A DNA stretch of 64,000 nucleotides from Streptomyces hyaluromycini (GTDB lineage: Bacteria > Actinomycetota > Actinomycetes > Streptomycetales > Streptomycetaceae). Each line of letters begins with the position of its first letter. The stretch's first letter is position 1. The translations under genes and the position numbers were made by a program. The DNA is taken from positions 303,356-367,355 of the forward strand of contig NZ_BCFL01000025.1 of assembly GCF_002217755.1 (NCBI RefSeq), given 5' to 3'. A model generated the notes under the pieces. The model ran no database searches, was not told where the DNA came from, and saw nothing but the letters and a program-made list of their open reading frames with translations. Of the stretch, positions 1 through 64,000 are shown piece after piece.

Positions 1-72
1 TGCTTGTTGTCCTGGAACTGGCGCTGGCGCGTAGTGGGGGGTAGTGCGGTGGGTGGGGAACTGTCCGCCGCG

Positions 73-128
73 TGGGGCTGGTCGCGCCCACGCGGCGGAG
101 CCGCATATTGATACAGTCCCGCGCCCCT
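73..128 (-). repeat. Interspersed GC-rich intergenic repeat, family A copy 1
   Basis: Read on the minus strand this starts with a GGGGCGCGGG block, then a short AT-containing spacer, GCGGC-tcc-GCCGC, and GGGCGCGACCAGCC. Six more copies of the same pattern occur near 15150, 15237, 24622, 46771, 51893 and 57316. It lies 10 bp past the stop of the minus-strand permease, in sense orientation, so it probably forms part of that transcript's 3' end. The rest of positions 1-72 shows nothing else recognisable. Confidence 0.75.
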
Positions 129-138
129 GAGGAGCGCG

Positions 139-804
139 TTATCCCCTCCGTACTCCAGGAGAAACCGTCAATCGGGCTATGGCCCAGAAAATCCCCAGCG
201 TGGCCAGGGCCATCGCCGCCACCAACGTGGCGCCGCCCACGACCTTCTCGTAGTTCTTCTGGTAGAGGCCGTCGATGATGTAGCGGCCGAGGCCGCCCAG
301 GCTGACGTACGCCGCGATCGTCGCCGTCGAGACGATCTGGATGGCCGCCGAGCGCAGGCCGCTGAGGATCAGCGGGAGGGCGACCGGGAATTCGACCTGG
401 AAGAGGACGCGTGCCTCCGGCATTCCCATGCCCCGGGCCGCGTCCACCGGGGACGGGTCGACCGAGCGCATCGCCTCGTACGTCGTGACCAGGATCGGCG
501 GTACGGCGAGGATCACCAGCGGGATCATCACCGGCAGCATGCCGAAGCCGAGCCAGATGAACATCAGGACCAGCAGGCCGAAGCTGGGCAGCGCCCGGCC
601 GGCCGTGGCGATCAGCGCGAGGGTGTTGCCGCCGCGGCCGTAGTGGCCGGTGATCAGGCCGATGGGCAGGCCGATGAGGGCGGCGTAGGCGAGGGCCTCC
701 AGGGAGTACTGGATGTGCTCCCACAGCCGGGCCGGGATGCCGTCGTAGCCGTGCCAGTGGGAGCTGTCGCTGAAGAAGGCGTGGATGAAGTTCAGGACGT
801 TCAC
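139..804 (-). CDS. Glycine betaine/choline-type ABC transporter permease (second permease)
   Basis: Inner-membrane permease of 221 residues from the ProW/OpuCB class, which imports glycine betaine, choline or related osmoprotectants. Several hydrophobic segments are visible. The cytoplasmic EAA loop that docks on the ATPase is clear around residues 109-127 (EAMRSVDPSPVDAARGMGM). It is the third gene of a minus-strand operon and its start overlaps the upstream permease stop by 4 bp, so the two are translationally coupled. No substrate-binding protein is in the window; one may lie beyond the left edge. The substrate is inferred from family resemblance. Confidence 0.9.
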   Translation of the reverse strand: MNVLNFIHAFFSDSSHWHGYDGIPARLWEHIQYSLEALAYAALIGLPIGLITGHYGRGGNTLALIATAGRALPSFGLLVLMFIWLGFGMLPVMIPLVILAVPPILVTTYEAMRSVDPSPVDAARGMGMPEARVLFQVEFPVALPLILSGLRSAAIQIVSTATIAAYVSLGGLGRYIIDGLYQKNYEKVVGGATLVAAMALATLGIFWAIARLTVSPGVRRG

Positions 805-1451
805 CGGGCGCTCTCCTTCGGCATCCAGGGCGTCAGCACACGGCGTACGAGGACGAGGACGGCGTCGGCCAGGATGGCCAGCACGGCTGTGGTCACGACC
901 GAGTTCACCGCCAGTTCGGGACGGTGGTAGAGGTTCGCGTCGTTGAGCAGGTTGCCGAGGGCGCCCTGGTTGCCGATCAGCATGCCGACGCTGACCAGGG
1001 AGATGCTGGAGACGGTGGCGACGCGCAGGCCCGCGATGATCGCGGGGACGGCGATCGGCAACTGGACCTGGAAGTAACGGCGTACGGGGCCGAGGCCCAT
1101 CGCGGTCGCGGCGGCCAGGGTCTCGGCCGGGACCGAGCGGACGCCGTCCACGATGGCCGGGACCAGGACCACCAGGCTGTACACCGCGAGCGGGATCATC
1201 ACCGTCGTCTCGGTCTGGCCCGTGTAGTCGATGAGGACGACGAAGAAGGCCAGGGAGGGGATGGCGTACAGGATCGTGGTCACGCCCAGCACCGGCGGGT
1301 ACAGCCAGCGGAAACGCACGCAGAGCTGGGCGATGGGCAGGGACACCAGCAGACCGGCCAGGACCGGGATGAGGGCCTCGCGCAGGTGGAGGCCGATCAG
1401 CCCGAAGTAGGTGTTCTGGAGGTCGCTCGGGATGTCGAAGAAGCCGCTCAT
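801..1451 (-). CDS. Glycine betaine/choline-type ABC transporter permease (first permease)
   Basis: Permease of 216 residues, paralogous to the downstream permease. It has the EAA-type loop (ETLAAATAMGLGPVRRYFQVQLP, roughly residues 118-140) and five to six predicted membrane segments. It overlaps the ATPase gene by 4 bp (ATGA type) and the next permease by 4 bp, so the three genes form one tightly coupled operon. Together the two permeases should form the heterodimeric channel of an osmoprotectant importer. Start chosen at the ATG coupled to the ATPase stop. Confidence 0.9.
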   Translation of the reverse strand: MSGFFDIPSDLQNTYFGLIGLHLREALIPVLAGLLVSLPIAQLCVRFRWLYPPVLGVTTILYAIPSLAFFVVLIDYTGQTETTVMIPLAVYSLVVLVPAIVDGVRSVPAETLAAATAMGLGPVRRYFQVQLPIAVPAIIAGLRVATVSSISLVSVGMLIGNQGALGNLLNDANLYHRPELAVNSVVTTAVLAILADAVLVLVRRVLTPWMPKESAR

Positions 1452-2578
1452 CCCCCGACCTTCGCGTCGTCGCGGCCCTCGGCGTGGGCGGTGCGGATCG
1501 CGGCGCCGATGACCTGCTGGGAGACGACGCCGACCGCGCGTCCCTCGCCGTCCACGGCCACGGCCCAGCCGGTCGGCGAGAGGACGGAACCGTCGAGGGC
1601 GGCGCGCAGCGAGTCCTTGCCGGGCACGAAGGGCCGCCCGTACGACACCAGTTGCTCCGGCCGGATCGAGCCGGGGGTGAGGGCTCGCGGCTCGCCCCAG
1701 CCGAGCGGCCTGCCGTCCAGGTCCGTCACGAGGAGATAGGGGGCGTCGGCCGTGGCGCGGGCGCCGAGCCGGGTGGCGTCGGCGTCGATCGCGACGATCG
1801 GGGCGGTCTGCAGCTCAAGGTCCGCGGACGGGAAGAAGGACAGCCGCCGGATGCCCCGGTCGGCGCCGAGGAAGTCCTCGACGAACGCGTCCGCCGGGTC
1901 GGTGAGCAGTTCGGCGGGCGGGGCGAACTGCGCGAGATGGCCGCCGGTGCGCATCACGGCGACCATCGTGCCGAGCTTGATCGCCTCGTCGATGTCATGG
2001 GTGACGAAGACGATGGTCTTGCCCAACTCGCCCTGGATACGCAGGAGTTCGTCCTGGAGTCCCTTGCGGACCACGGGGTCGACGGCGGAGAACGGCTCGT
2101 CCATCAGCAGCACCGGCGGGTCGGCGGCGAGCGCCCGGGCCACACCGACGCGCTGCTGCTGGCCGCCGGAGAGCTGGTACGGATAGCGCTTGGCGAGCGC
2201 GGAGTCGAGCCCCACCCGCTCCATCAGCTCGGCCGCCCGGGACCGCGCCCGCTGCTTGCTCCAGCCGAGCAGCCGGGGCACGGTGGCGATGTTGTCGATG
2301 ATGGTGCGGTGCTGGAAGAGACCGGCGTTCTGGATGACGTAACCCATCGACCGGCGCAGGGTGTTGACCGGCTGTGCCTGGATGTCGGCGCCGTCGAGGA
2401 GGATGCGGCCCTCGCTGGGCTCCACCATCCGGTTGATCATCCGAAGGGTCGTCGTCTTGCCACAGCCCGAAGGGCCGACGAAGACGGTGATCGAGCGATG
2501 CGGTATCTCCAGGGAGAGCCGGTCGACGGCGACCGTACCGTCCGGGTACCGCTTGGTGACTGAATCTATCCGTATCAA
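1448..2578 (-). CDS. Osmoprotectant (betaine-type) ABC transporter ATP-binding protein with CBS-like tail
   Basis: Protein of 376 residues of the ProV/OpuCA type. An N-terminal ABC ATPase shows Walker A GPSGCGKTT (about 36-44), signature LSGGQQQR (about 136-143), Walker B LLMDEPFSAVDP (about 156-167) and the switch histidine in FVTHDIDEA. About 130 C-terminal residues beyond the ATPase match the position of the CBS pair, which in this family senses ionic strength. First gene of the operon with the two permeases. A region of about 240 bp without a gene separates it from the divergent glycosyltransferase and should hold both promoters. Confidence 0.93.
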   Translation of the reverse strand: MIRIDSVTKRYPDGTVAVDRLSLEIPHRSITVFVGPSGCGKTTTLRMINRMVEPSEGRILLDGADIQAQPVNTLRRSMGYVIQNAGLFQHRTIIDNIATVPRLLGWSKQRARSRAAELMERVGLDSALAKRYPYQLSGGQQQRVGVARALAADPPVLLMDEPFSAVDPVVRKGLQDELLRIQGELGKTIVFVTHDIDEAIKLGTMVAVMRTGGHLAQFAPPAELLTDPADAFVEDFLGADRGIRRLSFFPSADLELQTAPIVAIDADATRLGARATADAPYLLVTDLDGRPLGWGEPRALTPGSIRPEQLVSYGRPFVPGKDSLRAALDGSVLSPTGWAVAVDGEGRAVGVVSQQVIGAAIRTAHAEGRDDAKVGG

Positions 2579-2815
2579 AACGCCGAATACCCTTCGGGTT
2601 TGCCAGAAAGTGCCCAGTTATCGACCACGGTCGCCGTGGCGCAGGCAGTTGTGGACAGAGTTTAAACCGGAAGTGTTTCAGCACTTTGGCGGCTGACTGA
2701 TCCTCTTCAGTTTGTGACCTGACCGAGGCCCGCTGTGCGACACCTGTGAGTTCCCTGATTCTCATTCCTCGCTCAGTGAAGCCTCACGACCGCCCCAGAC
2801 AGCGCCCCGATCGTC

Positions 2816-3667
2816 ATGGTCATGAACGAAACGAACGCGGGAGGCGTCCGGCGCCGGTCGGTCGAGATCGTGGTGCCGGTGTACAACGAGGCACACGTCC
2901 TCGCCGGCAGCATCGGCCGTCTCCACGCATACCTCGAAGACTCCTTCCCGTTCCCGTTCCGCATCACGATCGCGGACAACGCGAGCACGGACGCCACCTG
3001 GACGGTGGCGACCGACCTGGCCCTGCGCCTGCCGCACGTGCACGCACGGCGGCTGGAGCAGAAGGGCCGGGGCCGCGCCCTGAAGCACGTGTGGAGCCGC
3101 TCCACCGCCGACGTCGTCGCCTACATGGACGTCGATCTGTCGACCGGACTCGAAGGCTTCCTGCCCCTCGTCGCCCCGCTCCTGTCCGGGCACAGCGACC
3201 TCGCCGTCGGCAGCCGGCTGCACCGGCAGTCGGCCGTGGTGCGCGGCCCGAAGCGGGAGTTCATCTCGCGCTCCTACAACCTGCTCCTCAAGGCAGGCCT
3301 CGGCGCCCGCTTCTCGGACGCGCAGTGCGGCTTCAAGGCCGTGCGCACCGAGGTGTTCCGCGCCCTCGCCCCGCACATCGAGGACACCGCCTGGTTCTTC
3401 GACACCGAACTCCTCGTGCTCGCCCAGCGCAACGGGCTGCGCGTGCACGAGGTCCCGGTCGACTGGGTCGACGACCCCGACAGCCGGGTCGACATCGTCC
3501 GCACCGCCGTCGACGACCTCTTGGGCATGGCCCGCATGTTCCGGGCCACCGTCACCGGCCGCACCCGCATCCGCGCCGTACCCCGCCGCACCACCGTCCC
3601 CCAGAACGTCACGGCCCTGCCCACCGGGGCAGCCACCGCCGCCGAGCCCATGGAGTACGCGTCATGA
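2816..3667 (+). CDS. GT2 family glycosyltransferase, dolichyl-phosphate mannose synthase-like
   Basis: Cytoplasmic GT-A transferase of 283 residues. The N-terminal nucleotide-binding fold reads VEIVVPVYNEAHVLAGSI, followed by a DxD metal motif in MDVDLSTG and the family pattern SDAQCGFKA. Relatives move a sugar from a nucleotide donor to a polyprenyl phosphate. The stop overlaps the start of the GT39 membrane transferase by 4 bp, so the two are coupled. This fits the standard arrangement in which the GT2 enzyme charges a lipid carrier and the GT39 enzyme uses it outside. ATG at 2816 taken; a second ATG at 2822 is possible. Sugar and acceptor unknown. Confidence 0.88.
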   Translation: MVMNETNAGGVRRRSVEIVVPVYNEAHVLAGSIGRLHAYLEDSFPFPFRITIADNASTDATWTVATDLALRLPHVHARRLEQKGRGRALKHVWSRSTADVVAYMDVDLSTGLEGFLPLVAPLLSGHSDLAVGSRLHRQSAVVRGPKREFISRSYNLLLKAGLGARFSDAQCGFKAVRTEVFRALAPHIEDTAWFFDTELLVLAQRNGLRVHEVPVDWVDDPDSRVDIVRTAVDDLLGMARMFRATVTGRTRIRAVPRRTTVPQNVTALPTGAATAAEPMEYAS

Positions 3668-5751
3668 CGACCCTCGCCCCGCCGCCCACCCCGGTCCAGG
3701 ACGGCCGGCACCGGGCCGCCACCCCGCCGGTCTCGCGTGTCAGAAGGCTGTTCACGGGCGCCCCCGAGGACCCGCGCTGGGCCCGCCCGGCCCTGTGGGC
3801 GATCCTGCTCCTGGCCACCGCCCTGTACGCCTGGAACCTCACCTCCGTCACCGGCAACAGCTTCTACGACGCGGCGGTCTACTCAGGCACCAAGAGCTGG
3901 AAGGCGTTCTTCTTCGGCGCCCTCGACGCCGGCAGCTTCATCACCGTCGACAAGCCCCCCTTCGCCCTGTGGGTGATGGGTCTGTCCGCCCGCGTCTTCG
4001 GGTACGGCACCTGGCAGTTGATGCTGCCGATGGTCACCGTCGGAGTCGGCTCGGTCGCCCTGCTGTACCGCCTGGTCAAGCGGGACTTCGGGGTCGTGGC
4101 GGGCACGATCGCCGCCCTCGTCCTGACCCTCACCCCGATCACCGTCGCCATCAACCGCGACACCAACCCCGACCCGGTCCTGGTCTTCCTGATGCTGCTC
4201 GGCGCGGCCGCGCTGCTGAAGGCGGTGCGCACGGGCAGGCTCATGCCGCTGGTCTGGTCGGCGGTCGCGATCGGGTTCGCCTTCAACACCAAGATGATGC
4301 AGGCGTACGTCGTACTGCCCGCGTTCTTCCTGGTCTATCTGTGGGCGGCGAACGCGTCGTTGGGCCGGCGCATCCGCAACCTCGTCGTCGCCACGGTCGC
4401 GTTGGTCGTGAGCAGCGCCTGGTGGATGGTGATCGTCGACCTGATCCCGGCCTCCTCGCGGCCCTACATCGGCGGCTCCACCGACAACACCGTGTGGGAC
4501 CTGGTCATCGGCTACAACGGCTTCGGCCGGATCTTCGGGGCGAGTTCCTCGGTGGGCTCGGCCGGCAACGGCGCCAGCTTCGGCGGCAGCTCGGGCCTGT
4601 ACCGGATGTTCAACGACATCATGGGCGGCCAGATCTCCTGGCTGATCCCGTTCGCCGCGATCGCCCTCGCCGGCGGCCTGGTGCTGCGCGGCCGGGCACC
4701 GCGCACCGACGCCAGGCGAGCCGCGCTGATGCTGTGGGGCGGCTGGTTCGTCCTGCACTTCCTGACCTTCTCCCTCGCCGAGGGCACCTTCCACCCGTAC
4801 TACGTCACCGCCATGGCGCCGGGGATCGCCGCCCTGGCCGGCGCGGGCGGGGTCATGCTCTTCAAGGCCTTCAAGGAGGGCTCGGCCGCCACGTGGGGCT
4901 GGGTGCTTCCGGTGGCCGTCGCCGTCAGCACGGTATGGGCGGTCGTCCTGCTCCAGCGGGTCTCCGGCTCCGGCACGGTGTACACGGTCGCCGAGGTGGT
5001 GGCCGCACTGGGCGGCGCGCTCGCGGTGGCCGGGCTCCTGGTCGGGCGGTTCATGCGGCGGCAGAAGCTGATGGGCCTCGCGGCGGTGGCGGCGGTCGTC
5101 GCCCTGCTCGCCGGCCCGGCCGCCTACTCCGTCTCGGCGGCCACGACCGCGAGCACCAACGGCACCAACCCGACGGCCGGGCCGAACACCGGCGGCGGCA
5201 TGGGCGGCATGGGCGGCGGCGGCCAGCGCCCGAGCGGCAGCGCGCCGAGCGGCACCGCCCCCGGCGGCTCCAGCAGCTCCAGCGGGCAGTCCATGGGGCA
5301 GCCGCCGACCGGAACGGGAACCACCGATGCCGATGCCGGCTCCAGCTCCAGCTCCAGCTCCAGCTCCAGCAGCCAGTCGGAGTCCGGTCGGACCGCCGGG
5401 GGCATGGGCGGTGGCAGCCAGGTCAGCTCCGCGATGATCACGTACCTGAAGAAGCACCAGGACGGCGCCACCTGGCTGGTCGCGGTGGCCACCGACCAGA
5501 CGGCCTCCTCGATCATCCTGGAGTCCGGTCAGCCCGTCATCTCCATGGGCGGCTGGTCCGGCAGCGACAACGCGATGACCCTCGCCAAGCTCAAGAGCCT
5601 GGTGAAGGCCGGCAAGCTGCACTACATCGTCGTCAGCAGCGACGGCGGCCAGGGCACCAACTCCGAGATCGCGACCTGGGTGAAGAAGCACGGCACGGCC
5701 GTGAGCGCGTACAGCGGCCTGTACCGCCTGGACGCCTCCGACGTCGGCTGA
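3664..5751 (+). CDS. GT39/ArnT-like membrane glycosyltransferase with Gly/Ser-rich linker (YkcB type)
   Basis: About 695 residues. A polytopic N-terminal half (about 10-12 membrane segments) carries the family motif DAAVYSGTKSWKAFFFGALD and DKPP near residues 70-100, the acidic site of polyprenyl-phosphate-sugar transferases. After the last membrane span comes a low-complexity Gly/Met- and Ser-rich stretch, including a run of serines encoded by repeated AGC/TCC codons (about 5340-5372). A folded extracytoplasmic C-terminal domain of about 110 residues follows. Start chosen at the ATG overlapping the GT2 stop, although the frame stays open far upstream. The Ser-codon run is a likely slippage or length-variation site. 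Acceptor unknown. Confidence 0.88.
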   Translation: MTTLAPPPTPVQDGRHRAATPPVSRVRRLFTGAPEDPRWARPALWAILLLATALYAWNLTSVTGNSFYDAAVYSGTKSWKAFFFGALDAGSFITVDKPPFALWVMGLSARVFGYGTWQLMLPMVTVGVGSVALLYRLVKRDFGVVAGTIAALVLTLTPITVAINRDTNPDPVLVFLMLLGAAALLKAVRTGRLMPLVWSAVAIGFAFNTKMMQAYVVLPAFFLVYLWAANASLGRRIRNLVVATVALVVSSAWWMVIVDLIPASSRPYIGGSTDNTVWDLVIGYNGFGRIFGASSSVGSAGNGASFGGSSGLYRMFNDIMGGQISWLIPFAAIALAGGLVLRGRAPRTDARRAALMLWGGWFVLHFLTFSLAEGTFHPYYVTAMAPGIAALAGAGGVMLFKAFKEGSAATWGWVLPVAVAVSTVWAVVLLQRVSGSGTVYTVAEVVAALGGALAVAGLLVGRFMRRQKLMGLAAVAAVVALLAGPAAYSVSAATTASTNGTNPTAGPNTGGGMGGMGGGGQRPSGSAPSGTAPGGSSSSSGQSMGQPPTGTGTTDADAGSSSSSSSSSSSQSESGRTAGGMGGGSQVSSAMITYLKKHQDGATWLVAVATDQTASSIILESGQPVISMGGWSGSDNAMTLAKLKSLVKAGKLHYIVVSSDGGQGTNSEIATWVKKHGTAVSAYSGLYRLDASDVG

Positions 5752-5767
5752 CCCCTCCCCCGGAAGC

Positions 5768-5804
5768 GGGCGGGCCGCCGGTATCCCCTACCGGCGGCCC
5801 GCCC
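5768..5804 (+). terminator. Strong hairpin after the glycosyltransferase operon
   Basis: A perfect 16-bp stem, GGGCGGGCCGCCGGTA paired with its complement, and a TCCCC loop, beginning 16 bp past the GT39 stop. No long T run follows, which is usual for Streptomyces terminators. Confidence 0.75.
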
Positions 5805-5853
5805 GTGTCGAGATACCGTGGTGTGTCGGATCGACCGGCGAGAAAGGTTGCAC

Positions 5854-6186
5854 ATGGCCGCGACAGCGGGATGGGATCCGGACGGTCTGATCGAGGTGTT
5901 CAAGGCCCTCGGCAACCCGGCCCGGCTGCAGATCATGCAGTGGCTGAAGGATCCCGACACGCACTTCGCTGCGTACGAGCCGATCGCGGACCGCCGGTCG
6001 GTCGGCGTGTGCGTCAACCACATCCAGGCGAAGTCCGGGCTCGCCCAGTCGACGGTCTCCAGTTACATGAGCACGCTCGAACGGGCGGGGCTCGTGCGCC
6101 CCACCCGGGTGGGCAAGTTCACCCACTACCGGCGCGACGAGGAGCGGCTGGCGCAGCTGGCGGAGGCGATCGACGCCACCCTCTGA
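5854..6186 (+). CDS. ArsR-family winged-helix transcriptional regulator
   Basis: Small DNA-binding protein of 110 residues from the ATG at 5854, chosen because AGAAAGG precedes it and the fold begins just after. The core reads EVFKALGNPARLQIMQWL, then KSGLAQSTVSSYMSTLERAGLV (recognition helix) and a beta-wing VGKFTHYRRDE. The insert HFAAYEPIADRRSVGVCVNHI between helices has one cysteine and one histidine that could serve sensing, but no classical metal box. Only 47 bp separate it from the flavodoxin-fold oxidoreductase, whose promoter carries an inverted repeat, so it probably controls that gene and perhaps itself. Confidence 0.85.
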   Translation: MAATAGWDPDGLIEVFKALGNPARLQIMQWLKDPDTHFAAYEPIADRRSVGVCVNHIQAKSGLAQSTVSSYMSTLERAGLVRPTRVGKFTHYRRDEERLAQLAEAIDATL

Positions 6187-6199
6187 CCGGCACCTCCCA

Positions 6200-6227
6200 T
6201 TGACGCATCGCAATATGTCGATACGAT
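6200..6227 (+). promoter_or_regulatory. Promoter of the oxidoreductase gene with embedded inverted repeat
   Basis: A -35 TTGACG (6200-6205) and -10 TACGAT (6222-6227) are separated by 16 bp. The inverted repeat ATCG-caatatgt-CGAT (6207-6222) fills the spacer, where a repressor would block RNA polymerase. The ATG at 6234 is 6 bp past the -10, so the transcript is probably leaderless. A related TGTCGA-ATAC string lies before the ArsR gene near 5806. Confidence 0.6.
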
Positions 6228-6233
6228 CTCCTC

Positions 6234-6923
6234 ATGCCGACCTCCGATGCCGCCGATGCCGCGCCCGTCGCCCTGATCGTGCACGCCCACCCCGAGCCCG
6301 GCTCGTTCAGCACCGCCCAGATGACCACCGCTGCCCGGGTCCTGCGCGAGGCCGGGTACCGGGTCGACGTCCTCGACCTCTACGCCGACGGATGGGCACC
6401 GGTCCTCGCCCGCGAGGAGTTCGCACCGGTGGACGGACCGTTCAAGCCACAGGCCGAGCAGCTCAAGGCGGTCGCCGAGGGGACGCTCGACGCGGCCGTC
6501 CGGGCCCATCTCGACCAGTTGCTCGCCGCCGACCTGCTCGTGCTGTCGTTCCCGCTGTGGTGGTTCTCGCTGCCCGCCGTCCTCAAGGGCTGGATCGACC
6601 GGGTCTTCGTGATGGGCGCGGTCTTCGGCGGGGAGCACGGGCTCTTCGACGACGGGGCCCTCGCCGGAAAACGCGCGGTACTGCTGATCACGACCGGCGG
6701 GTCCGGCGAGGCGTTCCGGCCCGGCGGCGCCTTCGGCCCGCTGGACGACTTCCTGTTCCACATCCACCGCGGGATGCTGGAGTTCGTCGGCTTCCAGGTC
6801 CTGGATCCGGTGGTCACCCACGCACCGGCCCGCATGACCGACCAGGAACGAACGGCGGCCCTGGACGCGGTCGGAGAGTCCGTCACGCGCATCGCGGCGG
6901 AGCTCCCCTCCCCCGTCCGCTGA
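6234..6923 (+). CDS. NAD(P)H-dependent flavodoxin-fold oxidoreductase (quinone reductase / MdaB-like)
   Basis: 229 residues of the flavodoxin-like fold. The N-terminal FMN-binding strand and loop read ALIVHAHPEPGSFSTA, followed by LVLSFPLWWFSLPAVLKGWIDRVF (the hallmark substrate/flavin segment) and an LLITTGGSGEAF loop. Relatives reduce quinones or other electrophiles with two electrons, often in detoxification. It follows the ArsR-type regulator and has its own promoter with an embedded inverted repeat, which suggests induction by a compound the regulator senses. The actual substrate cannot be read from the sequence. Confidence 0.88.
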   Translation: MPTSDAADAAPVALIVHAHPEPGSFSTAQMTTAARVLREAGYRVDVLDLYADGWAPVLAREEFAPVDGPFKPQAEQLKAVAEGTLDAAVRAHLDQLLAADLLVLSFPLWWFSLPAVLKGWIDRVFVMGAVFGGEHGLFDDGALAGKRAVLLITTGGSGEAFRPGGAFGPLDDFLFHIHRGMLEFVGFQVLDPVVTHAPARMTDQERTAALDAVGESVTRIAAELPSPVR

Positions 6924-6937
6924 ACCGCCGGGGCCCG

Positions 6938-7678
6938 TCAGGCCGCCGCCGACGGCTCCCCCGCGACCGGGAAACCCGCCGTCCGCAGCACCTGACGCCC
7001 GGCGTCCACGGCGAACACCTCGCAGCCCGGACGCGCGGCCGCCCACCCGACGCCCTCGGCGCCCATCGCGAAGGCGGCCGTGGCCACGGAGTCCGCCTCG
7101 GTCAGCGAGGAGGCGACGACCGTCAGGCTGAGCAGGCCGGTCGCCGGACGCCCGGTGCGACCGTCGACGATGTGGTCGCCGCGCTCGTAGCGGGCCGAGG
7201 TGGCGACCGCCCCGTCGGTGAGTTCGAGCACCGTGCACAGCCGGTCGGCGTGCTCGGGGTGCCGTACCCCCACCCGCCAGGGCCCGCCGGAGGCGACCAC
7301 GTCACCGCCGGCGTTCAGCACGAACCGGCGCGCCCCGGCCGCCGCGAGCCCCTCCGCCGCCCGCTGCACCGACCAGCCCTTGACCACCGCGCACGGGTCG
7401 AGGCCCCGCCCCGGCAGCCGTACGTCGAACGCGCCCCCGGTCGCCACCCGGTACTCCTCGCACAGCGCGAGCACCTCGGCGAGGTCCTGGCTCACCTCGG
7501 ACCCGGCGAGCTCACCGCGGTCGAGCCGGGAGACCTCGCTGCCCGGCCGGAAGGGACTGAACCGCTCGTCGACCTCGCGCAGCCAGGCGAACACGGCGTC
7601 CGCGGCCTCCTTGTAGTCCCCCGCGTCGTCGATCCGCAGGGACACGGGGAAGCCCATGACATGTTCGACCCGCTGCAT
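6938..7678 (-). CDS. apbE: FAD:protein FMN transferase (ApbE family)
   Basis: 246 residues. ApbE enzymes transfer FMN from FAD onto a threonine or serine of a target protein. Visible motifs are HVMGFPVSLRI at the start, GGAFDVRL, LNAGGDVVASGG, ATSARYERGDHIVDGRTGRP and the C-terminal EADSVATAAFAMGAEG, all in family order. The protein is shorter than many homologues and has no clear signal peptide or lipobox. It is the third gene of a minus-strand operon after an FMN-binding protein (4-bp gap) that carries a target motif, which gives the probable substrate. Confidence 0.92.
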   Translation of the reverse strand: MQRVEHVMGFPVSLRIDDAGDYKEAADAVFAWLREVDERFSPFRPGSEVSRLDRGELAGSEVSQDLAEVLALCEEYRVATGGAFDVRLPGRGLDPCAVVKGWSVQRAAEGLAAAGARRFVLNAGGDVVASGGPWRVGVRHPEHADRLCTVLELTDGAVATSARYERGDHIVDGRTGRPATGLLSLTVVASSLTEADSVATAAFAMGAEGVGWAAARPGCEVFAVDAGRQVLRTAGFPVAGEPSAAA

Positions 7679-7682
7679 GCGC

Positions 7683-8093
7683 TCAGCCCTTCGCGTCGAT
7701 CGCGGCCTGGAGGGACTCCTTGTAGGCGTCGCTGGTGATCGTCGCCCCGGACACGGTGTCGATGTCCGCGCTCTGTGCCTTCAGTGTCTCAGAGACGAGC
7801 ACCGGCACCGCGGCCGCCGTCTGCGGGTGGTTCGGCTGCTGGAGCATCGTCACCGCGGAGATCTTGTCGGCGGAGAAGGTCACCTGGACCTGCACCGGGC
7901 CCTTGTCGGTGTTGACGGTGGTGCCCTTGACGACGGTGCCGGAAGAGGTGCCCGAAGCGGTGGTCGAGGTTGCCGACGGCGCGGGGGCGGGCTCGGCGGT
8001 GGCGGACGTCGTGCCGCCGATCGACGGCTCGTAGCGCCAGACGGGGATCAGGCCCGCGATGCTCAGGGCGACGACAGGTATGGCTCGCTTCAC
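7683..8093 (-). CDS. Exported FMN-binding domain protein, likely covalent flavin carrier
   Basis: 136 residues. A hydrophobic N-terminus (residues 3-19) is followed by an Ala/Thr/Ser-rich linker and an FMN-binding domain like the NqrC/RnfG periplasmic domain. The flavinylation signature is S115-G116-A117-T118, in which T118 is the predicted acceptor for ApbE. It sits between the membrane reductase and apbE in one operon. The inferred role is to shuttle electrons outside the membrane after flavinylation. Start ATG at 8093, 10 bp past the reductase stop. Confidence 0.88.
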   Translation of the reverse strand: MKRAIPVVALSIAGLIPVWRYEPSIGGTTSATAEPAPAPSATSTTASGTSSGTVVKGTTVNTDKGPVQVQVTFSADKISAVTMLQQPNHPQTAAAVPVLVSETLKAQSADIDTVSGATITSDAYKESLQAAIDAKG

Positions 8094-8103
8094 GGTGTCT
8101 CTC

Positions 8104-9441
8104 TCATCCCGCCAGGCTGAAACGCTCGAAGTGGATCTGCGGCTTGGGCACGCCCAGGTCTCCCAGGGTGCGCAGCACCGCGTTCATCATCGGCGGCGGA
8201 CCGCACAGGAAGACGTCCCGGTCGGCGATGTCCGGCACCAGCCGGACCAGTTCGCGCGGGGCCAGCCTGTCGGGGACCGGCGGGCCGGTGACCAGGTGGA
8301 GTTCGGCGCCCTTGGCGACGGCGAGGTCGCGGAGTTCGTCGTAGAGGACGGCGTCCCGGTCGGTGCCGACGCGGTAGATGACGACCGCGTGGCCTTCGAG
8401 GTCCTCCAGGAGGGCGCGGATGGGGGTGACGCCGACGCCGCCGGCGATGAGCAGGGACTCCGGCTTCCGGCGGTGCAGGGTGGTGAAGGCGCCGTAGGGG
8501 CCCTCGGCGAAGACCCGGGTGCCGGGCTTGAGGTGGCGCAGCGCGGCGCTGCCGTCGCCGGCGGCCTTGGCGGTCAGGCGCAGGGTGCGGCCGTCGGGGG
8601 CGGCGGAGAGGGAGAAGGGGTTCGCCTGCCACCAGCGGTCCTTGGTCAGGAACCGCCAGAGGAAGAACTGGCCGGCCTGCGCCCCCAGCTTGTCGAGGTC
8701 GCGGCCGGTGACGTACACGGACACCACGTTGGCCGACTCGGGGACGACGGCGGAGACCCGGAACTGGTGCCGGTGGTTGCGCCACAGCGGCAGGACCAGG
8801 CGGCCCAGGGCCACCGCGCCGAGCGCCACGCCCCACACCGTGTACCAGTACGTCTTCGCCGCGGACGAGGACGTGAAGGTCGTACCGACCGCGACCTGGT
8901 GGCTGAAGGCGAGGACCACGGCCACGTAGGTGTACAGGTGGACGAAGTGCCAGGTCTCGTAGGCGAGCCGGCGGCGGGCGTAGCGGGCCGAGACGGCGCC
9001 GATCACGAGGATGATGCCGAGCGCGACCACGGCCCGGAGCACGCCTTGCGTCGTCTCCGCGAGGTCGACGAGCTCGGAGACCGGGCCGACGCCCGCGCCG
9101 TCCGCGTAGCCGAAGCTGATGAAGACGGCGTGCGCGAGCAGCGTCCAGAGCAGGGCGAAACCGGTCCAGCGGTGCCAGGAGGTCAGCCGGTCCATGCCGA
9201 TCCGGCGGTCCAGCCAGGGCAGCCGGGCCACCAGCACCAGCTGGAAGGCCATGACGAGGGCGCCGTAGAGGCCGAAGAAGCGGCCGATGACGATCAGGGC
9301 GTTGGAGGCGAAGCCCGCCTGGGCGAAGAAGTAGGCGACCACGGCCGCGTTCGCGGCGAGCACGGCGTACAGGCCCGTGCGGGCCACCACCCTGGGGCGT
9401 ATCGCCGTGGGGGGCGCAGGGGGTGATTGGACGGTCGTCAC
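8104..9441 (-). CDS. Ferric-reductase-like transmembrane flavoprotein (FAD/NAD-binding)
   Basis: 445 residues. The N-terminal half has about six membrane helices with paired histidines in LTSWHRWTGFALLWTLLAHAVF and WHFVHLYTYVAVVLAFSHQVA, typical haem ligands of the ferric reductase fold. The C-terminal half is a ferredoxin-NADP reductase module: an FAD motif NPFSLSAAP, the NAD loop GGVGVTPIRALLEDL and the terminal CGPPPMM with FERFSL. It should pass electrons from cytosolic NAD(P)H through haem to the outside. First gene of the operon with the FMN-binding protein and apbE. Transcribed divergently from the two-component system across about 150 bp. Confidence 0.9.
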   Translation of the reverse strand: MTTVQSPPAPPTAIRPRVVARTGLYAVLAANAAVVAYFFAQAGFASNALIVIGRFFGLYGALVMAFQLVLVARLPWLDRRIGMDRLTSWHRWTGFALLWTLLAHAVFISFGYADGAGVGPVSELVDLAETTQGVLRAVVALGIILVIGAVSARYARRRLAYETWHFVHLYTYVAVVLAFSHQVAVGTTFTSSSAAKTYWYTVWGVALGAVALGRLVLPLWRNHRHQFRVSAVVPESANVVSVYVTGRDLDKLGAQAGQFFLWRFLTKDRWWQANPFSLSAAPDGRTLRLTAKAAGDGSAALRHLKPGTRVFAEGPYGAFTTLHRRKPESLLIAGGVGVTPIRALLEDLEGHAVVIYRVGTDRDAVLYDELRDLAVAKGAELHLVTGPPVPDRLAPRELVRLVPDIADRDVFLCGPPPMMNAVLRTLGDLGVPKPQIHFERFSLAG

Positions 9442-9592
9442 GGGCCGGCAGCTCCTTGATCGGATCCTGGGAGTCGAGCTTCACCCGCCGCTGCTGTCGT
9501 TTTCCTGTCGGACGACTTTCAACTCGTTATCGATGTGTTCTCTGTGTGAGCACGGGTCTGGCGTCCACGGCCGGGTGGCGCAGTATGAGCGG

Positions 9593-10288
9593 GTGGAAAA
9601 AGTACGACTCCTCGTCGTGGACGACGACCCGCCGATCGCCGACCTGGTCGCGACGGTCGCGCGGTACGAGGGCTGGGAGGCGGTCACCGCGTACTCGGGC
9701 GAGGACGCGCTGGCCAGGGCCGCCGAGTTCCGGCCGGACATCGTCGTGCTCGACCTGATGCTGCCGGATCTCGACGGCTTCGGTGTCCTCGACCGGCTGC
9801 GGCGCTCCGGGACGATGGTGCCGGTGGTGTTCCTCACGGCGCGCGACGGGGTCGCGGACCGGGTCGCGGGGCTGACCCGGGGCGGGGACGACTACCTGGT
9901 CAAGCCGTTCGCGGTGGAGGAGCTGATGGCCCGGCTGCGCACGGTGCTGCGGCGCAGCGCCGGACCCGGCTTCCAGCGCTCGGTGCTGCGGGTCGCCGAC
10001 CTGACGATGGACGAGGACACCCGCGAGGTCCGCCGCGGCGACCGGCTGCTCTCGCTGACCCCGACCGAGTTCGAGGTGCTGCGCTACCTGATGCGCAAGT
10101 CGCCGACCGTGCTCACCAAGGCGCAGATCCTCGACCACGTGTGGGAGTACGGCTTCGGCGGCCGTTCGAACGTGGTGGAGCTGGTCGTCAGCCGGCTGCG
10201 CCGCAAGATGGACGAGACCGGCGGGGAGTCGCTGATCCACACCGTGCGCGGCTTCGGGTACGTCATCCGGCAGCAGGCCGCGGAGTGA
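9593..10288 (+). CDS. OmpR/PhoB-family response regulator
   Basis: 231 residues from GTG 9593. The receiver domain shows the acidic pair in VVDDDPP, phospho-acceptor Asp in IVVLDLMLPDLDGFG, TARDG and the conserved Lys in LVKPF. The C-terminal winged helix reads LTPTEFEVLRYLM and VVSRLRRKMD with the terminal hairpin RGFGYVIR. The frame is open upstream, but similarity starts at VEKVRLLVVDDD, so the GTG was chosen; GTG 9575 is an alternative. Its stop overlaps the kinase GTG (GTGA), so they are a coupled pair. The divergent flavin-reductase operon is a possible target, by position only. Confidence 0.93.
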   Translation: MEKVRLLVVDDDPPIADLVATVARYEGWEAVTAYSGEDALARAAEFRPDIVVLDLMLPDLDGFGVLDRLRRSGTMVPVVFLTARDGVADRVAGLTRGGDDYLVKPFAVEELMARLRTVLRRSAGPGFQRSVLRVADLTMDEDTREVRRGDRLLSLTPTEFEVLRYLMRKSPTVLTKAQILDHVWEYGFGGRSNVVELVVSRLRRKMDETGGESLIHTVRGFGYVIRQQAAE

Positions 10289-11778
10289 CCGGCCGGTTCC
10301 GGACGGGCCTGGCGCGGATCGGCCGGCTGCGGCGCTCGTACCGGACCATGCGCCTGGGCACCCGGCTGGCGCTGGGGCTCGGGGCGCTGGCCCTGGTGGT
10401 GTTCGCGATCGTCGGCACGTCGCTGACGATGTACATGCGGGACTACCTGTCGGCCCAGCTGGACGACCAGCTGGGACTGGCCCAGGTCGCCCAGTCCAAG
10501 AGCATCGCGCAGAACGGCACGCTCCAGGGCAAGAAGTACTACCACTGGTACTACGCCGTGTACGACGTCTCGCACGGCACCCCGGTGCTGCGCAAGCCGG
10601 AGGAGAGCAGTGACCTGCCCGCGGACATCGCCCCGCTCACGTCGGTGGCGAAGGCGCAGATCGCCGCGGGCACCGAGGTACTGCGCACCAAGGACCTGAC
10701 CGGGGAGGGCGAGTACCGGCTGCGCGGCTGCGAGGTGGAGCCGGGCGTGGTGCTGGTGAGCGGGGCGCCGACGGACAGCATCGGCAACACGGTTCGCCAG
10801 CTGGTCACGGTCCAGGTGGTCGCCTTCGGGCTGGCGCTGCTGGCGCTGGTGGTGTTCGGCCGCCGGCTGCTGCGGCACGGTCTCGAACCGCTGAGCGACA
10901 TGGCGCACACGGCCCATGGCATCGCCTCGCACAACCTGACGGAGTCGGCGGCCCGGCTGCCGCTGCGCGCGGCGAAGCGGGGCGGCGGGCCGGAGGTCGA
11001 GGAGCTGCGCACCGCGTTCAACACGATGCTCGAACACATCGACCACTCCCTCGCCGTCCGCGCCGAGGCCGAACAGCGGCTGCGCCGGTTCGTCGCGGAC
11101 GCCTCGCACGAGCTGCGCACCCCGCTGATGTCGGTACGCGGCTACGCCGACCTCTTCCAGTACGCCGCCGCCAACGAGCCGGGGGAACGCGACCGGCATC
11201 TGGCCCGGCTGCGCGCGGAGGCCGCCCGGATGGGCATCCTCCTCGACGACCTGCTGCTCCTCGCCCGCCTTGACGCGGCCGAGGTGGAGACCCCGCTGCG
11301 GCTGGAGGACGCCGACCTGACGGAACTGGTCCGGGAGGCCGCCGACGCCTTCCGTGCCGCCCACGCGGACCATCCCCTGACGGTGACCGCCGGCCCGGAC
11401 CCGGTACCGGTCCGCCTCGATCCGGTCCGTATCCGCCAGGTGCTGGACAACCTCCTCACCAACGCGGCCGTCCACACGCCCACCGGCACCCCGGTCTTCG
11501 TGACGGTCGCCGTCACCGCCGGCTCGGCGTCGGTGAGCGTCGCCGACCACGGCCCCGGCATCCCCGCCGGCGACCGCGCCCGGGTCTTCGACCGCTTCTA
11601 CCGCGTCGACAAGGCCCGCAGCCGCGACCGCGGCGGCAGCGGGCTCGGCCTGTCGGTGGCCCGGGCGCTGGTGGAGGCGCACGGCGGGACCATCGGGCTG
11701 GGCGAGGGCCCCACGGCCGGCACGGTGTTCACGCTGACGCTGCCCAGGAACCGGGCCGCCGCCCGCACCGCCGGCTAG
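10285..11778 (+). CDS. Sensor histidine kinase, partner of the upstream response regulator
   Basis: 497 residues. A first membrane helix lies at about residues 30-50, then an extracytoplasmic sensor of about 120 residues and a second helix around 175-195. A HAMP linker, the H-box FVADASHELRTPLMSVRGY with the phosphorylated His, the N-box QVLDNLLTNAAVH, and DHGPGIP and GGSGLGLSVARALVEAHGG follow. Start GTG overlaps the regulator stop by 4 bp. The sensor domain carries a YYHWYYAVYDVSHG aromatic patch, but its signal is unknown. The 3' end overlaps the convergent phosphatase gene by 4 bp. Confidence 0.93.
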   Translation: MTGRFRTGLARIGRLRRSYRTMRLGTRLALGLGALALVVFAIVGTSLTMYMRDYLSAQLDDQLGLAQVAQSKSIAQNGTLQGKKYYHWYYAVYDVSHGTPVLRKPEESSDLPADIAPLTSVAKAQIAAGTEVLRTKDLTGEGEYRLRGCEVEPGVVLVSGAPTDSIGNTVRQLVTVQVVAFGLALLALVVFGRRLLRHGLEPLSDMAHTAHGIASHNLTESAARLPLRAAKRGGGPEVEELRTAFNTMLEHIDHSLAVRAEAEQRLRRFVADASHELRTPLMSVRGYADLFQYAAANEPGERDRHLARLRAEAARMGILLDDLLLLARLDAAEVETPLRLEDADLTELVREAADAFRAAHADHPLTVTAGPDPVPVRLDPVRIRQVLDNLLTNAAVHTPTGTPVFVTVAVTAGSASVSVADHGPGIPAGDRARVFDRFYRVDKARSRDRGGSGLGLSVARALVEAHGGTIGLGEGPTAGTVFTLTLPRNRAAARTAG

Positions 11779-13079
11779 CCCTCCTCCGACGCGTCCTCCG
11801 CGGCCGGGCCGAACCCGCCCTGGCGGGGGTGCGGGCGTGCTGCCAGTACCGCGACGTCGTCCTCGGCGTGGCGGGCGTCGAGGCGGGTGAGGATGGACTC
11901 CAGCAGGCTGTCGACGCCGACGGCGGGGGTGAAGTCGAGGGCGGCGAGGCGGTGCAGGGAGCGGTCGATGTCCTCGCCGCGGTGCTCCACCAGGCCGTCG
12001 GTGAAGAGCACCAGCGCCTCGTCGGGTTCGAGCCGGTGGGTGGCCGACTCGTAGCCGCCGAAACCGGTACCCAGGGGCGGGCCGACGGGGACCCGCAGGA
12101 GTGCGGTACGCCCTCCCCTGGTGATCAGCGCGGGCGGCAGATGGCCGGCGCTGGCGAGGGTGACCTGCCCGCGGCCCGGGTCGACGCGCACGAGCAGGCA
12201 GGTGGCGGGTCTTCGGTCCGCCTCGGTGGCGGCGATGTCGTCCATCTGGCGCAGCACCCGGTGCGGGGGCAGCTCGGAGGAGGCGATGTAGCGCAGCAAG
12301 GACCGGTACGCGTTCATGTCGACGGCGGCCTCCAGCCCGTGCCCCATCACGTCGCCGACGACGAGCAGCGTGCGCCCGAAGTGCAGCCGTACGGTCTCGC
12401 ACCAGTCGCCGCCGACCAGCACCCGGCCGCCGGCCGGGAGGTAGCGGATGGCCACGTCCAGGTTGGGGTGCGGCCGGCCGGGCTCGGCGAGCAGGGCGCG
12501 TTGCAGGTCACCGGCGGTGCGGTTGACCTGCTCGTACTCGCGGGCGTGCCGGATGTGGGAGGCGGCGCGTTCGGCGAGCAGGGCGAGCAGTTCGGCCTCC
12601 GCACGGGCGAAGGCGACACCCTCGCGGGCGCAGACCAGGACGCCGTACTGGTCGGAGCCGCTGGTCAGGGGCGCGCACAGGGCCGGACGGGCGCGGTTGC
12701 CGACGGGACGGGACAGCCAGGGGTCCGCCCAGTGGTCGGCCGCCGGGGTGCCCGCGTCCCGGACCACCGCGGTGGCCCAGCGGGCGTCGGGCAGCAGATC
12801 GGCGTCGCCGGTGATCGACTCGTAGCCGGAGACGGTGTCGCCGACGCGCCGCATCACGGCCGCGCTCCCGCCCACCAGCCGTACCGCCGCCCGGGTCAGT
12901 TCCGTACAGGTGGTGGACTCGTCGAGGCTCGTGCCGATGCCGGCCGCGGCCGTGCGCAACGCCCGCAACGGCGCGGCGGGGCCGTCGCCCGTCGTGCGCC
13001 CGGCCTGTCCGCCCGGGACGTCGGCGGACGCGGGTCCCCGGCGGGACTGGAACCATCGCGCGACACCCGACACCCTCAC
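11775..13079 (-). CDS. GAF-domain SpoIIE/PP2C-type serine phosphatase
   Basis: 434 residues. A GAF-like sensory domain (about 50-200, with RPALCAPLTSGSDQYGVLV) is followed by a PP2C/SpoIIE phosphatase domain: GGDWCETV, VVGDVMGHGLEAA, LASAGHLPPAL, LFTDGLVE and the late Asp pair EDDVAVLAAR. In Streptomyces such proteins usually dephosphorylate anti-anti-sigma factors or oppose anti-sigma kinases; the partner here is not adjacent. The usual GGDWYD motif reads GGDWCE, a conservative change at a metal-site neighbour. No membrane segment is seen. The gene ends inside the convergent histidine kinase gene. Confidence 0.88.
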   Translation of the reverse strand: MRVSGVARWFQSRRGPASADVPGGQAGRTTGDGPAAPLRALRTAAAGIGTSLDESTTCTELTRAAVRLVGGSAAVMRRVGDTVSGYESITGDADLLPDARWATAVVRDAGTPAADHWADPWLSRPVGNRARPALCAPLTSGSDQYGVLVCAREGVAFARAEAELLALLAERAASHIRHAREYEQVNRTAGDLQRALLAEPGRPHPNLDVAIRYLPAGGRVLVGGDWCETVRLHFGRTLLVVGDVMGHGLEAAVDMNAYRSLLRYIASSELPPHRVLRQMDDIAATEADRRPATCLLVRVDPGRGQVTLASAGHLPPALITRGGRTALLRVPVGPPLGTGFGGYESATHRLEPDEALVLFTDGLVEHRGEDIDRSLHRLAALDFTPAVGVDSLLESILTRLDARHAEDDVAVLAARPHPRQGGFGPAAEDASEEG

Positions 13080-13211
13080 AGAATCTCAAACAGCCCGGGT
13101 CCGGGCACCAGCCGACTGACTGTCACCCCTCCCGGACACGTTTCACAGGGCCGGGTGACGTCAGGCCACGCCTGGCTGCGGCGCTCCGGCCCGTACCCGC
13201 CGGCGCTGCCT

Positions 13212-13237
13212 CCGGGCCCGCCTGAGGACGGGCCCGG
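13212..13237 (-). terminator. Hairpin downstream of msrB
   Basis: A perfect 9-bp stem CCGGGCCCG with an 8-nt loop starts 7 bp after the msrB stop on the minus strand. Intrinsic terminator candidate; no T run. Confidence 0.55.
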
Positions 13238-13243
13238 CCGGAC

Positions 13244-13651
13244 TCAGCTCTCGTCGGCGGTCAGCCGCAGCGAGATCGAGTTGATGCAGTACCGCTGGTC
13301 GGTCGGGGTCGCATACCCCTCACCCTCGAACACGTGCCCGAGGTGCGAGCCGCAGCGCGCACAGCGCACCTCGGTGCGGACCATCCCGTGGGTACGGTCC
13401 TCGATCAGCTCGACCGCGTCGGTGTCCTTCGGGTCGTAGAAGCTCGGCCATCCGCAGTGGGACTCGAACTTCGTGCCGGAGGTGAACAGCTCGGCACCGC
13501 AGGCGCGACAGGAGTACACGCCCTTGGTCTTGGTGTCGGTGTACTCACCCCTGAAGGCCGGCTCGGTCGCCGCCTGGCGCAGCACGGCGTACTCGGCCGG
13601 CGACAGCTCCGCCCGCCACTGCTCGTCCGGCTTCTCGACGTCGTACGACAT
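13244..13651 (-). CDS. msrB: Peptide-methionine (R)-S-oxide reductase MsrB
   Basis: 135 residues, the normal length. It reduces methionine-R-sulfoxide in proteins. The catalytic cysteine is C122 in RYCINSISL. Structural zinc is held by C48/C51 (CRAC) and C97/C100 (CARC). The substrate pocket reads HCGWPSF and GSHLGHVFEGEG. C66 is placed where a resolving cysteine may act. It lies 13 bp downstream of murC on the same strand and is probably co-transcribed with it. Confidence 0.96.
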   Translation of the reverse strand: MSYDVEKPDEQWRAELSPAEYAVLRQAATEPAFRGEYTDTKTKGVYSCRACGAELFTSGTKFESHCGWPSFYDPKDTDAVELIEDRTHGMVRTEVRCARCGSHLGHVFEGEGYATPTDQRYCINSISLRLTADES

Positions 13652-13664
13652 GACTCTCAGCCCC

Positions 13665-15053
13665 TCACTTCACCAGGCGTTCCAGGATCCTCGGGCCCAG
13701 GTCGGTCACATCGCCCGCGCCCATGGTGAGAACCAGATCACCGGGCTTCGTCATTCCCGCGACCACGGCGGGAACCTCGTCCTTGTCGTGCACGGCGGTG
13801 ACGTCGGCGCCCGCGCCCCGCGCCGCCTCGATGATCAGCTCGCTGGTGACCCCGGGGATCGGGTCCTCGCGGGCCGGGTAGATGTCGAGGACGACCGAGG
13901 CGTCGGCGAGGGCCAGCGCGTCGCCCATCTCCTTGCCCAGCTCCTGGGTCCGGGAGAAGAGGTGCGGCTGGAACACCACCAGGATCCGGGCGTCCCCGCC
14001 CGCGGCGCGCATGGCCTCCAGGTCGGCGGTCATCTCGGTCGGGTGGTGGGCGTAGGAGTCGATGACCTGGACACCGGCCGCCTCGCCCTTGAGCTGGAGG
14101 CGCCGCTGCACGCCCGTGTACGCGGCGAGCGCGGGCGCCAGCTCGGCGGCCGGCACCCCGAGGGCGACGCCCGCGGCCAGCGCGGCGACGGCGTTGTGCG
14201 CGTAGTGCCGACCGGGCACGGACACCGTGAACGTCAGCTCGGCCCCGTCCATCACGACGGTGACCTCGCTCTTCAGGCCCTGCGGTACGACGGACAGCAC
14301 CCGGACGTCGGCGTCCGCGGCCTCGCCGTACGTCACGGTCCGCACCTTGCCCGCCACCCGCCGGGTCAGCTCGCGCGCTCCCTCGTGGTCGGCGTTGACC
14401 ACCAGCGTGCCGCCGGGCACGATCCGGCCGGCGAAGGTCTCGAAGGACTCGTAGATCTCGTCGATCGAGGCGTAGTTGGCGTGGTGGTCCAGCTCCACGT
14501 TGAGGACGATGGCGACCTCGGGCGCGTACTTGTGGAAGCTGCGGTCCGACTCGTCCGCCTCGGCGACGAAGATCTCGCCCTCCCCGTGCAGGGCGTTGGA
14601 GCCGGGGGCGTCGAGATCGCCGCCGATGGCGTACGAGGGGGTGCGGCCCAGCGCGGTCAGGGACACCGCGAGCATGGACGTGGTGGTGGTCTTGCCGTGG
14701 GTGCCGGCGACCGCGATCGGCCGCAGGCCGTCCATCAGAGCGGCGAGGGCGTCCGAGCGGTGCACCACCGGGATGCCCAGCTCGGCCGCACGGGCCAGCT
14801 CGGGGTTGTCCTTCCGGATCGCCGACGACACGACGACACAGCTGGCGTCGTCGGCCAAGTGCCCGGCCGCGTGCCCGATGTGCACGGTGACGCCGAGCGC
14901 CCGCAGCGCCTCGGCGGTCTCCGACTCCTTGGCGTCGCTCCCGGCCACCTCGGCGCCGCGCTGGGCGAGGATCTTGGCGATCCCCGACATCCCGGCGCCG
15001 CCGATCCCGATGAAGTGCGGTCGCTCCATGGCGGAAGGAAGGCCGGGTGCCAT
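13665..15053 (-). CDS. murC: UDP-N-acetylmuramate--L-alanine ligase MurC
   Basis: 462 residues, full length. It adds L-alanine to UDP-MurNAc with ATP, the first amino acid of the peptidoglycan stem peptide. The N-terminal UDP-binding loop is GIGGAGMSGIA, the ATP P-loop is GTHGKTTTTSM near residue 117, and the Mur-ligase central and C-terminal motifs include VELDHH and DSYAHHPTEM. In this Streptomyces-type arrangement it stands away from the dcw cell-wall cluster and precedes msrB. The first ATG gives the leader MAPGLPSAMERPHF; the ATG nine codons in is another possible start. Confidence 0.96.
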   Translation of the reverse strand: MAPGLPSAMERPHFIGIGGAGMSGIAKILAQRGAEVAGSDAKESETAEALRALGVTVHIGHAAGHLADDASCVVVSSAIRKDNPELARAAELGIPVVHRSDALAALMDGLRPIAVAGTHGKTTTTSMLAVSLTALGRTPSYAIGGDLDAPGSNALHGEGEIFVAEADESDRSFHKYAPEVAIVLNVELDHHANYASIDEIYESFETFAGRIVPGGTLVVNADHEGARELTRRVAGKVRTVTYGEAADADVRVLSVVPQGLKSEVTVVMDGAELTFTVSVPGRHYAHNAVAALAAGVALGVPAAELAPALAAYTGVQRRLQLKGEAAGVQVIDSYAHHPTEMTADLEAMRAAGGDARILVVFQPHLFSRTQELGKEMGDALALADASVVLDIYPAREDPIPGVTSELIIEAARGAGADVTAVHDKDEVPAVVAGMTKPGDLVLTMGAGDVTDLGPRILERLVK

Positions 15054-15149
15054 GTGTTTCTCCCAGAGACGGTGACGTGCGAAAGCGTGCCTAGCCTATG
15101 TGCTGGAGCCCGCTCGGCTTTGCAAGGGACTCTCGGCATCCCTACCTGA

Positions 15150-15196
15150 AGGGGCGCGGGGCTGTATCCATGTGCGGCTGCCGCCGCGCGGGCGCA
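15150..15196 (+). repeat. Interspersed repeat, family A copy 2
   Basis: GGGGCGCGGGGCTGTATC followed by TGCGGCTGCCGCCGC and GGGCGC. It is tandem with copy 3, 88 bp downstream, in the 283-bp gap between the murC start and the next minus-strand gene. Nothing else recognisable lies in that gap. Confidence 0.75.
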
Positions 15197-15236
15197 ACCC
15201 GCGACACATCACAGCCAACGCGAGAACAGCCGACCC

Positions 15237-15291
15237 AAAGGGGCGCGGGGCTGTATCCACTTGCGGCTACCGCCGCGCGGGCGCGACCGGC
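15237..15291 (+). repeat. Interspersed repeat, family A copy 3
   Basis: Second copy in the same gap, again GGGGCGCGGGGCTGTATC, then TGCGGCTACCGCCGC and GGGCGCGACC, nearly identical to copy 2. The direct duplication suggests a local copy event. Confidence 0.75.
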
Positions 15292-15336
15292 CACCACGCA
15301 CCCGCGGCCGCACACGCACCGCACCCCCTACGGCGT

Positions 15337-15810
15337 CTAGGCCTTGCTGTGCGAGAACAGCTTCAGCACCGGCACCCCCACCTTGTGGCGCGCCCGCGAC
15401 GCCCAGTCCCGGTGGAAGAACTCCTCCACATAGTGCGGATCGGTCAGCACGATCACCTCGTCCGCGCCCACCTCTTCCACCAGCTTCCGCAGCGCGTCCA
15501 GCGGGTGGTCCTCGACCATCCGCCCCTCCGCCGTGCTCCCCGCCGCCCGCAGGGCCGTGAGGGACACGTCCAGCGCCTGCTCGGCCGGCCCCTTCGCCGC
15601 ATCCCCCTCCGGCGTCTCCCGCTCGCGCGCGGCCTCGTCGAGTTCGCCGAGTGCGATGTCGTCGATGGCCCGCAGCAGGCGGTCCGCCTGGTCGCCGCGC
15701 GGTTGGAGCAGCACGTGGAAGGCGACCTGCTCGTCCCCGTGCAAGGTGGTGACGAACTCCACGTCGGCGGACGTCAGGGCCTTCTCGATCATCAGAACGC
15801 TTGTGAACAC
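15337..15810 (-). CDS. Conserved hypothetical protein, universal-stress-like fold
   Basis: 157 residues from GTG 15810, preceded by GAGAAGAGG. No confident family. The C-terminal part LRKLVEEVGADEVIVLTDPHYVEEFFHRDWASRARHKVGVPVLKLF looks like an alternating beta/alpha end of a USP/HUP-type Rossmann fold. The middle (about 60-85) is acidic and probably a flexible loop. Some databases label similar short proteins by a misleading indole-glycerol-phosphate-synthase name; no barrel is seen here. Apparently monocistronic. Confidence 0.7.
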   Translation of the reverse strand: MFTSVLMIEKALTSADVEFVTTLHGDEQVAFHVLLQPRGDQADRLLRAIDDIALGELDEAARERETPEGDAAKGPAEQALDVSLTALRAAGSTAEGRMVEDHPLDALRKLVEEVGADEVIVLTDPHYVEEFFHRDWASRARHKVGVPVLKLFSHSKA

Positions 15811-15962
15811 CAGGCGCCTCTTCTCCCTAGAGGGCCGCTCGACCCTCTGTCCTCCGTGGGGCCGGCACCCCTGCGGAAACCATCCTGCCCCGTGATCGCA
15901 CGGGTACTGCCGGATTCAGTTTGCCCGCCGGAAGCAAAGCGGAACGGTACATTCCGCCGATT

Positions 15963-17066
15963 TCAGGACCGGCGATAGCGACCGAACAGGAATCCGGCCT
16001 CTTCCAGGAGGGACACTAGTTCGAAGCGTCGGGGTACGGCGACACCGGGCCCCCCGGCGATCCGCTGCGCGTTGCCCGCCGTGAGCATCGGGGAGATCGT
16101 CAGGCACAGCTCGTCGAGGACACCGGCCGCGATGAACTGCCCGAGCAGCCGGGGGCCGCCCTCGGTGAGCAGCCGGGTGTGGCCGAGGCCGGCGAGGGCG
16201 CGGACCGCGCGGGCGGGGTCGACGCCGGCGCCGTCACCGGCGACCACCACCCGGGCGCCGGCCTCCTCGGCGGCGGCGACCCGGTCGGGGGCGGCCGCCG
16301 CGCCGGTCAGGACGAGCGTGGGCACGAGGGGCGCGGTGAACAGCGGGAGCGAGAAGTCGAGGTCGAGGCTCGCGCTGACGACGGCGACCGCGGCGACCCT
16401 GGCCTGGCCCGCCGCGGCCCGGGCCCCGGCGAACTCCGCACGCTCGCGCACCGGCCGGTACCCCTCCTGCCGTACCGTTTCCGCGCCAACGACGACGACG
16501 TCCGCGAGTCCTCGCAGGGTGCCGAAGATCCGCATGTCGGCCGCACCGGAGATGGGCTGCGACCGCCCGTCGTGCTGACCGGCCCCGTCGAGCGTGGACA
16601 CCATGTTGGCCCGCAGCCAGACCTCCCGCCCGGCGGACTCGGGGTAGGCATAGGCAAGCGCCAGCTCGGCAAGCCCCCACTCCCGATCGGCAGCCCCGGA
16701 ACCGGAACCACCCGCCCCACCGGAAACCGCACCGCCTCCGCCATCGAGCACCGCCCCCTCGCCCGGACCGCCGGAGACACCCGCCCCCTCGGCATCCCAG
16801 CCGGAGACACCCGCCCCGCCGCCCGACCCCGCACGCTCGGCCAGACCGCCGGAGACACCCGCCCCCTCGCCCGGACCGCCGGAGGCACCCGCCCCCTCGG
16901 CATCCCAGCCGGAGACACCCACCCCGCCGCCCGCCCCCGCACGCTCGGCCAGACCGCCGGAGACACCCGCCCCCTCGCCCAGACCGCCGGAGGCACCCGC
17001 CCCGCCGGCCGGACCGCCGGAGGCCTGGGGTGTTGTTGGTTCGGTCACAGGGAACAGGCGTCGCAT
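15963..17066 (-). CDS. RibD C-terminal/DHFR-like pyrimidine reductase family protein with Gly-rich repeat insert
   Basis: 367 residues from ATG 17066. The C-terminal 230 residues match the RibD reductase domain: RANMVSTLDGAGQHDGRSQPISGAAD, VVVGAETVRQEGYRPV and LLTEGGPRLLGQFIAAGVLDELCLTISP. Relatives reduce the ribose side chain of riboflavin precursors, but stand-alone copies are of uncertain role. The first 120 residues are a degenerate Gly/Ala/Ser/Glu repeat from a 108-bp tandem DNA repeat, absent from a normal RibD domain. The start is 31 bp from the divergent zapE start, so both promoters share a very short spacer. Confidence 0.82.
   Translation of the reverse strand: MRRLFPVTEPTTPQASGGPAGGAGASGGLGEGAGVSGGLAERAGAGGGVGVSGWDAEGAGASGGPGEGAGVSGGLAERAGSGGGAGVSGWDAEGAGVSGGPGEGAVLDGGGGAVSGGAGGSGSGAADREWGLAELALAYAYPESAGREVWLRANMVSTLDGAGQHDGRSQPISGAADMRIFGTLRGLADVVVVGAETVRQEGYRPVRERAEFAGARAAAGQARVAAVAVVSASLDLDFSLPLFTAPLVPTLVLTGAAAAPDRVAAAEEAGARVVVAGDGAGVDPARAVRALAGLGHTRLLTEGGPRLLGQFIAAGVLDELCLTISPMLTAGNAQRIAGGPGVAVPRRFELVSLLEEAGFLFGRYRRS
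16753..17011 (-). repeat. In-frame 108-bp tandem repeat in the RibD-like gene
   Basis: Copies begin at 16753, 16861 and 16969 (the last partial), about 2.4 units in all. Each unit starts on the plus strand with GCCCCCTCGCCCGGACC and encodes a 36-residue Gly-rich segment containing the pattern GVSGWDAEGAG. Within a unit there are shorter sub-repeats built on CCGGAGACACCCGCC. The unit length is a multiple of three, so copy-number change keeps the frame. Confidence 0.9.
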
Positions 17067-17097
17067 GTCGTGCAGTGTGGCACGGCAACTAGCATGG

Positions 17098-18210
17098 GTG
17101 ACCGTGTCGTCTTCTCCCGCCGCATCCGAGGTCAGCCCCATAGCCGACGCGGCCCCGCTGTCCCTGTGCGCCCGTTCGCCGCACGTCCCCGCGGACCGGC
17201 TGGTCGCCGAGATGGTGCCGCCGCCCCGTTTCGACTCGGTCCGCTTCGCCACCTACATCCCGGACCCGAACCAGCCGAGCCAGACCGAGGCCGTACGGGT
17301 TCTGGAAGAGTTCGCCGGCGGTCTCGGCGGAGCGCACGCGGTGGCCGGCGGCAGGCGCGGCTTCTTCGGCTTCGGGAGGAGCAGGGCAGCCAAGGTGCCC
17401 GCCGGGCCCCGCGGGGTCTATCTCGACGGCGGGTACGGCGTCGGCAAGACCCATCTGCTCGCCTCGCTCTGGCACGCCACCCCTGCCGAGCCCGCGCTGA
17501 AGGCGTTCGGCACCTTCGTGGAGCTGACCAACCTGGTCGGCGCCCTCGGCTTCCAGCAGACCGTGCAGACCCTCTCCGGCCACCGCCTGCTGTGCATCGA
17601 CGAGTTCGAACTGGACGACCCCGGCGACACCGTCCTGGTGTCGACGCTGCTGGGCCGGCTCGTGGACGCCGGTGTCGCGCTCGCCGCCACCTCCAACACC
17701 CTGCCCGGCAAGCTCGGCGAGGGCCGGTTCGCGGCCGCCGACTTCCTGCGCGAGATCCAGGGCCTGTCGGCCCACTTCCGCGCCCTGCGCATCGACGGCG
17801 AGGACTACCGCCACCGCGGCCTGCCCGAGGCGCCGGCGCCGTACTCCGACGAACAGGTGACGAAGGCGGCGTACGCCACCCCGGGCGCCTCGCTCGACGA
17901 CTTCCCGCACCTCCTGGACCACCTGGCCAAGGTGCACCCCAGCCGGTACGGCGCGCTGACCGACGGCCTGAGCGCCGTCTGCCTGACGGACGTACAGCCG
18001 GTGCCGGACCAGTCGACCGCGCTGCGGCTCGTGGTCCTCGCGGACCGGCTCTACGACCGCGAGGTCCCGGTCCTGGCCTCCGGGATGCCCTTCGACCAGC
18101 TGTTCAGCGAGGAGATGCTGAACGGCGGCTACCGGAAGAAGTACTTCCGCGCGATATCCCGGCTCACCGCCCTGGCCAGGGACGCCAAGGAGCTGGTGGC
18201 CGCCGGCTAG
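17098..18210 (+). CDS. zapE: Cell division protein ZapE / AFG1-like ATPase
   Basis: About 370 residues. P-loop ATPase of the AFG1/LACE1 family. Walker A is GVYLDGGYGVGKTHLLASLWH (about residue 107-127), Walker B LLCIDEFELDDPGD, sensor AATSNTLPGKLGEGRF, and the family tail FDQLFSEEMLNGGYRKKYFRAISRL. In E. coli ZapE destabilises FtsZ rings under stress; the role in Streptomyces is not established. Start GTG 17098 was chosen (GTG 17104 is also possible). A TAGCAT hexamer lies immediately upstream and the divergent gene starts 31 bp away, so the message may be leaderless. Confidence 0.9.
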   Translation: MTVSSSPAASEVSPIADAAPLSLCARSPHVPADRLVAEMVPPPRFDSVRFATYIPDPNQPSQTEAVRVLEEFAGGLGGAHAVAGGRRGFFGFGRSRAAKVPAGPRGVYLDGGYGVGKTHLLASLWHATPAEPALKAFGTFVELTNLVGALGFQQTVQTLSGHRLLCIDEFELDDPGDTVLVSTLLGRLVDAGVALAATSNTLPGKLGEGRFAAADFLREIQGLSAHFRALRIDGEDYRHRGLPEAPAPYSDEQVTKAAYATPGASLDDFPHLLDHLAKVHPSRYGALTDGLSAVCLTDVQPVPDQSTALRLVVLADRLYDREVPVLASGMPFDQLFSEEMLNGGYRKKYFRAISRLTALARDAKELVAAG

Positions 18211-18267
18211 GCCGGATCAGGCCACACCACCGGCACTTTTCACGCTCTCTTCGGCTCGCAACACCGA

Positions 18268-18299
18268 GTTAACCCTGCAAACAACTTTGCAGGGTTAAC
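18268..18299. promoter_or_regulatory. Perfect 14-bp inverted repeat (terminator or operator)
   Basis: GTTAACCCTGCAAA, a 4-nt CAAC loop and the exact complement. The arms are AT-richer than their surroundings. It lies 57 bp past the zapE stop and 70 bp before the next start. No T run follows, so an operator for the downstream genes is as likely as a terminator. Confidence 0.6.
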
Positions 18300-18369
18300 G
18301 TGTTTCTTGACCAGCCATTGACCTGTGCTTGGTGCACACGAGAGGCGTGAACTGCCGCGAGGGGGGCTC

Positions 18370-18765
18370 ATGTTCCGAGGTACGACGGCCCGGACCGTGC
18401 TCTGGCTCCTGGCCGCCGCCCTGCTCGCCGTCCAGTTCTTCGCGCCTACGGCAACCTTCGCAGCCGCGCACACCCTCAGTCATGTCGAGGCCAAAGCCCA
18501 GTCCGGCCCGCACCCCTCGGCGAAGGTCGTGCGCGACGGCTCGCACACCCTCCGCGACCACGGTCGCTGCGGCGAGCCCCCCAGCCCGCCGCAGACCGCC
18601 GACCGCCATCGCAGCGCCACCGCCGGCTGGGCGGACGACCGTCCGTCCACCGCGCGCCACACCGAGGCCATACGCACCTCGGTGCCTCCCACAGCCAGGC
18701 ACCACCGCACGTCAAGAGCGTCGAGAGCCCACTCACCGGCCACGCTTCAGGTCTTCCGCTGCTGA
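18370..18765 (+). CDS. Small exported hypothetical protein
   Basis: 131 residues from ATG 18370 after a GAGGGGGG ribosome site. The N-terminus (RTVLWLLAAALLAVQFFAPTATFAAAH) is a signal peptide or membrane anchor. The rest is His/Arg/Ser/Thr-rich with low predicted order and no known domain. Two cysteines remain in the mature part. It precedes the carbonic anhydrase gene on the same strand by 102 bp. Function not recognised. Confidence 0.6.
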   Translation: MFRGTTARTVLWLLAAALLAVQFFAPTATFAAAHTLSHVEAKAQSGPHPSAKVVRDGSHTLRDHGRCGEPPSPPQTADRHRSATAGWADDRPSTARHTEAIRTSVPPTARHHRTSRASRAHSPATLQVFRC

Positions 18766-18867
18766 CGGGACGGGCTCTGCCCCGGGCTTTCCATGCCCTT
18801 CATCCCCCCACAAACGTCGTGCTAGCCCGACGCGCCGCTGTAGCGCGCCAGGAGGAATCCACACACC

Positions 18868-19446
18868 ATGCAGCCCCTCATCGACAACGCCCGTACGTTC
18901 GGACAGCGCCCTGAGGAGTTCGCCAGGCTCGCCGAAGGCCAGTCCCCGCAGGTGCTCTTCATCACCTGCTCCGATTCCCGGGTCGTCCCGGCCCTGATCA
19001 CCGGCGCCCGCCCGGGCGAGCTCTTCGAGCTGCGCACCGCGGGCAACATCGTCCCGCCGTACGCCTCGGTCCACCCCACCAGCGAGGCGGCCACCATCGA
19101 GTACGCCGTGGAGGTGCTCGGCGTCCGCGACATCGTCGTCTGCGGGCACTCGCACTGCGGTGCCGTCGGGGCTCTGGTGCGCGGCGACGACCTGACCGCC
19201 GTACCCGCCGTCCGGGACTGGCTGGCGAGTGCCGAGCCACGCCCGACCGGGGCGGTCGAGGATCCGGCCGTGGCCGAGGGCGTGCAGAGCCATGTGCTCG
19301 CCCAGCTGCTGCGGCTGCGCTCGTACCCGTTCATCGACAGGAAGCTGGCGGAGGGCGGACTGACCCTGCGCGGCTGGTACTACGAGGTCCACACCGGTGC
19401 CGTGCGCGAACACCGCGCCGAGACCGACGCGTTCGAGACCCTGTGA
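18868..19446 (+). CDS. Beta-class carbonic anhydrase
   Basis: 192 residues. It interconverts CO2 and bicarbonate. Zinc ligands are C34 (in ITCSDSR), H94 and C97 (in CGHSHCGA); the Asp36-Arg38 dyad that gates the zinc is present. The core GNIVPPY and LGVRDIVVCGHSHCG are standard. The stop overlaps the SulP transporter GTG by 4 bp, so enzyme and anion transporter are made together. This points to a bicarbonate supply or transport unit. Confidence 0.95.
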   Translation: MQPLIDNARTFGQRPEEFARLAEGQSPQVLFITCSDSRVVPALITGARPGELFELRTAGNIVPPYASVHPTSEAATIEYAVEVLGVRDIVVCGHSHCGAVGALVRGDDLTAVPAVRDWLASAEPRPTGAVEDPAVAEGVQSHVLAQLLRLRSYPFIDRKLAEGGLTLRGWYYEVHTGAVREHRAETDAFETL

Positions 19447-20924
19447 GCGTCGCGATGACCAAGTTCCCCCACATCAAGTTCCCTTACATACGGCAGGACT
19501 TCGCCGCCTCCCTCGTCGTCTTCCTGGTCGCGCTCCCGCTGTGCGTGGGCGTGGCCGTCGCCTCCGGTGTCCCGGCCGAACTCGGCCTGGTCACCGGCAT
19601 CGTGGGCGGTCTCGTCACCGGGATGCTGCGGGGCAGCAGCCTTCAGGTGTCGGGGCCGGCCGCCGGCCTGACCGTGCTCGTCTTCGAGGCGGTGCGGGAG
19701 TTCGGGCTGCCGCTGCTCGGGGTGATCGTGCTGGCCACCGGCGTCCTGCAGATCACCATGGGCGTCCTGAAGCTGGGGCGCTGGTTCCGGGCCATCTCGG
19801 TCTCGGTCGTCGAGGGCATGCTGGCCGGAATCGGCCTGGTGCTGATCGCCGGCCAGCTGTACCCGGCGCTCGCCGCCAAGGCCCCCGAGTCGGGCCCCGG
19901 CAAGATCGCCGGACTGCCCGGCGCGTTTCTGGACGCCCTCGGGGACGGCGGGGCGCTGGCCTCGCTCGCCCTCGGCGCGGGCACGATCGCGGTCCTGACG
20001 CTGTGGAAGTACGCGCCGGCGAAGGTGCGGACGGTCCCCGGACCGCTGGCCGCCGTCGGCCTCGCCACCCTGGCCGCGTTCTTCCTGGGCCTTCCGGTGG
20101 CCACCGTCGAGGTGCACGGGCTGCTGGGTTCCGTCCAGCCGCCGCCGCTGAGCGCCTTCGGCGAGCTGGCGAGCGTCGGACTGATCGGCACGATCGTCGC
20201 GTTCACGCTGATCGCGTCCGCCGAGTCGCTGTTCAGCGCGGCGGCCGTGGACCGGCTGCACGACGGGCCGCGCACCAGGTACAACCAGGAGCTGATCGCC
20301 CAGGGCGCGGGCAACGCGCTCTGCGGGGTGCTCGGCGCGCTGCCGATGACCGCGGTGATCGTGCGCAGCGCGGCCAACGTCCAGGCGGGCGCCCGCACCA
20401 AGGCGTCCCGGGTGCTGCACGGCGTCTGGCTGCTGCTGTTCGCGGCCCTGCTGCCGGGAGTGCTGAGCTACATACCGATCCCGGCGCTCGCCGGAATCCT
20501 GGTCTACTCGGGCGCCAAGCTGATCCCGGTGCGCGCGCTGGCCGTGCTGTGGCGCGAGCACCGGGGCGAGGCGCTCATCCTCGTCGTCACGGCGGTGTCC
20601 ATCGTCGCGGTGAGCATGTTCGAGGGCGTCCTGATCGGGCTCGCCCTGTCGATCGTCAAGACGGCCTGGGAGGCCTCGCACCTCAAACTGGAGGTCGTCG
20701 ACAAGGGCTCGGGGCCGGTCGACGCCTACCTGTCGGGCAACGCGACCTTCCTGCGGCTGCCGAAGATCCTCGACAGTCTGGAGGCGCTGCCCCAGGACCG
20801 CCCGATCCGGGTGGACCTCTCCGGGCTGCACCACCTCGATCACGCCTGCCGGACCGCGCTGGAGAGCTGGGCCGAGCGGCACAGCGACGCGGGCACCGAG
20901 CCGGTGAAGGTCACGGCCGTCTGA
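19443..20924 (+). CDS. SulP family anion transporter (probable bicarbonate transporter) with STAS domain
   Basis: 493 residues. It has about 10-12 membrane segments. The family motif DFAASLVVFLVALPLCVGVAVASGVPAELGLVTGIVGG is at the N-terminus and TRYNQELIAQGAGNALCGVLGALPMT in the middle. A C-terminal STAS-like domain (PIRVDLSGLHHLDHACRTALESW) ends the protein. The substrate could be sulfate or bicarbonate; coupling to carbonic anhydrase argues for bicarbonate (BicA-like). GTG 19443 overlaps the preceding stop; ATG 19455 is an alternative. Confidence 0.93.
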   Translation: MSVAMTKFPHIKFPYIRQDFAASLVVFLVALPLCVGVAVASGVPAELGLVTGIVGGLVTGMLRGSSLQVSGPAAGLTVLVFEAVREFGLPLLGVIVLATGVLQITMGVLKLGRWFRAISVSVVEGMLAGIGLVLIAGQLYPALAAKAPESGPGKIAGLPGAFLDALGDGGALASLALGAGTIAVLTLWKYAPAKVRTVPGPLAAVGLATLAAFFLGLPVATVEVHGLLGSVQPPPLSAFGELASVGLIGTIVAFTLIASAESLFSAAAVDRLHDGPRTRYNQELIAQGAGNALCGVLGALPMTAVIVRSAANVQAGARTKASRVLHGVWLLLFAALLPGVLSYIPIPALAGILVYSGAKLIPVRALAVLWREHRGEALILVVTAVSIVAVSMFEGVLIGLALSIVKTAWEASHLKLEVVDKGSGPVDAYLSGNATFLRLPKILDSLEALPQDRPIRVDLSGLHHLDHACRTALESWAERHSDAGTEPVKVTAV

Positions 20925-20940
20925 ACCGGCGGCCGCCCCG

Positions 20941-20974
20941 GGCCGGGATGCCGACGCCCCTCGGCATCCCGGCC
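20941..20974 (+). terminator. Terminator hairpin after the SulP gene
   Basis: A perfect 14-bp stem GGCCGGGATGCCGA with a 6-nt loop, 17 bp after the SulP stop. Confidence 0.65.
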
Positions 20975-21068
20975 CGGACCTGCTCCCCGGCGGCCATGGC
21001 CCCGACCCTCCCGCCGGGCATATCGTTACAGCAACAGACATACCGGACCTCTTTACCTGGAGGTCGTG

Positions 21069-21905
21069 ATGGTTCAGGAGCTGCTGGTCGCGGTGGTGGC
21101 CGCGCTGTGCTTCGGCGCGCTCTACCTGGCCGCCGGCGCACGGGTCGTCAAGCAGTACGAGCAGGGCGTGCTGTTCCGGCTCGGCCGGGTCACGGGTGAC
21201 GTACGGACACCCGGCTTCAATCTGGTGATCCCGTTCGTGGACCGGCTGTACAAGGTCAACCTGCAGATCGTCACGCTGCCGGTCCCCGCCCAGGAGGGCA
21301 TCACCCGCGACAACGTGACCGTGCGCGTGGACGCGGTCGTCTACTTCCGGGTGGTCGACTCGGTGAGCGCGCTGGTCAAGGTCGAGGACTACAAGTTCGC
21401 CGTCTCGCAGATGGCCCAGACCTCGCTGCGTTCCATCATCGGCAAGAGCGACCTCGACGACCTGCTCTCCAACCGCGAGCAGCTCAACCAGGGCCTGGAG
21501 CTGATGATCGACAGCCCGGCCGTGGGCTGGGGCGTGCAGGTGGACCGGGTAGAGATCAAGGACGTGTCCCTGCCGGACACGATGAAGCGCTCGATGGCCC
21601 GCCAGGCCGAGGCCGACCGGGAGCGCCGGGCCCGGATCATCAACGCCGACGCCGAGCTCCAGGCCTCGAAAAAGCTGGCGGAGGCGGCCCAGCAGATGGC
21701 GGCCACCCCGTCGGCCCTGCAACTGCGACTGCTGCAGACGATCGTGGCGGTGGCCGCCGAGAAGAACTCCACCCTGGTCCTGCCGTTCCCGGTGGAGCTG
21801 CTGCGGTTCCTGGAGCGGGCGGGTCCGCAGCCGCCGGGGCCGAACGGCGGCGCCCCGGCCGGCATCGCCGAGAGCACCCTGCGGACAGGGCCGCCGCCCG
21901 GGTGA
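21069..21905 (+). CDS. Slipin / SPFH (band 7) domain membrane protein
   Basis: 278 residues from ATG 21069 (a GTG lies one codon upstream); CTGGAGG is well placed. The N-terminal membrane helix is LLVAVVAALCFGALYLAAGARVV. The SPFH domain follows with QYEQGVLFRLGRVTGDVRTPGFNLVIPFVDRLYKVNLQI and VRVDAVVYFRVVD. A charged helical segment KRSMARQAEADRERRARIINADAELQASKKL oligomerises such proteins. Slipins scaffold membrane microdomains; some act with NfeD and a protease, neither of which is adjacent. Monocistronic by spacing. Confidence 0.92.
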   Translation: MVQELLVAVVAALCFGALYLAAGARVVKQYEQGVLFRLGRVTGDVRTPGFNLVIPFVDRLYKVNLQIVTLPVPAQEGITRDNVTVRVDAVVYFRVVDSVSALVKVEDYKFAVSQMAQTSLRSIIGKSDLDDLLSNREQLNQGLELMIDSPAVGWGVQVDRVEIKDVSLPDTMKRSMARQAEADRERRARIINADAELQASKKLAEAAQQMAATPSALQLRLLQTIVAVAAEKNSTLVLPFPVELLRFLERAGPQPPGPNGGAPAGIAESTLRTGPPPG

Positions 21906-21969
21906 CCCGGCGCGGTACCGTCCGCCGCGCCACCCTGAAAAATCGGACATTCCGACCTACATTCGTACG

Positions 21970-22824
21970 GTGATCCGACTAGCACGCCGTCTTACCGGTA
22001 CGACCGCTGTCTGCGTCGCCCTGGGCGCCGCGCTCGCCGCCTGTGGCACCACCGAGGCACCCCACGCCGGCCCCCCGGCTCCCGCCAGGGCCTCCTCGTC
22101 CGCTACCCCGCCGCCCACGCTCACCCCCGGCCCCGGCGGTGCGGCACCCGTCTTCATGAACGGTCCGCGCACCCTGGGCAAGACCGTCGCCCTCACCTTC
22201 GACGCCGACATGACCGCCGACCAGGGGCCGCGCGCGGCCGCGGGCGAGCACTTCGACAACCCGGCGCTGATCGCGACCCTGCGCAGGCTGAAGGTGCCGG
22301 CCACGATCTTCATGACCGGCCGCTGGGCCGACGAGTACCCGGCCCAGGCCCGCTCCCTCGGCCGCGACCCGCAGTTCGAGGTCGCCAACCACTCCTACAG
22401 CCACTACGCCTTCACCGGCGACTGCTACGGCCTGCCGACCGTCTCCGCCGCGAACATGAAGTCGGACGTGGAGCGCGCCTACGCCGCGCTGCTGCGCGCC
22501 GGGGTACCGCACCCGATGCCGTACTTCCGGTTCCCCGGCGGCTGTTACGACGGGCAGGCGCTGCGCGCGGTCGGCGCGCTCGGGGTCACCGCGGTGCAGT
22601 GGGACGTGGTGAGCGGGGACGCGTTCGCGACGGACGCCGACGCGGTGACCAAGCAGGTGCTGGACGGGGTGAAGCCCGGTTCCGTGGTCGTCATGCACTG
22701 CACCCGCAGCGCCGCCCCGACCACCGAGCAGGTCGTCAGGAGCGTCGTACCGGAGCTGCGCAAGCGGGGCTTCCGGTTCGTGAAGGTGTCCGAGCTGATC
22801 GGGGAGACACCCGGTCACCGGTGA
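21970..22824 (+). CDS. Polysaccharide deacetylase-family lipoprotein (NodB domain)
   Basis: 284 residues. Signal peptide with lipobox LAAC (lipidated C25), a Pro/Ser/Thr-rich linker, then a NodB domain: KTVALTFDADMTAD, ATIFMTGRWADEYP, VANHSYSHYAF (metal His pair), YFRFPGGCYD and SVVVMHC. The usual catalytic DD of the TFDDGP motif is changed to DA here, so activity on acetylated sugars is uncertain although the second Asp and His ligands remain. GTG start; TACATT 7 bp upstream suggests a leaderless transcript. Confidence 0.88.
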   Translation: MIRLARRLTGTTAVCVALGAALAACGTTEAPHAGPPAPARASSSATPPPTLTPGPGGAAPVFMNGPRTLGKTVALTFDADMTADQGPRAAAGEHFDNPALIATLRRLKVPATIFMTGRWADEYPAQARSLGRDPQFEVANHSYSHYAFTGDCYGLPTVSAANMKSDVERAYAALLRAGVPHPMPYFRFPGGCYDGQALRAVGALGVTAVQWDVVSGDAFATDADAVTKQVLDGVKPGSVVVMHCTRSAAPTTEQVVRSVVPELRKRGFRFVKVSELIGETPGHR

Positions 22825-22842
22825 CCGTCCTACGCTGGAGGT

Positions 22843-23025
22843 ATGAGCGACGAGGGCTACTGCACGATCACCGGGGACGCGAAGCCGCCGACGGCGGACG
22901 GTCCGCCGTACGCGGAGTGCGTGCTGTGCCGGGAGCCGACGGAGTACCCGGAGTCGTACAAGGGGATCACCATGTGTCCCCGGTGCGAGTGGCAGGAGGC
23001 GCAGCGGACCGCCTGTTCAGGTTGA
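22843..23025 (+). CDS. Small two-CxxC (zinc-ribbon-like) protein
   Basis: 60 residues. Two metal-binding pairs, ECVLCREP and MCPRCEWQ, are separated by 19 residues, which suggests a zinc ribbon. A further cysteine lies near each end. Start ATG is preceded by GGAGG and by a TACGCT hexamer, so it may be translated with or without a leader. It begins 18 bp after the deacetylase stop, and its end overlaps the convergent ABC membrane gene by 9 bp. Function unknown. Confidence 0.7.
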   Translation: MSDEGYCTITGDAKPPTADGPPYAECVLCREPTEYPESYKGITMCPRCEWQEAQRTACSG

Positions 23026-23688
23026 GCGGCGGCCGTTGAGGGCGCAGGCCAGGGAGAAGGCCGCGGTGGTGAGCAGGGCCGCCGCGGCCACCGGCAGCGG
23101 GGAGACCGGGATCCGGCCGGACTCCGAACCGGTGACCAGGCCGCTGACGGCCGCGTGCGCCGGGGAGCCCGCGACCACCATCGAGAGCAGCGCGGCCAGC
23201 AGCATCGCGGGCACCGCCCGGCCCGGCGAGCGCAGCAGCGGCCGGTTGGTGAGCGCGCCGACCGCGGTGCCGAGGAGAGCGCAGGCGAGAGTCGCGAGGA
23301 GACCGGCGGCACCGGCCCGCAGGGGTGGTACGGGGAGCCGGTGGTCGTTGGTGGCGTGCCGGCTGATCACCGTCACGACGAGGGTGGCCGCGGCGCCGAG
23401 CAGCGCGGCGGCGAAAAGTGCGGTGAGCAGGGCTGCCAGATGGGCCCTGGCCGGGCCGCGCGCCGCGGTGACACAGGCGCGGGCGGCCGGCGGTTCGCCG
23501 GTGACACAGATCCGTACCAGCCAGGCGGCCACCGGCAGCAGCGCGGCGGCCGTGTAGCCGAGCGAGTCCAGCACCGGCTGACCGCTCTGCACGCCCACGC
23601 CCAGGAACGCGGCGTACAGGATCACCGGGGGCAGCCAGCGCTGGGAGCGCAGGAGGAGAGCGGTCTGGTAGCGGAGGAGTGCGGTCAT
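23017..23688 (-). CDS. ABC transporter membrane subunit (hypothetical)
   Basis: 223 residues, strongly hydrophobic, with about six membrane helices (for example AHLAALLTALFAAALLGAAATLVVTVI and LLTTAAFSLACAL). No permease family signature was recognised. Identity is inferred from its 4-bp overlap with the ABC ATPase gene upstream. It may be an exporter or a bacteriocin/drug-type ABC-2 permease. The 3' end overlaps the convergent zinc-ribbon gene. Confidence 0.75.
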   Translation of the reverse strand: MTALLRYQTALLLRSQRWLPPVILYAAFLGVGVQSGQPVLDSLGYTAAALLPVAAWLVRICVTGEPPAARACVTAARGPARAHLAALLTALFAAALLGAAATLVVTVISRHATNDHRLPVPPLRAGAAGLLATLACALLGTAVGALTNRPLLRSPGRAVPAMLLAALLSMVVAGSPAHAAVSGLVTGSESGRIPVSPLPVAAAALLTTAAFSLACALNGRRST

Positions 23689-24557
23689 GGGCGGTCTTTC
23701 TCGTCCGGCGGGACGTCCGGGGGACTGACGGAGACCACGTGCCAGGGCGGGTGGGCCGTGAGGAGGGCACGCAGCACCACGTCCGAGTGGGACGCGGGAA
23801 CCGTAAGACGGTAGGTGCCGGGGGCCGGTTCCTCGGCCGAGGCCGCCGTGCGGGTCGCGTCGGCGGGCAGCCGGCCGCCGGCCGGGCCCCGGACGGTGAC
23901 GGCGGTGAGCGGGCCGACCGGTGAAGCCGCCTGGTCGGTACGGGGTCTGAGGGTGCCGTCGACGACCTGGTGGATCGCGTCGGGCACGCCCGCGAGGCGC
24001 CGGGGATCGTGATCGACGAACACGACGGCGCCCCCGGCGGCGGTGCGCTCGGCCACGGCCCGCTCCAGTTCGGCGCGGGCCTCGGCGTCGAGGCCGGTCC
24101 AGGCCTCGTCGAGGACGAGGAGTTCGGGGTCGGCGAGCAGTGCCTGGGCGACCGCGACCTTCTGGCTGGTGCCCTTGGAGAGCTGGGCCATGGGGGTGGT
24201 CGCGTAGGCCGCGGCGCCGAACCGCTCCAGCCAGGTCGCTGCGCCTGCGGCGGCCGACCGGCGGGAGAGGCCGTGGACGGTGCCGAGATGGGTGAGGTAG
24301 CCGGAGGGGGTGAAGGGGAGGGCCGAGGGGAAGCGCTCGGGCACGTACGCGGTGCGGGGGCGGCCGGTGATGCGGCCCTCGGTGGGGGCGTCAATGCCGG
24401 CGACGAGGCGGAGCAGGGTGGACTTGCCGGTGCCGTTCGCTCCCTCCACGCGGGTGAGGGTGCCGGGGGTGATGGTGAGGTCGACGCCTCGTAACACCCA
24501 GGGGCCGCGTATGCCGTAGCGGCGGCCTACGCGGGCCAGTTCAAGATCACGGTGCAT
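23685..24557 (-). CDS. ABC transporter ATP-binding protein
   Basis: 290 residues. Walker A GANGTGKSTLLRL (about 44-56), Walker B LLVLDEAWTGLD and the switch motif FVDHD are clear. The signature loop reads LSKGTSQK rather than LSGGQ, a variant seen in some exporter ATPases. A C-terminal extension of about 75 residues (Pro/Ala-rich, then VRGPAGGRLPADATRTAASAEEP and a small beta-like domain) has no assigned role. Coupled to the downstream membrane subunit. The upstream gap to pth2 holds a family A repeat. Confidence 0.88.
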   Translation of the reverse strand: MHRDLELARVGRRYGIRGPWVLRGVDLTITPGTLTRVEGANGTGKSTLLRLVAGIDAPTEGRITGRPRTAYVPERFPSALPFTPSGYLTHLGTVHGLSRRSAAAGAATWLERFGAAAYATTPMAQLSKGTSQKVAVAQALLADPELLVLDEAWTGLDAEARAELERAVAERTAAGGAVVFVDHDPRRLAGVPDAIHQVVDGTLRPRTDQAASPVGPLTAVTVRGPAGGRLPADATRTAASAEEPAPGTYRLTVPASHSDVVLRALLTAHPPWHVVSVSPPDVPPDEKDRP

Positions 24558-24621
24558 GAGGACATTGTCGTGCGGGAAGGGGGCGGGTGGTGCGCATCGC
24601 TGCGGGGTGCGGGTCGTATGC

Positions 24622-24678
24622 GGCTGGTCGCGCCCACGCGGCGGAGCCGCAAATCGGGCACGGCCCCGCGCCCCTTAG
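24622..24678 (-). repeat. Interspersed repeat, family A copy 4
   Basis: Reverse orientation: GGCTGGTCGCGCCC, then GCGGCGGAGCCGC and CCCCGCGCCCC. It occupies most of the 130-bp gap between two divergent starts, 10 bp before the pth2 GTG, so it must overlap or adjoin both promoters. Confidence 0.75.
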
Positions 24679-24687
24679 GGTGATGGG

Positions 24688-25407
24688 GTGAGCGTTGATT
24701 CCATGTCACCCGGCGACAGCCCGTTCAAAACAGAACCCACTGCACGTGACGAAGCACCTCAGTTCGTGCTGCCCCTGGTCGTACGGATAGAGAAGTCGGT
24801 GCCTCCTGCCCTCACCGACGCTCTCGAAACGGCCGCTCGGGCTGTCCTGACCATCCTCAGTGACCCTCGGGCCCTCGGGGACGGGGAGTGGGCTCAGGCC
24901 GTTCGGGACTGGGAGGACGCGCGGATCCGGAAGGTGGTGCGGCGGGCGCGGGGGGCCGAGTGGCGGCGGGCCGGGGAGTTGCCCGGGATCACTCTCACGG
25001 GGAAGTCCGCCGAGGTACGGGTGTTTCCGCCGGTTCCCCTGGACGGGTGGCCCAAGGAGCTGGCGAAGTTGCAGGTGTCCGGGACCGAGCTGGACGATCC
25101 GGAGCCGCCCGTGGGTGCCGACCGGACCGCGCCCGTGCTGTGGCTGAACCCGGAGTTGGAGATGTCGGCGGGCAAGGCGATGGCACAGGCCGGGCACGGA
25201 GCCCAACTGGCGTGGTGGGCGCTATCGGAGGAGGAGCGGGACGCCTGGCGCGACGCCGGGTTCCCGCTCGCCGTGCGGACCGCCGATCCGGCCGAGTGGC
25301 GTGAACTTACGGACAGCGGGCTGCCGTTGGTGCGGGACGCCGGGTTCACCGAGATCGCGCCGGGCAGCTGCACGGTGGTCGCGGACCATCCCGCGCTCCG
25401 GGGATAG
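24688..25407 (+). CDS. Pth2-type peptidyl-tRNA hydrolase domain protein
   Basis: 239 residues from GTG 24688. The C-terminal half has the Pth2 pattern: PVLWLNPELEMSAGKAMAQAGHGAQLAWWAL (the conserved K-x-x-x-Q-x-x-H-A helix) and later LPLVRDAGFTEIAPGSCTVVADHPA. Pth2 proteins release amino acids from stalled peptidyl-tRNA in archaea and eukaryotes; bacterial copies are scattered and mostly untested. The first 115 residues are a less conserved, charged N-terminal domain. The stop is 7 bp from the convergent monooxygenase remnant. Confidence 0.82.
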   Translation: MSVDSMSPGDSPFKTEPTARDEAPQFVLPLVVRIEKSVPPALTDALETAARAVLTILSDPRALGDGEWAQAVRDWEDARIRKVVRRARGAEWRRAGELPGITLTGKSAEVRVFPPVPLDGWPKELAKLQVSGTELDDPEPPVGADRTAPVLWLNPELEMSAGKAMAQAGHGAQLAWWALSEEERDAWRDAGFPLAVRTADPAEWRELTDSGLPLVRDAGFTEIAPGSCTVVADHPALRG

Positions 25408-25414
25408 CACGCGG

Positions 25415-26927
25415 TCAGACGGTGTCGGTGCCCCGGTAGGCGTACATGTCGGCAAGGAACTTGCGGCGCAGGGCGGGGACCTTGCCGGTCACGCTGAAGA
25501 AGCTGCGGGTGGCGAAGAGGGCGAGGCGGCCGGTGACGGGCCGGTAGAGCGGGTCGTCGCCGCTGGTGCCGTTGTTGTCGAGGGACTCGGCGACGCGGGT
25601 GAAGCCGTAGGGGATCATGTCCGCCTCGTAGTCGCCGATCGCGGTGAGCAGCGGCTTGTCGCCGCGGGCGGCGGCGGCCAGTTCCCGGCAGAGCAGCGAG
25701 GCGTCGCGCAGCGCGGTGTTGGCGCCGACGCCCTGGCCCGGGGTCATGGTGTGGATGGCGTCGCCGAGCAGGGTGACGGTGGTCGTGGGCCAGGGGTCGA
25801 CGGGGACCGAGGTGGCGATCCTGAGCGGGAACGCCGCCGCCGGGTCGGACAGTTCGAAGATCCTGCGCAGGTCCGGGTGCCAGTTGCGGGTCACCCGCAG
25901 GACCGTGTCGACGAGCTGCTTGCCGCGCTGCCGGGCGGTGTCCTCGGGGAAGTGGTCGTGGGAGCTCCACACGGACAGGTTGATGTAGTCGTGGGTGTTG
26001 TCGAACCGCAGGCCCGACCAGCTGGCCGGCAGCGCCTTGTCGGCGGGGTTCTTGGGCCGGCCCTCGGCGTCCCACTTGAATTCCATGACGTGCAGCATGC
26101 CGATGAGGCCCTTGGTGCCGAAGATCAGGGAGAGTCCGTTGAGCACCTCGTCCGACAGCAGTGCGCGGGTCTCGGGCGTGAGTGCGGTCCTAGGGCCTGT
26201 CTGACAATTCCCGTCGTCGCCCGGAGGGCGGCCTCGCGGCGTCAGGTGCGTGCTCTCGGCGTGCCGGGCGTAGGCCCTCGTACTGGACGTACTTGGGTCT
26301 GCGCCCGGTGCGGCGAGAGTGCGTGCATGGCGTCGCGAGGCAGACGGGAATTGTCAGACAGGCCCTAGTGGCCACGGCCGTGATCCCGGTGTCCTTGATC
26401 TCCGCGTGCGGGAGGTACTGGCGGCGTACGGCGGAGCGGGTGCCGTCGGCGGCGACCAGGACGTCACCGGTCGCGGTGGTGCCGTCGGCGAAGTGGGCGG
26501 TGACCCTGCCGTCCGGGTGCTGCTCGTAGCGGGTGAACTCCTTGCCGTAGTGCACGACGTCGTCCATGCCGGTGAACAGCACCTGGCGCAGGGTCGAGCG
26601 GGACACGGAGCGTTCGCTGTGCACCGCGTCTGCCGCCTCGGGCAGCTCGATCGTGGCGGTGGTGCGGTTCGACTGGGTGAGCACGTTGAAGTACCGGGGG
26701 TCCCGGGCGCAGGTGTCGACGAACGTGGTGAAGAGCCCGGGCGGCAGGCACTCGTGCAGGGCGCGGCTGCCGGTGGGGTCGATGCCGACCCGGTAGCCGT
26801 ACAGGCCGTCGCTCCGGGAGCCGTAGCGCTCGTACACCGCGACGGAGACGCCGGCCTTCTTCAGACCGTGCGCCAGGCACATCCCGCCGGTACCGCCGCC
26901 TATGACCAAGACGTGCATGACGATCAC
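25415..26927 (-). pseudogene. FAD-dependent monooxygenase gene interrupted by a short inverted-repeat element
   Basis: The N-terminal part (from ATG 26927) has the FAD-binding motif VIGGGTGGMCLAHGLKKAGVSVAVYER and LVAADGTRSAVRRQYLP. The C-terminal part has TVTLLGDAIHTMTPGQGVGANTALRDA, the second FAD motif of aromatic-ring hydroxylases. Between them lies an element at 26190-26368. Removing it with one CTAG copy restores one frame, reading ITAVATR-TALTPETRALLS, for a protein of about 445 residues. The 175-bp insertion shifts the frame by one, so no full-length enzyme can be made. Both halves are otherwise intact, which suggests the insertion is recent. Original substrate unknown. Confidence 0.92.
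26190..26368. mobile_element. MITE-like non-autonomous element (171 bp) with CTAG target duplication
   Basis: CTAG at 26190-26193 and 26365-26368 flank an element whose 22-bp ends are perfect inverted repeats starting GGCCTGTCTGACAATTCC. The interior is also largely self-complementary (for example GCCTCGCGGCGTCAGG against its near-complement at the other side), so the whole element can fold as a long imperfect hairpin. No transposase is encoded. A 4-bp CTAG duplication fits IS5- or IS701-type target choice, so it was probably mobilised by a transposase elsewhere. Confidence 0.92.
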
Positions 26928-26942
26928 TTTCCTCGATGTTCA

Positions 26943-26990
26943 TGTATCTCGATTTTCGAGACAGGTCAGATTGAACATAGAGATACTCGA
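26943..26990. promoter_or_regulatory. Inverted repeats upstream of the broken monooxygenase
   Basis: TCTCGA-ttt-TCGAGA (26947-26961) is followed about 25 bp later by AGAGATACTCGA (26980-26991). The shared GTATCTC string occurs in opposite orientations. The stretch is markedly AT-rich for this genome. It resembles a repressor operator at the promoter of the former monooxygenase gene; the regulator is not adjacent. Confidence 0.45.
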
Positions 26991-27117
26991 TTGTCAAACC
27001 ATCGGCTCCGACCAGGGGTCTTTTACCTTTCCTTGAAGACTTTGCCGTTTGTTTGAACACCGCTGCCGCTCCGCCCGTACGTCCTGGCACTGAACCAGCG
27101 ACACGGGGAGGCATCCC

Positions 27118-27909
27118 TTGCGGCGTTTCAACGGAACGGCCCTGATCATGGCGGCCCTCGCCACCACGCTCGGCGCGCTCGCCTACCCCGTGTGGTCGTA
27201 CGCCGACCGCTCCGGCACCGGGCAGGCGAACGTGGCGGCGGGCACCGTGGCGACTCAGTGGGGTCCGCTGACCGCCGCCGACCGGGACCTGATCGTGCGG
27301 GTCCGGCTGGCCGGACTGTGGGAGCTGCCGGCCGGCCAGCAGGCGATCCAGCGGGCGCCGAGCGCGGCGATCAAGGAGGCGGGAGACCACCTGATCGTGG
27401 GCCACACCGACCTGGACAAGCGGGTCCGGATCATCGCGGCGCAGCTGGGCGTCGAACTGCCCAACGTGCCGAACGAGCAGCAGCAGGGCTGGCTCGACGA
27501 GATGTCCGCGGCGACCGGCTCGGAGTACGAGTACAAGTTCGTGAACCTGCTGCGGGCCGCGCACGGCAAGATCTTCCCGGCGATCGGCACGGTGCGGAAC
27601 ACCACCCGCAACACCCTGGTACGGCAGCTGGCCTCGGACGCCAACCAGACCGTGCTCGACCACATCACGATCCTGGAGAAGACCGGCAAGGTCGACTTCG
27701 ACGCCATCGCCAACGAGATCGCCAACGCGACCACGGCGAGCCCGACGGGTCCGGCCGCCCCGGTCCCCGGACAGGTGGTGCCCTCCGCGCCGGCCGCGCA
27801 GGCCAGCGGCAACGTGCGGACCACGTCCAAGCCCTCCCCCGGCGCGCCGGGCACGGTGAACACCGCACGCCCGGACCCGACGGACTCGCTCGGCCTGCTC
27901 GGCCAGTAG
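27118..27909 (+). CDS. DUF4142 membrane-anchored protein (first copy)
   Basis: 263 residues from TTG 27118 (CGGGGAGG upstream). An N-terminal membrane anchor (ALIMAALATTLGALAYPVW) precedes a helical DUF4142 domain, a ferritin-like four-helix fold of unknown function: PLTAADRDLIVRVRLAGLWELPAGQQA and ALIVGHTDLDKRVRIIA-like helices. The last 70 residues are Pro/Ala/Thr-rich and end DPTDSLGLLGQ. There is no cysteine. It is paralogous to the gene at 29607; both share YADRS and LAGLWELPAG. It sits 123 bp before the DUF692 gene on the same strand. Confidence 0.88.
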   Translation: MRRFNGTALIMAALATTLGALAYPVWSYADRSGTGQANVAAGTVATQWGPLTAADRDLIVRVRLAGLWELPAGQQAIQRAPSAAIKEAGDHLIVGHTDLDKRVRIIAAQLGVELPNVPNEQQQGWLDEMSAATGSEYEYKFVNLLRAAHGKIFPAIGTVRNTTRNTLVRQLASDANQTVLDHITILEKTGKVDFDAIANEIANATTASPTGPAAPVPGQVVPSAPAAQASGNVRTTSKPSPGAPGTVNTARPDPTDSLGLLGQ

Positions 27910-28032
27910 CCGGAGAGCTCCCCGGAGCGCGACCCCGAACCTCAAATGTTGCTCTGAAGCGGCAGGCAACGCGGTTCGCGGGCGCGCTCCGGGGCCATAC
28001 CCCCCTCACTCGAAGCAGCAGGGGGGACGGCC

Positions 28033-29319
28033 ATGGCCTTGGACCGGCTGGGAACGGGCATCGGCTGGCGGCCGGAGATCGCGGACGCCGTGGAGCGCAT
28101 GCCGGGCATCGACTGGGTCGAGGTCGTGGCCGAGAACACCTGCCCGGGTCACCTCCCCGAGTCGCTGCGGCGGCTGCGCGAGCGCGGGGTGACGGTCGTA
28201 CCGCACGGCGTCTCACTGGGTCTCGGCGGCGCGGACCGGCCGGACGAGGACCGGCTGGCCGCACTCGCCGAGCGGGTGGCGGCGCTGGGCTCGCCGCTGG
28301 TCACCGAGCACATCGCGTTCGTCCGCGCGGGCGGCCCGCGCACGGTGTCGCCCGTCCTGGAGGCGGGCCATCTGCTCCCCGTCCCCCGCACCCGGGACGC
28401 CCTCGACGTGCTCTGCGAGAACGTCCGGATCGCCCAGGCCGCACTGCCCGTGCCGCTCGCCGTCGAGAACATCGCCGCGCTCATCTCGTGGCCGGGCGAG
28501 GAGATGACCGAGGGGCAGTTCCTGTACGACCTCGTGGACCGTACCGGGGTACGGCTGCTGATCGACGTGGCGAACCTGCACACCAACCACGTCAACCGGG
28601 GCGAGGACCCGGCCAAGGCGCTCGCCGAACTCCCCGTCGAGGCCATCGCCTACGTCCATGTCGCGGGCGGCTTCGAGCGGGACGGCGTCTGGCACGACAG
28701 CCACGCCCATCCGGTGCCCCCGGCCGTGCTGGACATCCTGACCGGCCTCGCGTCCCGGGTGGCGCCGCCGGGTGTGCTGCTGGAGCGGGACGAGAACTTC
28801 CCGGAACCGGCCGAGCTGGAGCGGGAGCTGACGGCGATCCGGGCGGCCGTGGCGGCGGGGGGTGCGGTGGCCGCCGGCGAGCGCTGGGAGTCCTCGCCGG
28901 CGGCGACCGCGCCGGAGGTGTCCGACGTCACCCGGCAGCGGGTCGGGCTCGCGCAGGCCGCGGTGCTGTCGTCGCTGGTCGCGGGGACGCCGGTGCCGGA
29001 GGGGTTCGACCGGGTGCGGATGGGGGTGCAGGCACGGGCGCTGGCGGCGAAGCGGGCGGACGTGGTGGCGAAGGTGGCGCCGGAGCTGCCGGAGATCCTC
29101 GGGGCGGGTTACCGGGCGGCGTTCCTGGCGTATGCGCAGGAGCGGCCGATGACGGGGGGCTACCGGCGGGACGCGCTGGAGTTCGCGGGGGAGCTGCTGC
29201 GGGCGGGGCGGCTGGGCGACCAGGGGTCCTGTCGGCGGCTGGAGGAGTGGTGGCTGGAGCGGGCGGGACCGGCACCTCGGCGGTCGCTTGCGCGGAGGGT
29301 GCTGCTGCGGCGCGGGTAG
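28033..29319 (+). CDS. DUF692 multinuclear iron-dependent oxidase (MNIO) fused to a C-terminal domain
   Basis: 428 residues. The first 270 form a DUF692 TIM barrel of the MbnB/TglH/HvfB class, which uses two or three irons and O2 to rebuild residues in ribosomal peptides. Candidate metal ligands are all present: H58, E92-H93, E145-N146, D178, N181, H183, H209, D222, H224, H226, E251 and D253. About 150 further residues (about 280-428) form an alpha-helical domain in the position where HvfC/BufC-like partner proteins act, suggesting enzyme and partner are fused. No Cys-rich precursor peptide is seen nearby. The substrate is unknown; flanking DUF4142 proteins are possible clients. Confidence 0.9.
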
Positions 29320-29390
29320 TGGCCGGGGGGGGGTGGGGACGCTCACCGGCGCTGGCCGGGTGCCGCCCGCGCCCACCCGTGCCGCCCTGG

Positions 29391-29436
29391 GGGCACCTCC
29401 CAGGCCCTTGAGGCACTGGGGGAGGCACGACTGCCC
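29391..29436 (+). repeat. Intergenic repeat, family C (short copy)
   Basis: GGGGGCACCTCCC, then TTGAGGCACTGGGGGAG. The same blocks appear inside the larger element at 31292-31565. It lies 71 bp after the DUF692 stop. Confidence 0.6.
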
Positions 29437-29473
29437 GCGGCTGGATGAGACACGGCTGGGCAGCGCGCCCCAA

Positions 29474-29512
29474 AGGGGCGTGGGGAACTGCGCGACCAGC
29501 CCCCACCGGCCC
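29474..29512 (+). repeat. Interspersed repeat, family B copy 1
   Basis: AGGGGCGTGGGGAACTGCG followed by CGACCAGCCCCC. Sense orientation after the DUF692 gene and 95 bp before the second DUF4142 start, so it separates members of the putative operon. Confidence 0.75.
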
Positions 29513-29606
29513 GCAGCCGACCGACCGCCCGGCACCCCTACGGCAACCCCTCGGTAATATGCCAATCCCGCGCGGCGAAGCCCCACCGTGCGGTGCAGGA
29601 GGCATC

Positions 29607-30404
29607 ATGCGCGCGCGACCCCGACCCCCCGTCCAGGGACGAGGCATATTCAGCGGTACCTGGCTGATCATCGTCTGTCTCACGGCGACCCTCGCCGCCC
29701 TGGTGTTTCCGATCTGGTCGTACGCCGACCGCTCGGACCCGACCGGCTCGGTGAACGTGCTCAGCGCCCAGACCGTGTCGACGGCGTACGGCCCGCTGTC
29801 CGCGCAGGACCGGGACTTCATCGTCAAGGTCCGGCTCGCCGGGCTCTGGGAGCTGCCGGCCGGGGAGATGGCGGAGGAGAAGGGCACCACGGCGGCCGTA
29901 CGGACGGCCGGGCAGCACCTCGTCGACGGGCACACCTCCCTCGACGCCCACGTCCGCACCGTCGCCACCCAGCTCGGCGTGCCGATCCCGAACGGGCCGA
30001 ACGCCCAGCAGCAGCAGTGGCTCGCCACGCTGAGCGCCGCGCAGGGGCAGGACTTCGACCGGGAGTTCGCGAACATCGTGCGGCTGGCCCACGGCCGGGT
30101 CTTCTCCGTGGTCGCCCAGGTCCGCGCCGCCACCCAGAACACGCTGGTCCGCGACCTCGCCGACGACGCCAACACCACCGTCCTGGACCACATCAAGGTC
30201 CTGGAGGCGACCGGCTACGTCGACTTCGCCACACTGGCGCAGCAGTTGGCCGCCACCCCCTCCCCCGTGGCCTCGCCGCCCGTCGTCGCCCCCGCCGACG
30301 CGACCCCGGTCGGGGCGGCGCCGGCACCCGCGGCGTCGCCGTCCTCGACGTACACGCTGCCGCCCGCCACCGCCAGTCCGGAGCCGACGTCCCAGAACCC
30401 CTGA
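29607..30404 (+). CDS. DUF4142 membrane-anchored protein (second copy)
   Basis: 265 residues from ATG 29607, chosen because CAGGAGG sits 5-11 bp upstream although the frame is open earlier. A single hydrophobic segment (TWLIIVCLTATLAALVFPIW) anchors it. The DUF4142 helical domain (PLSAQDRDFIVKVRLAGLWELPAGEMAEEKG) is closely similar to the first copy. The tail is Ala/Pro/Ser/Thr-rich and ends TSQNP. Its one cysteine lies in the membrane segment. Together with the first copy it brackets the DUF692 gene, so the locus makes two exported helical proteins and one iron oxidase. Confidence 0.88.
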   Translation: MRARPRPPVQGRGIFSGTWLIIVCLTATLAALVFPIWSYADRSDPTGSVNVLSAQTVSTAYGPLSAQDRDFIVKVRLAGLWELPAGEMAEEKGTTAAVRTAGQHLVDGHTSLDAHVRTVATQLGVPIPNGPNAQQQQWLATLSAAQGQDFDREFANIVRLAHGRVFSVVAQVRAATQNTLVRDLADDANTTVLDHIKVLEATGYVDFATLAQQLAATPSPVASPPVVAPADATPVGAAPAPAASPSSTYTLPPATASPEPTSQNP

Positions 30405-30500
30405 CCTGCACGGGAAGCGGAACGTCACATACCGACAACACTCGGTCCGGAATGTGAACAGGGCATGGCGGTGGCCAGGCCGCTGGCATAGAAACGTGTC

Positions 30501-31280
30501 ATGTTCTGGGTCCTTCTCCTGCTCCTGGCCTGGGCCGTCGCCGGCACCGCCTGCACCCGGTTGTGCCTGGCCGCCGTACGGACGGCGGTCGTCGACGCGG
30601 ACGCGGGCCGGGGACACGATCTGACGCTGTACGAGGCCGCGTTCCTGTCCGGCGGGCCCGCGCGGGTCGCGGATCTGACGCTGGTGTCCATGGCCCGGCA
30701 ACGGCGGCTGCTGCTCGCCCACACCGGCTGGGCGACCGTTGTGGACCCGCGGGGGCGGGACGAGATGGAGCGGTCGGTGATAGGGGCCATCGGGCCCGAG
30801 GGGCAGTCGCGGATAGCGCCGGTGCGCTCGGCGGCGGCCGACACGGACGCCGTGCGAAGTCTCGGCGAGGATCTGGTGCGGGCGGGGCTCGCGGTGCCCG
30901 ACGCGGCGGCGCGGACCACGGTCGCGTCCGGCGTCCGGCAGGTCCGGGCCGCCGCACTGGCGGTCCTCGGGCTCGGCGTGGCCGCGCTCACGCTGCCCGC
31001 TCCGACCGAGATGCCACGCGACCTGGTCGCCGTCTGGTTCGCGCTGCCCCTCACCCTCACGCTGAGCTGCCTGGCCATCGCCCGGGTCGAGGTGCACCCG
31101 TACTCGCGGTGGGCCTCCCCCGCCGGGCAGCGGCTGCTCGGCGTGCTGCACCGGCGGGTGAACCGCACGGCCGACGACCACTCGCTGCTGACCTCCGTCG
31201 CGGTACGCGGCATCCGCGCGATCGGCGAGCCGGAGCTGCGTGCGGCCTTCGCACACCGGGACCAGCTTCCGCGGGAGTGA
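30501..31280 (+). CDS. TIGR04222-like membrane protein
   Basis: 259 residues. An N-terminal membrane helix (FWVLLLLLAWAVAGTACTRLCLAAV, with C18 and C22) is followed by the conserved core HDLTLYEAAFLSGGPARVADLTLVSMARQRRLLL, which I recognise as the TIGR04222 pattern. Two further helices lie near 150-190. Members are often found close to DUF692 genes and often end in a Gly/Cys-rich tail; this one lacks such a tail and ends HRDQLPRE. The stop is 11 bp before the next inverted-repeat element. Inferred to work with the DUF692 enzyme; role unknown. Confidence 0.72.
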   Translation: MFWVLLLLLAWAVAGTACTRLCLAAVRTAVVDADAGRGHDLTLYEAAFLSGGPARVADLTLVSMARQRRLLLAHTGWATVVDPRGRDEMERSVIGAIGPEGQSRIAPVRSAAADTDAVRSLGEDLVRAGLAVPDAAARTTVASGVRQVRAAALAVLGLGVAALTLPAPTEMPRDLVAVWFALPLTLTLSCLAIARVEVHPYSRWASPAGQRLLGVLHRRVNRTADDHSLLTSVAVRGIRAIGEPELRAAFAHRDQLPRE

Positions 31281-31291
31281 GCGGGGGCGCT

Positions 31292-31565
31292 CAGGGGGTG
31301 TCCGGCGGATCATGCCGGCGACGCGGGCTCTGGCACGCACTCCCCCACTGCCTCAAAGGCGTGGGGGGACCCCCAGCCGCATTGTCGTCACTCGACGACG
31401 TCCCCCAGCCTTCGGCCGGGAGGTGCCCCCACCGCGTCGCCCGCCGCGGCAGCGGCTGATCGTCAACGCCTCCTCCGCCTTGCAGCTGCACGCACCAGAC
31501 CCCGCTCCAGGTCGGCATCAACGCACCGTTGCTTCCCGCCAACCTGATCCGCCGGACACCCCCTG
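31292..31565. mobile_element. Second MITE-like element (274 bp) with 21-bp perfect terminal inverted repeats
   Basis: Ends at 31292-31312 and 31545-31565 are perfect inverted repeats containing GGGGGTGTCCGGCGGATCA. The interior holds two GC-rich hairpin blocks, including GGGGGCACCTCCC and CCCCCAGCC motifs shared with the short repeat at 29391. There is no ORF worth calling and no obvious target duplication. It fills most of the 424-bp gap between the TIGR04222-like gene and the peptidase; the remaining 139 bp show nothing but the peptidase leader. Confidence 0.8.
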
Positions 31566-31704
31566 GGGGGATTGACGCCGACACCGCCCCGTGGTGCTTG
31601 CCTTCGCCGTCAACCGGTCGAAATATCCCTTTTATTGCTGCCGTGCAGTCGCCGCGGTGCCTTGCCGCCACGCCACCGCAGCCGTGCACCGAAGGGATAC
31701 GCCA

Positions 31705-33345
31705 TTGAGAGCCCCCGCCCTGTACTCGGCCGCCGGGTCCCTGATCCTGACCACCCTGGCCGCCGCCCCGGCCGGGAGCGCCCCCCGCGTCCCGGACTCG
31801 GCGTCGGCCGAACTGCGCGGTACCGCCGTGGCCGCCGCGCGAGCACGCGCGGAGGGCATCGACTTCGGCCGGTGCGCCGCCGACCTGGAGGCGCCGGACA
31901 CCTTCCGGTGCGGCACGGTGAGCGTCCCGCTGGACTACGCGCACCCGGACGGCAAGCAGATCAAACTGACCGTCAGCCGGGTGCCGGCCACCCACAAGGA
32001 CCCGCACAACAGCAAGCGCAAGGTGCCCCGGCAGGGCGTCCTGGTCTACAACCCGGGCGGCCCCGGCGCCTCCGGCATGCTCTTCCCGATGATCGGCGTA
32101 CTGCCCGAGTGGAAGCGCATCGCCGCCGCCTACGACCTGGTCGGCTACGCCCCGCGCGGCGTCGACCGCTCCGCCCCGCTGTCCTGCGTCGACCCCAAGC
32201 ACTTCTTCAAGGCGCCGTCGCAGTCGCCGACGCATCCCTCCGAGTCGTACAAGAAGGCCCGGATCAAGGAGGCGAAGGCCTACGCGAAGGGCTGCCTCAA
32301 GCGCTCCGGGAGCAGGCTGCGCCACTACACCTCGCTCAACAACGCCCGGGACCTGGACGTGCTGCGCGCGGCGCTCGGCGAGGACCGGCTGACCTTCATG
32401 GGCGCCTCGTACGGAACCTACTTCGGCGCGCTGTACGCGACCCTGTTCCCCTCGCACGTACGGCGGATGGTGCTGGACTCGGCGGTGAACCCGGACCCGG
32501 AGCGGATCTGGTACCGGGACAACCTGGAGCAGTCGGCCGCGTTCGAGGGCCGGTGGGCGGACTTCCGGGACTGGATCGCCAAGCACGACGACGTGTACCG
32601 GCTCGGCGACACGGCCGCGAAGGTGCAGGCGAGCTACGACAGGGCGAGCCGGCGGCTGGCCAAGAAGGCGGCCGGCGGGAAGGTCGGGCCGGGGCAGTTG
32701 CAGGGCGCGTTCCTGTCGGCCGGGTACTACGACGACTACTGGCCGAGCCGGGCGGAGGCGCTGTCGAAGTTCCTGAAGGGGGACGCCAAGCCCCTGGTCC
32801 GGCTGGCGGCGCCGGTGACGGAGACGGCCGCCGAGGCGGAGAACGGCAACGCGGTCTACACGGCCGTCGAGTGCAACGACGCCCCCTGGCCGAGGGACTT
32901 CGCCACCTGGGACCGGGACAACACCCGGCTCGCCCGTGTGGCGCCCTTCGAGACCTGGGACAACGCCTTCATGAACCTGCCGTGCGCCTACTGGCCGGTG
33001 CCCCGGCAGAAGGCCCTCGACGTGCGCACGGGCCCCGGTGAGCTGCCGCCGACGCTCATCCTCCAGGCCGAGCGGGACGCGGCCACGCCGTACACGGGCG
33101 CGCTGGAGATGAACCGGCGGCTGGCCGACTCGGTGCTGGTGACCGAGCGGGACGCGGGCACGCACGGCATCGGCGGCGGCCCCAACAAGTGCGTGAACGG
33201 CTATCTGGAGGCCTACCTGCTGGAGGGCAGGCTCCCGGCTCGGCGCGCCTCCTGTGCGGGGCACCCCGAGCCGAGGCCGGCGGCCGACCATGCCCGGCGG
33301 AAGAACCTGCGGGACTCCCTGAAGGGCAAGGCCGGCCAGCGCTGA
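31705..33345 (+). CDS. Secreted tripeptidyl aminopeptidase (alpha/beta hydrolase, SlpD/E-type)
   Basis: 546 residues from TTG 31705 (GAAGGGA upstream), chosen because it gives a signal peptide (YSAAGSLILTTLAAAPAGSA). The alpha/beta-hydrolase core shows VLVYNPGGPGASGM (oxyanion region), the nucleophile elbow FMGASYGTYFGAL, DSAVNPDP, a late acidic site ILQAERDAATPY and the catalytic His in AGTHGIGGG. Streptomyces relatives remove tripeptides from exported proteins or degrade peptides outside the cell. Monocistronic by spacing. Confidence 0.9.
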   Translation: MRAPALYSAAGSLILTTLAAAPAGSAPRVPDSASAELRGTAVAAARARAEGIDFGRCAADLEAPDTFRCGTVSVPLDYAHPDGKQIKLTVSRVPATHKDPHNSKRKVPRQGVLVYNPGGPGASGMLFPMIGVLPEWKRIAAAYDLVGYAPRGVDRSAPLSCVDPKHFFKAPSQSPTHPSESYKKARIKEAKAYAKGCLKRSGSRLRHYTSLNNARDLDVLRAALGEDRLTFMGASYGTYFGALYATLFPSHVRRMVLDSAVNPDPERIWYRDNLEQSAAFEGRWADFRDWIAKHDDVYRLGDTAAKVQASYDRASRRLAKKAAGGKVGPGQLQGAFLSAGYYDDYWPSRAEALSKFLKGDAKPLVRLAAPVTETAAEAENGNAVYTAVECNDAPWPRDFATWDRDNTRLARVAPFETWDNAFMNLPCAYWPVPRQKALDVRTGPGELPPTLILQAERDAATPYTGALEMNRRLADSVLVTERDAGTHGIGGGPNKCVNGYLEAYLLEGRLPARRASCAGHPEPRPAADHARRKNLRDSLKGKAGQR

Positions 33346-33352
33346 CGAACGG

Positions 33353-33400
33353 TCAGGCGAGGCCCGCGACCAGCTCCGCGATGTCCTTGCGGCAGCCCGT
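33353..33400 (-). pseudogene. Relic of a chdC (hemQ) 3' end
   Basis: On the minus strand the last 15 codons read GTGCRKDIAELVAGLA-stop, against [16 protein letters not shown]-stop for the intact chdC next door: about 10 of 16 identical, with the same stop. The frame has only one possible start, a GTG a few codons upstream, so it cannot make a sizable protein. It looks like a tandem duplication remnant. Confidence 0.55.
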
Positions 33401-33482
33401 GCCGCATCTTCCGGGGGACACTGCTCCCGACTGCCGCTGCGCGGCGGGCCCGACCCCCGGCCGGCCGATGAGCCGCTGGCTG

Positions 33483-34214
33483 TCAGGCGAGCCCTGCGAT
33501 CAGATCGGCCACCGACTTACGGCGCCCGGTGTAGAACGGGACCTCCTCGCGGACGTGCATCCGGGCCTCGGAGGCGCGCAGGTGGCGCATGAGGTCGACG
33601 ATGCGGTACAGCTCGTCGGCCTCGAAGGCCAGCACCCACTCGTAGTCGCCGAGCGAGAACGAGGCGACCGTGTTGGCCCGCACGTCCGGGAAGCCGCGGG
33701 CCATCTTGCCGTGGTCGGCGAGCATCCGGCGGCGGTCCTCGTCGGGCAGCAGGTACCACTCGTACGACCGCACGAACGGGTACACGCTCACGTAGTTGCG
33801 CGGGGTCTCGTCGGCGAGGAAGGCCGGGATGTGCGAGCGGTTGAACTCGGCGGGGCGGTGCAGCGCCATGTTCGACCAGACCGGCGTGAGGGCGCGGCCC
33901 AGCTTCGTGCGGCGGAAGAGGTTGTACGCCTCCTGGAGCTGGTCGCTGGTCTCCGCGTGCCACCAGATCATCAGGTCGGCGTCGGCGCGCAGTCCGGAGA
34001 CGTCGTAGGTGCCGCGGACGGTCACGTCCTTGGCGGCGAGCTGGTCGAACAGCTCCTGGACCTCGTCGGCGTAGCCCGCGCGGTCCTCGGGCAGCACGTC
34101 CTTCAGCTTGAAGACCGACCACAGGGTGTAACGGATGACCTCGTTGAGGTCCTTGGCCAGCTTGCCCTTGTTCGGGATCCTGCCGGACTCGGTGGTGGGG
34201 GCGTCGTCACTCAT
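33483..34214 (-). CDS. chdC: Coproheme decarboxylase ChdC (HemQ)
   Basis: 243 residues from ATG 34214. It performs the last step of the coproporphyrin-dependent haem route: two oxidative decarboxylations of coproheme to haem b with H2O2. The family core [58 protein letters not shown] includes the catalytic-region tyrosine and the haem-proximal His in DHGKMARG. The start is 5 bp past the cgoX stop, so the two are co-transcribed in pathway order. Confidence 0.95.
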
Positions 34215-34219
34215 GGTCC

Positions 34220-35704
34220 CTATTCTCCCGCTCCGCCGTGCAGGCTCTGCACCGGGTTGGCCGTCAGCTCTTCGACGGCGCCCAGGTCGCCCGCCAGCTG
34301 GTCCACCGCCGCGTACGCGCTCGCGATGCAGGCGGGGATGCCCACCCCGTCGTACTGCGCCCCGCACACCGCGAGACCCGGCAGCTCGGCGACGTGCTCG
34401 CGGACGCGGGCCACGCGCGCGTGGTGGCCGACCGGGTACTGGGGCAGGCCGTCGGTCCAGCGGGTGACGCGGGTGGCCACGGGGGCCGCGTCCAGGCCGG
34501 TGGCCGCGTGCAGGTCCTGCCGGGAGACGTCGACGAGGCCGGCGTCCTCGCGGTCGAGGACGGCCGTCTCTCCGTAGCGCCCGACCGAGGTGCGCAGGAC
34601 GACGACGTCCGGGTTCTCGTCGGCGATCCAGCCCCACTTCTGGGAGGCGAAGGTGGAGGCCTTGATGGTGCGGCCGTCCACGGGCGGGACGAGGAAGCCG
34701 CTGCCCTCGGGAAGGGCGAGGTCGGCGCGTCGGTAGGCGAGGGTGACCAGGGCCATCGAGGCGTACTCGACGGCGGACAGCTCCGCCGCGGCGGCGGGCG
34801 CCTCGGCACGCAGCAGGGCGGCGGCGACGGGCGCCGGAACGGCGACGACCACCGCGTCGGCGTGCAGCACCCGGTCACCGGCGACGATGCGCCAGGCGGT
34901 GCGGGAGCCCTCATGGCCGGCCGCGTCCGCCCGGTCGGGCCGTACCCTGCGCAGCTCCGTCACGGGCGCGCCGGTGACGATCTCGCCGCCGCGGGACCGG
35001 ACCGACTCGGCCACCGCGAGCGGCAGGGTGCCGACGCCGCCCTCGATGCCCATGAAGACCGGCCCGGTCTGCTGGTTGGCGACCGCCTTGGCCTGGATCT
35101 CGCGGACGGCCTCCGTCAGCGAGTCGTGGATCCTGGCGGCCTGGTAGAGCTGCGGGACCGCCGAGCGCATCGAGATGCGGTACGCGTCGCCCGCGTAGAC
35201 CCCGCCGAGCAGGGGTTCGACCAGCCGGTCGACGACCTCCCGGCCCAGCCGGGCGGCCACGTACTCCCCCACCGCGACGTCGTCGCCCACCTCGGTGCGG
35301 GGCAGGTCGGCGTCGCGCTCGATGCGGGCGAGGCCCTCGTCGGACAGCACCCCGGACAGTGCGGCGGCGGTGCCGGGGACGCCCATCACATGGCCCTTGG
35401 GCATCGGCCGCAGCGCGCCCCGGGTCCAGATCGAGGCCGTGGCGGTGGCCGGCGGCTGCAGCCGGCCGGCGAGGCCCGCCTCGCGCGCGAGGGCGACCGC
35501 CTCGGGCCGGCGGGCCAGCATCGACTCGGCGCCCAGGTCGACCCGCACGCCCGCGATCTCGCCGGGCAGCAGCTTGCCGCCGACTCTCTCCGAGGCCTCC
35601 AGCACGGTCACGCGCGCGCCGCGCTCCAGCAGCCGGTGCGCCGCGGCCAGCCCCGCGATCCCGGCTCCGATGACGACGACCTGGCCCGTACCCGTTGCGC
35701 TCAT
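34220..35704 (-). CDS. hemG: Coproporphyrinogen III oxidase CgoX (HemG/HemY type)
   Basis: 494 residues. FAD-dependent oxidase that converts coproporphyrinogen III to coproporphyrin III in actinobacteria (older label: protoporphyrinogen oxidase). The N-terminal FAD-binding Rossmann motif is [34 protein letters not shown]. The C-terminal FAD segment is [29 protein letters not shown]. First gene of the pair with chdC. The ferrochelatase (CpfC) is not in the window. The gap to the divergent DUF4349 lipoprotein is 154 bp. Confidence 0.95.
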
Positions 35705-35858
35705 GCCCTCACTCTCTCAGACCCCACTGACACTCCCGCCCCGGCCCGGTGACCCGTACGCGTCCGGACCGTGACCGCATCGGGACCGCCGCCGCCAAAC
35801 GTCCCGCCCCGCCCCGGCGTCGAAGGAGCGTCAGTCGTCAAGACCCCCGGGGGGAACC

Positions 35859-36752
35859 ATGCGCCATCCCGTACGACCCGCCCTCGCCGGCCTCCTGCTC
35901 GCCACCGCGCTCGTCCTCACCGGATGCAGTGCGAACGACGCCTCCGACAGCGGCTCCGCGAGCAATGCCAAGGCCGGTGTGAACAGTGCGGCCAAGGAGG
36001 CGGCGGGCTCGGCAGGCGCCAAGGACAGCGGCAGCGGGACCGGCAGGACGGCACCCGACCTCACGGTGAACCGGATCATCCGCACCGCTTCCCTGACCGT
36101 GCAGGTCAAGGACGTGCCCAAGGCCCTCGACGCGGCCCGCACCACGGCCGAGGACGCCGGAGGCTACGTCGGAAACGAGACCACCACCCGGGATTCCGGG
36201 GGCCGTGAACGCACCCGGGTGGTCCTCCGGGTCCCCGTCGACAAGTACGACGAGGTGCTCACCGGCCTCCAGGGCGCCGGCAAGCTGATCGACCGCACCG
36301 CGAAGGCTCAGGACGTCACCGACCAGGTGGTCGACGTGGACAGCCGGGTCGCCTCGCAGCGGGCCAGCGTGGCCCGGATCCGCGAGCTGATGGACCGGGC
36401 GACCAAGCTCGGTGACGTGGTCACCCTGGAAGGGGAGTTGAGCAGCCGGGAGGCCGACCTGGAGTCGCTGCTGGCCCAGCAGGCGTCCCTGAAGGACCGC
36501 ACCAGCATGGCCACGATCACGCTGTCCCTCACCCAGACGCCGGTGAAGAAGGCGGCCGCGAAGGACGACTCCCCGGGGTTCGTGGACGCCGTGTCCGGCG
36601 GCTGGCACGTCTTCGTCACCATGCTGCGCTGGATCGCCCTGGCGCTGGGCGCGGCCCTGCCGTTCGCGGCACTGGCGGCCGTGGCGGCGCTGCTGTGGTG
36701 GAAGGTCGTACGCCGGCGTCGTGCCCCCGCCCAGCCCGGCAGCGAGACCTGA
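35859..36752 (+). CDS. DUF4349 lipoprotein
   Basis: 297 residues. Lipoprotein signal peptide with lipobox LTGC (lipidated C23), then a Ser/Ala-rich linker. The DUF4349 domain follows (NRIIRTASLTVQVKDVPKALDAARTTAEDAGGYVGNE), with a coiled-coil hairpin VVDVDSRVASQRASVARIRELMDRATKLGDVVTLEGELSSREADLESLLAQQASLKDRT. A C-terminal membrane helix lies near residues 245-280. It should sit at the outer face of the membrane with both ends anchored. Function unknown. Monocistronic. Confidence 0.9.
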   Translation: MRHPVRPALAGLLLATALVLTGCSANDASDSGSASNAKAGVNSAAKEAAGSAGAKDSGSGTGRTAPDLTVNRIIRTASLTVQVKDVPKALDAARTTAEDAGGYVGNETTTRDSGGRERTRVVLRVPVDKYDEVLTGLQGAGKLIDRTAKAQDVTDQVVDVDSRVASQRASVARIRELMDRATKLGDVVTLEGELSSREADLESLLAQQASLKDRTSMATITLSLTQTPVKKAAAKDDSPGFVDAVSGGWHVFVTMLRWIALALGAALPFAALAAVAALLWWKVVRRRRAPAQPGSET

Positions 36753-36789
36753 GCGAGCCCGAAATGACCGCGCCCCGTAGCGTGTTCGC

Positions 36790-38175
36790 ATGAACATGAG
36801 CGGTGGGCGGGAACGACTGGTCGTGATCGGCGGTGACGCCGCGGGCATGTCCGCGGCGTCCCAGGCACGCCGGCTGCGGGGACCGGACGAGCTGGAGATC
36901 GTGGCCTTCGAACGCGGCCACTTCACCTCCTACTCGGCGTGCGGGATCCCGTACTGGGTCGGCGGTGACGTCGGGGAGCGGGACGATCTGATCGCCCGCT
37001 CCCCCGAGGAGCACCGGACCCGCGCGATCGACCTCCGGATGCGCACCGAGGTCACGGAGATCGACGTGGCCGGGAAGCGGGTACGCGCGCGTGACGTCGA
37101 TTCCGGCGCCGAGTCCTGGACGTCGTACGACAAGCTCGTCATCGGCACCGGCGCCCGCCCGATCCGCCCCGACATGCCGGGCGCGGACGCGCCGGGGGTG
37201 CACGGGGTGCAGACCCTGGACGACGGCCAGGCCCTCCTCGACACGCTGGCACGCACGCGTGGCCGCCGGGCCGTGGTGGTCGGCGCCGGTTACATCGGCG
37301 TCGAGATGGCCGAGGCGCTGATCAACCGGGGCTACGAGGTGACGGTCGTCAACCGCGGCAGCGAGCCGATGTCCACCCTCGACCCGGACATGGGCCGCCT
37401 GGTGCACAAGGCCATGGAGGGCCTCGGCATCACCATGGTGAACGACGCCGCGGTCACCAAGGTGCTCACCGGCCAGGACGGCAGGGTGCGCGCGGTGGCC
37501 ACGGAGGACGCCGAGTACCCGGCGGACGTGGTGATCCTGGGCATCGGCGTCCGCCCGGAGACCGGCCTGGCCCGGGCGGCGGGCCTGCCCGTCGGCGGAC
37601 ACGGCGGCCTGCTCACCGACCTCGCGATGCGGGTGCGCGGGCACGAGGACATCTGGGCGGGCGGCGACTGCGTGGAGGTCCTGAACCTGGTCTCGGGCCA
37701 GGAGCAGTACATCCCGCTGGGCACCCACGCCAACAAACACGGCCAGGTCATCGGCACCAACGTGGGCGGCGGTTACGCCACCTTCCCGGGTGTCGTCGGT
37801 ACGGCGGTGAGCAAGGTCTGCGACCTGGAGATCGCGCGCACCGGCCTGCGCGAGAAGGACGCCCTGCGGGTGGGCCTGCAGTTCGAGACGGTCACCATCG
37901 AGTCCACGAGCCGCGCCGGCTACTACCCCGGCGCCAGCCCCATGACGGTCAAGATGCTCGCGGAACGCCGGACGGGCCGCCTGCTCGGCGTCCAGATCGT
38001 CGGGCGGGAGGGTGCGGGCAAGCGGGTCGACATCGCGGCCGTGGCCCTGACGGCCAACATGACGGCGGAACAGATGACGGCCCTGGACCTGGGCTACGCG
38101 CCACCGTTCTCACCGGTATGGGACCCCGTACTGGTCGCGGCAAGGAAGGCGGCAGCAAAGGTGCGAGCCTTCTAA
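36790..38175 (+). CDS. FAD-dependent NADH oxidase / CoA-disulfide reductase-like enzyme
   Basis: 461 residues. Pyridine nucleotide-disulfide oxidoreductase fold: FAD motif VVIGGDAAGMSAASQARR, redox-active C51 in TSYSACGIPYW (single-cysteine type as in CoA-disulfide reductase and Nox), NAD motif VVVGAGYIGVEMAEALINRG, the second FAD motif DIWAGGDCVEVLN, and a C-terminal dimerisation domain. Substrate may be a low-molecular-weight disulfide or O2. A TAGCGT hexamer 5 bp upstream of the ATG suggests a leaderless transcript. A family B repeat follows the stop. Confidence 0.88.
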   Translation: MNMSGGRERLVVIGGDAAGMSAASQARRLRGPDELEIVAFERGHFTSYSACGIPYWVGGDVGERDDLIARSPEEHRTRAIDLRMRTEVTEIDVAGKRVRARDVDSGAESWTSYDKLVIGTGARPIRPDMPGADAPGVHGVQTLDDGQALLDTLARTRGRRAVVVGAGYIGVEMAEALINRGYEVTVVNRGSEPMSTLDPDMGRLVHKAMEGLGITMVNDAAVTKVLTGQDGRVRAVATEDAEYPADVVILGIGVRPETGLARAAGLPVGGHGGLLTDLAMRVRGHEDIWAGGDCVEVLNLVSGQEQYIPLGTHANKHGQVIGTNVGGGYATFPGVVGTAVSKVCDLEIARTGLREKDALRVGLQFETVTIESTSRAGYYPGASPMTVKMLAERRTGRLLGVQIVGREGAGKRVDIAAVALTANMTAEQMTALDLGYAPPFSPVWDPVLVAARKAAAKVRAF

Positions 38176-38198
38176 GGGGCGCCAGGGTCACCAACCCA

Positions 38199-38232
38199 GG
38201 GGCGCGGGGAACTGCGCGACCAGCCCCCACGC
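38199..38232 (+). repeat. Interspersed repeat, family B copy 2
   Basis: AGGGGCGCGGGGAACTGCG followed by CGACCAGCCCCCAC, 23 bp past the reductase stop, sense orientation, between convergent genes. Confidence 0.78.
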
Positions 38233-38252
38233 ACCTGCACCCCGCAACGCTC

Positions 38253-38561
38253 CTAAGCCGTCCCGCTGATCCGCGGCAGCGAAGTGACCCCCGCCCCTCC
38301 CGGCGCAGCCGCAGCCGCAGCCGCGGGCTGCTCCGCTCCCGGCCTGGCATGCGCAGCAACCGGCCGCGTCGACCGCAGCCGGTTGCTGACCGCCTCGTCC
38401 AGCGTCACCGGCCGCTGCATCTGCGCGGCAAGCCGCCCCGCCTCCTGGCCGAGCCGTGCCACGTCCTCCCAGGGCAGCCGCACGACAAGGGAGATCTCGG
38501 CCTCGCCGTCGGGCATGGCCTGCATGGGAGGGAACGCCTGAGAAGTAACCCGCTCGTTCAT
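38253..38561 (-). CDS. Small conserved hypothetical protein
   Basis: 102 residues from ATG 38561, with GAGGA upstream; an in-frame ATG ten codons earlier is possible. The middle reads EISLVVRLPWEDVARLGQEAGRLAAQMQRPVTLDEAVSNRLRS, an amphipathic helical segment. The tail is a poly-Ala/Pro stretch and is probably disordered. No known domain; lies between the convergent reductase gene and the divergent rhomboid gene. Confidence 0.68.
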   Translation of the reverse strand: MNERVTSQAFPPMQAMPDGEAEISLVVRLPWEDVARLGQEAGRLAAQMQRPVTLDEAVSNRLRSTRPVAAHARPGAEQPAAAAAAAPGGAGVTSLPRISGTA

Positions 38562-38682
38562 CGCCTGTTCCTCACGTCGCCTGAACCTCACGTCGGTCGC
38601 AAGGACATACGCACGCGCGCGTGACGACGTTCACCGGGACTCCCCGCGCATCGAGCGCCCCCGCTCTGGGCACTAGTCAGCT

Positions 38683-39507
38683 GTGGTCATCCCCGTTCAT
38701 GACGTGAACCCGGTGCGTCGCACGCCGTACGTGACGTACGCGCTGATCGCCGCGAACGTGCTCGTCTTCCTGTTCACTCCCGGCATAGCCGGCTCCGTCG
38801 CCGGCGGCAGCGATCTGGCGCAGCTGTGTCATCTGCAGGCCTTCATGGACCACTACGCGGCGGTCCCCAAAGAGCTGATCCACCATCAGATGCCGCAGGT
38901 GGTCCCGACCGGCCAGGTGGGCATCGGCCGGAGCGGTCCCGGCTGTGTCGTCGGCCCGCCCGGCTACGACAAGTCGCCGGCGCTGTCGGTCTTCACGGCG
39001 ATGTTCCTGCACGGCAGCTGGCTGCACCTGCTGGGCAACATGCTGTTCCTGCTGATCTTCGGCAACAACGTCGAGGACCGGATGGGCCACATCCGTTTCT
39101 TCCTCTTCTACGTGTTCTGCGGCTACGCGGCCGGCTACGGCTTCGCGCTCCTCAACGCCTCGTCGGGCGACCCGCTGATCGGCGCGTCCGGCGCGATCGC
39201 CGGTGTCCTGGGCGCCTATCTGGTCCTCTACCCGACGGCCAGGGTCTGGGTGCTGGTGCCGTTCCTGGTCTTCCTGCCGCTGCGGCTGCCGGCCTGGCTC
39301 GTGCTGGGCTTCTGGTTCGTGCTCCAGGCCGTGTACTCGTCCGGCGAGGGCGTCTCCGACGCCGGGACCGTGGCGTACGCCGCGCACATCGTCGGCTTCC
39401 TGGTGGGCATGGTGCTCGCCTGGCCGCTCAAGCCGGGCACGCCCCCGCCGCCGGAACCGCGCGGCCTGCTGTTCGGCAGGCGGGCCCGGCCCCGGCACAG
39501 CTGGTAG
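38683..39507 (+). CDS. Rhomboid-family intramembrane serine protease
   Basis: 274 residues from GTG 38683. Six membrane helices. The nucleophile lies in IGASGAIAGVLGAYLV and the catalytic His in AAHIVGFLVGMVLAW. The loop WLHLLGNMLFLLIFGNNVEDRMG is the classic rhomboid L1-TM2 pattern. A cysteine/His-containing loop (residues about 45-90) precedes it. A TAGTCA hexamer just upstream of the GTG suggests a leaderless start. The substrate is unknown. Ends 9 bp before the convergent hemE stop. Confidence 0.92.
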   Translation: MVIPVHDVNPVRRTPYVTYALIAANVLVFLFTPGIAGSVAGGSDLAQLCHLQAFMDHYAAVPKELIHHQMPQVVPTGQVGIGRSGPGCVVGPPGYDKSPALSVFTAMFLHGSWLHLLGNMLFLLIFGNNVEDRMGHIRFFLFYVFCGYAAGYGFALLNASSGDPLIGASGAIAGVLGAYLVLYPTARVWVLVPFLVFLPLRLPAWLVLGFWFVLQAVYSSGEGVSDAGTVAYAAHIVGFLVGMVLAWPLKPGTPPPPEPRGLLFGRRARPRHSW

Positions 39508-39516
39508 CGGGGCGGG

Positions 39517-40584
39517 TCAGCGCGCCGTCTCGGTGTGGACGAACTCGGCGAGCCGGGTCAGCGCGTCCGGGTCGGTGGACGGCATCACGCCGTGGCCCAG
39601 GTTGAAGACGTGGCCTTCGAGACCGGCGGCCGCGTCGAGCACCTCGCGGGCCTTGGTCTCCACCACGTCCTTGCCGGCGAACAGCACGGTCGGGTCGAGG
39701 TTGCCCTGGAGCGCCTTGCCGGGGCCGATCCGGCGGGCGGCCTCGTCCAGCGGGACCCGGTAGTCGACGCCGACGACGTCCGCGCCGGCCTCGCCCATGA
39801 GCTTCAGCAGTTCGCCGGTGCCGACCCCGAAGTGGATGCGCGGAACGCCGTAACCGGCGACGGCCTCGAAGATCTTCGCGGAAGCGGGCAGCACCGAGCG
39901 GCGGTAGTCGGCGGGGGCCAGCGCCCCGGCCCAGGAGTCGAAGAGCTGGACGGCGGAGGCGCCGGCCTCGATCTGCACCTTGAGGAACGTCGCCGTGATG
40001 TCGGCGAGACGGTCGATCAGGTCGGCCCAGAGCTCCGGGGCGCCGTACATCATCGCCTTGGCGTTCTCGTAGGTGCGCGAGGGGCCGCCCTCGACGAGGT
40101 AGCTCGCGAGGGTGAACGGGGCGCCGGCGAAGCCGATCAGCGGGGTCGGGCCGAGCTCGGCGGTGAGCAGGCCGATCGCCTCGGTGACGTAGGAGACGTC
40201 CTCGGGGGTGAGGTCCCGGAGCTGGGCGAGGTCGGCGCGGGTGCGGATCGGGTGCGCGATGACCGGGCCGACGCCGGGCTTGATGTCGAGGTCGACGCCG
40301 ATGGCCTTGAGCGGGACGACGATGTCGCTGAAGTAGATCGCCGCGTCCACGTTGTGCCGGCGGACGGGCTGGAGTGTGATCTCGGTGACCAGCTCGGGCC
40401 GCGTGCACGACTCCAGCATCGGGATGCCCTCGCGCACCTTGTGGTACTCCGGCAGCGAGCGGCCGGCCTGGCGCATGAACCACACGGGGGTGTGCGGCAC
40501 GGGTTCACGCCTGCACGCCTTCAGGAAGGCGCTGTCGTACGTCGCTGTCGGCTGCTGGCCCGTGGGGCTTCCGTTCGCACTCAC
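39517..40584 (-). CDS. hemE: Uroporphyrinogen decarboxylase HemE
   Basis: 355 residues from GTG 40584, chosen because the domain begins at once ([21 protein letters not shown]). It removes four carboxylates from uroporphyrinogen III to give coproporphyrinogen III, the substrate of the cgoX product found 4 kb upstream. Signature motifs [53 protein letters not shown] and [19 protein letters not shown] are all present. Monocistronic, divergent from the DUF3000 gene. Confidence 0.97.
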
Positions 40585-40691
40585 GACGGCAAGTCTCGCA
40601 CGCCCCCGAAGCCGTCGTGGCCGCACCCTGCGCGGCACCTCGGGTGGGGCCTTAGGTGGTGTCTCTCCCTGCGCGAAGGCGTCGTTCCCCT

Positions 40692-40705
40692 TACTCTTCC
40701 CCGCA
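40692..40705 (+). promoter_or_regulatory. Probable leaderless promoter of the DUF3000 gene
   Basis: TACTCT (40692-40697) matches an actinobacterial -10 and ends 7 bp before the ATG at 40705, with no ribosome site between them. The message probably starts at the initiation codon. Confidence 0.5.
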
Positions 40706-41382
40706 TGGCTGCGGCTCAGGGACGACTGTCGGACGGCGCTGGCGGGATGGGCGAGGGGAAGGACACCGAGGAGGACGAAGGACATACCGGGAGTACCGCG
40801 CCGCCGGCCTTCCGGGCCGCGGTCGACGCGCTGCGCGGTGCCCGGCTGCGGCCGCAGGTCGAGGTGGAGCCGACACCCGCCCCGCAGCGTCTCGCCCCGT
40901 TCGCGTACGCCGTGGAGGCGGCGGTCGTCGACGGCGACCAGGATCTCGCCGACGGGCGTCTCGTGCTGCTGCACGACCCGGCCGGGCACGACGCCTGGCG
41001 CGGCACGTTCCGGCTGGTCACACTGGTGCGCGCGGAGCTGGAGCCGGAGATGGCGGCCGATCCGCTGCTGCCGGAGGTCTGCTGGGCGTGGCTGACCGGC
41101 GCCCTCCAGGCGCGCGGCCTTGTGTACGGCGAGCCGAGCGGGACCGTGACGCGCGCCAGTTCGCACTACTTCGGCGGGCTGTCCGCGCGCCCCGCCGCCT
41201 CGCAGATCGAGATCCGGGCCTCCTGGACGCCCCGGGAGGGCCGCACCGGCATCCCGGACACCGCGGCCCATCTGGCCTCCTGGTGCGACCTGTTGGCGCA
41301 GGTGGCCGGCCTGCCGCCGGCCGCCCCCGGCGACGCCTCCGTGGTCACGCTGCCGCAGCGCCGCGATCCGCAGGCGCGCTGA
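40705..41382 (+). CDS. DUF3000 family protein
   Basis: 225 residues from ATG 40705; the ATG at 40744 is an alternative. The conserved part starts at [42 protein letters not shown] and continues through [16 protein letters not shown] and [25 protein letters not shown]. It is an actinobacteria-restricted family without known biochemistry, regularly found next to hemE. No membrane segment or signal. Position between hemE and whiI is typical. Confidence 0.88.
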
Positions 41383-41409
41383 ACCCTCACCGTCGGTGAC
41401 CGGAGACCC

Positions 41410-41467
41410 GTCCACCCGGGTCCCGTCGACTCACCCCTGTCCACCCGAGTCCCGTCGACTCACCCTT
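41410..41467. repeat. Two tandem 29-bp repeats upstream of whiI
   Basis: GTCCACCCGGGTCCCGTCGA and its continuation at 41410-41438 recur at 41439-41467 with two or three mismatches. They lie about 135 bp upstream of the whiI promoter, in the 325-bp gap. The gap also contains an AT-richer region (41470-41600) with several GATC palindromes. Confidence 0.75.
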
Positions 41468-41600
41468 CATTGACCATCTCTTTGTCGATACGGCCACTTT
41501 CTGTCCCGTACGACAACGGCCCGAACCGATTCGATCTTCGGATGATCGATCGCGTGTCCGAATTGCACGTATTGTTACTCACCAGATCGTGATCATTCTC

Positions 41601-41628
41601 TAAAGGCGGACGGGTTTGGTGCCGAAGA
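41601..41628 (+). promoter_or_regulatory. Sigma-WhiG promoter of whiI
   Basis: TAAA (41601-41604) and GCCGAAGA (41621-41628) are separated by exactly 16 bp, matching the WhiG/sigma-28-type consensus TAAA-N16-GCCGATAA. whiI of S. coelicolor is known to depend on WhiG. The predicted start lies about 70 bp upstream of the coding start. Confidence 0.8.
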
Positions 41629-41707
41629 CGACTGTGACCTTGAAAGCACGGTTCGTCCCGGCTTCTTCCCCACAAGCCGGCCCCCGTCCCCCACCCCAGG
41701 AGGCCTG

Positions 41708-42367
41708 GTGTCCGTTCTCCTCGAGCAGCCCGCAAGCCTGGTCGCCTACCGCCCGAACAAGCCCACCGCCATGGTGGTCGTGGCCGACCCGCGCGTCCGC
41801 TCCACCGTCACCCGCCACCTGTGGGCGCTCGGCGTGCGCGATGTCATCGAAGCCTCGTCCATCGCGGAGGCTCGTCCCCGCATCGGCAACCCCCGCGACA
41901 TCTGCGTCGCCGACGTCCACCTCCCCGACGGCTCCGGCCTGACCCTCCTGTCCGAGACCCGCGCGGCGGGCTGGCCCAACGGCCTGGCCCTGTCCGCCGC
42001 CGACGACATCGGCGCCGTGCGCAACGCCCTGGCCGGCGGCGTCAAGGGCTACGTCGTCACCGGCACCCGCACCAACATCGGGCTCCCCACCCGACCCGGT
42101 GCCGCCCCCATCGGCGCCGCCTCCCGTATGCACCGCCGCCCCCCGGGTGCCCCGAGCCACCCGGGCGGCTACCGCGAGCTCTCCGGCCGCGAGGTCGAGG
42201 TGCTCCGACTGGTCGCGGAGGGCCAGTCGAACAAGGCGATCGGCGTCTCGATGGGACTGTCCGCCCTCACCGTCAAGAGCCACCTCGCCCGCATCGCCCG
42301 CAAGCTCGGCACGGGCGACCGCGCCGGAATGGTCGCCGTCGCCCTGCGCACCGGCATCATCCACTGA
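41708..42367 (+). CDS. whiI: WhiI, atypical orphan response regulator of sporulation
   Basis: 219 residues from GTG 41708, with AGGAGG upstream. NarL/LuxR-class protein. The receiver has D27 (VVVADP, with the first acidic partner replaced by Ala) and D69 (CVADVHLPDG), but the conserved Lys after GYVV is replaced by Thr, so the phosphorylation pocket is incomplete. This matches WhiI of S. coelicolor, needed for late aerial development. The C-terminal HTH reads YRELSGREVEVLRLVAEGQSNKAIGVSMGLSALTVKSHLARIARKLG. The WhiG promoter and position between DUF3000 and RNase D confirm the identity. Confidence 0.92.
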   Translation: MSVLLEQPASLVAYRPNKPTAMVVVADPRVRSTVTRHLWALGVRDVIEASSIAEARPRIGNPRDICVADVHLPDGSGLTLLSETRAAGWPNGLALSAADDIGAVRNALAGGVKGYVVTGTRTNIGLPTRPGAAPIGAASRMHRRPPGAPSHPGGYRELSGREVEVLRLVAEGQSNKAIGVSMGLSALTVKSHLARIARKLGTGDRAGMVAVALRTGIIH

Positions 42368-42592
42368 CCGGCCGATCACCGGCCACCAGCCACCAGCCAC
42401 CGATGGCCGATCACCCGTCAACGATCACCGATGGCCGCTCACCGACCGTCGGCCGCACTGATCGTCGGTCACCGACCGGTCGTACGTTCACCGACGTGAC
42501 CGGACCGGCCGCTGGTCCGTCGTCACGTCGTAACCCGCTGTCCCCCGTTCGTGGAGCTGATCTTTCACCGGCCTGACTGGTTTACGACCCTC

Positions 42593-42630
42593 CGGCGCCC
42601 GTCGACGGAACGTTCCGTCGACGGGCGCCG
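42593..42630. promoter_or_regulatory. Perfect 38-bp palindrome before RNase D
   Basis: The left half CGGCGCCCGTCGACGGAAC is followed by its exact complement with no spacer. It contains GTCGAC twice. It lies 24 bp before the GTG of the RNase D gene and 225 bp after whiI. The gap 42368-42592 holds only irregular GATCACCG-type repeats. Function could be whiI termination or an operator. Confidence 0.7.
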
Positions 42631-42654
42631 TCCACACACAGATACCCTTGACAT

Positions 42655-43935
42655 GTGACCGACGCCCAAGACACCGCAGCAGACAGTTCACTGCGCACCA
42701 CCGGGGGCACCCCTCCGGACGACGCCGGATCTTCTGTGGCGGAGGCGCCGATCCCCTTGCTGGAGCCCCGTGAGGGCATTCCGCCGGTGGTCGTGGACGA
42801 GGCCGCGCTGGCCCGGGTGATCGCCGCCTTCGCCGCCGGCTCCGGCCCCGTCGCCGTCGACGCCGAGCGCGCCTCCGGTTACCGCTACGGCCAGCGCGCC
42901 TACCTTGTCCAGCTACGCCGCGAGGGCGCCGGCACCGCGCTGATCGACCCCGTCGCCTGCCCCGACCTGTCGGGCCTCGGCGAGGCACTGGCCGGCGTCG
43001 AGTGGGTGCTGCACGCGGCCACCCAGGACCTGCCCTGCCTGCGCGAGATAGGCATGACGCCCAGCAGCCTCTTCGACACCGAGCTGGCCGGGCGGCTCGC
43101 CGGGTTCCCCCGGGTCGGGCTGGGCGCGATGGTCGAGGGCGTGCTCGGCTTCGTGCTCGAAAAGGGCCACTCCGCCGTCGACTGGTCGACCCGGCCGCTG
43201 CCCGAGCCCTGGCTGCGGTACGCGGCGCTGGACGTCGAGCTGCTCGTCGACCTGCGGGACGCGCTTGAGAAGGAGCTGGACCGGCAGGGGAAGCTGGAGT
43301 GGGCGCGGCAGGAGTTCGACGCGATCGCGTCGGCGCCGCCCGCCGAGCCGAGAAAGGACCCCTGGCGCCGGACGTCGGGGATGCACAAGGTGCGCCGGCG
43401 CCGGCAGCTCGGGGTGGTGCGGGAGCTGTGGGAGACCCGGGACCGGATCGCGCAGAAGCGGGACGTGTCGCCGGGCAAGGTGCTCAGTGACACGGCGATC
43501 GTGGAGGCGGCGCTGGCGTTGCCGCCCAATGTGCACGCCCTCGCGGGGCTGAACGGCTACGGCCACCGGATGGGGCGGCGGCAGCTGGAGCAGTGGCAGG
43601 CGGCGGTGGACCGCGCCAAGGCGCTGCCGGACGCCGCACTGCCGCAGCCGGGGCAGCCGGTCACGGGGCCGCCGCCGCCCCGGGCGTGGGCGGACAAGGA
43701 TCCCGCCGCTGCGGCTCGCCTGTCGGCGGCCCGGGCCGCGGTCTCCGCGCTGGCCGAGCAGCTCACCATGCCGCAGGAGAACCTGATCGCGCCGGACACC
43801 GTGCGCAGGCTCTGCTGGGAGCCGCCGAAGGTGGTCGACGCGGAGACCGTGGGGACCGCGCTGGTGGGGTACGGCGCGCGACCCTGGCAGGTGGAGCAGG
43901 TGACGCCGGTGCTGGTGGCGGCGTTGTCCGCCTAG
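42655..43935 (+). CDS. rnd: Ribonuclease D-like 3'-5' exonuclease with HRDC domain
   Basis: 426 residues from GTG 42655. The N-terminal DEDD exonuclease shows VAVDAERASGYRYGQRAYLVQL (DxE), HAATQDLPCL (second Asp) and RYAALDVELLVDLRDAL (final Y-x-x-x-D). An HRDC helical domain follows at about 230-310 (RRRQLGVVRELWETRDRIAQKRDVSPGKVLSDTAIVEAA). The family matures structural RNAs. The C-terminal 100 residues form a less conserved second helical domain. A short leader follows the 38-bp palindrome. Confidence 0.9.
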   Translation: MTDAQDTAADSSLRTTGGTPPDDAGSSVAEAPIPLLEPREGIPPVVVDEAALARVIAAFAAGSGPVAVDAERASGYRYGQRAYLVQLRREGAGTALIDPVACPDLSGLGEALAGVEWVLHAATQDLPCLREIGMTPSSLFDTELAGRLAGFPRVGLGAMVEGVLGFVLEKGHSAVDWSTRPLPEPWLRYAALDVELLVDLRDALEKELDRQGKLEWARQEFDAIASAPPAEPRKDPWRRTSGMHKVRRRRQLGVVRELWETRDRIAQKRDVSPGKVLSDTAIVEAALALPPNVHALAGLNGYGHRMGRRQLEQWQAAVDRAKALPDAALPQPGQPVTGPPPPRAWADKDPAAAARLSAARAAVSALAEQLTMPQENLIAPDTVRRLCWEPPKVVDAETVGTALVGYGARPWQVEQVTPVLVAALSA

Positions 43936-43968
43936 GCGGACGACGCCGCCGGCGCCCGGCACCCGCAC

Positions 43969-44721
43969 TCACAGCGGGCCTCCTCCGACCGGTTCGTCCT
44001 GCGACGGCTCCGGTTCGTCCTGCGACGGGTCCGGCCCGGCCGCATCGACCTGGGCGGCCGGGCCTTCGAGGAACTCGGTGTAGAGATGCCTGCCCCGGTT
44101 CACGGAAAAGTCGATCTCGGGCAGGAGGTCCGGGACCGCGATTGCGGTCATCAAATTGCGGTACATGCGCGAGATCCGCGCTTCGACATTCCCCAGGTGC
44201 CGGTCGACGGTGTTCGAGATGAGCACCAGTCCGGCCCAGTCGCCCGCGATCTGGTAGGCCTGCTGCTCCACATCGACGAACTGTTTCAGCTCTCCGCGTC
44301 GCCGCGCTTCGGTGAGCTGACCCGCATTGAAAGCGATCCAGTCCGGCCACGGGGTTCCATAGGTCTCCGGCGCATTACTGTGGAACGACAGTTTCCAAGC
44401 GGCCTGAAGCGCGTTCTCCCGGGAGATCCGGTAAGCGAGGATCATCCCTATGTCGACCACTTCCTGGAGCATGATCCGCTGTTCCCGCAGACCGTCCATG
44501 GACAGGGTGTCCTGCATGATGGCCGTCGCCACTTCGATCTTTCCGCCCGGGAAATGCCTGTAGAAGGCCCCTTTGCTGGTCCGTGCGGCAGTGATGAGGT
44601 CACCGACCGACGTCCCTTCGTAGCTGTCCATCACAAAAAGCGCGCCGGCGGCGTCGAGGATTCGCTGCCTCGTGTCGATGGCACGCTGTTGCTGACGTCG
44701 CGGTCTGCGCGGGTTGCTCAT
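43969..44721 (-). CDS. ScbR/ArpA-like gamma-butyrolactone receptor (TetR family)
   Basis: 250 residues from ATG 44721. The N-terminal HTH reads TRQRILDAAGALFVMDSYEGTSVGDLITAARTSKGAFYRHFPGGK. The ligand domain holds the family-typical WKLSFHSNAPETYGTPWPDWIAFNAGQLTEARRRGELKQFVD, where butyrolactone receptors have a tryptophan-rich pocket. The last 30 residues are acidic repeats of PSQDEPEPSQDEP. No afsA/scbA synthase is nearby, so it may be an orphan or pseudo-receptor that senses another molecule. Five 8-bp repeats precede the gene. Confidence 0.78.
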   Translation of the reverse strand: MSNPRRPRRQQQRAIDTRQRILDAAGALFVMDSYEGTSVGDLITAARTSKGAFYRHFPGGKIEVATAIMQDTLSMDGLREQRIMLQEVVDIGMILAYRISRENALQAAWKLSFHSNAPETYGTPWPDWIAFNAGQLTEARRRGELKQFVDVEQQAYQIAGDWAGLVLISNTVDRHLGNVEARISRMYRNLMTAIAVPDLLPEIDFSVNRGRHLYTEFLEGPAAQVDAAGPDPSQDEPEPSQDEPVGGGPL

Positions 44722-44740
44722 TCGATCTCGCCTTCGAGAC

Positions 44741-44780
44741 CCATTCACGGGTTGACGGATTCACGGATTCACGAATTCAC
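44741..44780 (-). repeat. Five tandem 8-bp repeats before the butyrolactone-receptor-like gene
   Basis: On the minus strand the units are GTGAATTC, GTGAATCC, GTGAATCC, GTCAACCC and GTGAATGG, ending 20 bp before the ATG. They are compact, regularly phased at 8 bp and AT-rich for the region. They could bind a regulator to the leader or promoter of this gene. Confidence 0.7.
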
Positions 44781-45030
44781 AGCCGAACAGGCTTTGTCCT
44801 GGATGACCGCGTACGCGTTAATTCAGCCCCCCGATACTACCCCGACGATCGGACCGGGCGAGGGGTTCAAGGGATTGTTCGCGACCGCACGCGACAGCGG
44901 CAACGCGTAAGGGCCCCTGTCGGCTGTCAGTACTGACCGGCCCCGCCATCTGCCACCCGGACACCGCCTGCGACCGAGGCTCGCTTGACGCGACCGGGCC
45001 CGAGTTCCAGACTGGGCGCCTGACAGAACA

Positions 45031-45166
45031 GACCGAGTGGTCCCTTCTGGCATCCGAGCGGGGTGATTTCCACCCGAATCCGGGGAGAATCCCCGTAGTT
45101 GAGGGACGAGCGTGCTGTTCTGCCGCAGCAGACGAGGGACGGAGCACAAGAGACCACTCGGTCCGA
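45031..45166. ncRNA. Inverted-repeat region able to fold as a structured RNA (candidate)
   Basis: GACCGAGTGGTC followed by a CCTT block (45031-45046) is complementary to AAGAGACCACTCGGTC (45148-45163), 15 of 16 bp. Inside are smaller hairpins: CGGGGA-gaa-TCCCCG and TGCTG with CAGCA, and GGGTG with CACCC. The strand and function are not known. It could be a leader element, an RNA or a protein-binding site for the nearby regulator. Confidence 0.35.
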
Positions 45167-45349
45167 ACAAGACCCGGTGACGCAAGGGCCGCACACACCA
45201 CCCAGATCACTACCCAGCCAATGCACGGGGGCGCACTGAGCGGGCGTCATGGCTCACGCCTGCTCAAGGACAGTCTCAGCCAGGACCGCGGGGCCGGACC
45301 CCGGAGGACTGCCCGGGCTGCCGGCCCCCACCTCACCGAGGGGAGTCCT

Positions 45350-45502
45350 GTGCACACACGAGGCCGTTCACGGGTGCCCGGCGAACGCCGGGGCGGGCGG
45401 ACAGCACCACCGCCGGACACGGCGCGGCAGTGCTCTTTCAGACACTTTCAGCGGCCGAGCGGCGAGCCGAACCGTGGCTCCGTCCCCGTCGGCACCCGCT
45501 GA
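45350..45502 (+). CDS. Putative 50-residue peptide upstream of the ATP-grasp-like gene
   Basis: GTG start preceded by a strong GAGGGGAG ribosome site 6 bp away. The product is basic, with SRVPGERRGG, a single cysteine in RQCSFRHF and an end GSVPVGTR. It ends 46 bp before the ATP-grasp-like gene. It may be a real peptide (perhaps a substrate) or a chance frame in GC-rich DNA; the ribosome site is the main support. Confidence 0.35.
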   Translation: MHTRGRSRVPGERRGGRTAPPPDTARQCSFRHFQRPSGEPNRGSVPVGTR

Positions 45503-45548
45503 CCCCGTCCAGCTGCCAGCCACCCCACCCGCACGGGAGCCCGCCGCC

Positions 45549-46562
45549 ATGACCAGCGTCCCCTCCTCCTCCGCCGCCGCGGCCGTGCTACGGGCCGGTC
45601 CCGCCGGCGCCGCGGCGGTGGTCGCGCCGTACGACGGCGGGGCCCCGTATCAGCAGGCCTTCGCGCGGCACGGCTGGCGGACCGTGGCCGTCCTCCCGGA
45701 GCACCGGCTGCGCCCGCCGGCGTACCGGAACGCGACGCTGCCCGTCGGGTACGGCGACCGGGTCGTGCACCGGGGGCTGCGGCAGACGGTCAAGGCGCTG
45801 CGGGCGCTCGGGGTGTCGGCCGTCGTCGCGGGCGGCGCCGGGGGTATCGAGCTGGCCGAGCGGATCGCCTGGCAGCTCGGACTGCCCGGAGCCGATCCGG
45901 CGTCCTCGCCGCTGAGGTACGACCGCGGTGCCCAGATGGCCCGGCTGTCGCGACTGGGGATCCCGGCGCTGCGGGGCATCCGCACCGCGCGTCTGGCCGA
46001 CGCCGTGACCTGGGCACGGTCGCACCCCGCGGCCGGCTACCTGCTTGCCCCGGCGGCCGCCGGAACCCCGGTCGACGCGGTGGAATGCGCGGACGAACGC
46101 CAGATCGGCGCGGCCTGGCCGGCCCTGTGGCACGCGGCCGCCCGGCACTGCGGCAGCCCGCACCTGGTGGTCAGCGAGCTGCCCGGTCGCCACCGGTACA
46201 CGGTCGACACCGTCACCCGCCCGGGCCCGGACGGACGGCCCGAGCACGTCGTCACCGGCCTGCGGGCGGACGTTCATGCCGGTCCGCGCGCGCCGGGCGG
46301 ACCGCCGGCACCGGCCCTCGCGCGCTGCACGGCCCGGGTGCTCGACGCGCTCGGCGTGGTGTGCGGCCCGGCCACCACACGGCTCGCGTACGGCGACGAC
46401 GACACGGCCGGCAGCGGGCCGCGGCTGGTCTGCGCGCTCGCGGCGCCCGTCATGACACGGGCCGACGAGGCACCGTGTCCGGCGACCGGCCGTCACCGGG
46501 CTTCGGGGGTGCCGGACCCGTGGCCCGCTCCCGCCGTCCCGTTCTTCCGGGACCGTTCATGA
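45549..46562 (+). CDS. Degenerate, truncated ATP-grasp-like protein
   Basis: 337 residues. The middle resembles an ATP-grasp ligase N-terminal and central part: VVAGGAGGIELAERIAWQLGLPGADPASSPLRYDRGAQMARLSRLGIPALRG (the carboxylate-amine ligase lid pattern), then YTVDTVTRPGPDGRPEHVV and LDALGVVCGPATTRLAYGDDDTAGSGPRLV. The ATP-anchoring lysine of the expected VVKP motif is absent (YLLAPAAAG), and the C-terminal metal-ligand region is missing. It may be a scaffold or relic rather than an active ligase. Two small ORFs with good ribosome sites flank it. The upstream neighbour is the butyrolactone-receptor-like gene. Confidence 0.65.
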   Translation: MTSVPSSSAAAAVLRAGPAGAAAVVAPYDGGAPYQQAFARHGWRTVAVLPEHRLRPPAYRNATLPVGYGDRVVHRGLRQTVKALRALGVSAVVAGGAGGIELAERIAWQLGLPGADPASSPLRYDRGAQMARLSRLGIPALRGIRTARLADAVTWARSHPAAGYLLAPAAAGTPVDAVECADERQIGAAWPALWHAAARHCGSPHLVVSELPGRHRYTVDTVTRPGPDGRPEHVVTGLRADVHAGPRAPGGPPAPALARCTARVLDALGVVCGPATTRLAYGDDDTAGSGPRLVCALAAPVMTRADEAPCPATGRHRASGVPDPWPAPAVPFFRDRS

Positions 46563-46609
46563 CCCGACGGCCGTCCGCATGCGTACACCACCACCCGAGA
46601 GGAGCCCCC

Positions 46610-46861
46610 GTGCTCACGTCACCCGCGCCCCGGTCCCGCCCCGCCCGCACCCGGCGACTGCTGACGGGCAACACCCGCATCTTCGAACTGGGCACCCGGC
46701 GGACCGAGCCGTCTCCACAGCGTCCATTCGCCGCCCAGGTGATGCGCGCCGTACGAGTCTGCGGGTCCGATGTGGCTGGTCGCGCCCCCGCGGCGGAGCC
46801 GCATATCAAGTACAGCCCCGCCCCTGCGGGGGCGCTGCGGTGCAGGCGCCCTGCCATGTGA
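46610..46861 (+). CDS. Putative 83-residue small protein, 3' half made of a repeat
   Basis: GTG preceded by GAGAGGAG with 5-bp spacing. The first 50 residues (RRLLTGNTRIFELGTRRTEPSPQ inside them) are non-repetitive, while the C-terminal third comes from the family A repeat at 46771-46836. It may therefore be a gene fragment truncated by repeat spread. No homologue recognised. Follows the ATP-grasp-like gene by 47 bp. Confidence 0.3.
   Translation: MLTSPAPRSRPARTRRLLTGNTRIFELGTRRTEPSPQRPFAAQVMRAVRVCGSDVAGRAPAAEPHIKYSPAPAGALRCRRPAM
46771..46836 (-). repeat. Interspersed repeat, family A copy 5
   Basis: Reverse orientation: GGCTGGTCGCGCCC, GCGGCGGAGCCGC, then CCCCGCCCCTGCGGGGGCG, which ends in a GC-rich hairpin. 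It lies inside the 3' part of the small frame at 46610. Confidence 0.72.
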
Positions 46862-46898
46862 CGTTCGCCGCTCCACCCACCAGGACTGGGCAGCCACG

Positions 46899-46936
46899 TT
46901 ACTCATAAGTAGCATGGGGCCTGAGCGCGCGCTCAG
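46899..46936 (+). promoter_or_regulatory. Promoter and palindromic operator of fadAB
   Basis: A -10-like TAGCAT (46910-46915) is overlapped by an imperfect inverted repeat TTACTCATAAGTAG (46899-46912). It is followed by the perfect 16-bp palindrome CTGAGCGCGCGCTCAG (46921-46936), which would span the transcription start. This layout suits repression by a TetR/FadR-type regulator responding to acyl-CoA, but the regulator is not in the window. Confidence 0.55.
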
Positions 46937-46978
46937 CGCATGCAGCAGTGCCATCCCGCACCCTGGAGGAGAGCCATC

Positions 46979-48196
46979 GTGCCTCGTACCGTCAGGGATG
47001 TCGTCTTCGTCGACGGCGTCCGCACCCCGTTCGGCAAGGCGGGCCCGAAGGGCATCTACCATGAGACCCGTGCCGACGACCTCGTCGTGAAGGCGATCCG
47101 GGAGCTGCTGCGCCGCAACCCCGGGCTGGACACCAAGAAGATCGACGAGGTCGCCATCGCCGCGACCACGCAGATCGGTGACCAGGGTCTGACCATCGGC
47201 CGTACCGCGGGCATCCTCGCGGGCCTGCCGACCTCCGTGCCCGGCTACTCCATCGACCGCATGTGTGCCGGCGCCCTGACCGCCGTCACCACGGTCGCCG
47301 GTTCCGTCGCCTTCGGCGCGTACGACGTCGCCATCGCCGGCGGTGTCGAGCACATGGGCCGGCACCCGATGGGCGAGGGCGTGGACCCGAACCCGCGGTT
47401 CGTCAGCGAGAAGCTGGTCGACGAGTCGGCGCTGTTCATGGGCATGACCGCGGAGAACCTGCACGACCGCTACCCGACGATCACCAAGCTGCGCGCGGAC
47501 GAGTACGCGGTGCGCTCGCAGGAGAAGGCCGCCAAGGCGTACGCCAACGGCAAGATCCAGGCCGACCTGGTGCCGATCTCGGTGCGCCGGACGAACCCGG
47601 AGGGCGGTGAGACCGGCTGGGGTCTGGTCACCGCCGACGAGCCGATGCGCCCGGGGACCACCCTGGAGAACCTGACCGGTCTGAAGACGCCGTTCCGTGT
47701 GCACGGGCGGGTCACCGCCGGTAACGCGGCCGGTCTCAACGACGGCGCGACCGCCTCGCTCATCGCCTCCGAGGACTTCGCCCGCGAGAACAACCTGCCG
47801 GTGAAGATGCGTCTCGTGGCGTACTCCTTCGCGGGTGTCGAGCCCGAGGTCATGGGCTACGGCCCGATCCCGGCCACGGAGAAGGCCCTCGCCCAGGCGG
47901 GGCTCTCCATCTCCGACATCGGTCTGTTCGAGATCAACGAGGCCTTCGCCGTGCAGGTGCTGGCCTTCCTGGAGCACTACGGCATCGCGGACGACGACGA
48001 GCGCGTCAACCAATACGGCGGCGCCATCGCCTTCGGTCACCCGCTGGCCTCCTCGGGCGTGCGTCTGATGACGCAGCTGGCCCGTCAGTTCGAGGAGCAG
48101 CCGAACGTCCGCTACGGCCTGACCACCATGTGCGTCGGCTTCGGCATGGGCGCGACGGTCATCTGGGAGAACCCGCACTTCGAGGGGGACAAGTGA
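46979..48196 (+). CDS. fadA: Acetyl-CoA acyltransferase (thiolase) FadA
   Basis: 405 residues from GTG 46979 with GGAGGAG upstream. It carries out the thiolytic step of fatty acid beta-oxidation. The acyl-carrying cysteine lies in SIDRMCAGALTAV, the NEAFAV motif and GGAIAFGHPLASSGVR carry the catalytic His, and the second Cys is in TMCVGFGMGA. The stop overlaps the fadB GTG by 4 bp (TGA/GTG), so the two subunits of the trifunctional complex are coupled. Confidence 0.95.
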   Translation: MPRTVRDVVFVDGVRTPFGKAGPKGIYHETRADDLVVKAIRELLRRNPGLDTKKIDEVAIAATTQIGDQGLTIGRTAGILAGLPTSVPGYSIDRMCAGALTAVTTVAGSVAFGAYDVAIAGGVEHMGRHPMGEGVDPNPRFVSEKLVDESALFMGMTAENLHDRYPTITKLRADEYAVRSQEKAAKAYANGKIQADLVPISVRRTNPEGGETGWGLVTADEPMRPGTTLENLTGLKTPFRVHGRVTAGNAAGLNDGATASLIASEDFARENNLPVKMRLVAYSFAGVEPEVMGYGPIPATEKALAQAGLSISDIGLFEINEAFAVQVLAFLEHYGIADDDERVNQYGGAIAFGHPLASSGVRLMTQLARQFEEQPNVRYGLTTMCVGFGMGATVIWENPHFEGDK

Positions 48197-50322
48197 GCAC
48201 CACCGCCGAGCTTCTGAAGCAGGCCTCGGACCTGTTCCCCGACGAGGTCGTCACGTCGGCGCACGTGCGCCACTTCGACCTGCCGTCCGGGGCCGGCCGC
48301 TTCGCGCTGATCACCCTGGACAACGGCCTGGACCACACCAAGCCGACCACCTTCGGCCCGGCCTCGCTGGCCAACCTCAACACCGCCATCGACCAGGTGG
48401 AGAAGGAGGCGGCCGACGGCACGATCGTCGGTGTCGGCATCACCGGCAAGCCGTTCATCTTCGCGGTCGGCGCCGACCTCAAGGGCGTCGAGCTCCTCAA
48501 GGAGCACGAGCACGCGCTCGCCATCGGCAAGGGCGGCCACGAGGTCTTCAAGCGGCTGTCGGGCCTCGCGGTGCCGACCTTCGCGTACTACAACGGTGCC
48601 GCCATGGGCGGTGGCGTCGAGGTCGGTCTGCACTGCACGTACCGGACCGTCTCGAAGGCCATCCCGGCGTTCTCGCTGCCCGAGGTCTTCCTCGGTCTGG
48701 TCCCGGGCTGGGGCGGCTGCGCGCTGCTGCCGAACCTGATCGGTGCCGACAAGGCCGTCTCGGTCATCATCGAGAACTCCCTGAACCAGAACAAGCAGCT
48801 CAAGGGCGAGCAGGTCTTCGACCTGGGCATCGCCGACGCTCTCTTCGAGGGTGCCGACTTCCTTGAGCAGTCGCTGATCTGGACCGCCCAGGTGCTGAAG
48901 GGCGACATCGAGGTCGAGCGTCCCGTGATCGACCGCGGCGAGGCCTGGGACCAGGCCGTCGCGCGCGGCCGCTTCATCGCCGACAGCAAGGTGCACGGCG
49001 CCGCCCCGGCCGCCTACCGCGCCCTGGACATCATCGCCGCCGCCAAGAACGGCGACCTCCAGCAGGGTTACGACGCCGAGGACCTGGCCCTCGCCGACCT
49101 GATCATGGGCGGTGAACTGCGCGCCGGCATCTACGCGTTCAACCTGGTGCAGAAGCGCGGCAAGCGCCCGGCGGGTGCGCCCGACAAGAACCTGGCGCGT
49201 CCGGTCACCAAGGTGGGCGTGGTGGGCGCGGGCCTCATGGCCTCGCAGCTCGCGCTGCTCTTCCTGCGCCGCCTGGAAGTGCCGGTCGTGCTGACCGACA
49301 TCGACCAGGAGCGCGTCGACAAGGGTGTGGGCTACGTCCACGCCGAGATCGACAAGCTGCTCGGCAAGGGCCGTATCAACCAGGACAAGGCCAACCGCCT
49401 CAAGGCGCTGGTGACCGGTGTCCTGGACAAGGCCGAGGGCTTCTCCGACGCGGACTTCATCATCGAGGCCGTGTTCGAGGAGATCGGCGTCAAGCAGCAG
49501 GTGTTCGCGGAGGTCGAGGCGGTCGCGCCGGCGCACGCGATCCTCGCCACCAACACCTCCTCGCTGTCGGTGACGGAGATGGCGTCGAAGCTCAAGAACC
49601 CCGAGCGGGTCGTGGGCTTCCACTTCTTCAACCCGGTCGCGATCCTGCCGCTGCTGGAGATCGTCCGCGGCGAGCAGACCGACGACGCGTCGCTGGCCAC
49701 CGCGTTCGCCGTCGCCAAGAAGCTGAAGAAGACCGCGGTTCTGGTGAAGGACGCCCCGGCGTTCGTCGTGAACCGCATCCTCACCCGCTTCATGGGCGAG
49801 ATCCAGAACGTCATCGACGAGGGCACCCCGGTCGAGGTCGCCGAGAAGGCGGTCGAGCCGCTGGGCCTGCCGATGTCCCCGCTGGTCCTCCTGGAGCTGG
49901 TCGGTCCCGCCATCGGCCTGCACGTCTCGGAGACCCTCAACCGGGCCTTCCCGGACCGCTTCACGGTCTCCCCGAACCTCGCCGCCGTCGTCAAGGCGGG
50001 CAAGCGCGGCTTCTACGTGTACGACAGCGGGAAGCCGGAGCTGGACCCGGAGGTCGCCGCGCTGCTCAAGCAGGGTGACGTGGTCCTCACCGAGGAGCAG
50101 GTCCGCGACCGTGTCCTGGACGCCGTCGCCCAGGAGATCGGGCTCATGCTCGACGAGGGTGTCGTCGCCGAGGCGCAGGACATCGACCTCTGCCTGATCA
50201 CGGGCGCCGGCTGGCCCTTCCACCTGGGCGGCATCACGCCGTACCTGGACCGCGAGGGCGTCTCGGAGCGCGTGAACGGCAAGAAGTTCCTGGCCCCGGG
50301 CGTGGCTTCGGTCCCCGCGTAA
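48193..50322 (+). CDS. fadB: 3-hydroxyacyl-CoA dehydrogenase / enoyl-CoA hydratase FadB (multifunctional)
   Basis: 709 residues. The N-terminal crotonase domain has FAVGADLKGVELL and YYNGAAMGGGVEVGLHCTYRTVS (oxyanion hole and catalytic Glu region). A central Rossmann domain VGVVGAGLMASQLALLFLRR binds NAD, with EAVFEEIGVKQQVFAEVEAVAPAHAILATNTSSLS and FHFFNPV of 3-hydroxyacyl-CoA dehydrogenases. Two C-terminal HAD helical domains end the protein. It catalyses hydration and oxidation steps for the fadA thiolase. The operon ends at a perfect terminator 17 bp downstream. Confidence 0.95.
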   Translation: MSTTAELLKQASDLFPDEVVTSAHVRHFDLPSGAGRFALITLDNGLDHTKPTTFGPASLANLNTAIDQVEKEAADGTIVGVGITGKPFIFAVGADLKGVELLKEHEHALAIGKGGHEVFKRLSGLAVPTFAYYNGAAMGGGVEVGLHCTYRTVSKAIPAFSLPEVFLGLVPGWGGCALLPNLIGADKAVSVIIENSLNQNKQLKGEQVFDLGIADALFEGADFLEQSLIWTAQVLKGDIEVERPVIDRGEAWDQAVARGRFIADSKVHGAAPAAYRALDIIAAAKNGDLQQGYDAEDLALADLIMGGELRAGIYAFNLVQKRGKRPAGAPDKNLARPVTKVGVVGAGLMASQLALLFLRRLEVPVVLTDIDQERVDKGVGYVHAEIDKLLGKGRINQDKANRLKALVTGVLDKAEGFSDADFIIEAVFEEIGVKQQVFAEVEAVAPAHAILATNTSSLSVTEMASKLKNPERVVGFHFFNPVAILPLLEIVRGEQTDDASLATAFAVAKKLKKTAVLVKDAPAFVVNRILTRFMGEIQNVIDEGTPVEVAEKAVEPLGLPMSPLVLLELVGPAIGLHVSETLNRAFPDRFTVSPNLAAVVKAGKRGFYVYDSGKPELDPEVAALLKQGDVVLTEEQVRDRVLDAVAQEIGLMLDEGVVAEAQDIDLCLITGAGWPFHLGGITPYLDREGVSERVNGKKFLAPGVASVPA

Positions 50323-50338
50323 CGGCCACAGCAGAGCG

Positions 50339-50373
50339 AAGGGGCCCTCCGCGCCACGCGGAGGGCCCCTTTT
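50339..50373 (+). terminator. Intrinsic terminator of fadAB
   Basis: A perfect 12-bp GC stem (GGGGCCCTCCGC) with a 5-6-nt loop, flanked by AA before and TTTT after. Textbook intrinsic terminator, rare in this GC-rich genome. Confidence 0.92.
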
Positions 50374-50400
50374 CGCGTGCCGTCACCGGCGGTACGGACG

Positions 50401-51417
50401 TCAGACCTCCTGCCAGGCTCGCAACGCCAGCCCCGGCTCGTCCTTGCGGCGGGTGAGGAGGAGCTGGCCGGTGGCCGGGGACAGGCTCGCCGCGGTCACC
50501 CGGCCCTCCGCGTCGGTGGCCAGGGCGACGGTCGCGTCCGCGGGCAGCTGCGGGCCGGACTCCGTCCACCAGGCGCCCGCCTGCTCGTCCTCGGTCGGGT
50601 AGGCGGCGAAGGCCACCCGGCCGCTCGCCGAGCGCTGGGCGAGCAGAGTGCAGTCGTACCCGTCGAGTTCACAGCGGACCGCGGCGACCGGGCCGGGCCC
50701 GGCGGAGGGCAGCAGGGTGTAGGGCTTGCCGCCCGGACGCCAGGCGCAGAGGTCGCCGGACTCGTCGGTGTAGTAGAGGGTGGTGCTCTCCGGCGAGGTG
50801 GCGAGGGCGCGCAGGGTACCCGGCCGGACCGGGGTCTCCAGGGCCTCAAGGAGCACGGGGGGCTTCCCGGCCGCCTCCTGGCGCCAGTGCACGATCCCGC
50901 CGGGCACGGCCGCGTACACCTCGACCCGCCCCGACTCACCGGTCACCGCCGCGAGCCCGTCCTCGACCAGCCGCCCCTTCAGGTCCCGCCACGGCTCCCA
51001 GCCGCCCTTCGCCTTCTGGGCGGCCATGCTCACCCCGCGCCCCCGGTTGCGGACGAAGACATGGGCGCGGCCCTGCGCGTCCACGGCGACGGCCGGGGCA
51101 CCGGTGACGTCGCCCTTCTTGCTCGGGTGACCGATCGACTGCCAGTCCAGGGCGGCCAGATGCGGCCGGTAGTGCGTGGAGTGGACGAGACCCGACTCGC
51201 CCTTCACGGTGGGCCGCCAGGCGACCAGGTGGGCGTATCCGTCGGCCCCCTGCCCAACGGAGAAGCCGGGGTGCAGCCGCTGGTCGCCGCCCGTTTTCCG
51301 GGGGGTGCCCCAGGGGCTGCCGGGGCCGCGCTCGGCCCGGCACAGCACCGCGTCGCCCGACGGCAGATAGACACTGAGCCGGCCGTCGCGGCCGCGGAGG
51401 AGCCAGTCGCCGTTCAC
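50401..51417 (-). CDS. Beta-propeller-like hypothetical protein
   Basis: 338 residues without signal peptide or membrane segment. It consists of repeated blades with patterns such as PAVAVDAQGRAHVFVRNRGRGVSMAAQKAKGGWEPW, RVEVYAAVPGGIVHWRQ and VALATDAEGRVTAASLSPATGQLLL, of the kind seen in PLL/tectonin-like lectin propellers. A ligand or role cannot be given. It lies tail to tail with fadB, with the fadAB terminator between, and divergent from the NYN gene. Confidence 0.75.
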   Translation of the reverse strand: MNGDWLLRGRDGRLSVYLPSGDAVLCRAERGPGSPWGTPRKTGGDQRLHPGFSVGQGADGYAHLVAWRPTVKGESGLVHSTHYRPHLAALDWQSIGHPSKKGDVTGAPAVAVDAQGRAHVFVRNRGRGVSMAAQKAKGGWEPWRDLKGRLVEDGLAAVTGESGRVEVYAAVPGGIVHWRQEAAGKPPVLLEALETPVRPGTLRALATSPESTTLYYTDESGDLCAWRPGGKPYTLLPSAGPGPVAAVRCELDGYDCTLLAQRSASGRVAFAAYPTEDEQAGAWWTESGPQLPADATVALATDAEGRVTAASLSPATGQLLLTRRKDEPGLALRAWQEV

Positions 51418-51481
51418 CGCTTCACTCTAAGCGGGGCCGTTCGCCGCAGTGCCGGGGCCCCGGGCGTGCGAGGCTTGGGGC

Positions 51482-51853
51482 ATGGAAGACGAAGCTCCCC
51501 TGCTGGTGATCGTCGACGGCGCGAACGTCGTCGGGTCGCGGCCGGACGGCTGGTGGCGGGACCGCAGAGGAGCCGCGGAGCGGCTGCGCGACCGGCTGGC
51601 CGAGCAGGGGCTGCCCGGTCGGCCGACGCCCGTGGAGCTGGTGCTCGTCGTCGAGGGCGCGGCCCGCGGGGTGGCCTCGGTGCCCGGGGTACGGGTGGAG
51701 TCGGCACCCGGCAGCGGCGACGACCGGATCGTGGAGCTGACCGCCGAGGACTCCGGCCGGCCCCGGCTCGTCGTCACCGCCGACCGTGAACTGCGGCGCC
51801 GGGTGACGGAGTTGGGCGCCGAGGTGATCGGGCCGAGCGCCCTGCTGCACTAG
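51482..51853 (+). CDS. NYN/PIN-like nuclease domain protein
   Basis: 123 residues from ATG 51482. A small PIN-fold domain: LLVIVDGANVVGSRPDGWW (first acidic site), APGSGDDRIVELTAED (second) and RLVVTADRELRRRVTELGAEVIGPSALL (third). The acidic residues could bind Mg and cut RNA, as in YacP/Rae1-like proteins. No partner is adjacent. A family A repeat follows. Confidence 0.85.
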   Translation: MEDEAPLLVIVDGANVVGSRPDGWWRDRRGAAERLRDRLAEQGLPGRPTPVELVLVVEGAARGVASVPGVRVESAPGSGDDRIVELTAEDSGRPRLVVTADRELRRRVTELGAEVIGPSALLH

Positions 51854-51892
51854 GCGCTCCGCTGGATGTGCGGTTCGTCTGCCGCGGGCCGG

Positions 51893-51960
51893 TGGGGGCT
51901 GGTCGCGCCCACGCGGCGGAGCCGCATATCGATACAGACCCGCGCCCCTTGCGGGGCGCT
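51893..51960 (-). repeat. Interspersed repeat, family A copy 6
   Basis: Reverse orientation: GGTGGGGGCTGGTCGCGCCC, GCGGCGGAGCCGC, CGCGCCCCTTGCGGGGCGC. The last block is a GCGCCCC-ttgc-GGGGCGC hairpin. It lies between the convergent NYN gene and the GT39 gene, sense to the GT39 transcript. Confidence 0.78.
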
Positions 51961-51971
51961 GCCCAACCCGC

Positions 51972-53420
51972 TCACTCCCCCGGCGCCCGCACGTACAGCA
52001 CCGCCCCGTCCACCTCGCCCGCCTGTTCGTATCCTGCCGCGAGCAGCCTGCGCAGGCTGGGGACGCGGTCGGGGCCGTACGGCTTGCCCCGGGAGTCGTC
52101 GATCACCAGGGCCGGCGCCCGGTCGGCCATTTCCGCGCGGAAGACCGGCCAGGTGCCCGCGACGGCGTACTTCTCGCCGACCTGGGGGCCGTCCCGGCCG
52201 CCGCTGAAGTTGGTGAGGAGGCCGGCGGTGAGGTAGCGGGTGGCGGGGGTGCGGTCGGCGAGCCAGTACGTCTCCGGGTGTATGCCCCAGACCAGGACCC
52301 GGTCGCCGGGCCCGGTACGGCGGTCGAGGGTGAGCGCCAGCCGCTGGGCGTGCGCGAGTTCGGGCCGGGGGGCCAGAACGCCCCAGGTCAGGAACAGGGC
52401 GCAGACGCAGGCCGAGGCGAGGACGGCGGCCGAGGTCCGTTCCCGCGGCAGGATCTGCAGCGCGGCCGTGGCCAACAGCGCGAGGGGCGGGGTGAGTTGC
52501 AGGAAGTAGTGGCCGAAGAAGTGGAAGCCGAGCGTGACGGCGACCGCCGACGCGGCCAGCCACAGCCACAGGTCGGCGGCGCCGGTGCGGGCGATGCGCA
52601 GGGCCCGCACGATGGGCGGGAGCAGGCCGGCCGAAGCCGCGCCGAGGATCGCGGTGTTGGTCAACGCCCGGGCCAGGACATGCAGTTCGGAGCCGGTGAA
52701 GGAGGCGTAGGCGCCGGAGCCGGTGACCGTCCAGAAGGCGAAGCCGGCCGGGTCGGTGGCCAGGGCCACGCCCAGCACGGGCAGGGCGGCGCCGGCCGCC
52801 AGTCTGAGCAGGCCCGCGCGCGGGCCGCCGTACCGGTTGAGCAGGTAGAGCACCGGCAGCAGGACCGCCCCGCCGGTCTGCTTGGTGAGGAAGGCGCAGG
52901 CGACGGCGGCACCGGCCGCTCCCCAGCGGCGGCGGTCGGCGCACCACATCGCGGCGGCCGTGCAGGGCAGCATGAACACCTCGAAGGTGGCCGCCTGCGC
53001 GTCCTCGGGGTTGAGCCCGACCGAGACCAGCAGGTACAGCGCCCCGGCGGTACGGCCCGCGCGGTCGCTCCAGCGCCGCCGGGCGATCGACGCGAGCAGT
53101 ACGGCGGTGGCCAGCTGGGCCAGCACGGCGAGGACCCGGACCGGGGTGAGCGATCCGGACCCGAAGACCGCGAACGTCCCCTCGTACAGCCACGGCAGCA
53201 GCGGCGGCTTGCGGTCCACGACGGTCTCGTACAGCTGCCCGCCGCGCGCCAGCATGCGTGCCTGTACGGCGAGATAGCCCTCGTCCGGGTTCCACAGCGG
53301 CCGGACGAACGACGGCACCCGGGTGACGCAGGCCAGGACGGCGAGCAGCGGCAGCAGCCGCACCCAGTACCCCTTGCGTACGACTACGGACCGTGGCGGC
53401 GCGAGGGGCACGAGAAGCAT
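51972..53420 (-). CDS. GT39-like polytopic membrane glycosyltransferase
   Basis: 482 residues from ATG 53420. About eleven membrane helices. The family acidic motif lies in PLWNPDEGYLAVQARMLARGGQLYETVVDRKPPLLPWLYEG near residues 50-90, where Asp/Glu and the DRKPP loop bind a polyprenyl-phosphate sugar. A C-terminal extracytoplasmic domain follows. Sequence similarity to the GT39 enzyme at 3664 is limited to the fold. No GT2 partner is adjacent. The acceptor is unknown. Confidence 0.85.
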   Translation of the reverse strand: MLLVPLAPPRSVVVRKGYWVRLLPLLAVLACVTRVPSFVRPLWNPDEGYLAVQARMLARGGQLYETVVDRKPPLLPWLYEGTFAVFGSGSLTPVRVLAVLAQLATAVLLASIARRRWSDRAGRTAGALYLLVSVGLNPEDAQAATFEVFMLPCTAAAMWCADRRRWGAAGAAVACAFLTKQTGGAVLLPVLYLLNRYGGPRAGLLRLAAGAALPVLGVALATDPAGFAFWTVTGSGAYASFTGSELHVLARALTNTAILGAASAGLLPPIVRALRIARTGAADLWLWLAASAVAVTLGFHFFGHYFLQLTPPLALLATAALQILPRERTSAAVLASACVCALFLTWGVLAPRPELAHAQRLALTLDRRTGPGDRVLVWGIHPETYWLADRTPATRYLTAGLLTNFSGGRDGPQVGEKYAVAGTWPVFRAEMADRAPALVIDDSRGKPYGPDRVPSLRRLLAAGYEQAGEVDGAVLYVRAPGE

Positions 53421-53492
53421 GGGGAGCACGCTATCCGGCCCCGCAGTCCCACCCGGACGGGACATACGGGGCCGGAGTGGCGAGCCTGCCGG

Positions 53493-54989
53493 TCACGGAG
53501 CGTCGGCGGGGGCCCGTTCGGCCTGGGCGAGGCGGCTGTGCGAGCGGCCGTAGAGGAAGTAGACGAAGAAACCGATGACCATCCAGATGGCGAACCGCAG
53601 CCAGGTCTCGGCGGGCAGGTTGAGCATCAGCCACAGCGAGGCCAGCACGGACACGATCGGCAGCGCCGGCACCCAGGGGGTGCGGAAGGACCGCTCCAGG
53701 TCCGGCCGGGTGTTGCGCAGGATGATCACGCTGATCGCGACGACGATGAAGGCGAAGAGCGTGCCGATGTTCACCAGTTCGGCGAGTTCGCTGAGGCTGG
53801 TGAAGCCGGCGACGATCGCGATGACGACGCCGAGGAGAATGGTCGGCCGGTACGGGGTGCGGAACTTCGGGTGGGTGTGCGAGAAGAACCGGGGCAGCAG
53901 CCCGTCCCGGCTCATCGCGAAGAACACCCGGGACTGGCCGAGCAGCAGGATCATGCAGACGGTGGTCAGGCCGACGGCGGCGCCGAAGCTGATCAGGCCG
54001 GCGAACCAGGGGTGCCCCGTGGCCTTGAACGCGTCGGCCAGCGGGGCGTCCACGGACAGCTCGCTGTACTTCTGCATGCCGGTCACCACGACGGCCACGG
54101 CGACGTACAGCAAGGTGCAGATGATGAGGGAGCCGATGATGCCGCGCGGCACGTCCCGCTGGGGGTTGCGGGTCTCCTCGGCGGCGGTGGCGACGACGTC
54201 GAAGCCGATGAAGGCGAAGAAGACGACCGAGGCGGCGGTGAAGATGCCCATCACGCCGAAGTTGGAGGGCGCCCAGCCGAACATCAGCTGGATCAGCGGG
54301 GCCTTGAGGTTGCCGCCCGCCGGTACGGGCTGCTTCGGCGGGACGAAGGGGCTGTAGTTGCCGCTGTGGATGAAGAAGGCGCCGGCGATGATGACGACGA
54401 GGACGACGGCCACCTTGATGGCGACGACGACCGAGGTGACCCGGGCGGAGAGCTTCATGCCGACGACGAGGATCGCGGTGAGGACGAGGACCAGGGCGGC
54501 GGCGAGGATGTCGAAGCCGAAGCCGTGGGCGCCGTCGCGGCCGCTGAGGTATCCGGGCAGGTGCCAGCCGGCGTTGTCGAGCAGCGAGTGGATGTACCCC
54601 GACCAGCCGACGGCGACCACCGCCGTGCCCAGCGCCAGCTCCAGCACCAGGTCCCAGCCGATGATCCACGCGGGGAACTCGCCCAGCGAGGCGTACGAGA
54701 AGGTGTACGCCGAACCGGCGACCGGGACGGTGGAGGCGAACTCCGCGTAGCAGAGTGCGGCGAGGCCGCAGACGACGCCGGCCACGACGAAGGACAGGGC
54801 CACGGCGGGGCCCGCGGTGTTCTTGGCGGCCGTGCCGGTCAGGACGAAGATGCCGGTGCCGATGATGACACCCACGCCGAAGACCGTGAGGTCCAGGGCC
54901 GACAGCGACTTCTTGAGCGCGTGCTCCGGTTCCTCGGTGTCCTTGATGGACTGTTCGACGTTCTTGGTCCTGAAGAGCGTACTGCTCAC
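53493..54989 (-). CDS. APC-family amino acid permease
   Basis: 498 residues from GTG 54989 with GGAGGTAG upstream, although the frame is open further. Twelve membrane helices in order. The substrate-binding unwound helix begins LTVFGVGVIIGTGIFVLTGTAA, and PRGIIGSLIICTLLYVAVAVV and SRVFFAMSRDGLLPRFFSHTHPKFRTPYRP are family landmarks of cationic amino acid transporters (CAT type). Likely imports basic or other amino acids with protons. A hairpin and a family B repeat separate it from dxs upstream. Confidence 0.92.
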   Translation of the reverse strand: MSSTLFRTKNVEQSIKDTEEPEHALKKSLSALDLTVFGVGVIIGTGIFVLTGTAAKNTAGPAVALSFVVAGVVCGLAALCYAEFASTVPVAGSAYTFSYASLGEFPAWIIGWDLVLELALGTAVVAVGWSGYIHSLLDNAGWHLPGYLSGRDGAHGFGFDILAAALVLVLTAILVVGMKLSARVTSVVVAIKVAVVLVVIIAGAFFIHSGNYSPFVPPKQPVPAGGNLKAPLIQLMFGWAPSNFGVMGIFTAASVVFFAFIGFDVVATAAEETRNPQRDVPRGIIGSLIICTLLYVAVAVVVTGMQKYSELSVDAPLADAFKATGHPWFAGLISFGAAVGLTTVCMILLLGQSRVFFAMSRDGLLPRFFSHTHPKFRTPYRPTILLGVVIAIVAGFTSLSELAELVNIGTLFAFIVVAISVIILRNTRPDLERSFRTPWVPALPIVSVLASLWLMLNLPAETWLRFAIWMVIGFFVYFLYGRSHSRLAQAERAPADAP

Positions 54990-55074
54990 GTGCCTACCTC
55001 CCACGTTTGTCGTCCTCGACATGATCGAGAGGGCCGGGGGGTGCGTATGCCCCGGCAAAGGCAGGTTCACGCAG

Positions 55075-55118
55075 ATGGGTCGGTCTCGCCACTTGGAGGA
55101 GTGGGGAGACCGACCCAT
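55075..55118 (-). terminator. Long hairpin between dxs and the permease
   Basis: ATGGGTCGGTCTC with a further CCACT arm pairs across a short loop, 18-19 bp with one mismatch. On the minus strand it follows dxs and precedes the permease ribosome site by about 70 bp. It may end dxs transcripts or act as a leader attenuator for the permease. Confidence 0.6.
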
Positions 55119-55157
55119 TGGGGTGGTTCGGGTTTCGTCGGGGGGTGCGGGCCGGAT

Positions 55158-55200
55158 TGGGCTGGTCACGCAGTTCCCCGCGCCCCTTTCGGGGCGCTTC
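55158..55200 (-). repeat. Interspersed repeat, family B copy 3
   Basis: Sense to dxs, 13 bp past its stop: GCGCCCC-gaaa-GGGGCGC hairpin then GGGGAACTGCG and TGACCAGCCC. Confidence 0.78.
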
Positions 55201-55212
55201 AGCGAGGGAGCT

Positions 55213-57129
55213 TTAATCCCTCGCCGGTTCCACCGAGCTGACGTCCGCCGGCTGACCGTCCAGCTTCGCCACCAGACCGGTGACCTGGCGGGCGATGTCG
55301 GGGGCCGTCAGGCCGATCTCCGCCATGACCTCGGCCCGCGACGCGTGGTCGAGGAAGCGGGGCGGGATGCCGAAGTCGCGGAGGGGGACGTCCACGCCCG
55401 CGTCGCGCAGGGCCTGGGCGACGGCGGAGCCCACGCCGCCCACGCGGATGTTGTCCTCCACCGTCACGACCACCCGGTGGCGCTCGGCCAGCGGGGCCAT
55501 CGCCTCGTCCACCGGCTTGACCCAGCGCGGGTCGACCACGGTCGTCGAGATGCCCTGCTTGTCGAGGAGGCCGGCGATCTCCAGGCACATGGGGGCGAGG
55601 GCGCCCACGGAGACCAGGAGCACGTCCGGGGTGTCGGTGCCGGGCTCGCGCAGCACGTCCATGCCGCCGACCTTGCCGACGGCCGCCACGGCGGGGCCGA
55701 CCGCGCCCTTGGAGAAGCGGACGACCGTGGGGGCGTCGTCGACCTCGACGGCCTCGCGGAGCTGGGCGCGGACCTGGTCGGCGTCGCGCGGGGCGGCGAG
55801 CCTGAGGCCGGGGACGACCTGGAGGATCGACATGTCCCACATGCCGTTGTGGGAGGCGCCGTCGGTGCCGGTGACACCGGCCCGGTCCAGGACGAAGGTC
55901 ACCCCGCACTTGTGCAGGGCCACGTCCATCAGGACCTGGTCGAAGGCGCGGTTGAGGAAGGTGGCGTACACGGCGAAGACGGGGTGCAGGCCGGCCGTGG
56001 CGAGGCCCGCCGCGGAGACCGCGCCGTGCTGCTCGGCGATGCCGACGTCGTAGATGCGGTCCGGGAAGGTGTCCGCGAACTTCTTCAGGCCGACCGGCTG
56101 GAGCATGGCCGCCGTGATGGCGACGATGTCCTCGCGCTCCCTGCCGAGCTTCACCATCTCGTCGCCGAAGACGGAGGTCCAGTCGGCGCCGGAGGCCTTG
56201 ACCGGCAGGCCGGTGTCCGGGTGGATGGGGCCGATGCCGTGGAAGCGGTCGGCCTCGTCCTGGAGGGCGGGCTGGTAGCCGCGGCCCTTCTCGGTGAGGC
56301 AGTGCACGATCACCGGGCCGCCGAACCGTTTGGCCCGCGCCAGCGCCGACTCCAGGGCCTCCATGTCGTGGCCGTCGATCGGGCCGACGTACTTCAGGCC
56401 CAGGTCCTCGAACATGCCCTGCGGGGCGATGAAGTCCTTCAGCCCCTTCTTGGCGCCGTGCAGGGTGTCGTAGAGCGGCCTGCCGACGACCGGCGTGCGC
56501 TCCAGCAGGTCCTTGCCGCGGGCCAGGAACCGCTCGTACCCGTCCGTCGTGCGCAGGGTCGCCAGGTGGTTGGCGAGGCCGCCGATGGTGGGGGCGTACG
56601 ACCGCTCGTTGTCGTTGACGACGATGACCAGCGGGCGGTCCTTGGCGTCGGCGATGTTGTTCAGCGCCTCCCAGGCCATGCCGCCGGTGAGGGCGCCGTC
56701 ACCGATCACGGCGACGACGTGGCTGTCGCGTTTGCGGAGCTGGTTGCCCTTGGCGATGCCGTCGGCCCAGCCGAGCACCGTGGAGGCGTGGCTGTTCTCG
56801 ATGACGTCGTGCTCGGACTCGGCCTGCGAGGGGTAGCCGGACAGGCCGCCCTTCTGCTTGAGCCGCGAGAAGTCCTGCCGGCCGGTGAGCAGCTTGTGCA
56901 CGTAGGACTGGTGGCCGGTGTCCCACAGCACCTTGTCCTTCGGGGAGTCGAAGACGCGGTGCAGGGCGATGGTGAGCTCGACCACGCCCAGGTTGGGACC
57001 GAGGTGTCCGCCGGTCTTGGAGACCGCTTCCACGAGGAAGGTCCGGATCTCCTCTGCCAGCTGGACCAGCTCCTCGGGGCTGAGCCGGTCCAGATCGCGC
57101 GGTCCCCTGATACGGGTCAGCAGCGGCAC
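55213..57129 (-). CDS. dxs: 1-Deoxy-D-xylulose-5-phosphate synthase (Dxs)
   Basis: 638 residues, full length. First enzyme of the MEP isoprenoid route: condenses pyruvate and glyceraldehyde-3-phosphate using thiamine diphosphate. ThDP-binding motif [32 protein letters not shown] (about 145-176), the catalytic His in [16 protein letters not shown], the central transketolase domain with [10 protein letters not shown] and [15 protein letters not shown], and the C-terminal domain are all present. Its product also feeds thiamine and pyridoxal synthesis. Monocistronic; a hairpin separates it from the xyl operon behind. Confidence 0.97.
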
Positions 57130-57271
57130 CCGTGCCTCCTTGCAGTAGAGCTGATCGAGCTGTTGCCGGGCCTGTCGAGTCTAATGTTCCGCCCGGGCGG
57201 CCGACGCGCGGGCTGTACGTCATACGTCACGCGAACGGCCGTACCCAGGGAAAGGGTTCCTGAGACACAGC

Positions 57272-57304
57272 TGTGGCCCGGTATCTGATGGATACCGGGC
57301 CACA
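57272..57304 (-). terminator. Terminator hairpin of the xylGH transcript
   Basis: A perfect 14-bp stem TGTGGCCCGGTATC with a 5-nt loop, about 110 bp past the xylH stop on the minus strand and 143 bp before dxs. Confidence 0.7.
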
Positions 57305-57315
57305 TGTCCTACCTA

Positions 57316-57369
57316 AGGGGCGCGGGGCTGTGTTCATTTGCGGCTGCCGCCGCGCGGGCGCGACAAGCC
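57316..57369 (+). repeat. Interspersed repeat, family A copy 7
   Basis: AGGGGCGCGGGGCTGTG, TTTGCGGCTGCCGCCGC, GGGCGCGAC. It lies between xylH and its terminator, antisense to xylH. Confidence 0.72.
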
Positions 57370-57413
57370 ACGACGGCGCGCAAGCCGTCAACGCACCACC
57401 TGCCCCGACGGCG

Positions 57414-58769
57414 CTATCCGCGACCCGCGGCCTTCTGGCTCTTACGGGAGACGGAGTCGATGACGACCGCACCCAGCAGAACACCACCGGTGATCATGTA
57501 CTGGATCGACGTGTTCATGTTCAGCAGGTCGAGGCCGGTCTGGATGGACTGGATGACCAGCATGCCCAGGAGGGCGGACCAGACGCTGCCGCGGCCGCCG
57601 AACAGCGACGTACCACCGATGACGGCCGCCGCGATGGCGAGCATCAGGGTGTTGCCGCCACCGGCGTTGAGCGTCGCGCTCGCCGTCTGACCGGCGAAGA
57701 ACATACCGCCGATGGCCGCGAAGCCACCGGAGATCGCGAACACGGTGATGCGGACCATCGGCACGCTGATACCGGCACGGCGGGCCGCCTCGATGCCGCC
57801 ACCGACCGCGAAGACCTTGCGGCCGTACGTCGTACGACGCAGCACGAAGTCGACGATCACCAGCGACGCGAGGAAGATCACCAGCGCGTTGGAGACGCCG
57901 GCCGCGTTGTTCAGCACGGCCGCCGCGGCGAAGGACGCGATCGCGAGCAGTGCGACGCGGACCACGATCTCGCTGGTGGGCCGGAACGGCACACCCGCCG
58001 CGCGGCGCCGGCGCTGCTCGTTGAACTGGCCCAGGGCCGACAGCACGACACCGAGGCCGGCCAGCAGGTAGGCACCGATGATGGCCTGGTCCATGAAGAA
58101 GGAGCTCTGGCCGAGGAGCTTCACCGGGCCGCTGTCGGCCGGGATGTTGATCGTGCCGCTGGAGCCCAGCAGCCACAGCATCAGACCGTTCCAGCCGAGG
58201 AAGCCGGCCAGGGTGACCACGAACGCGGGTACGCCGATCTTGGCGAAGAACCAGCCGTGCAGGGCGCCGATGCCGATGCCCGTGATGATCGTGAGGATCA
58301 GCGCCAGCCACTGGTTCATCCCGTGGTTGACCACGAAGACGGCGAACACCGTGGAGGCCAGACCGCTCACCGAGCCGACGGACAGGTCGATCTCGCCGAG
58401 CAGCAGCACGAACACGAGGCCGATGGCGAGCATGCCGGTGGCCGCGAGGAAGTAGCTGATGTTGGAGAGGTTGGCCGCGCTGAGGAACAGGCTGTTCTTC
58501 ACCTGGAAGATGGTCCAGATGATGATCAGGCCGGCGACCACCGGCAGCGAGCCCAGCTCGCCGCCCTTCACCCGGCGCTTGAACTCCGTGAGGTAGCCCT
58601 TGAGGCCCTCTTCACGGACCAGCAGGCGCGGGTCGACGACCGCGACCGGCGCGCCCGTGGGGTCGTCGGCGGGGGCCACCGTGACCGGGGCCGCGGCCGG
58701 CTCGGTCGTGTCGGCCTTCTCGGTCTTGGGCGACTCGTCGCCCTTTACGGTCTTGGACGTCTCGCTCAC
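57414..58769 (-). CDS. xylH: Xylose-type sugar ABC transporter permease XylH
   Basis: 451 residues. A charged N-terminal tail of about 80 residues is followed by ten or so membrane helices of the ribose/xylose permease (BPD_transp_2) class: GLVFVLLLGEIDLSVGSVSGLASTVF, LHGWFFAKIGVPAFVVTLAGFLGWNGL, RRAGISVPMVRITVFAISGGFAAIGGMFFAGQTASATLNAGGG. It forms a homodimeric channel with the XylG ATPase. The start overlaps the xylG stop by 4 bp. By position and family it corresponds to the S. coelicolor xylH next to rok7B7. Confidence 0.93.
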   Translation of the reverse strand: MSETSKTVKGDESPKTEKADTTEPAAAPVTVAPADDPTGAPVAVVDPRLLVREEGLKGYLTEFKRRVKGGELGSLPVVAGLIIIWTIFQVKNSLFLSAANLSNISYFLAATGMLAIGLVFVLLLGEIDLSVGSVSGLASTVFAVFVVNHGMNQWLALILTIITGIGIGALHGWFFAKIGVPAFVVTLAGFLGWNGLMLWLLGSSGTINIPADSGPVKLLGQSSFFMDQAIIGAYLLAGLGVVLSALGQFNEQRRRRAAGVPFRPTSEIVVRVALLAIASFAAAAVLNNAAGVSNALVIFLASLVIVDFVLRRTTYGRKVFAVGGGIEAARRAGISVPMVRITVFAISGGFAAIGGMFFAGQTASATLNAGGGNTLMLAIAAAVIGGTSLFGGRGSVWSALLGMLVIQSIQTGLDLLNMNTSIQYMITGGVLLGAVVIDSVSRKSQKAAGRG

Positions 58770-59548
58770 TTTGCCGCCTCCGGGGTGCGACGCTCCGAAC
58801 GACGGGTCACGGCGTTGTCCGTGGCACCCGTGATCGCCGCGATGATCTCTTCCTGGCTGGTGCTCTTCACGGGGAAGAAACCATTGTTCTTGCCCAGACG
58901 CAGCACCGCGACGGTGTCCGCGACCGCCTTCACATCGGCCATGTTGTGGCTGATGAGGATGACGGCGAGGTTGCGCTCGCGCAGCCGCTCGACCAGGTCG
59001 AGGACCTGCGCGGTCTGCTCGACACCGAGGGCGGCGGTGGGCTCGTCGAGGATGACGACCTTGGGGTCGCCGATCAGGGCGCGGGCGATGGCCACGACCT
59101 GGCGCTGACCGCCGGAGAGGCTGGCGATCGGGATGCGCACGCTCGGGATGCGGATGGAGAGCGTGCTCAGCAGCTCGCGGGACCGCTTCTCCATCGTCAC
59201 CTCGTCGATGACGCCGCGGTGCAGCAGCTCACGGCCGAGGAAAAGGTTTCCGACCACGTCGAGGTTGTCGCAGAGAGCGAGGTCCTGGTAGACCGTCGCG
59301 ACGCCGAGACCTTGGGCGTCGTGCGGCTTGTTGATGTTGACGGGGTTGCCCTCCCACTCGATGACGCCCTCATCGATGGGATGTACACCCGCGATCGTCT
59401 TGACCAGGGTCGACTTACCTGCGCCGTTGTCGCCCACCAGGGCGACCACTTCTCCGGCGTGGACCTCCAGTTCGACATCGGTGAGTGCCTGGACCGCACC
59501 GAATCGCTTGGAGACTCCGCGCAACGCCAGCACGGGCGTAGCGGACAC
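58766..59548 (-). CDS. xylG: Xylose-type sugar ABC transporter ATPase XylG (single-domain)
   Basis: 260 residues from GTG 59548, chosen because AAGGAG lies 9 bp upstream (ATG 59557 is inside the ribosome site). Walker A ALVGDNGAGKSTLVKTI, signature SLSGGQRQVVAIARAL, Walker B VVILDEPTAALGVEQT and the His switch ISHNMADV. E. coli XylG carries two ATPase domains in about 510 residues; this one has a single domain, so two copies must dimerise. It is coupled to xylH. The gap to xylF holds three hairpins. Confidence 0.9.
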   Translation of the reverse strand: MSATPVLALRGVSKRFGAVQALTDVELEVHAGEVVALVGDNGAGKSTLVKTIAGVHPIDEGVIEWEGNPVNINKPHDAQGLGVATVYQDLALCDNLDVVGNLFLGRELLHRGVIDEVTMEKRSRELLSTLSIRIPSVRIPIASLSGGQRQVVAIARALIGDPKVVILDEPTAALGVEQTAQVLDLVERLRERNLAVILISHNMADVKAVADTVAVLRLGKNNGFFPVKSTSQEEIIAAITGATDNAVTRRSERRTPEAAK

Positions 59549-59701
59549 GTGAACCATCTCCTTCGCCGCCTGACCGGCGGGGATGCCGCGCTTGGTGATC
59601 AGGCGCGGAGGGGCGTGCGGCACCTCGGGTTGCCGTCGGTGTACGCACGCGGTTTACAAGATGAACATGCGCGAATCCGCTGCGCTTGGCAACGGGTCCG
59701 T

Positions 59702-59878
59702 CCGACGCCCGCTCCGGCAGCGGGGTATGAAGGCCGGAGCGGGCGTCGGAGGGGTTTCGCGTGACCGTCGGACGACCCCGGGCACCTTGCGGAAGGGCCG
59801 GGGTACGTCGGGCGGCCGGGGCCCGGGTGTCGTACTGCGATCACCCGGGCGCTGGCGGCCGGAGCCCTGCGGCTCCGG
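59702..59878 (-). promoter_or_regulatory. Three consecutive hairpins between xylF and xylG
   Basis: Stem CCGACGCCCGCTCCGGC, 17 bp perfect with a 14-nt loop (59702-59749); GCCCGGGTG with CACCCGGGC, 9 bp (59821-59850); CCGGAGCC with GGCTCCGG, 8 bp with a 4-nt loop (59859-59878). They fill the 337-bp intercistronic gap. They could stabilise the xylF message or reduce read-through, so that binding protein exceeds ATPase. Confidence 0.7.
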
Positions 59879-59885
59879 AGCCGGG

Positions 59886-60989
59886 CTACTGGAGGCCGGC
59901 GGCCTTGCAGGCCTTGGCGAACTCGCTGGTGCAGATGTCGGAGACGGTGTACAGACCGTCCTTGATCACCGTGTCCTTGATGTTGGCCTTGGTGACCGAC
60001 ACCGGGGTCAGCAGCTGCGAGGGCACCTTGTCGCCGGAACCGCTGGTCTGCGTGGTGGTGGCGAGCGAGGAGATGCTCTTGCCGTCCAGCAGGTTCACCG
60101 CGATCGTGGCGGCGGCGTCGGCCTCGGGCTTGAACGCCTTGTAGACGGTGGAGGACTGGGTGCCGGCGACGATGCGCTGGATGCCCGCGAGCTCCGCGTC
60201 CTGACCGGTCAGCGGGATGCCGCTGATGCCGGCGCCCTTGAGGGTGGTGGCGATACCACCGGCCATGCCGTCGTTGGCGGAGTAGACGCCCGCGATCTTG
60301 CTGGCACCGAGCTGCGTGATGGCCGCCTTCACCTTCTGCGCGGCGACCGTGTCCTTCCACAGACCGGACTGCTCGTAGGCGATGTCGACCTTGCCGTCGA
60401 GGGCCTCGTGCGCGCCCTTCTTGAACTGGGCGGCGTTCGGGTCGGCGTCGTCACCGTTGATCATGACGATCTTGGACTTGGTGGTCGCCTTGGAGCCGAG
60501 GGCGTCCAGCAGGGCCTGGCCCTGGAGCTGGCCGACCTTGACGTTGTCGAAGGAGACGTAGGCCGACACCGGGCCCTGGGCGAGGCGGTCGTACGCGACG
60601 ACCTTGACACCCTTGTCCACGGCGGCCTGGATGGAGGACTTGATGGCCGCAGAGTCCTGGGCCGAGATCACGATGACCTTGACGCCCTTGGTCACCATGG
60701 TGCTGACCTGCTGGGCCTGCTTGGCAGCGTCACCGGCGGCGTTCGCGTAGTCGACCGTGCAGTCGGCACACAGCTTCTTGACCTGCGCCTCGAAGTACGG
60801 GTGGTCGAACTTCTCGTAGCGAGCGGTCACGCTGTCGGGGAGCAGCAGGCCGATGGTCTTGCCACCGGAGGAGCTGCTGCTCGACGAGTCGCTCTTCTTG
60901 TCATCGCCGGCCTTGCCACAGGCGGCGATGGACAGCGCCATGGAAACCGCGGCGGTGCCGATCACGACTCTACGCATCGTTGCGTTCAT
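59886..60989 (-). CDS. xylF: Xylose-type sugar-binding lipoprotein XylF
   Basis: 367 residues from ATG 60989 with GGGAGGCAC upstream. Lipoprotein signal with lipobox IAAC (C24), a Ser-rich linker, then a periplasmic-binding-protein fold of the xylose/ribose type: TIGLLLPDSVTARYEKFDHPYFEAQVKKLCADC, VIVISAQDSAAIKSSIQAAVDKGVKVVAYDRL, GVYSANDGMAGGIATTLKGAG and LTGQDAELAGIQRIVAGTQSSTVY. It supplies the membrane complex XylGH. Two cysteines in KKLCADC may pair. An operator-like repeat lies upstream. Confidence 0.94.
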   Translation of the reverse strand: MNATMRRVVIGTAAVSMALSIAACGKAGDDKKSDSSSSSSSGGKTIGLLLPDSVTARYEKFDHPYFEAQVKKLCADCTVDYANAAGDAAKQAQQVSTMVTKGVKVIVISAQDSAAIKSSIQAAVDKGVKVVAYDRLAQGPVSAYVSFDNVKVGQLQGQALLDALGSKATTKSKIVMINGDDADPNAAQFKKGAHEALDGKVDIAYEQSGLWKDTVAAQKVKAAITQLGASKIAGVYSANDGMAGGIATTLKGAGISGIPLTGQDAELAGIQRIVAGTQSSTVYKAFKPEADAAATIAVNLLDGKSISSLATTTQTSGSGDKVPSQLLTPVSVTKANIKDTVIKDGLYTVSDICTSEFAKACKAAGLQ

Positions 60990-61070
60990 TTGGGGGTGCC
61001 TCCCTGACAGGGCCGCAACGCTGCGGCCGAGGTGGCTGGAAGTCAACTCGGCCGTGACTTCGACGTCAAG

Positions 61071-61082
61071 AAGTAAATACTT
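61071..61082 (-). promoter_or_regulatory. Operator-like inverted repeat before xylF
   Basis: AAGTA-aa-TACTT (61071-61082) lies immediately upstream of a -35-like CTTGACG on the minus strand, about 80 bp before the xylF ATG and 30 bp past the rok7B7 stop. A related ACAAGTTATGAACT lies upstream of rok7B7 (62392-62405). A ROK-type repressor could bind both. Confidence 0.5.
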
Positions 61083-61111
61083 AACGAGATGGCAACGGCG
61101 CCATTCGTTCT

Positions 61112-62311
61112 CTAAGTGAAGACAGGTGCAACAGCGGGCAACGATCCGTCCAAAAGGGTTGAATCGCCCATCTCGCTGAGCGCGAGAGCGAGCGCGCCGA
61201 GCACCTCCGCACGGCCGCCAAGGGCCCCCGGAAGCACCGAGAGTTGGCGCGCCGCGCTGGGGATCGCATAGCGGCTCACGGACTCCCTGATGGGCCCCAG
61301 GACCAGCTCTCCGGCCTCGGCGAGATCGCCGCCGAGGACCACCCGGCTCGGGTTCAGCAGGTTGCAGAGATTCGCCACACCACTGCCGATGTGACGGCCG
61401 ACGTCGCCGATCACCCGGCGACAGCCGGGGTCGCCTTCCCGGGCCAGCCGCACGACGCCCTCCATGGTCAGGTCCGCGCCGTGACCGGGCTGGAGCAGCG
61501 GCAGCACGTAGCGGGCCGACGCGAAGGTCTCCAGGCAGCCGCGGTTGCCGCAGCGGCAGACCGGGCCGGACTCATCGAGTGTGATATGTCCGATTTCGCC
61601 CGCCGTGCCGCCGGGGCCCCGGTAGATCTTCCCGTTGATCACCAGGCCGGCGCCGACACCGCTGGCGACCTTGATGTAAGCAAGATCACGTACGCCCTTG
61701 CCGCTGCCCCAGACCAGCTCACCGAGGGCACCGAGGTTGGCGTCGTTGTCCACGTGCACGGGGACGCCGAGCCGCAGCCGCAGCTCCTCCGCGGGTCTCG
61801 CGCCGATCCAGCCGGGCAGGATGGCGCTGGAGCCCAGGGTGCCGGACTCCACGTCGATCGGGCCGGGGACGCCCACGCCCACGCCGGCGATCTTCGATCG
61901 GTCCACACCGGTCGCCGCGATCAGGCGGTTGACCAGCTCTTCCGCCCTGTCGAAGCCCTGACTGGACGACGCGTCCACGTCGAGCGGCTCGGACTCCTCG
62001 GCCAGCACCTGGTGGGCGAGGTTGCCGATCGCCACGCGCAGGTGGGTGTGGCCGAAGTCGATCCCGATGACGATGCCGGCGTCACCGCTCAGACTCACGC
62101 TGCGGGCCCTGCGGCCGCCCGCCGACGTGGGCGTGACCTCGACGGTTCCGCCGTCCTTGAGCTCGCGCACGATGTTGGAGACCGTCGCAGCCGACAGGCC
62201 GGTCGTGCGCGCGATCTCCGCCTGCGTGAGCGATCCGGCCAGACGTACGGCCCGTACGACACGTTCCAGGTTGGCTCGGTGCAGCGACGACTGCGACCCC
62301 GGAGTCTCCAT
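61112..62311 (-). CDS. rok7B7: ROK-family transcriptional regulator Rok7B7
   Basis: 399 residues from ATG 62311 (ATG 62332 is an alternative). The N-terminal winged helix reads RANLERVVRAVRLAGSLTQAEIARTTGLSAATVSNIVRELKDGG. The ROK sugar-kinase-like body has GIVIGIDFGHTHLRVAIGN, GVGVGVPGPIDVESG and the zinc-binding CRCGNRGCLE. In S. coelicolor, Rok7B7 affects xylose transport, carbon catabolite repression, development and antibiotic production. It adjoins the xylFGH genes, as in that species. It likely regulates xylF and possibly itself. Confidence 0.92.
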   Translation of the reverse strand: METPGSQSSLHRANLERVVRAVRLAGSLTQAEIARTTGLSAATVSNIVRELKDGGTVEVTPTSAGGRRARSVSLSGDAGIVIGIDFGHTHLRVAIGNLAHQVLAEESEPLDVDASSSQGFDRAEELVNRLIAATGVDRSKIAGVGVGVPGPIDVESGTLGSSAILPGWIGARPAEELRLRLGVPVHVDNDANLGALGELVWGSGKGVRDLAYIKVASGVGAGLVINGKIYRGPGGTAGEIGHITLDESGPVCRCGNRGCLETFASARYVLPLLQPGHGADLTMEGVVRLAREGDPGCRRVIGDVGRHIGSGVANLCNLLNPSRVVLGGDLAEAGELVLGPIRESVSRYAIPSAARQLSVLPGALGGRAEVLGALALALSEMGDSTLLDGSLPAVAPVFT

Positions 62312-62433
62312 CGACCCATCCACTCCTGCCATCGGAGGCGGCCACGGTGCCGCCAACGTGACCCAGATCACCTCACTGAGACCGGGCCACTTACAAGTTA
62401 TGAACTCCAAGCTCTGCTGAACGGGTTACCGCC

Positions 62434-62447
62434 GTCAAGTCCTTGAC
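62434..62447. promoter_or_regulatory. Palindrome upstream of rok7B7
   Basis: GTCAAG-tc-CTTGAC, perfect 6-bp arms, about 120 bp upstream of the rok7B7 start. The right arm could serve as a -35 for either direction. Confidence 0.4.
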
Positions 62448-62566
62448 AGAAATCGTTGGCGGTTCGGGGGTTGCCTGGGGGACATGCATTCGACATGTCT
62501 AGGCCACTGGTCAGCAGGTGGCGGAGGGGGCGGTGGGTGACCGTGGTGGTGCGGGTGCGGCGTCGT

Positions 62567-62613
62567 TGTGGCTGGTCGCGCAGTTCCCCGCGCCCCTTCG
62601 GGGGCGCGGTCGT
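62567..62613 (-). repeat. Interspersed repeat, family B copy 4
   Basis: Sense to the upstream permease gene, 48 bp past its stop: GCGCCCCC-gaag-GGGGCGCGG, then GGGAACTGCG and CGACCAGCC. Ends in the same hairpin as copy 3. Confidence 0.78.
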
Positions 62614-62660
62614 GGGCGCCGAATTCAAGGGCGCCCTCTTTCGGGTTGCGAACGTTCGGG

Positions 62661-63560
62661 TTACTTCAGAGCGCCCGCCGTCAGACCCGCCACCACCTGG
62701 CGCTGGAAGATGATGTACGCCGCCAGGACCGGGAGCATCGCCATCACCAGGCCGGCGAAGAGGCCGGACCAGTCACCCTTGTAGCCCTGGCTGACCGCCA
62801 GCTGGACCAGGCCCTGGGTGAGGACGTGTTTGTCGGGGTCCGTGTTGAGAACCGTCGGGAGCATGTACTGGTTCCACTGGCCGAGGAAGTTGAAGATCCC
62901 CACGCTGATCAGGCCGGGCTTCGCCATCGGCAGCATGATCTGGAAGAACGTACGGGTGTGCGAGGCGCCGTCGACGAAGGCCGCCTCGGCCACGGACGTG
63001 GGCAGCGTGCGGAAGAACGCCGTGAGGAAGAAGACCGTGAACGGCAGCGAGTACGCGATGTACACCAGGATCAGGCCGTGCAGCGTGTTCAGCAGGCCCA
63101 TGTTGTTCACGACGTAGAACAGCGGGACCAGCGCCAGCATGATCGGGAAGCTCATGCCGCCGATGAACAGGTAGTAGATGAAGCGGTTGCCCGGGAAGTC
63201 GAAGCGGGCCAGGACATAGGCCGCCATCGAGCCGAGGACCAGGGTGCCGATGAGCGAACCGCCCACCACCAGGACGGTGTTCAGGAAGTAGTCGCTCATG
63301 TTGGCCTGGGTCCAGGCCCGCGACCAGTTGTCGAAGTGCAGCTTGTCGGGCAGCGCCCAGGGCGAGCCGAAGATCGACCTGTCGTCCTTGAACGACGTCA
63401 TCACCGCCCAGAGCAGCGGTGTGACCACCATGATCGCCCAGATGACCAGGACGCCGTGGGAGAAGACGTTGAGGACTCCGCCCTCGCGCTGCCGCCGGGG
63501 CGGCTTCGGCGCGGGGACGTCGATCTTCGTGACGGTGGTGTCGGTCTCGGTCGTCGTCAT
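62661..63560 (-). CDS. Carbohydrate ABC transporter permease (MalG-type)
   Basis: 299 residues. Six membrane helices with the EAA loop EAAFVDGASHTRTFFQIMLPMAKPG (about 191-215) that binds the shared ATPase MsiK-type protein. The N-terminal tail is charged (KPPRRQREGG). Second permease of a sugar importer, 4 bp after the other permease stop, so co-transcribed. No ATPase is in the window; Streptomyces often shares one MsiK. By position it matches the permease pair next to rok7B7 in S. coelicolor. Substrate unknown. Confidence 0.92.
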   Translation of the reverse strand: MTTTETDTTVTKIDVPAPKPPRRQREGGVLNVFSHGVLVIWAIMVVTPLLWAVMTSFKDDRSIFGSPWALPDKLHFDNWSRAWTQANMSDYFLNTVLVVGGSLIGTLVLGSMAAYVLARFDFPGNRFIYYLFIGGMSFPIMLALVPLFYVVNNMGLLNTLHGLILVYIAYSLPFTVFFLTAFFRTLPTSVAEAAFVDGASHTRTFFQIMLPMAKPGLISVGIFNFLGQWNQYMLPTVLNTDPDKHVLTQGLVQLAVSQGYKGDWSGLFAGLVMAMLPVLAAYIIFQRQVVAGLTAGALK

Positions 63561-63564
63561 CGCT

Positions 63565-64000
63565 TCAGTACTCCAGCCGCTCGCGACGGCCCAGCCGCAT
63601 CACGACCGCCGCGAAGGCGAGCGTGACGATCAGCAGAGCGACGCCGATGGTGGTGGCGTAGGCGGCCTGACCGTCCCGGAACGCCTTCTGGTACACGTAC
63701 AGGACCATCACGGTCGTCGAGTAGTCGGGCCCGCCCGGTCCGGTCGTCATGATCTGTACGACTGCGAACGACTCGGCGCCGAGCGCGAGGATGCCCATGT
63801 ACACCCAGCCGGACTGCACGGTGTCCCACAGCAGCGGCAGGGTGATGCGGAAGAAGGTCGCCGCGCGGCCGGCGCCGTCGAGGAGCGCGGCCTCGTAAAG
63901 GTCCATGGGGATGGACGCCATGCCCGCCGAGAAGAGGACCACGAAGAAACCGACCGTGGACCAGACCAGTACGGCCATCACGCACCACAGGGCGAGGCTC
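63565..64000 (-). CDS. Carbohydrate ABC transporter permease (MalF-type), 5' end beyond window
   Basis: C-terminal 145 codons only. The frame stays open through the right edge, so the gene is cut by the window. The EAA-type loop (YEAALLDGAGRAATFFRITLPLLWDTVQ) and three membrane helices are visible. It belongs with the permease just downstream (4-bp gap); the sugar-binding lipoprotein is expected outside the window. Confidence 0.9.
   Translation of the reverse strand, partial: SLALWCVMAVLVWSTVGFFVVLFSAGMASIPMDLYEAALLDGAGRAATFFRITLPLLWDTVQSGWVYMGILALGAESFAVVQIMTTGPGGPDYSTTVMVLYVYQKAFRDGQAAYATTIGVALLIVTLAFAAVVMRLGRRERLEY

Follow-up and report, generated by a model that had tools for sequence, protein, structure and literature searches.

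A DUF692 (MNIO) enzyme with a predicted fused partner domain is retained in Streptomyces lineages lacking the Cys-tailed TIGR04222 paralogue

The window, i.e., the whole 64,000-nt stretch of DNA analysed here, contains four genes on the forward strand which encode a DUF4142 protein (D1; 27118–27909, PF13628, 4.4e-16), a DUF692 protein of the MNIO class (28033–29319, PF05114, 6.5e-77), a second DUF4142 protein (D2; 29607–30404, PF13628, 1.1e-23) and a tailless TIGR04222 protein (TIGR04222b, here T4b; 30501–31280, TIGR04222.1, 1.1e-44). These profile matches bear out the order and common orientation that had been read from the sequence alone. Two conserved neighbours on the same strand frame this arrangement, a PTH2-like gene upstream (24688–25407, PF01981, 3.5e-10; adjamnio-II of PMC12452194) and a syntenic gene for a TAP-like alpha/beta hydrolase downstream (31705–33345, PF08386, 8.6e-26). 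As the original prediction requires, the neighbourhood is conserved across Streptomyces: synteny was found in most of approximately 136 loci, with genes in the relatives called by codon usage and rechecked by six-frame search, and the neighbourhood is real, not the product of chance. The PTH2-like gene is present at 88 of about 120 Streptomyces loci, and HemQ, CgoX and PTH2-like genes adjoin MNIO in most lineages. The fullest order among the 136 loci is DUF4142-MNIO-TIGR04222a-DUF4142-TIGR04222b, in which TIGR04222a (T4a) carries a Cys/Gly/Ser tail and TIGR04222b is tailless. Comparison of gene orders places T4a in what is, in the window, the gap between MNIO and D2 (29320–29606, forward strand), which contains no ORF, only intergenic repeat sequence.

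The N-terminal part of the MNIO protein (residues 1–272; 28033–28848, forward strand) constitutes the catalytic domain. It scored 258.8 bits with PF05114 (cut-off 25), the AlphaFold2 model (pLDDT 89.9) is a TIM barrel, and it matched the structures of TglH (Z 27.5) and MbnB (Z 26.4). Alignment to TglH, whose published ligand set served as reference (PMC10880893), identified H58, H93, E145, D178, N181, H209, D222, H224 and E251 as iron ligands, and none of these nine positions varies among the Streptomyces MNIOs of the alignment, bar one gap at H58. Hence profile, fold and ligand alignment uphold the view that this is a genuine MNIO with a complete iron site, while the list of ligands proposed earlier needs revision: H58, H93, E145, D178, H209, H224 and E251 match those of TglH, N181 and D222 had been overlooked, and E92, N146, H183, H226 and D253 correspond to non-ligands in TglH. 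H183 is a Tyr in most distant homologues. We propose that the protein is a putatively iron-binding, cytoplasmic multinuclear iron oxygenase, which would modify a peptide or protein in an iron- and oxygen-dependent manner.

A linker of about 25 codons (residues ~273–297; 28849–28923, forward strand), evolving near-neutrally with a median dN/dS of ~1.0, connects the catalytic domain to a C-terminal helical bundle (residues ~298–428; 28924–29316, forward strand). This bundle, described initially as a helical domain of about 150 residues that might be a fused partner, is, judged by its homologues, a PME-type 2 or DUF2063-like MNIO partner. Free-standing homologues are encoded directly downstream of unfused MNIO genes in other lineages, where they overlap the MNIO gene, and 6 of 16 members of the partner family matched PF09836 (DUF2063; best 3.6e-6). 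The partner sequence of the window on its own yielded no PF09836 match, nothing significant was found in PDB sequence or profile searches with this domain, and in the structure search with the whole MNIO model the list was filled by the TIM barrel.

The TIGR04222 proteins at these loci belong to two paralogous groups, split once in the tree with an SH-aLRT support of 100. T4a starts no more than 10 nt from the MNIO stop codon in 47 of 49 loci and contains in most cases 7–13 Cys, located mostly in the C-terminal tail. The protein of the window groups with the tailless T4b; it has Cys18 and Cys22, as noted before, plus Cys190, and ends at 259 aa with neither a Gly/Ser/Cys tail nor any tail Cys, again in agreement with the first description. 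The single, fully supported split rules out that it descends from the tailed group by loss of the tail. Neither did D2 replace a lost TIGR04222a, as T4a and D2 coexist, in this order, at the loci L206, L212 and L262, with T4a in the MNIO-D2 gap. Thus, the gene missing from the window is the Cys-tailed paralogue T4a, which the remaining half of the genus retains in translational coupling with MNIO.

We found MNIO in 141 of 150 Streptomyces genomes (~94%), and it has been lost from the remaining nine. T4a is absent from 65 of the 67 members of the window's clade, although for two members (L178 and L182) the sequence stops shortly after MNIO; the support for this clade (SH-aLRT 91) is not decisive. 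L206 and L212, which lie inside the clade, keep D1-MNIO-T4a-D2-T4b, so the window represents that order minus T4a. The MNIO core is under strong purifying selection in the T4a-less clade: its dN/dS was 0.13 in T4a-less lineages vs 0.195 in those with T4a, with the linker (~1) as internal control, and each of the 69 T4a-less proteins retains all nine ligands, apart from a single gap in the alignment at H58. In the partner domain, dN/dS was 0.30 without and 0.31 with T4a, and this unchanged constraint suggests continued recognition of a peptide or protein. Ten mostly conservative differences set the clade apart; L206 and L212 already share its core residues except at position 169, and no core residue marks the loss of T4a, which speaks against a switch in specificity at that point.

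The neighbours of MNIO have been lost repeatedly. Two genomes (G045 and G023), the only ones in which MNIO stands entirely alone, have an intact MNIO, no TIGR04222 and only DUF305-type matches to the DUF4142 profile, and both TIGR04222b and DUF4142 occur without MNIO. No gene adjoining MNIO is therefore indispensable, and the four genes do not form one obligate system, contrary to the initial proposal; D1 and D2 were never tightly coupled to MNIO either, as none of 90 DUF4142-MNIO gaps measured 10 nt or less.

D1 (263 aa) begins with TTG; an ATG at 27148 is a possible start as well, and the stretch RRxNGTALI preceding this second ATG is kept in relatives. The protein consists of an N-terminal membrane helix, a ferritin-like domain and a disordered Pro/Ser/Thr-rich tail with the conserved motif TSRP...VNTxRPxP, and lacks Cys. 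D2 (265 aa; ATG at 29607, preceded by a good ribosome site) has a membrane helix (residues 17–40), a ferritin-like bundle (66–216) and the tail motif SPTYxLPPAxxSP. Its AlphaFold2 model shows a four-helix ferritin-like bundle with pLDDT mostly above 94, for which the best structural matches were the DUF305 protein 3bt5 (Z 15.9) and CopM (5fej, Z 14.9), values that helical bundles can reach by arrangement alone. The sequence match of D2 to DUF305 (7e-4) is below the cut-off, identity to DUF305/CopM is at most ~20%, and D2 differs from them in its membrane anchor and long tail. With regard to possible metal binding, H104, H109 and H195 are invariant in DUF4142.

Searching for a client of the enzyme, we detected no conserved small ORF beside MNIO, in line with the earlier remark that a Cys-rich precursor is missing nearby. 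The commonest cluster of candidate ORFs (56 loci) arose from reading over the start of D2 in another frame, and a hidden precursor was rejected. The lack of a linked Cys-rich precursor implies a client that is unlinked or non-classical. The search of the window genome for an unlinked Cys-rich client covered TIGR04222, DUF2282 and one Cys-repeat pattern. It yielded a single TIGR04222, the tailless T4b, no DUF2282, and two matches to the pattern vs two in the control, neither of them a Cys-tailed protein; read in frame, they are short ORFs (78 and 42 aa) that overlap with longer frames.

The linkage of MNIO and TIGR04222 has been published for clusters of Actinomycetota, including an adjamnio-II (peptidyl-tRNA hydrolase)-MNIO-TIGR04222 class (Antoine et al. 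2025, PMC12452194); according to that paper, TIGR04222 proteins are diverse, many lack Cys and some follow the MNIO gene. The window shares with this class the three gene families and the setting, with the PTH2-like gene upstream, but differs in that the partner is fused to MNIO, the Cys-tailed TIGR04222 was lost while its tailless paralogue was kept, and two DUF4142 genes flank MNIO. DUF4142 is absent from the main text of that paper, and its passages on fusions contain no MNIO-PME fusion; in the literature searched, neither the fusion nor the client loss nor the DUF4142 link has been reported. With TglH-TglI and MbnB-MbnC, the window's enzyme has the fold in common, and its ligand set is identical to that of TglH; whereas those systems have a separate partner and a linked precursor, here there is one chain and no linked precursor. 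By profile, the enzyme is closest to BufB (NF050167, 2.2e-52), although its 178 bits fall short of the cut-off of 310. BufB has a DUF2063-RRE partner, which the partner of the window resembles remotely, but bufferin precursors are Cys-containing with a signal peptide, and we found none beside MNIO and no DUF2282 in the genome.

With a free linker tethering it to a DUF2063-like partner, the MNIO would unite enzyme and client-binding helper in a single polypeptide. The most likely ancestral client among linked genes is the translationally coupled membrane protein T4a with its Cys/Gly/Ser tail, and both this coupling and the proposal in PMC12452194 suggest that T4a tails are modified. The window's lineage would then have lost T4a while keeping the enzyme. 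We consider it somewhat probable that the fusion persisted after its Cys-tailed client had disappeared and now acts on a different one, which is probably unlinked: because the MNIO stayed intact and under purifying selection after the loss, it would still modify another protein or peptide, whose gene most likely lies at a distant genomic site. DUF4142 and the tailless TIGR04222 probably take part in the same physiology, which may be related to metals, as accessories at the cell surface rather than as obligate clients. It is possible, as a more tentative suggestion, that the near-universal MNIO, freed from the Cys-tailed client, performs a housekeeping modification on a conserved unlinked protein or on DUF4142; to our knowledge, the enzyme class is known only from RiPP maturation.

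Alternatively, the linked proteins themselves could be the clients, with the MNIO acting before membrane crossing on the DUF4142 tails (candidate residues are Tyr, Asp or Asn in the D1 and D2 motifs) and/or on Cys18 and Cys22 of TIGR04222b. In the T4a-less clade, almost all MNIO genes have DUF4142 or T4b as a neighbour, the tail motifs of D1 and D2 are unlike the tails of two unlinked DUF4142 proteins in the same genome, and MNIOs modify residues besides Cys (PMC13174530). However, we regard this as rather unlikely: conserved Cys are lacking in D1 and D2, whose motifs are present with or without T4a, neither gene is coupled to MNIO, each persists without MNIO and MNIO without both, and several T4b proteins lack Cys18 or Cys22. 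Recruitment to a conserved housekeeping role outside peptide maturation, on a free small molecule or an iron-, haem- or copper-handling protein, appears improbable, since the partner domain has been kept and is as constrained as in lineages with T4a. The wide occurrence of MNIO, the nearby PTH2-like, HemQ and CgoX genes and the resemblance of DUF4142 to copper-binding CopM/DUF305 would fit such a role, but the haem genes have the opposite orientation and synteny alone explains the neighbourhood. Slow decay of the MNIO as a relic of the T4a loss is hardly credible, even with nine genomes devoid of it and its neighbours repeatedly lost: the intact ligands and a core dN/dS below that of T4a-bearing lineages reject decay after client loss.

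MNIO enzymes are currently found via an adjacent precursor. This locus offers a natural experiment, the same fused enzyme occurring with a putative Cys-tailed client in about half of Streptomyces and without it in the other half, and opens two questions, namely the nature of the predicted TIGR04222 tail modification and how an MNIO acts without a nearby precursor. As MNIO is present in ~94% of the sampled Streptomyces genomes, the answer would concern a core feature of the genus, and the fusion, as a single-chain enzyme, may be simpler to produce and investigate than MNIO complexes of two proteins.

Within the MNIO-D2 gap, a stable RNA was considered and rejected (folding z -0.48), and a dispersed repeat was located at 29475–29501.

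The four genes of the original prediction lie on the same strand as described and match, with strong scores in Pfam and NCBIfam, DUF4142 (D1, 27118-27909 (+)), MbnB_TglH_ChrH (the MNIO, 28033-29319 (+)), DUF4142 (D2, 29607-30404 (+)) and TIGR04222 (30501-31280 (+)). In this Streptomyces genome of 11.5 Mb, MNIO and TIGR04222 each occur once and PF13628 has five matches, three of them beyond the locus (two DUF4142 proteins and one DUF305-type protein). The window enzyme is an MNIO by every feature examined. Alignment to the TglH structure, with the ligand set taken from PMC10880893, gave H58, H93, E145, D178, N181, H209, D222, H224 and E251 as iron ligands; the predicted list holds in part, five of its residues being non-ligands in TglH. 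AlphaFold2 gave a confident model (pLDDT 89.9), whose residues 1-280 match TglH (Z 27.5), MbnB (26.4) and 3bww (24.3), with the next TIM barrels at 17.7.

Judged by its homologues, the C-terminal domain of the MNIO is a fused partner. This idea, already part of the prediction, was borne out by free-standing homologues 3′ of unfused MNIOs and by DUF2063 matches. In several Streptomyces lineages and other Actinomycetota, the counterpart of residues ~298-428 is a separate gene directly 3′ of an unfused MNIO. Of the 13 such genes that were called, 11 begin right at the MNIO stop or overlap it (usually by 4-17 nt). The aligned family shares the motif Q...LV.G..P.GF...KR, and 6 of its 16 members match Pfam DUF2063 (best E 3.6e-6), a known MNIO partner family; short DUF2063-like proteins occur as “PME-type 2” in TIGR04222 clusters (PMC12452194). 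The linker (~273-297) has a dN/dS of ~1 and the domains on both sides are constrained, the pattern expected of two working domains that have been fused. The window enzyme would act like MNIO-partner pairs, but with enzyme and partner in one chain.

An even sample of the genus contained MNIO in 141 of 150 Streptomyces genomes, and 136 loci were compared. At 64 of them the MNIO is adjoined by a TIGR04222 protein that ends in a Gly/Ser/Cys tail (T4a). Of the 49 T4a genes called, 47 start no more than 10 nt from the upstream MNIO stop, and many of these overlap it, an arrangement suggestive of translational coupling. Often a further TIGR04222 protein, T4b, comes next; it has ~260 aa and no tail, and the tree splits T4a from T4b on a single branch (support 100). 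The tail is absent from the window TIGR04222, as predicted; this protein falls in T4b, however, and is therefore the other paralogue, not a protein of the Cys-tailed, MNIO-linked kind that lacks its tail. The complete set of five, DUF4142-MNIO-T4a-DUF4142-T4b, stands in this order at three loci (L206, L212, L262), and the window has exactly this order without T4a. Elsewhere, two Cys-tailed TIGR04222 proteins stand in tandem (L271, genome G035), a second, divergent MNIO locus has its own Cys-tailed TIGR04222 (L166, G060), and a draft genome that yielded no MNIO encodes a short-tailed (Cys/Gly) TIGR04222 from a different subgroup (L290, G102). At L043, L060 and L241 the same approximately three opposite-strand genes are inserted in the MNIO-D2 interval, separating MNIO from the remainder of the locus.

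In the MNIO tree the window's clade (SH-aLRT 91) comprises 67 of the sampled genomes, and T4a occurs only in L206 and L212 among them; of the 65 members without it, the contigs of L178 and L182 stop just beyond MNIO. The whole tree requires five T4a changes, so its loss is rare and old. Searching the window genome for TIGR04222 revealed no T4a elsewhere, and many other clade genomes likewise have at most one TIGR04222 match in the genus-wide search. All nine ligands are kept in all 69 T4a-less proteins, one alignment gap excepted. T4a-less proteins have a median dN/dS of 0.13 in the core and 0.30 in the partner domain, T4a-bearing ones 0.195 and 0.31 (pairwise Nei-Gojobori estimates from non-independent pairs). 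T4a as the sole client would predict decay of the enzyme, which the intact ligands and low dN/dS rule out. No core substitution clearly marks the loss: L206 and L212 already share the residues of the clade at every distinguishing core position except one. From the undecayed enzyme and the lack of such a mark we infer that a second client already existed before T4a was lost.

The second client is probably not linked to the MNIO, which is the weakest step of the argument. Conserved motifs in the tails of D1 (TSRP...VNTxRPxP) and D2 (SPTYxLPPAxxSP) speak for a neighbour protein as client, but these motifs are Cys-free and the same whether T4a is present or absent, and such a client appears rather unlikely. 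D1, D2 and T4b are each missing from many loci. Three genomes have an MNIO and no TIGR04222 anywhere (G013, G107, G110), and two have an MNIO with intact ligands and only DUF305-type matches, without TIGR04222 or true DUF4142 (G045, G023). Conversely, T4b occurs without MNIO in G047 and G105, as do DUF4142 relatives in G008 and G089. D2 is never near the MNIO stop (75-949 nt). The 500 nt before MNIO and the 600 nt after it contain no conserved small ORF, in agreement with the predicted absence of a nearby Cys-rich precursor. In other Actinomycetota, two loci (L145, L146) have related small ORFs (55-60 aa, 2-3 Cys) just upstream of MNIO, possible candidates for unreported RiPP precursors.

That MNIO and TIGR04222 are associated has been published before. 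Four features were not found in the freely accessible main texts searched: the fusion of MNIO to its partner, the existence of two TIGR04222 paralogues, the loss of T4a in about half of the genus with the enzyme kept, and the DUF4142 genes beside MNIO; priority is not proven.

The D2 model is a ferritin-like bundle whose nearest structures are DUF305 and copper-binding CopM (Z 15-16), a likeness that is suggestive only, as rank 50 still reached 13.2. The 3′ neighbours are a TAP-like hydrolase gene and, in the opposite orientation, genes for a CgoX-like protein and for HemQ, of the chlorite dismutase family. From the gene neighbours and from bufferins one might guess at a cell-surface role in metal or redox handling; the window locus does not itself belong to the bufferin systems. 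In S. coelicolor the MNIO is presumably SCO6045. SCO6045 is listed among the genes responding ~3-fold to the haem/redox sensor system HbpS-SenS-SenR (PMC4991794).

A PTH2-like protein with an N-terminal extension is encoded at 24688-25407, and its gene lies 5′ of MNIO in most Streptomyces loci, with or without T4a. It is apparently the adjamnio-II of PMC12452194, although that was assigned to PF01195 and the window gene matches PF01981. Between it and D1 are inserted two (-) strand ORFs that resemble a single FAD monooxygenase split by a frameshift into a C-terminal half (25415-26146) and an N-terminal half (26190-26927), through either decay or sequencing error. A dispersed intergenic repeat, GGGGCGYGGGGAACTGCGCGACCAGCC, occurs at 29475-29501 (+), 38199 (+), 55160 (-) and 62570 (-); the genome contains 91 copies of a 24-base segment of this repeat (at most 1 mismatch; reversed control 0), and one repeat copy lies in the MNIO-D2 gap, the position of T4a in relatives.
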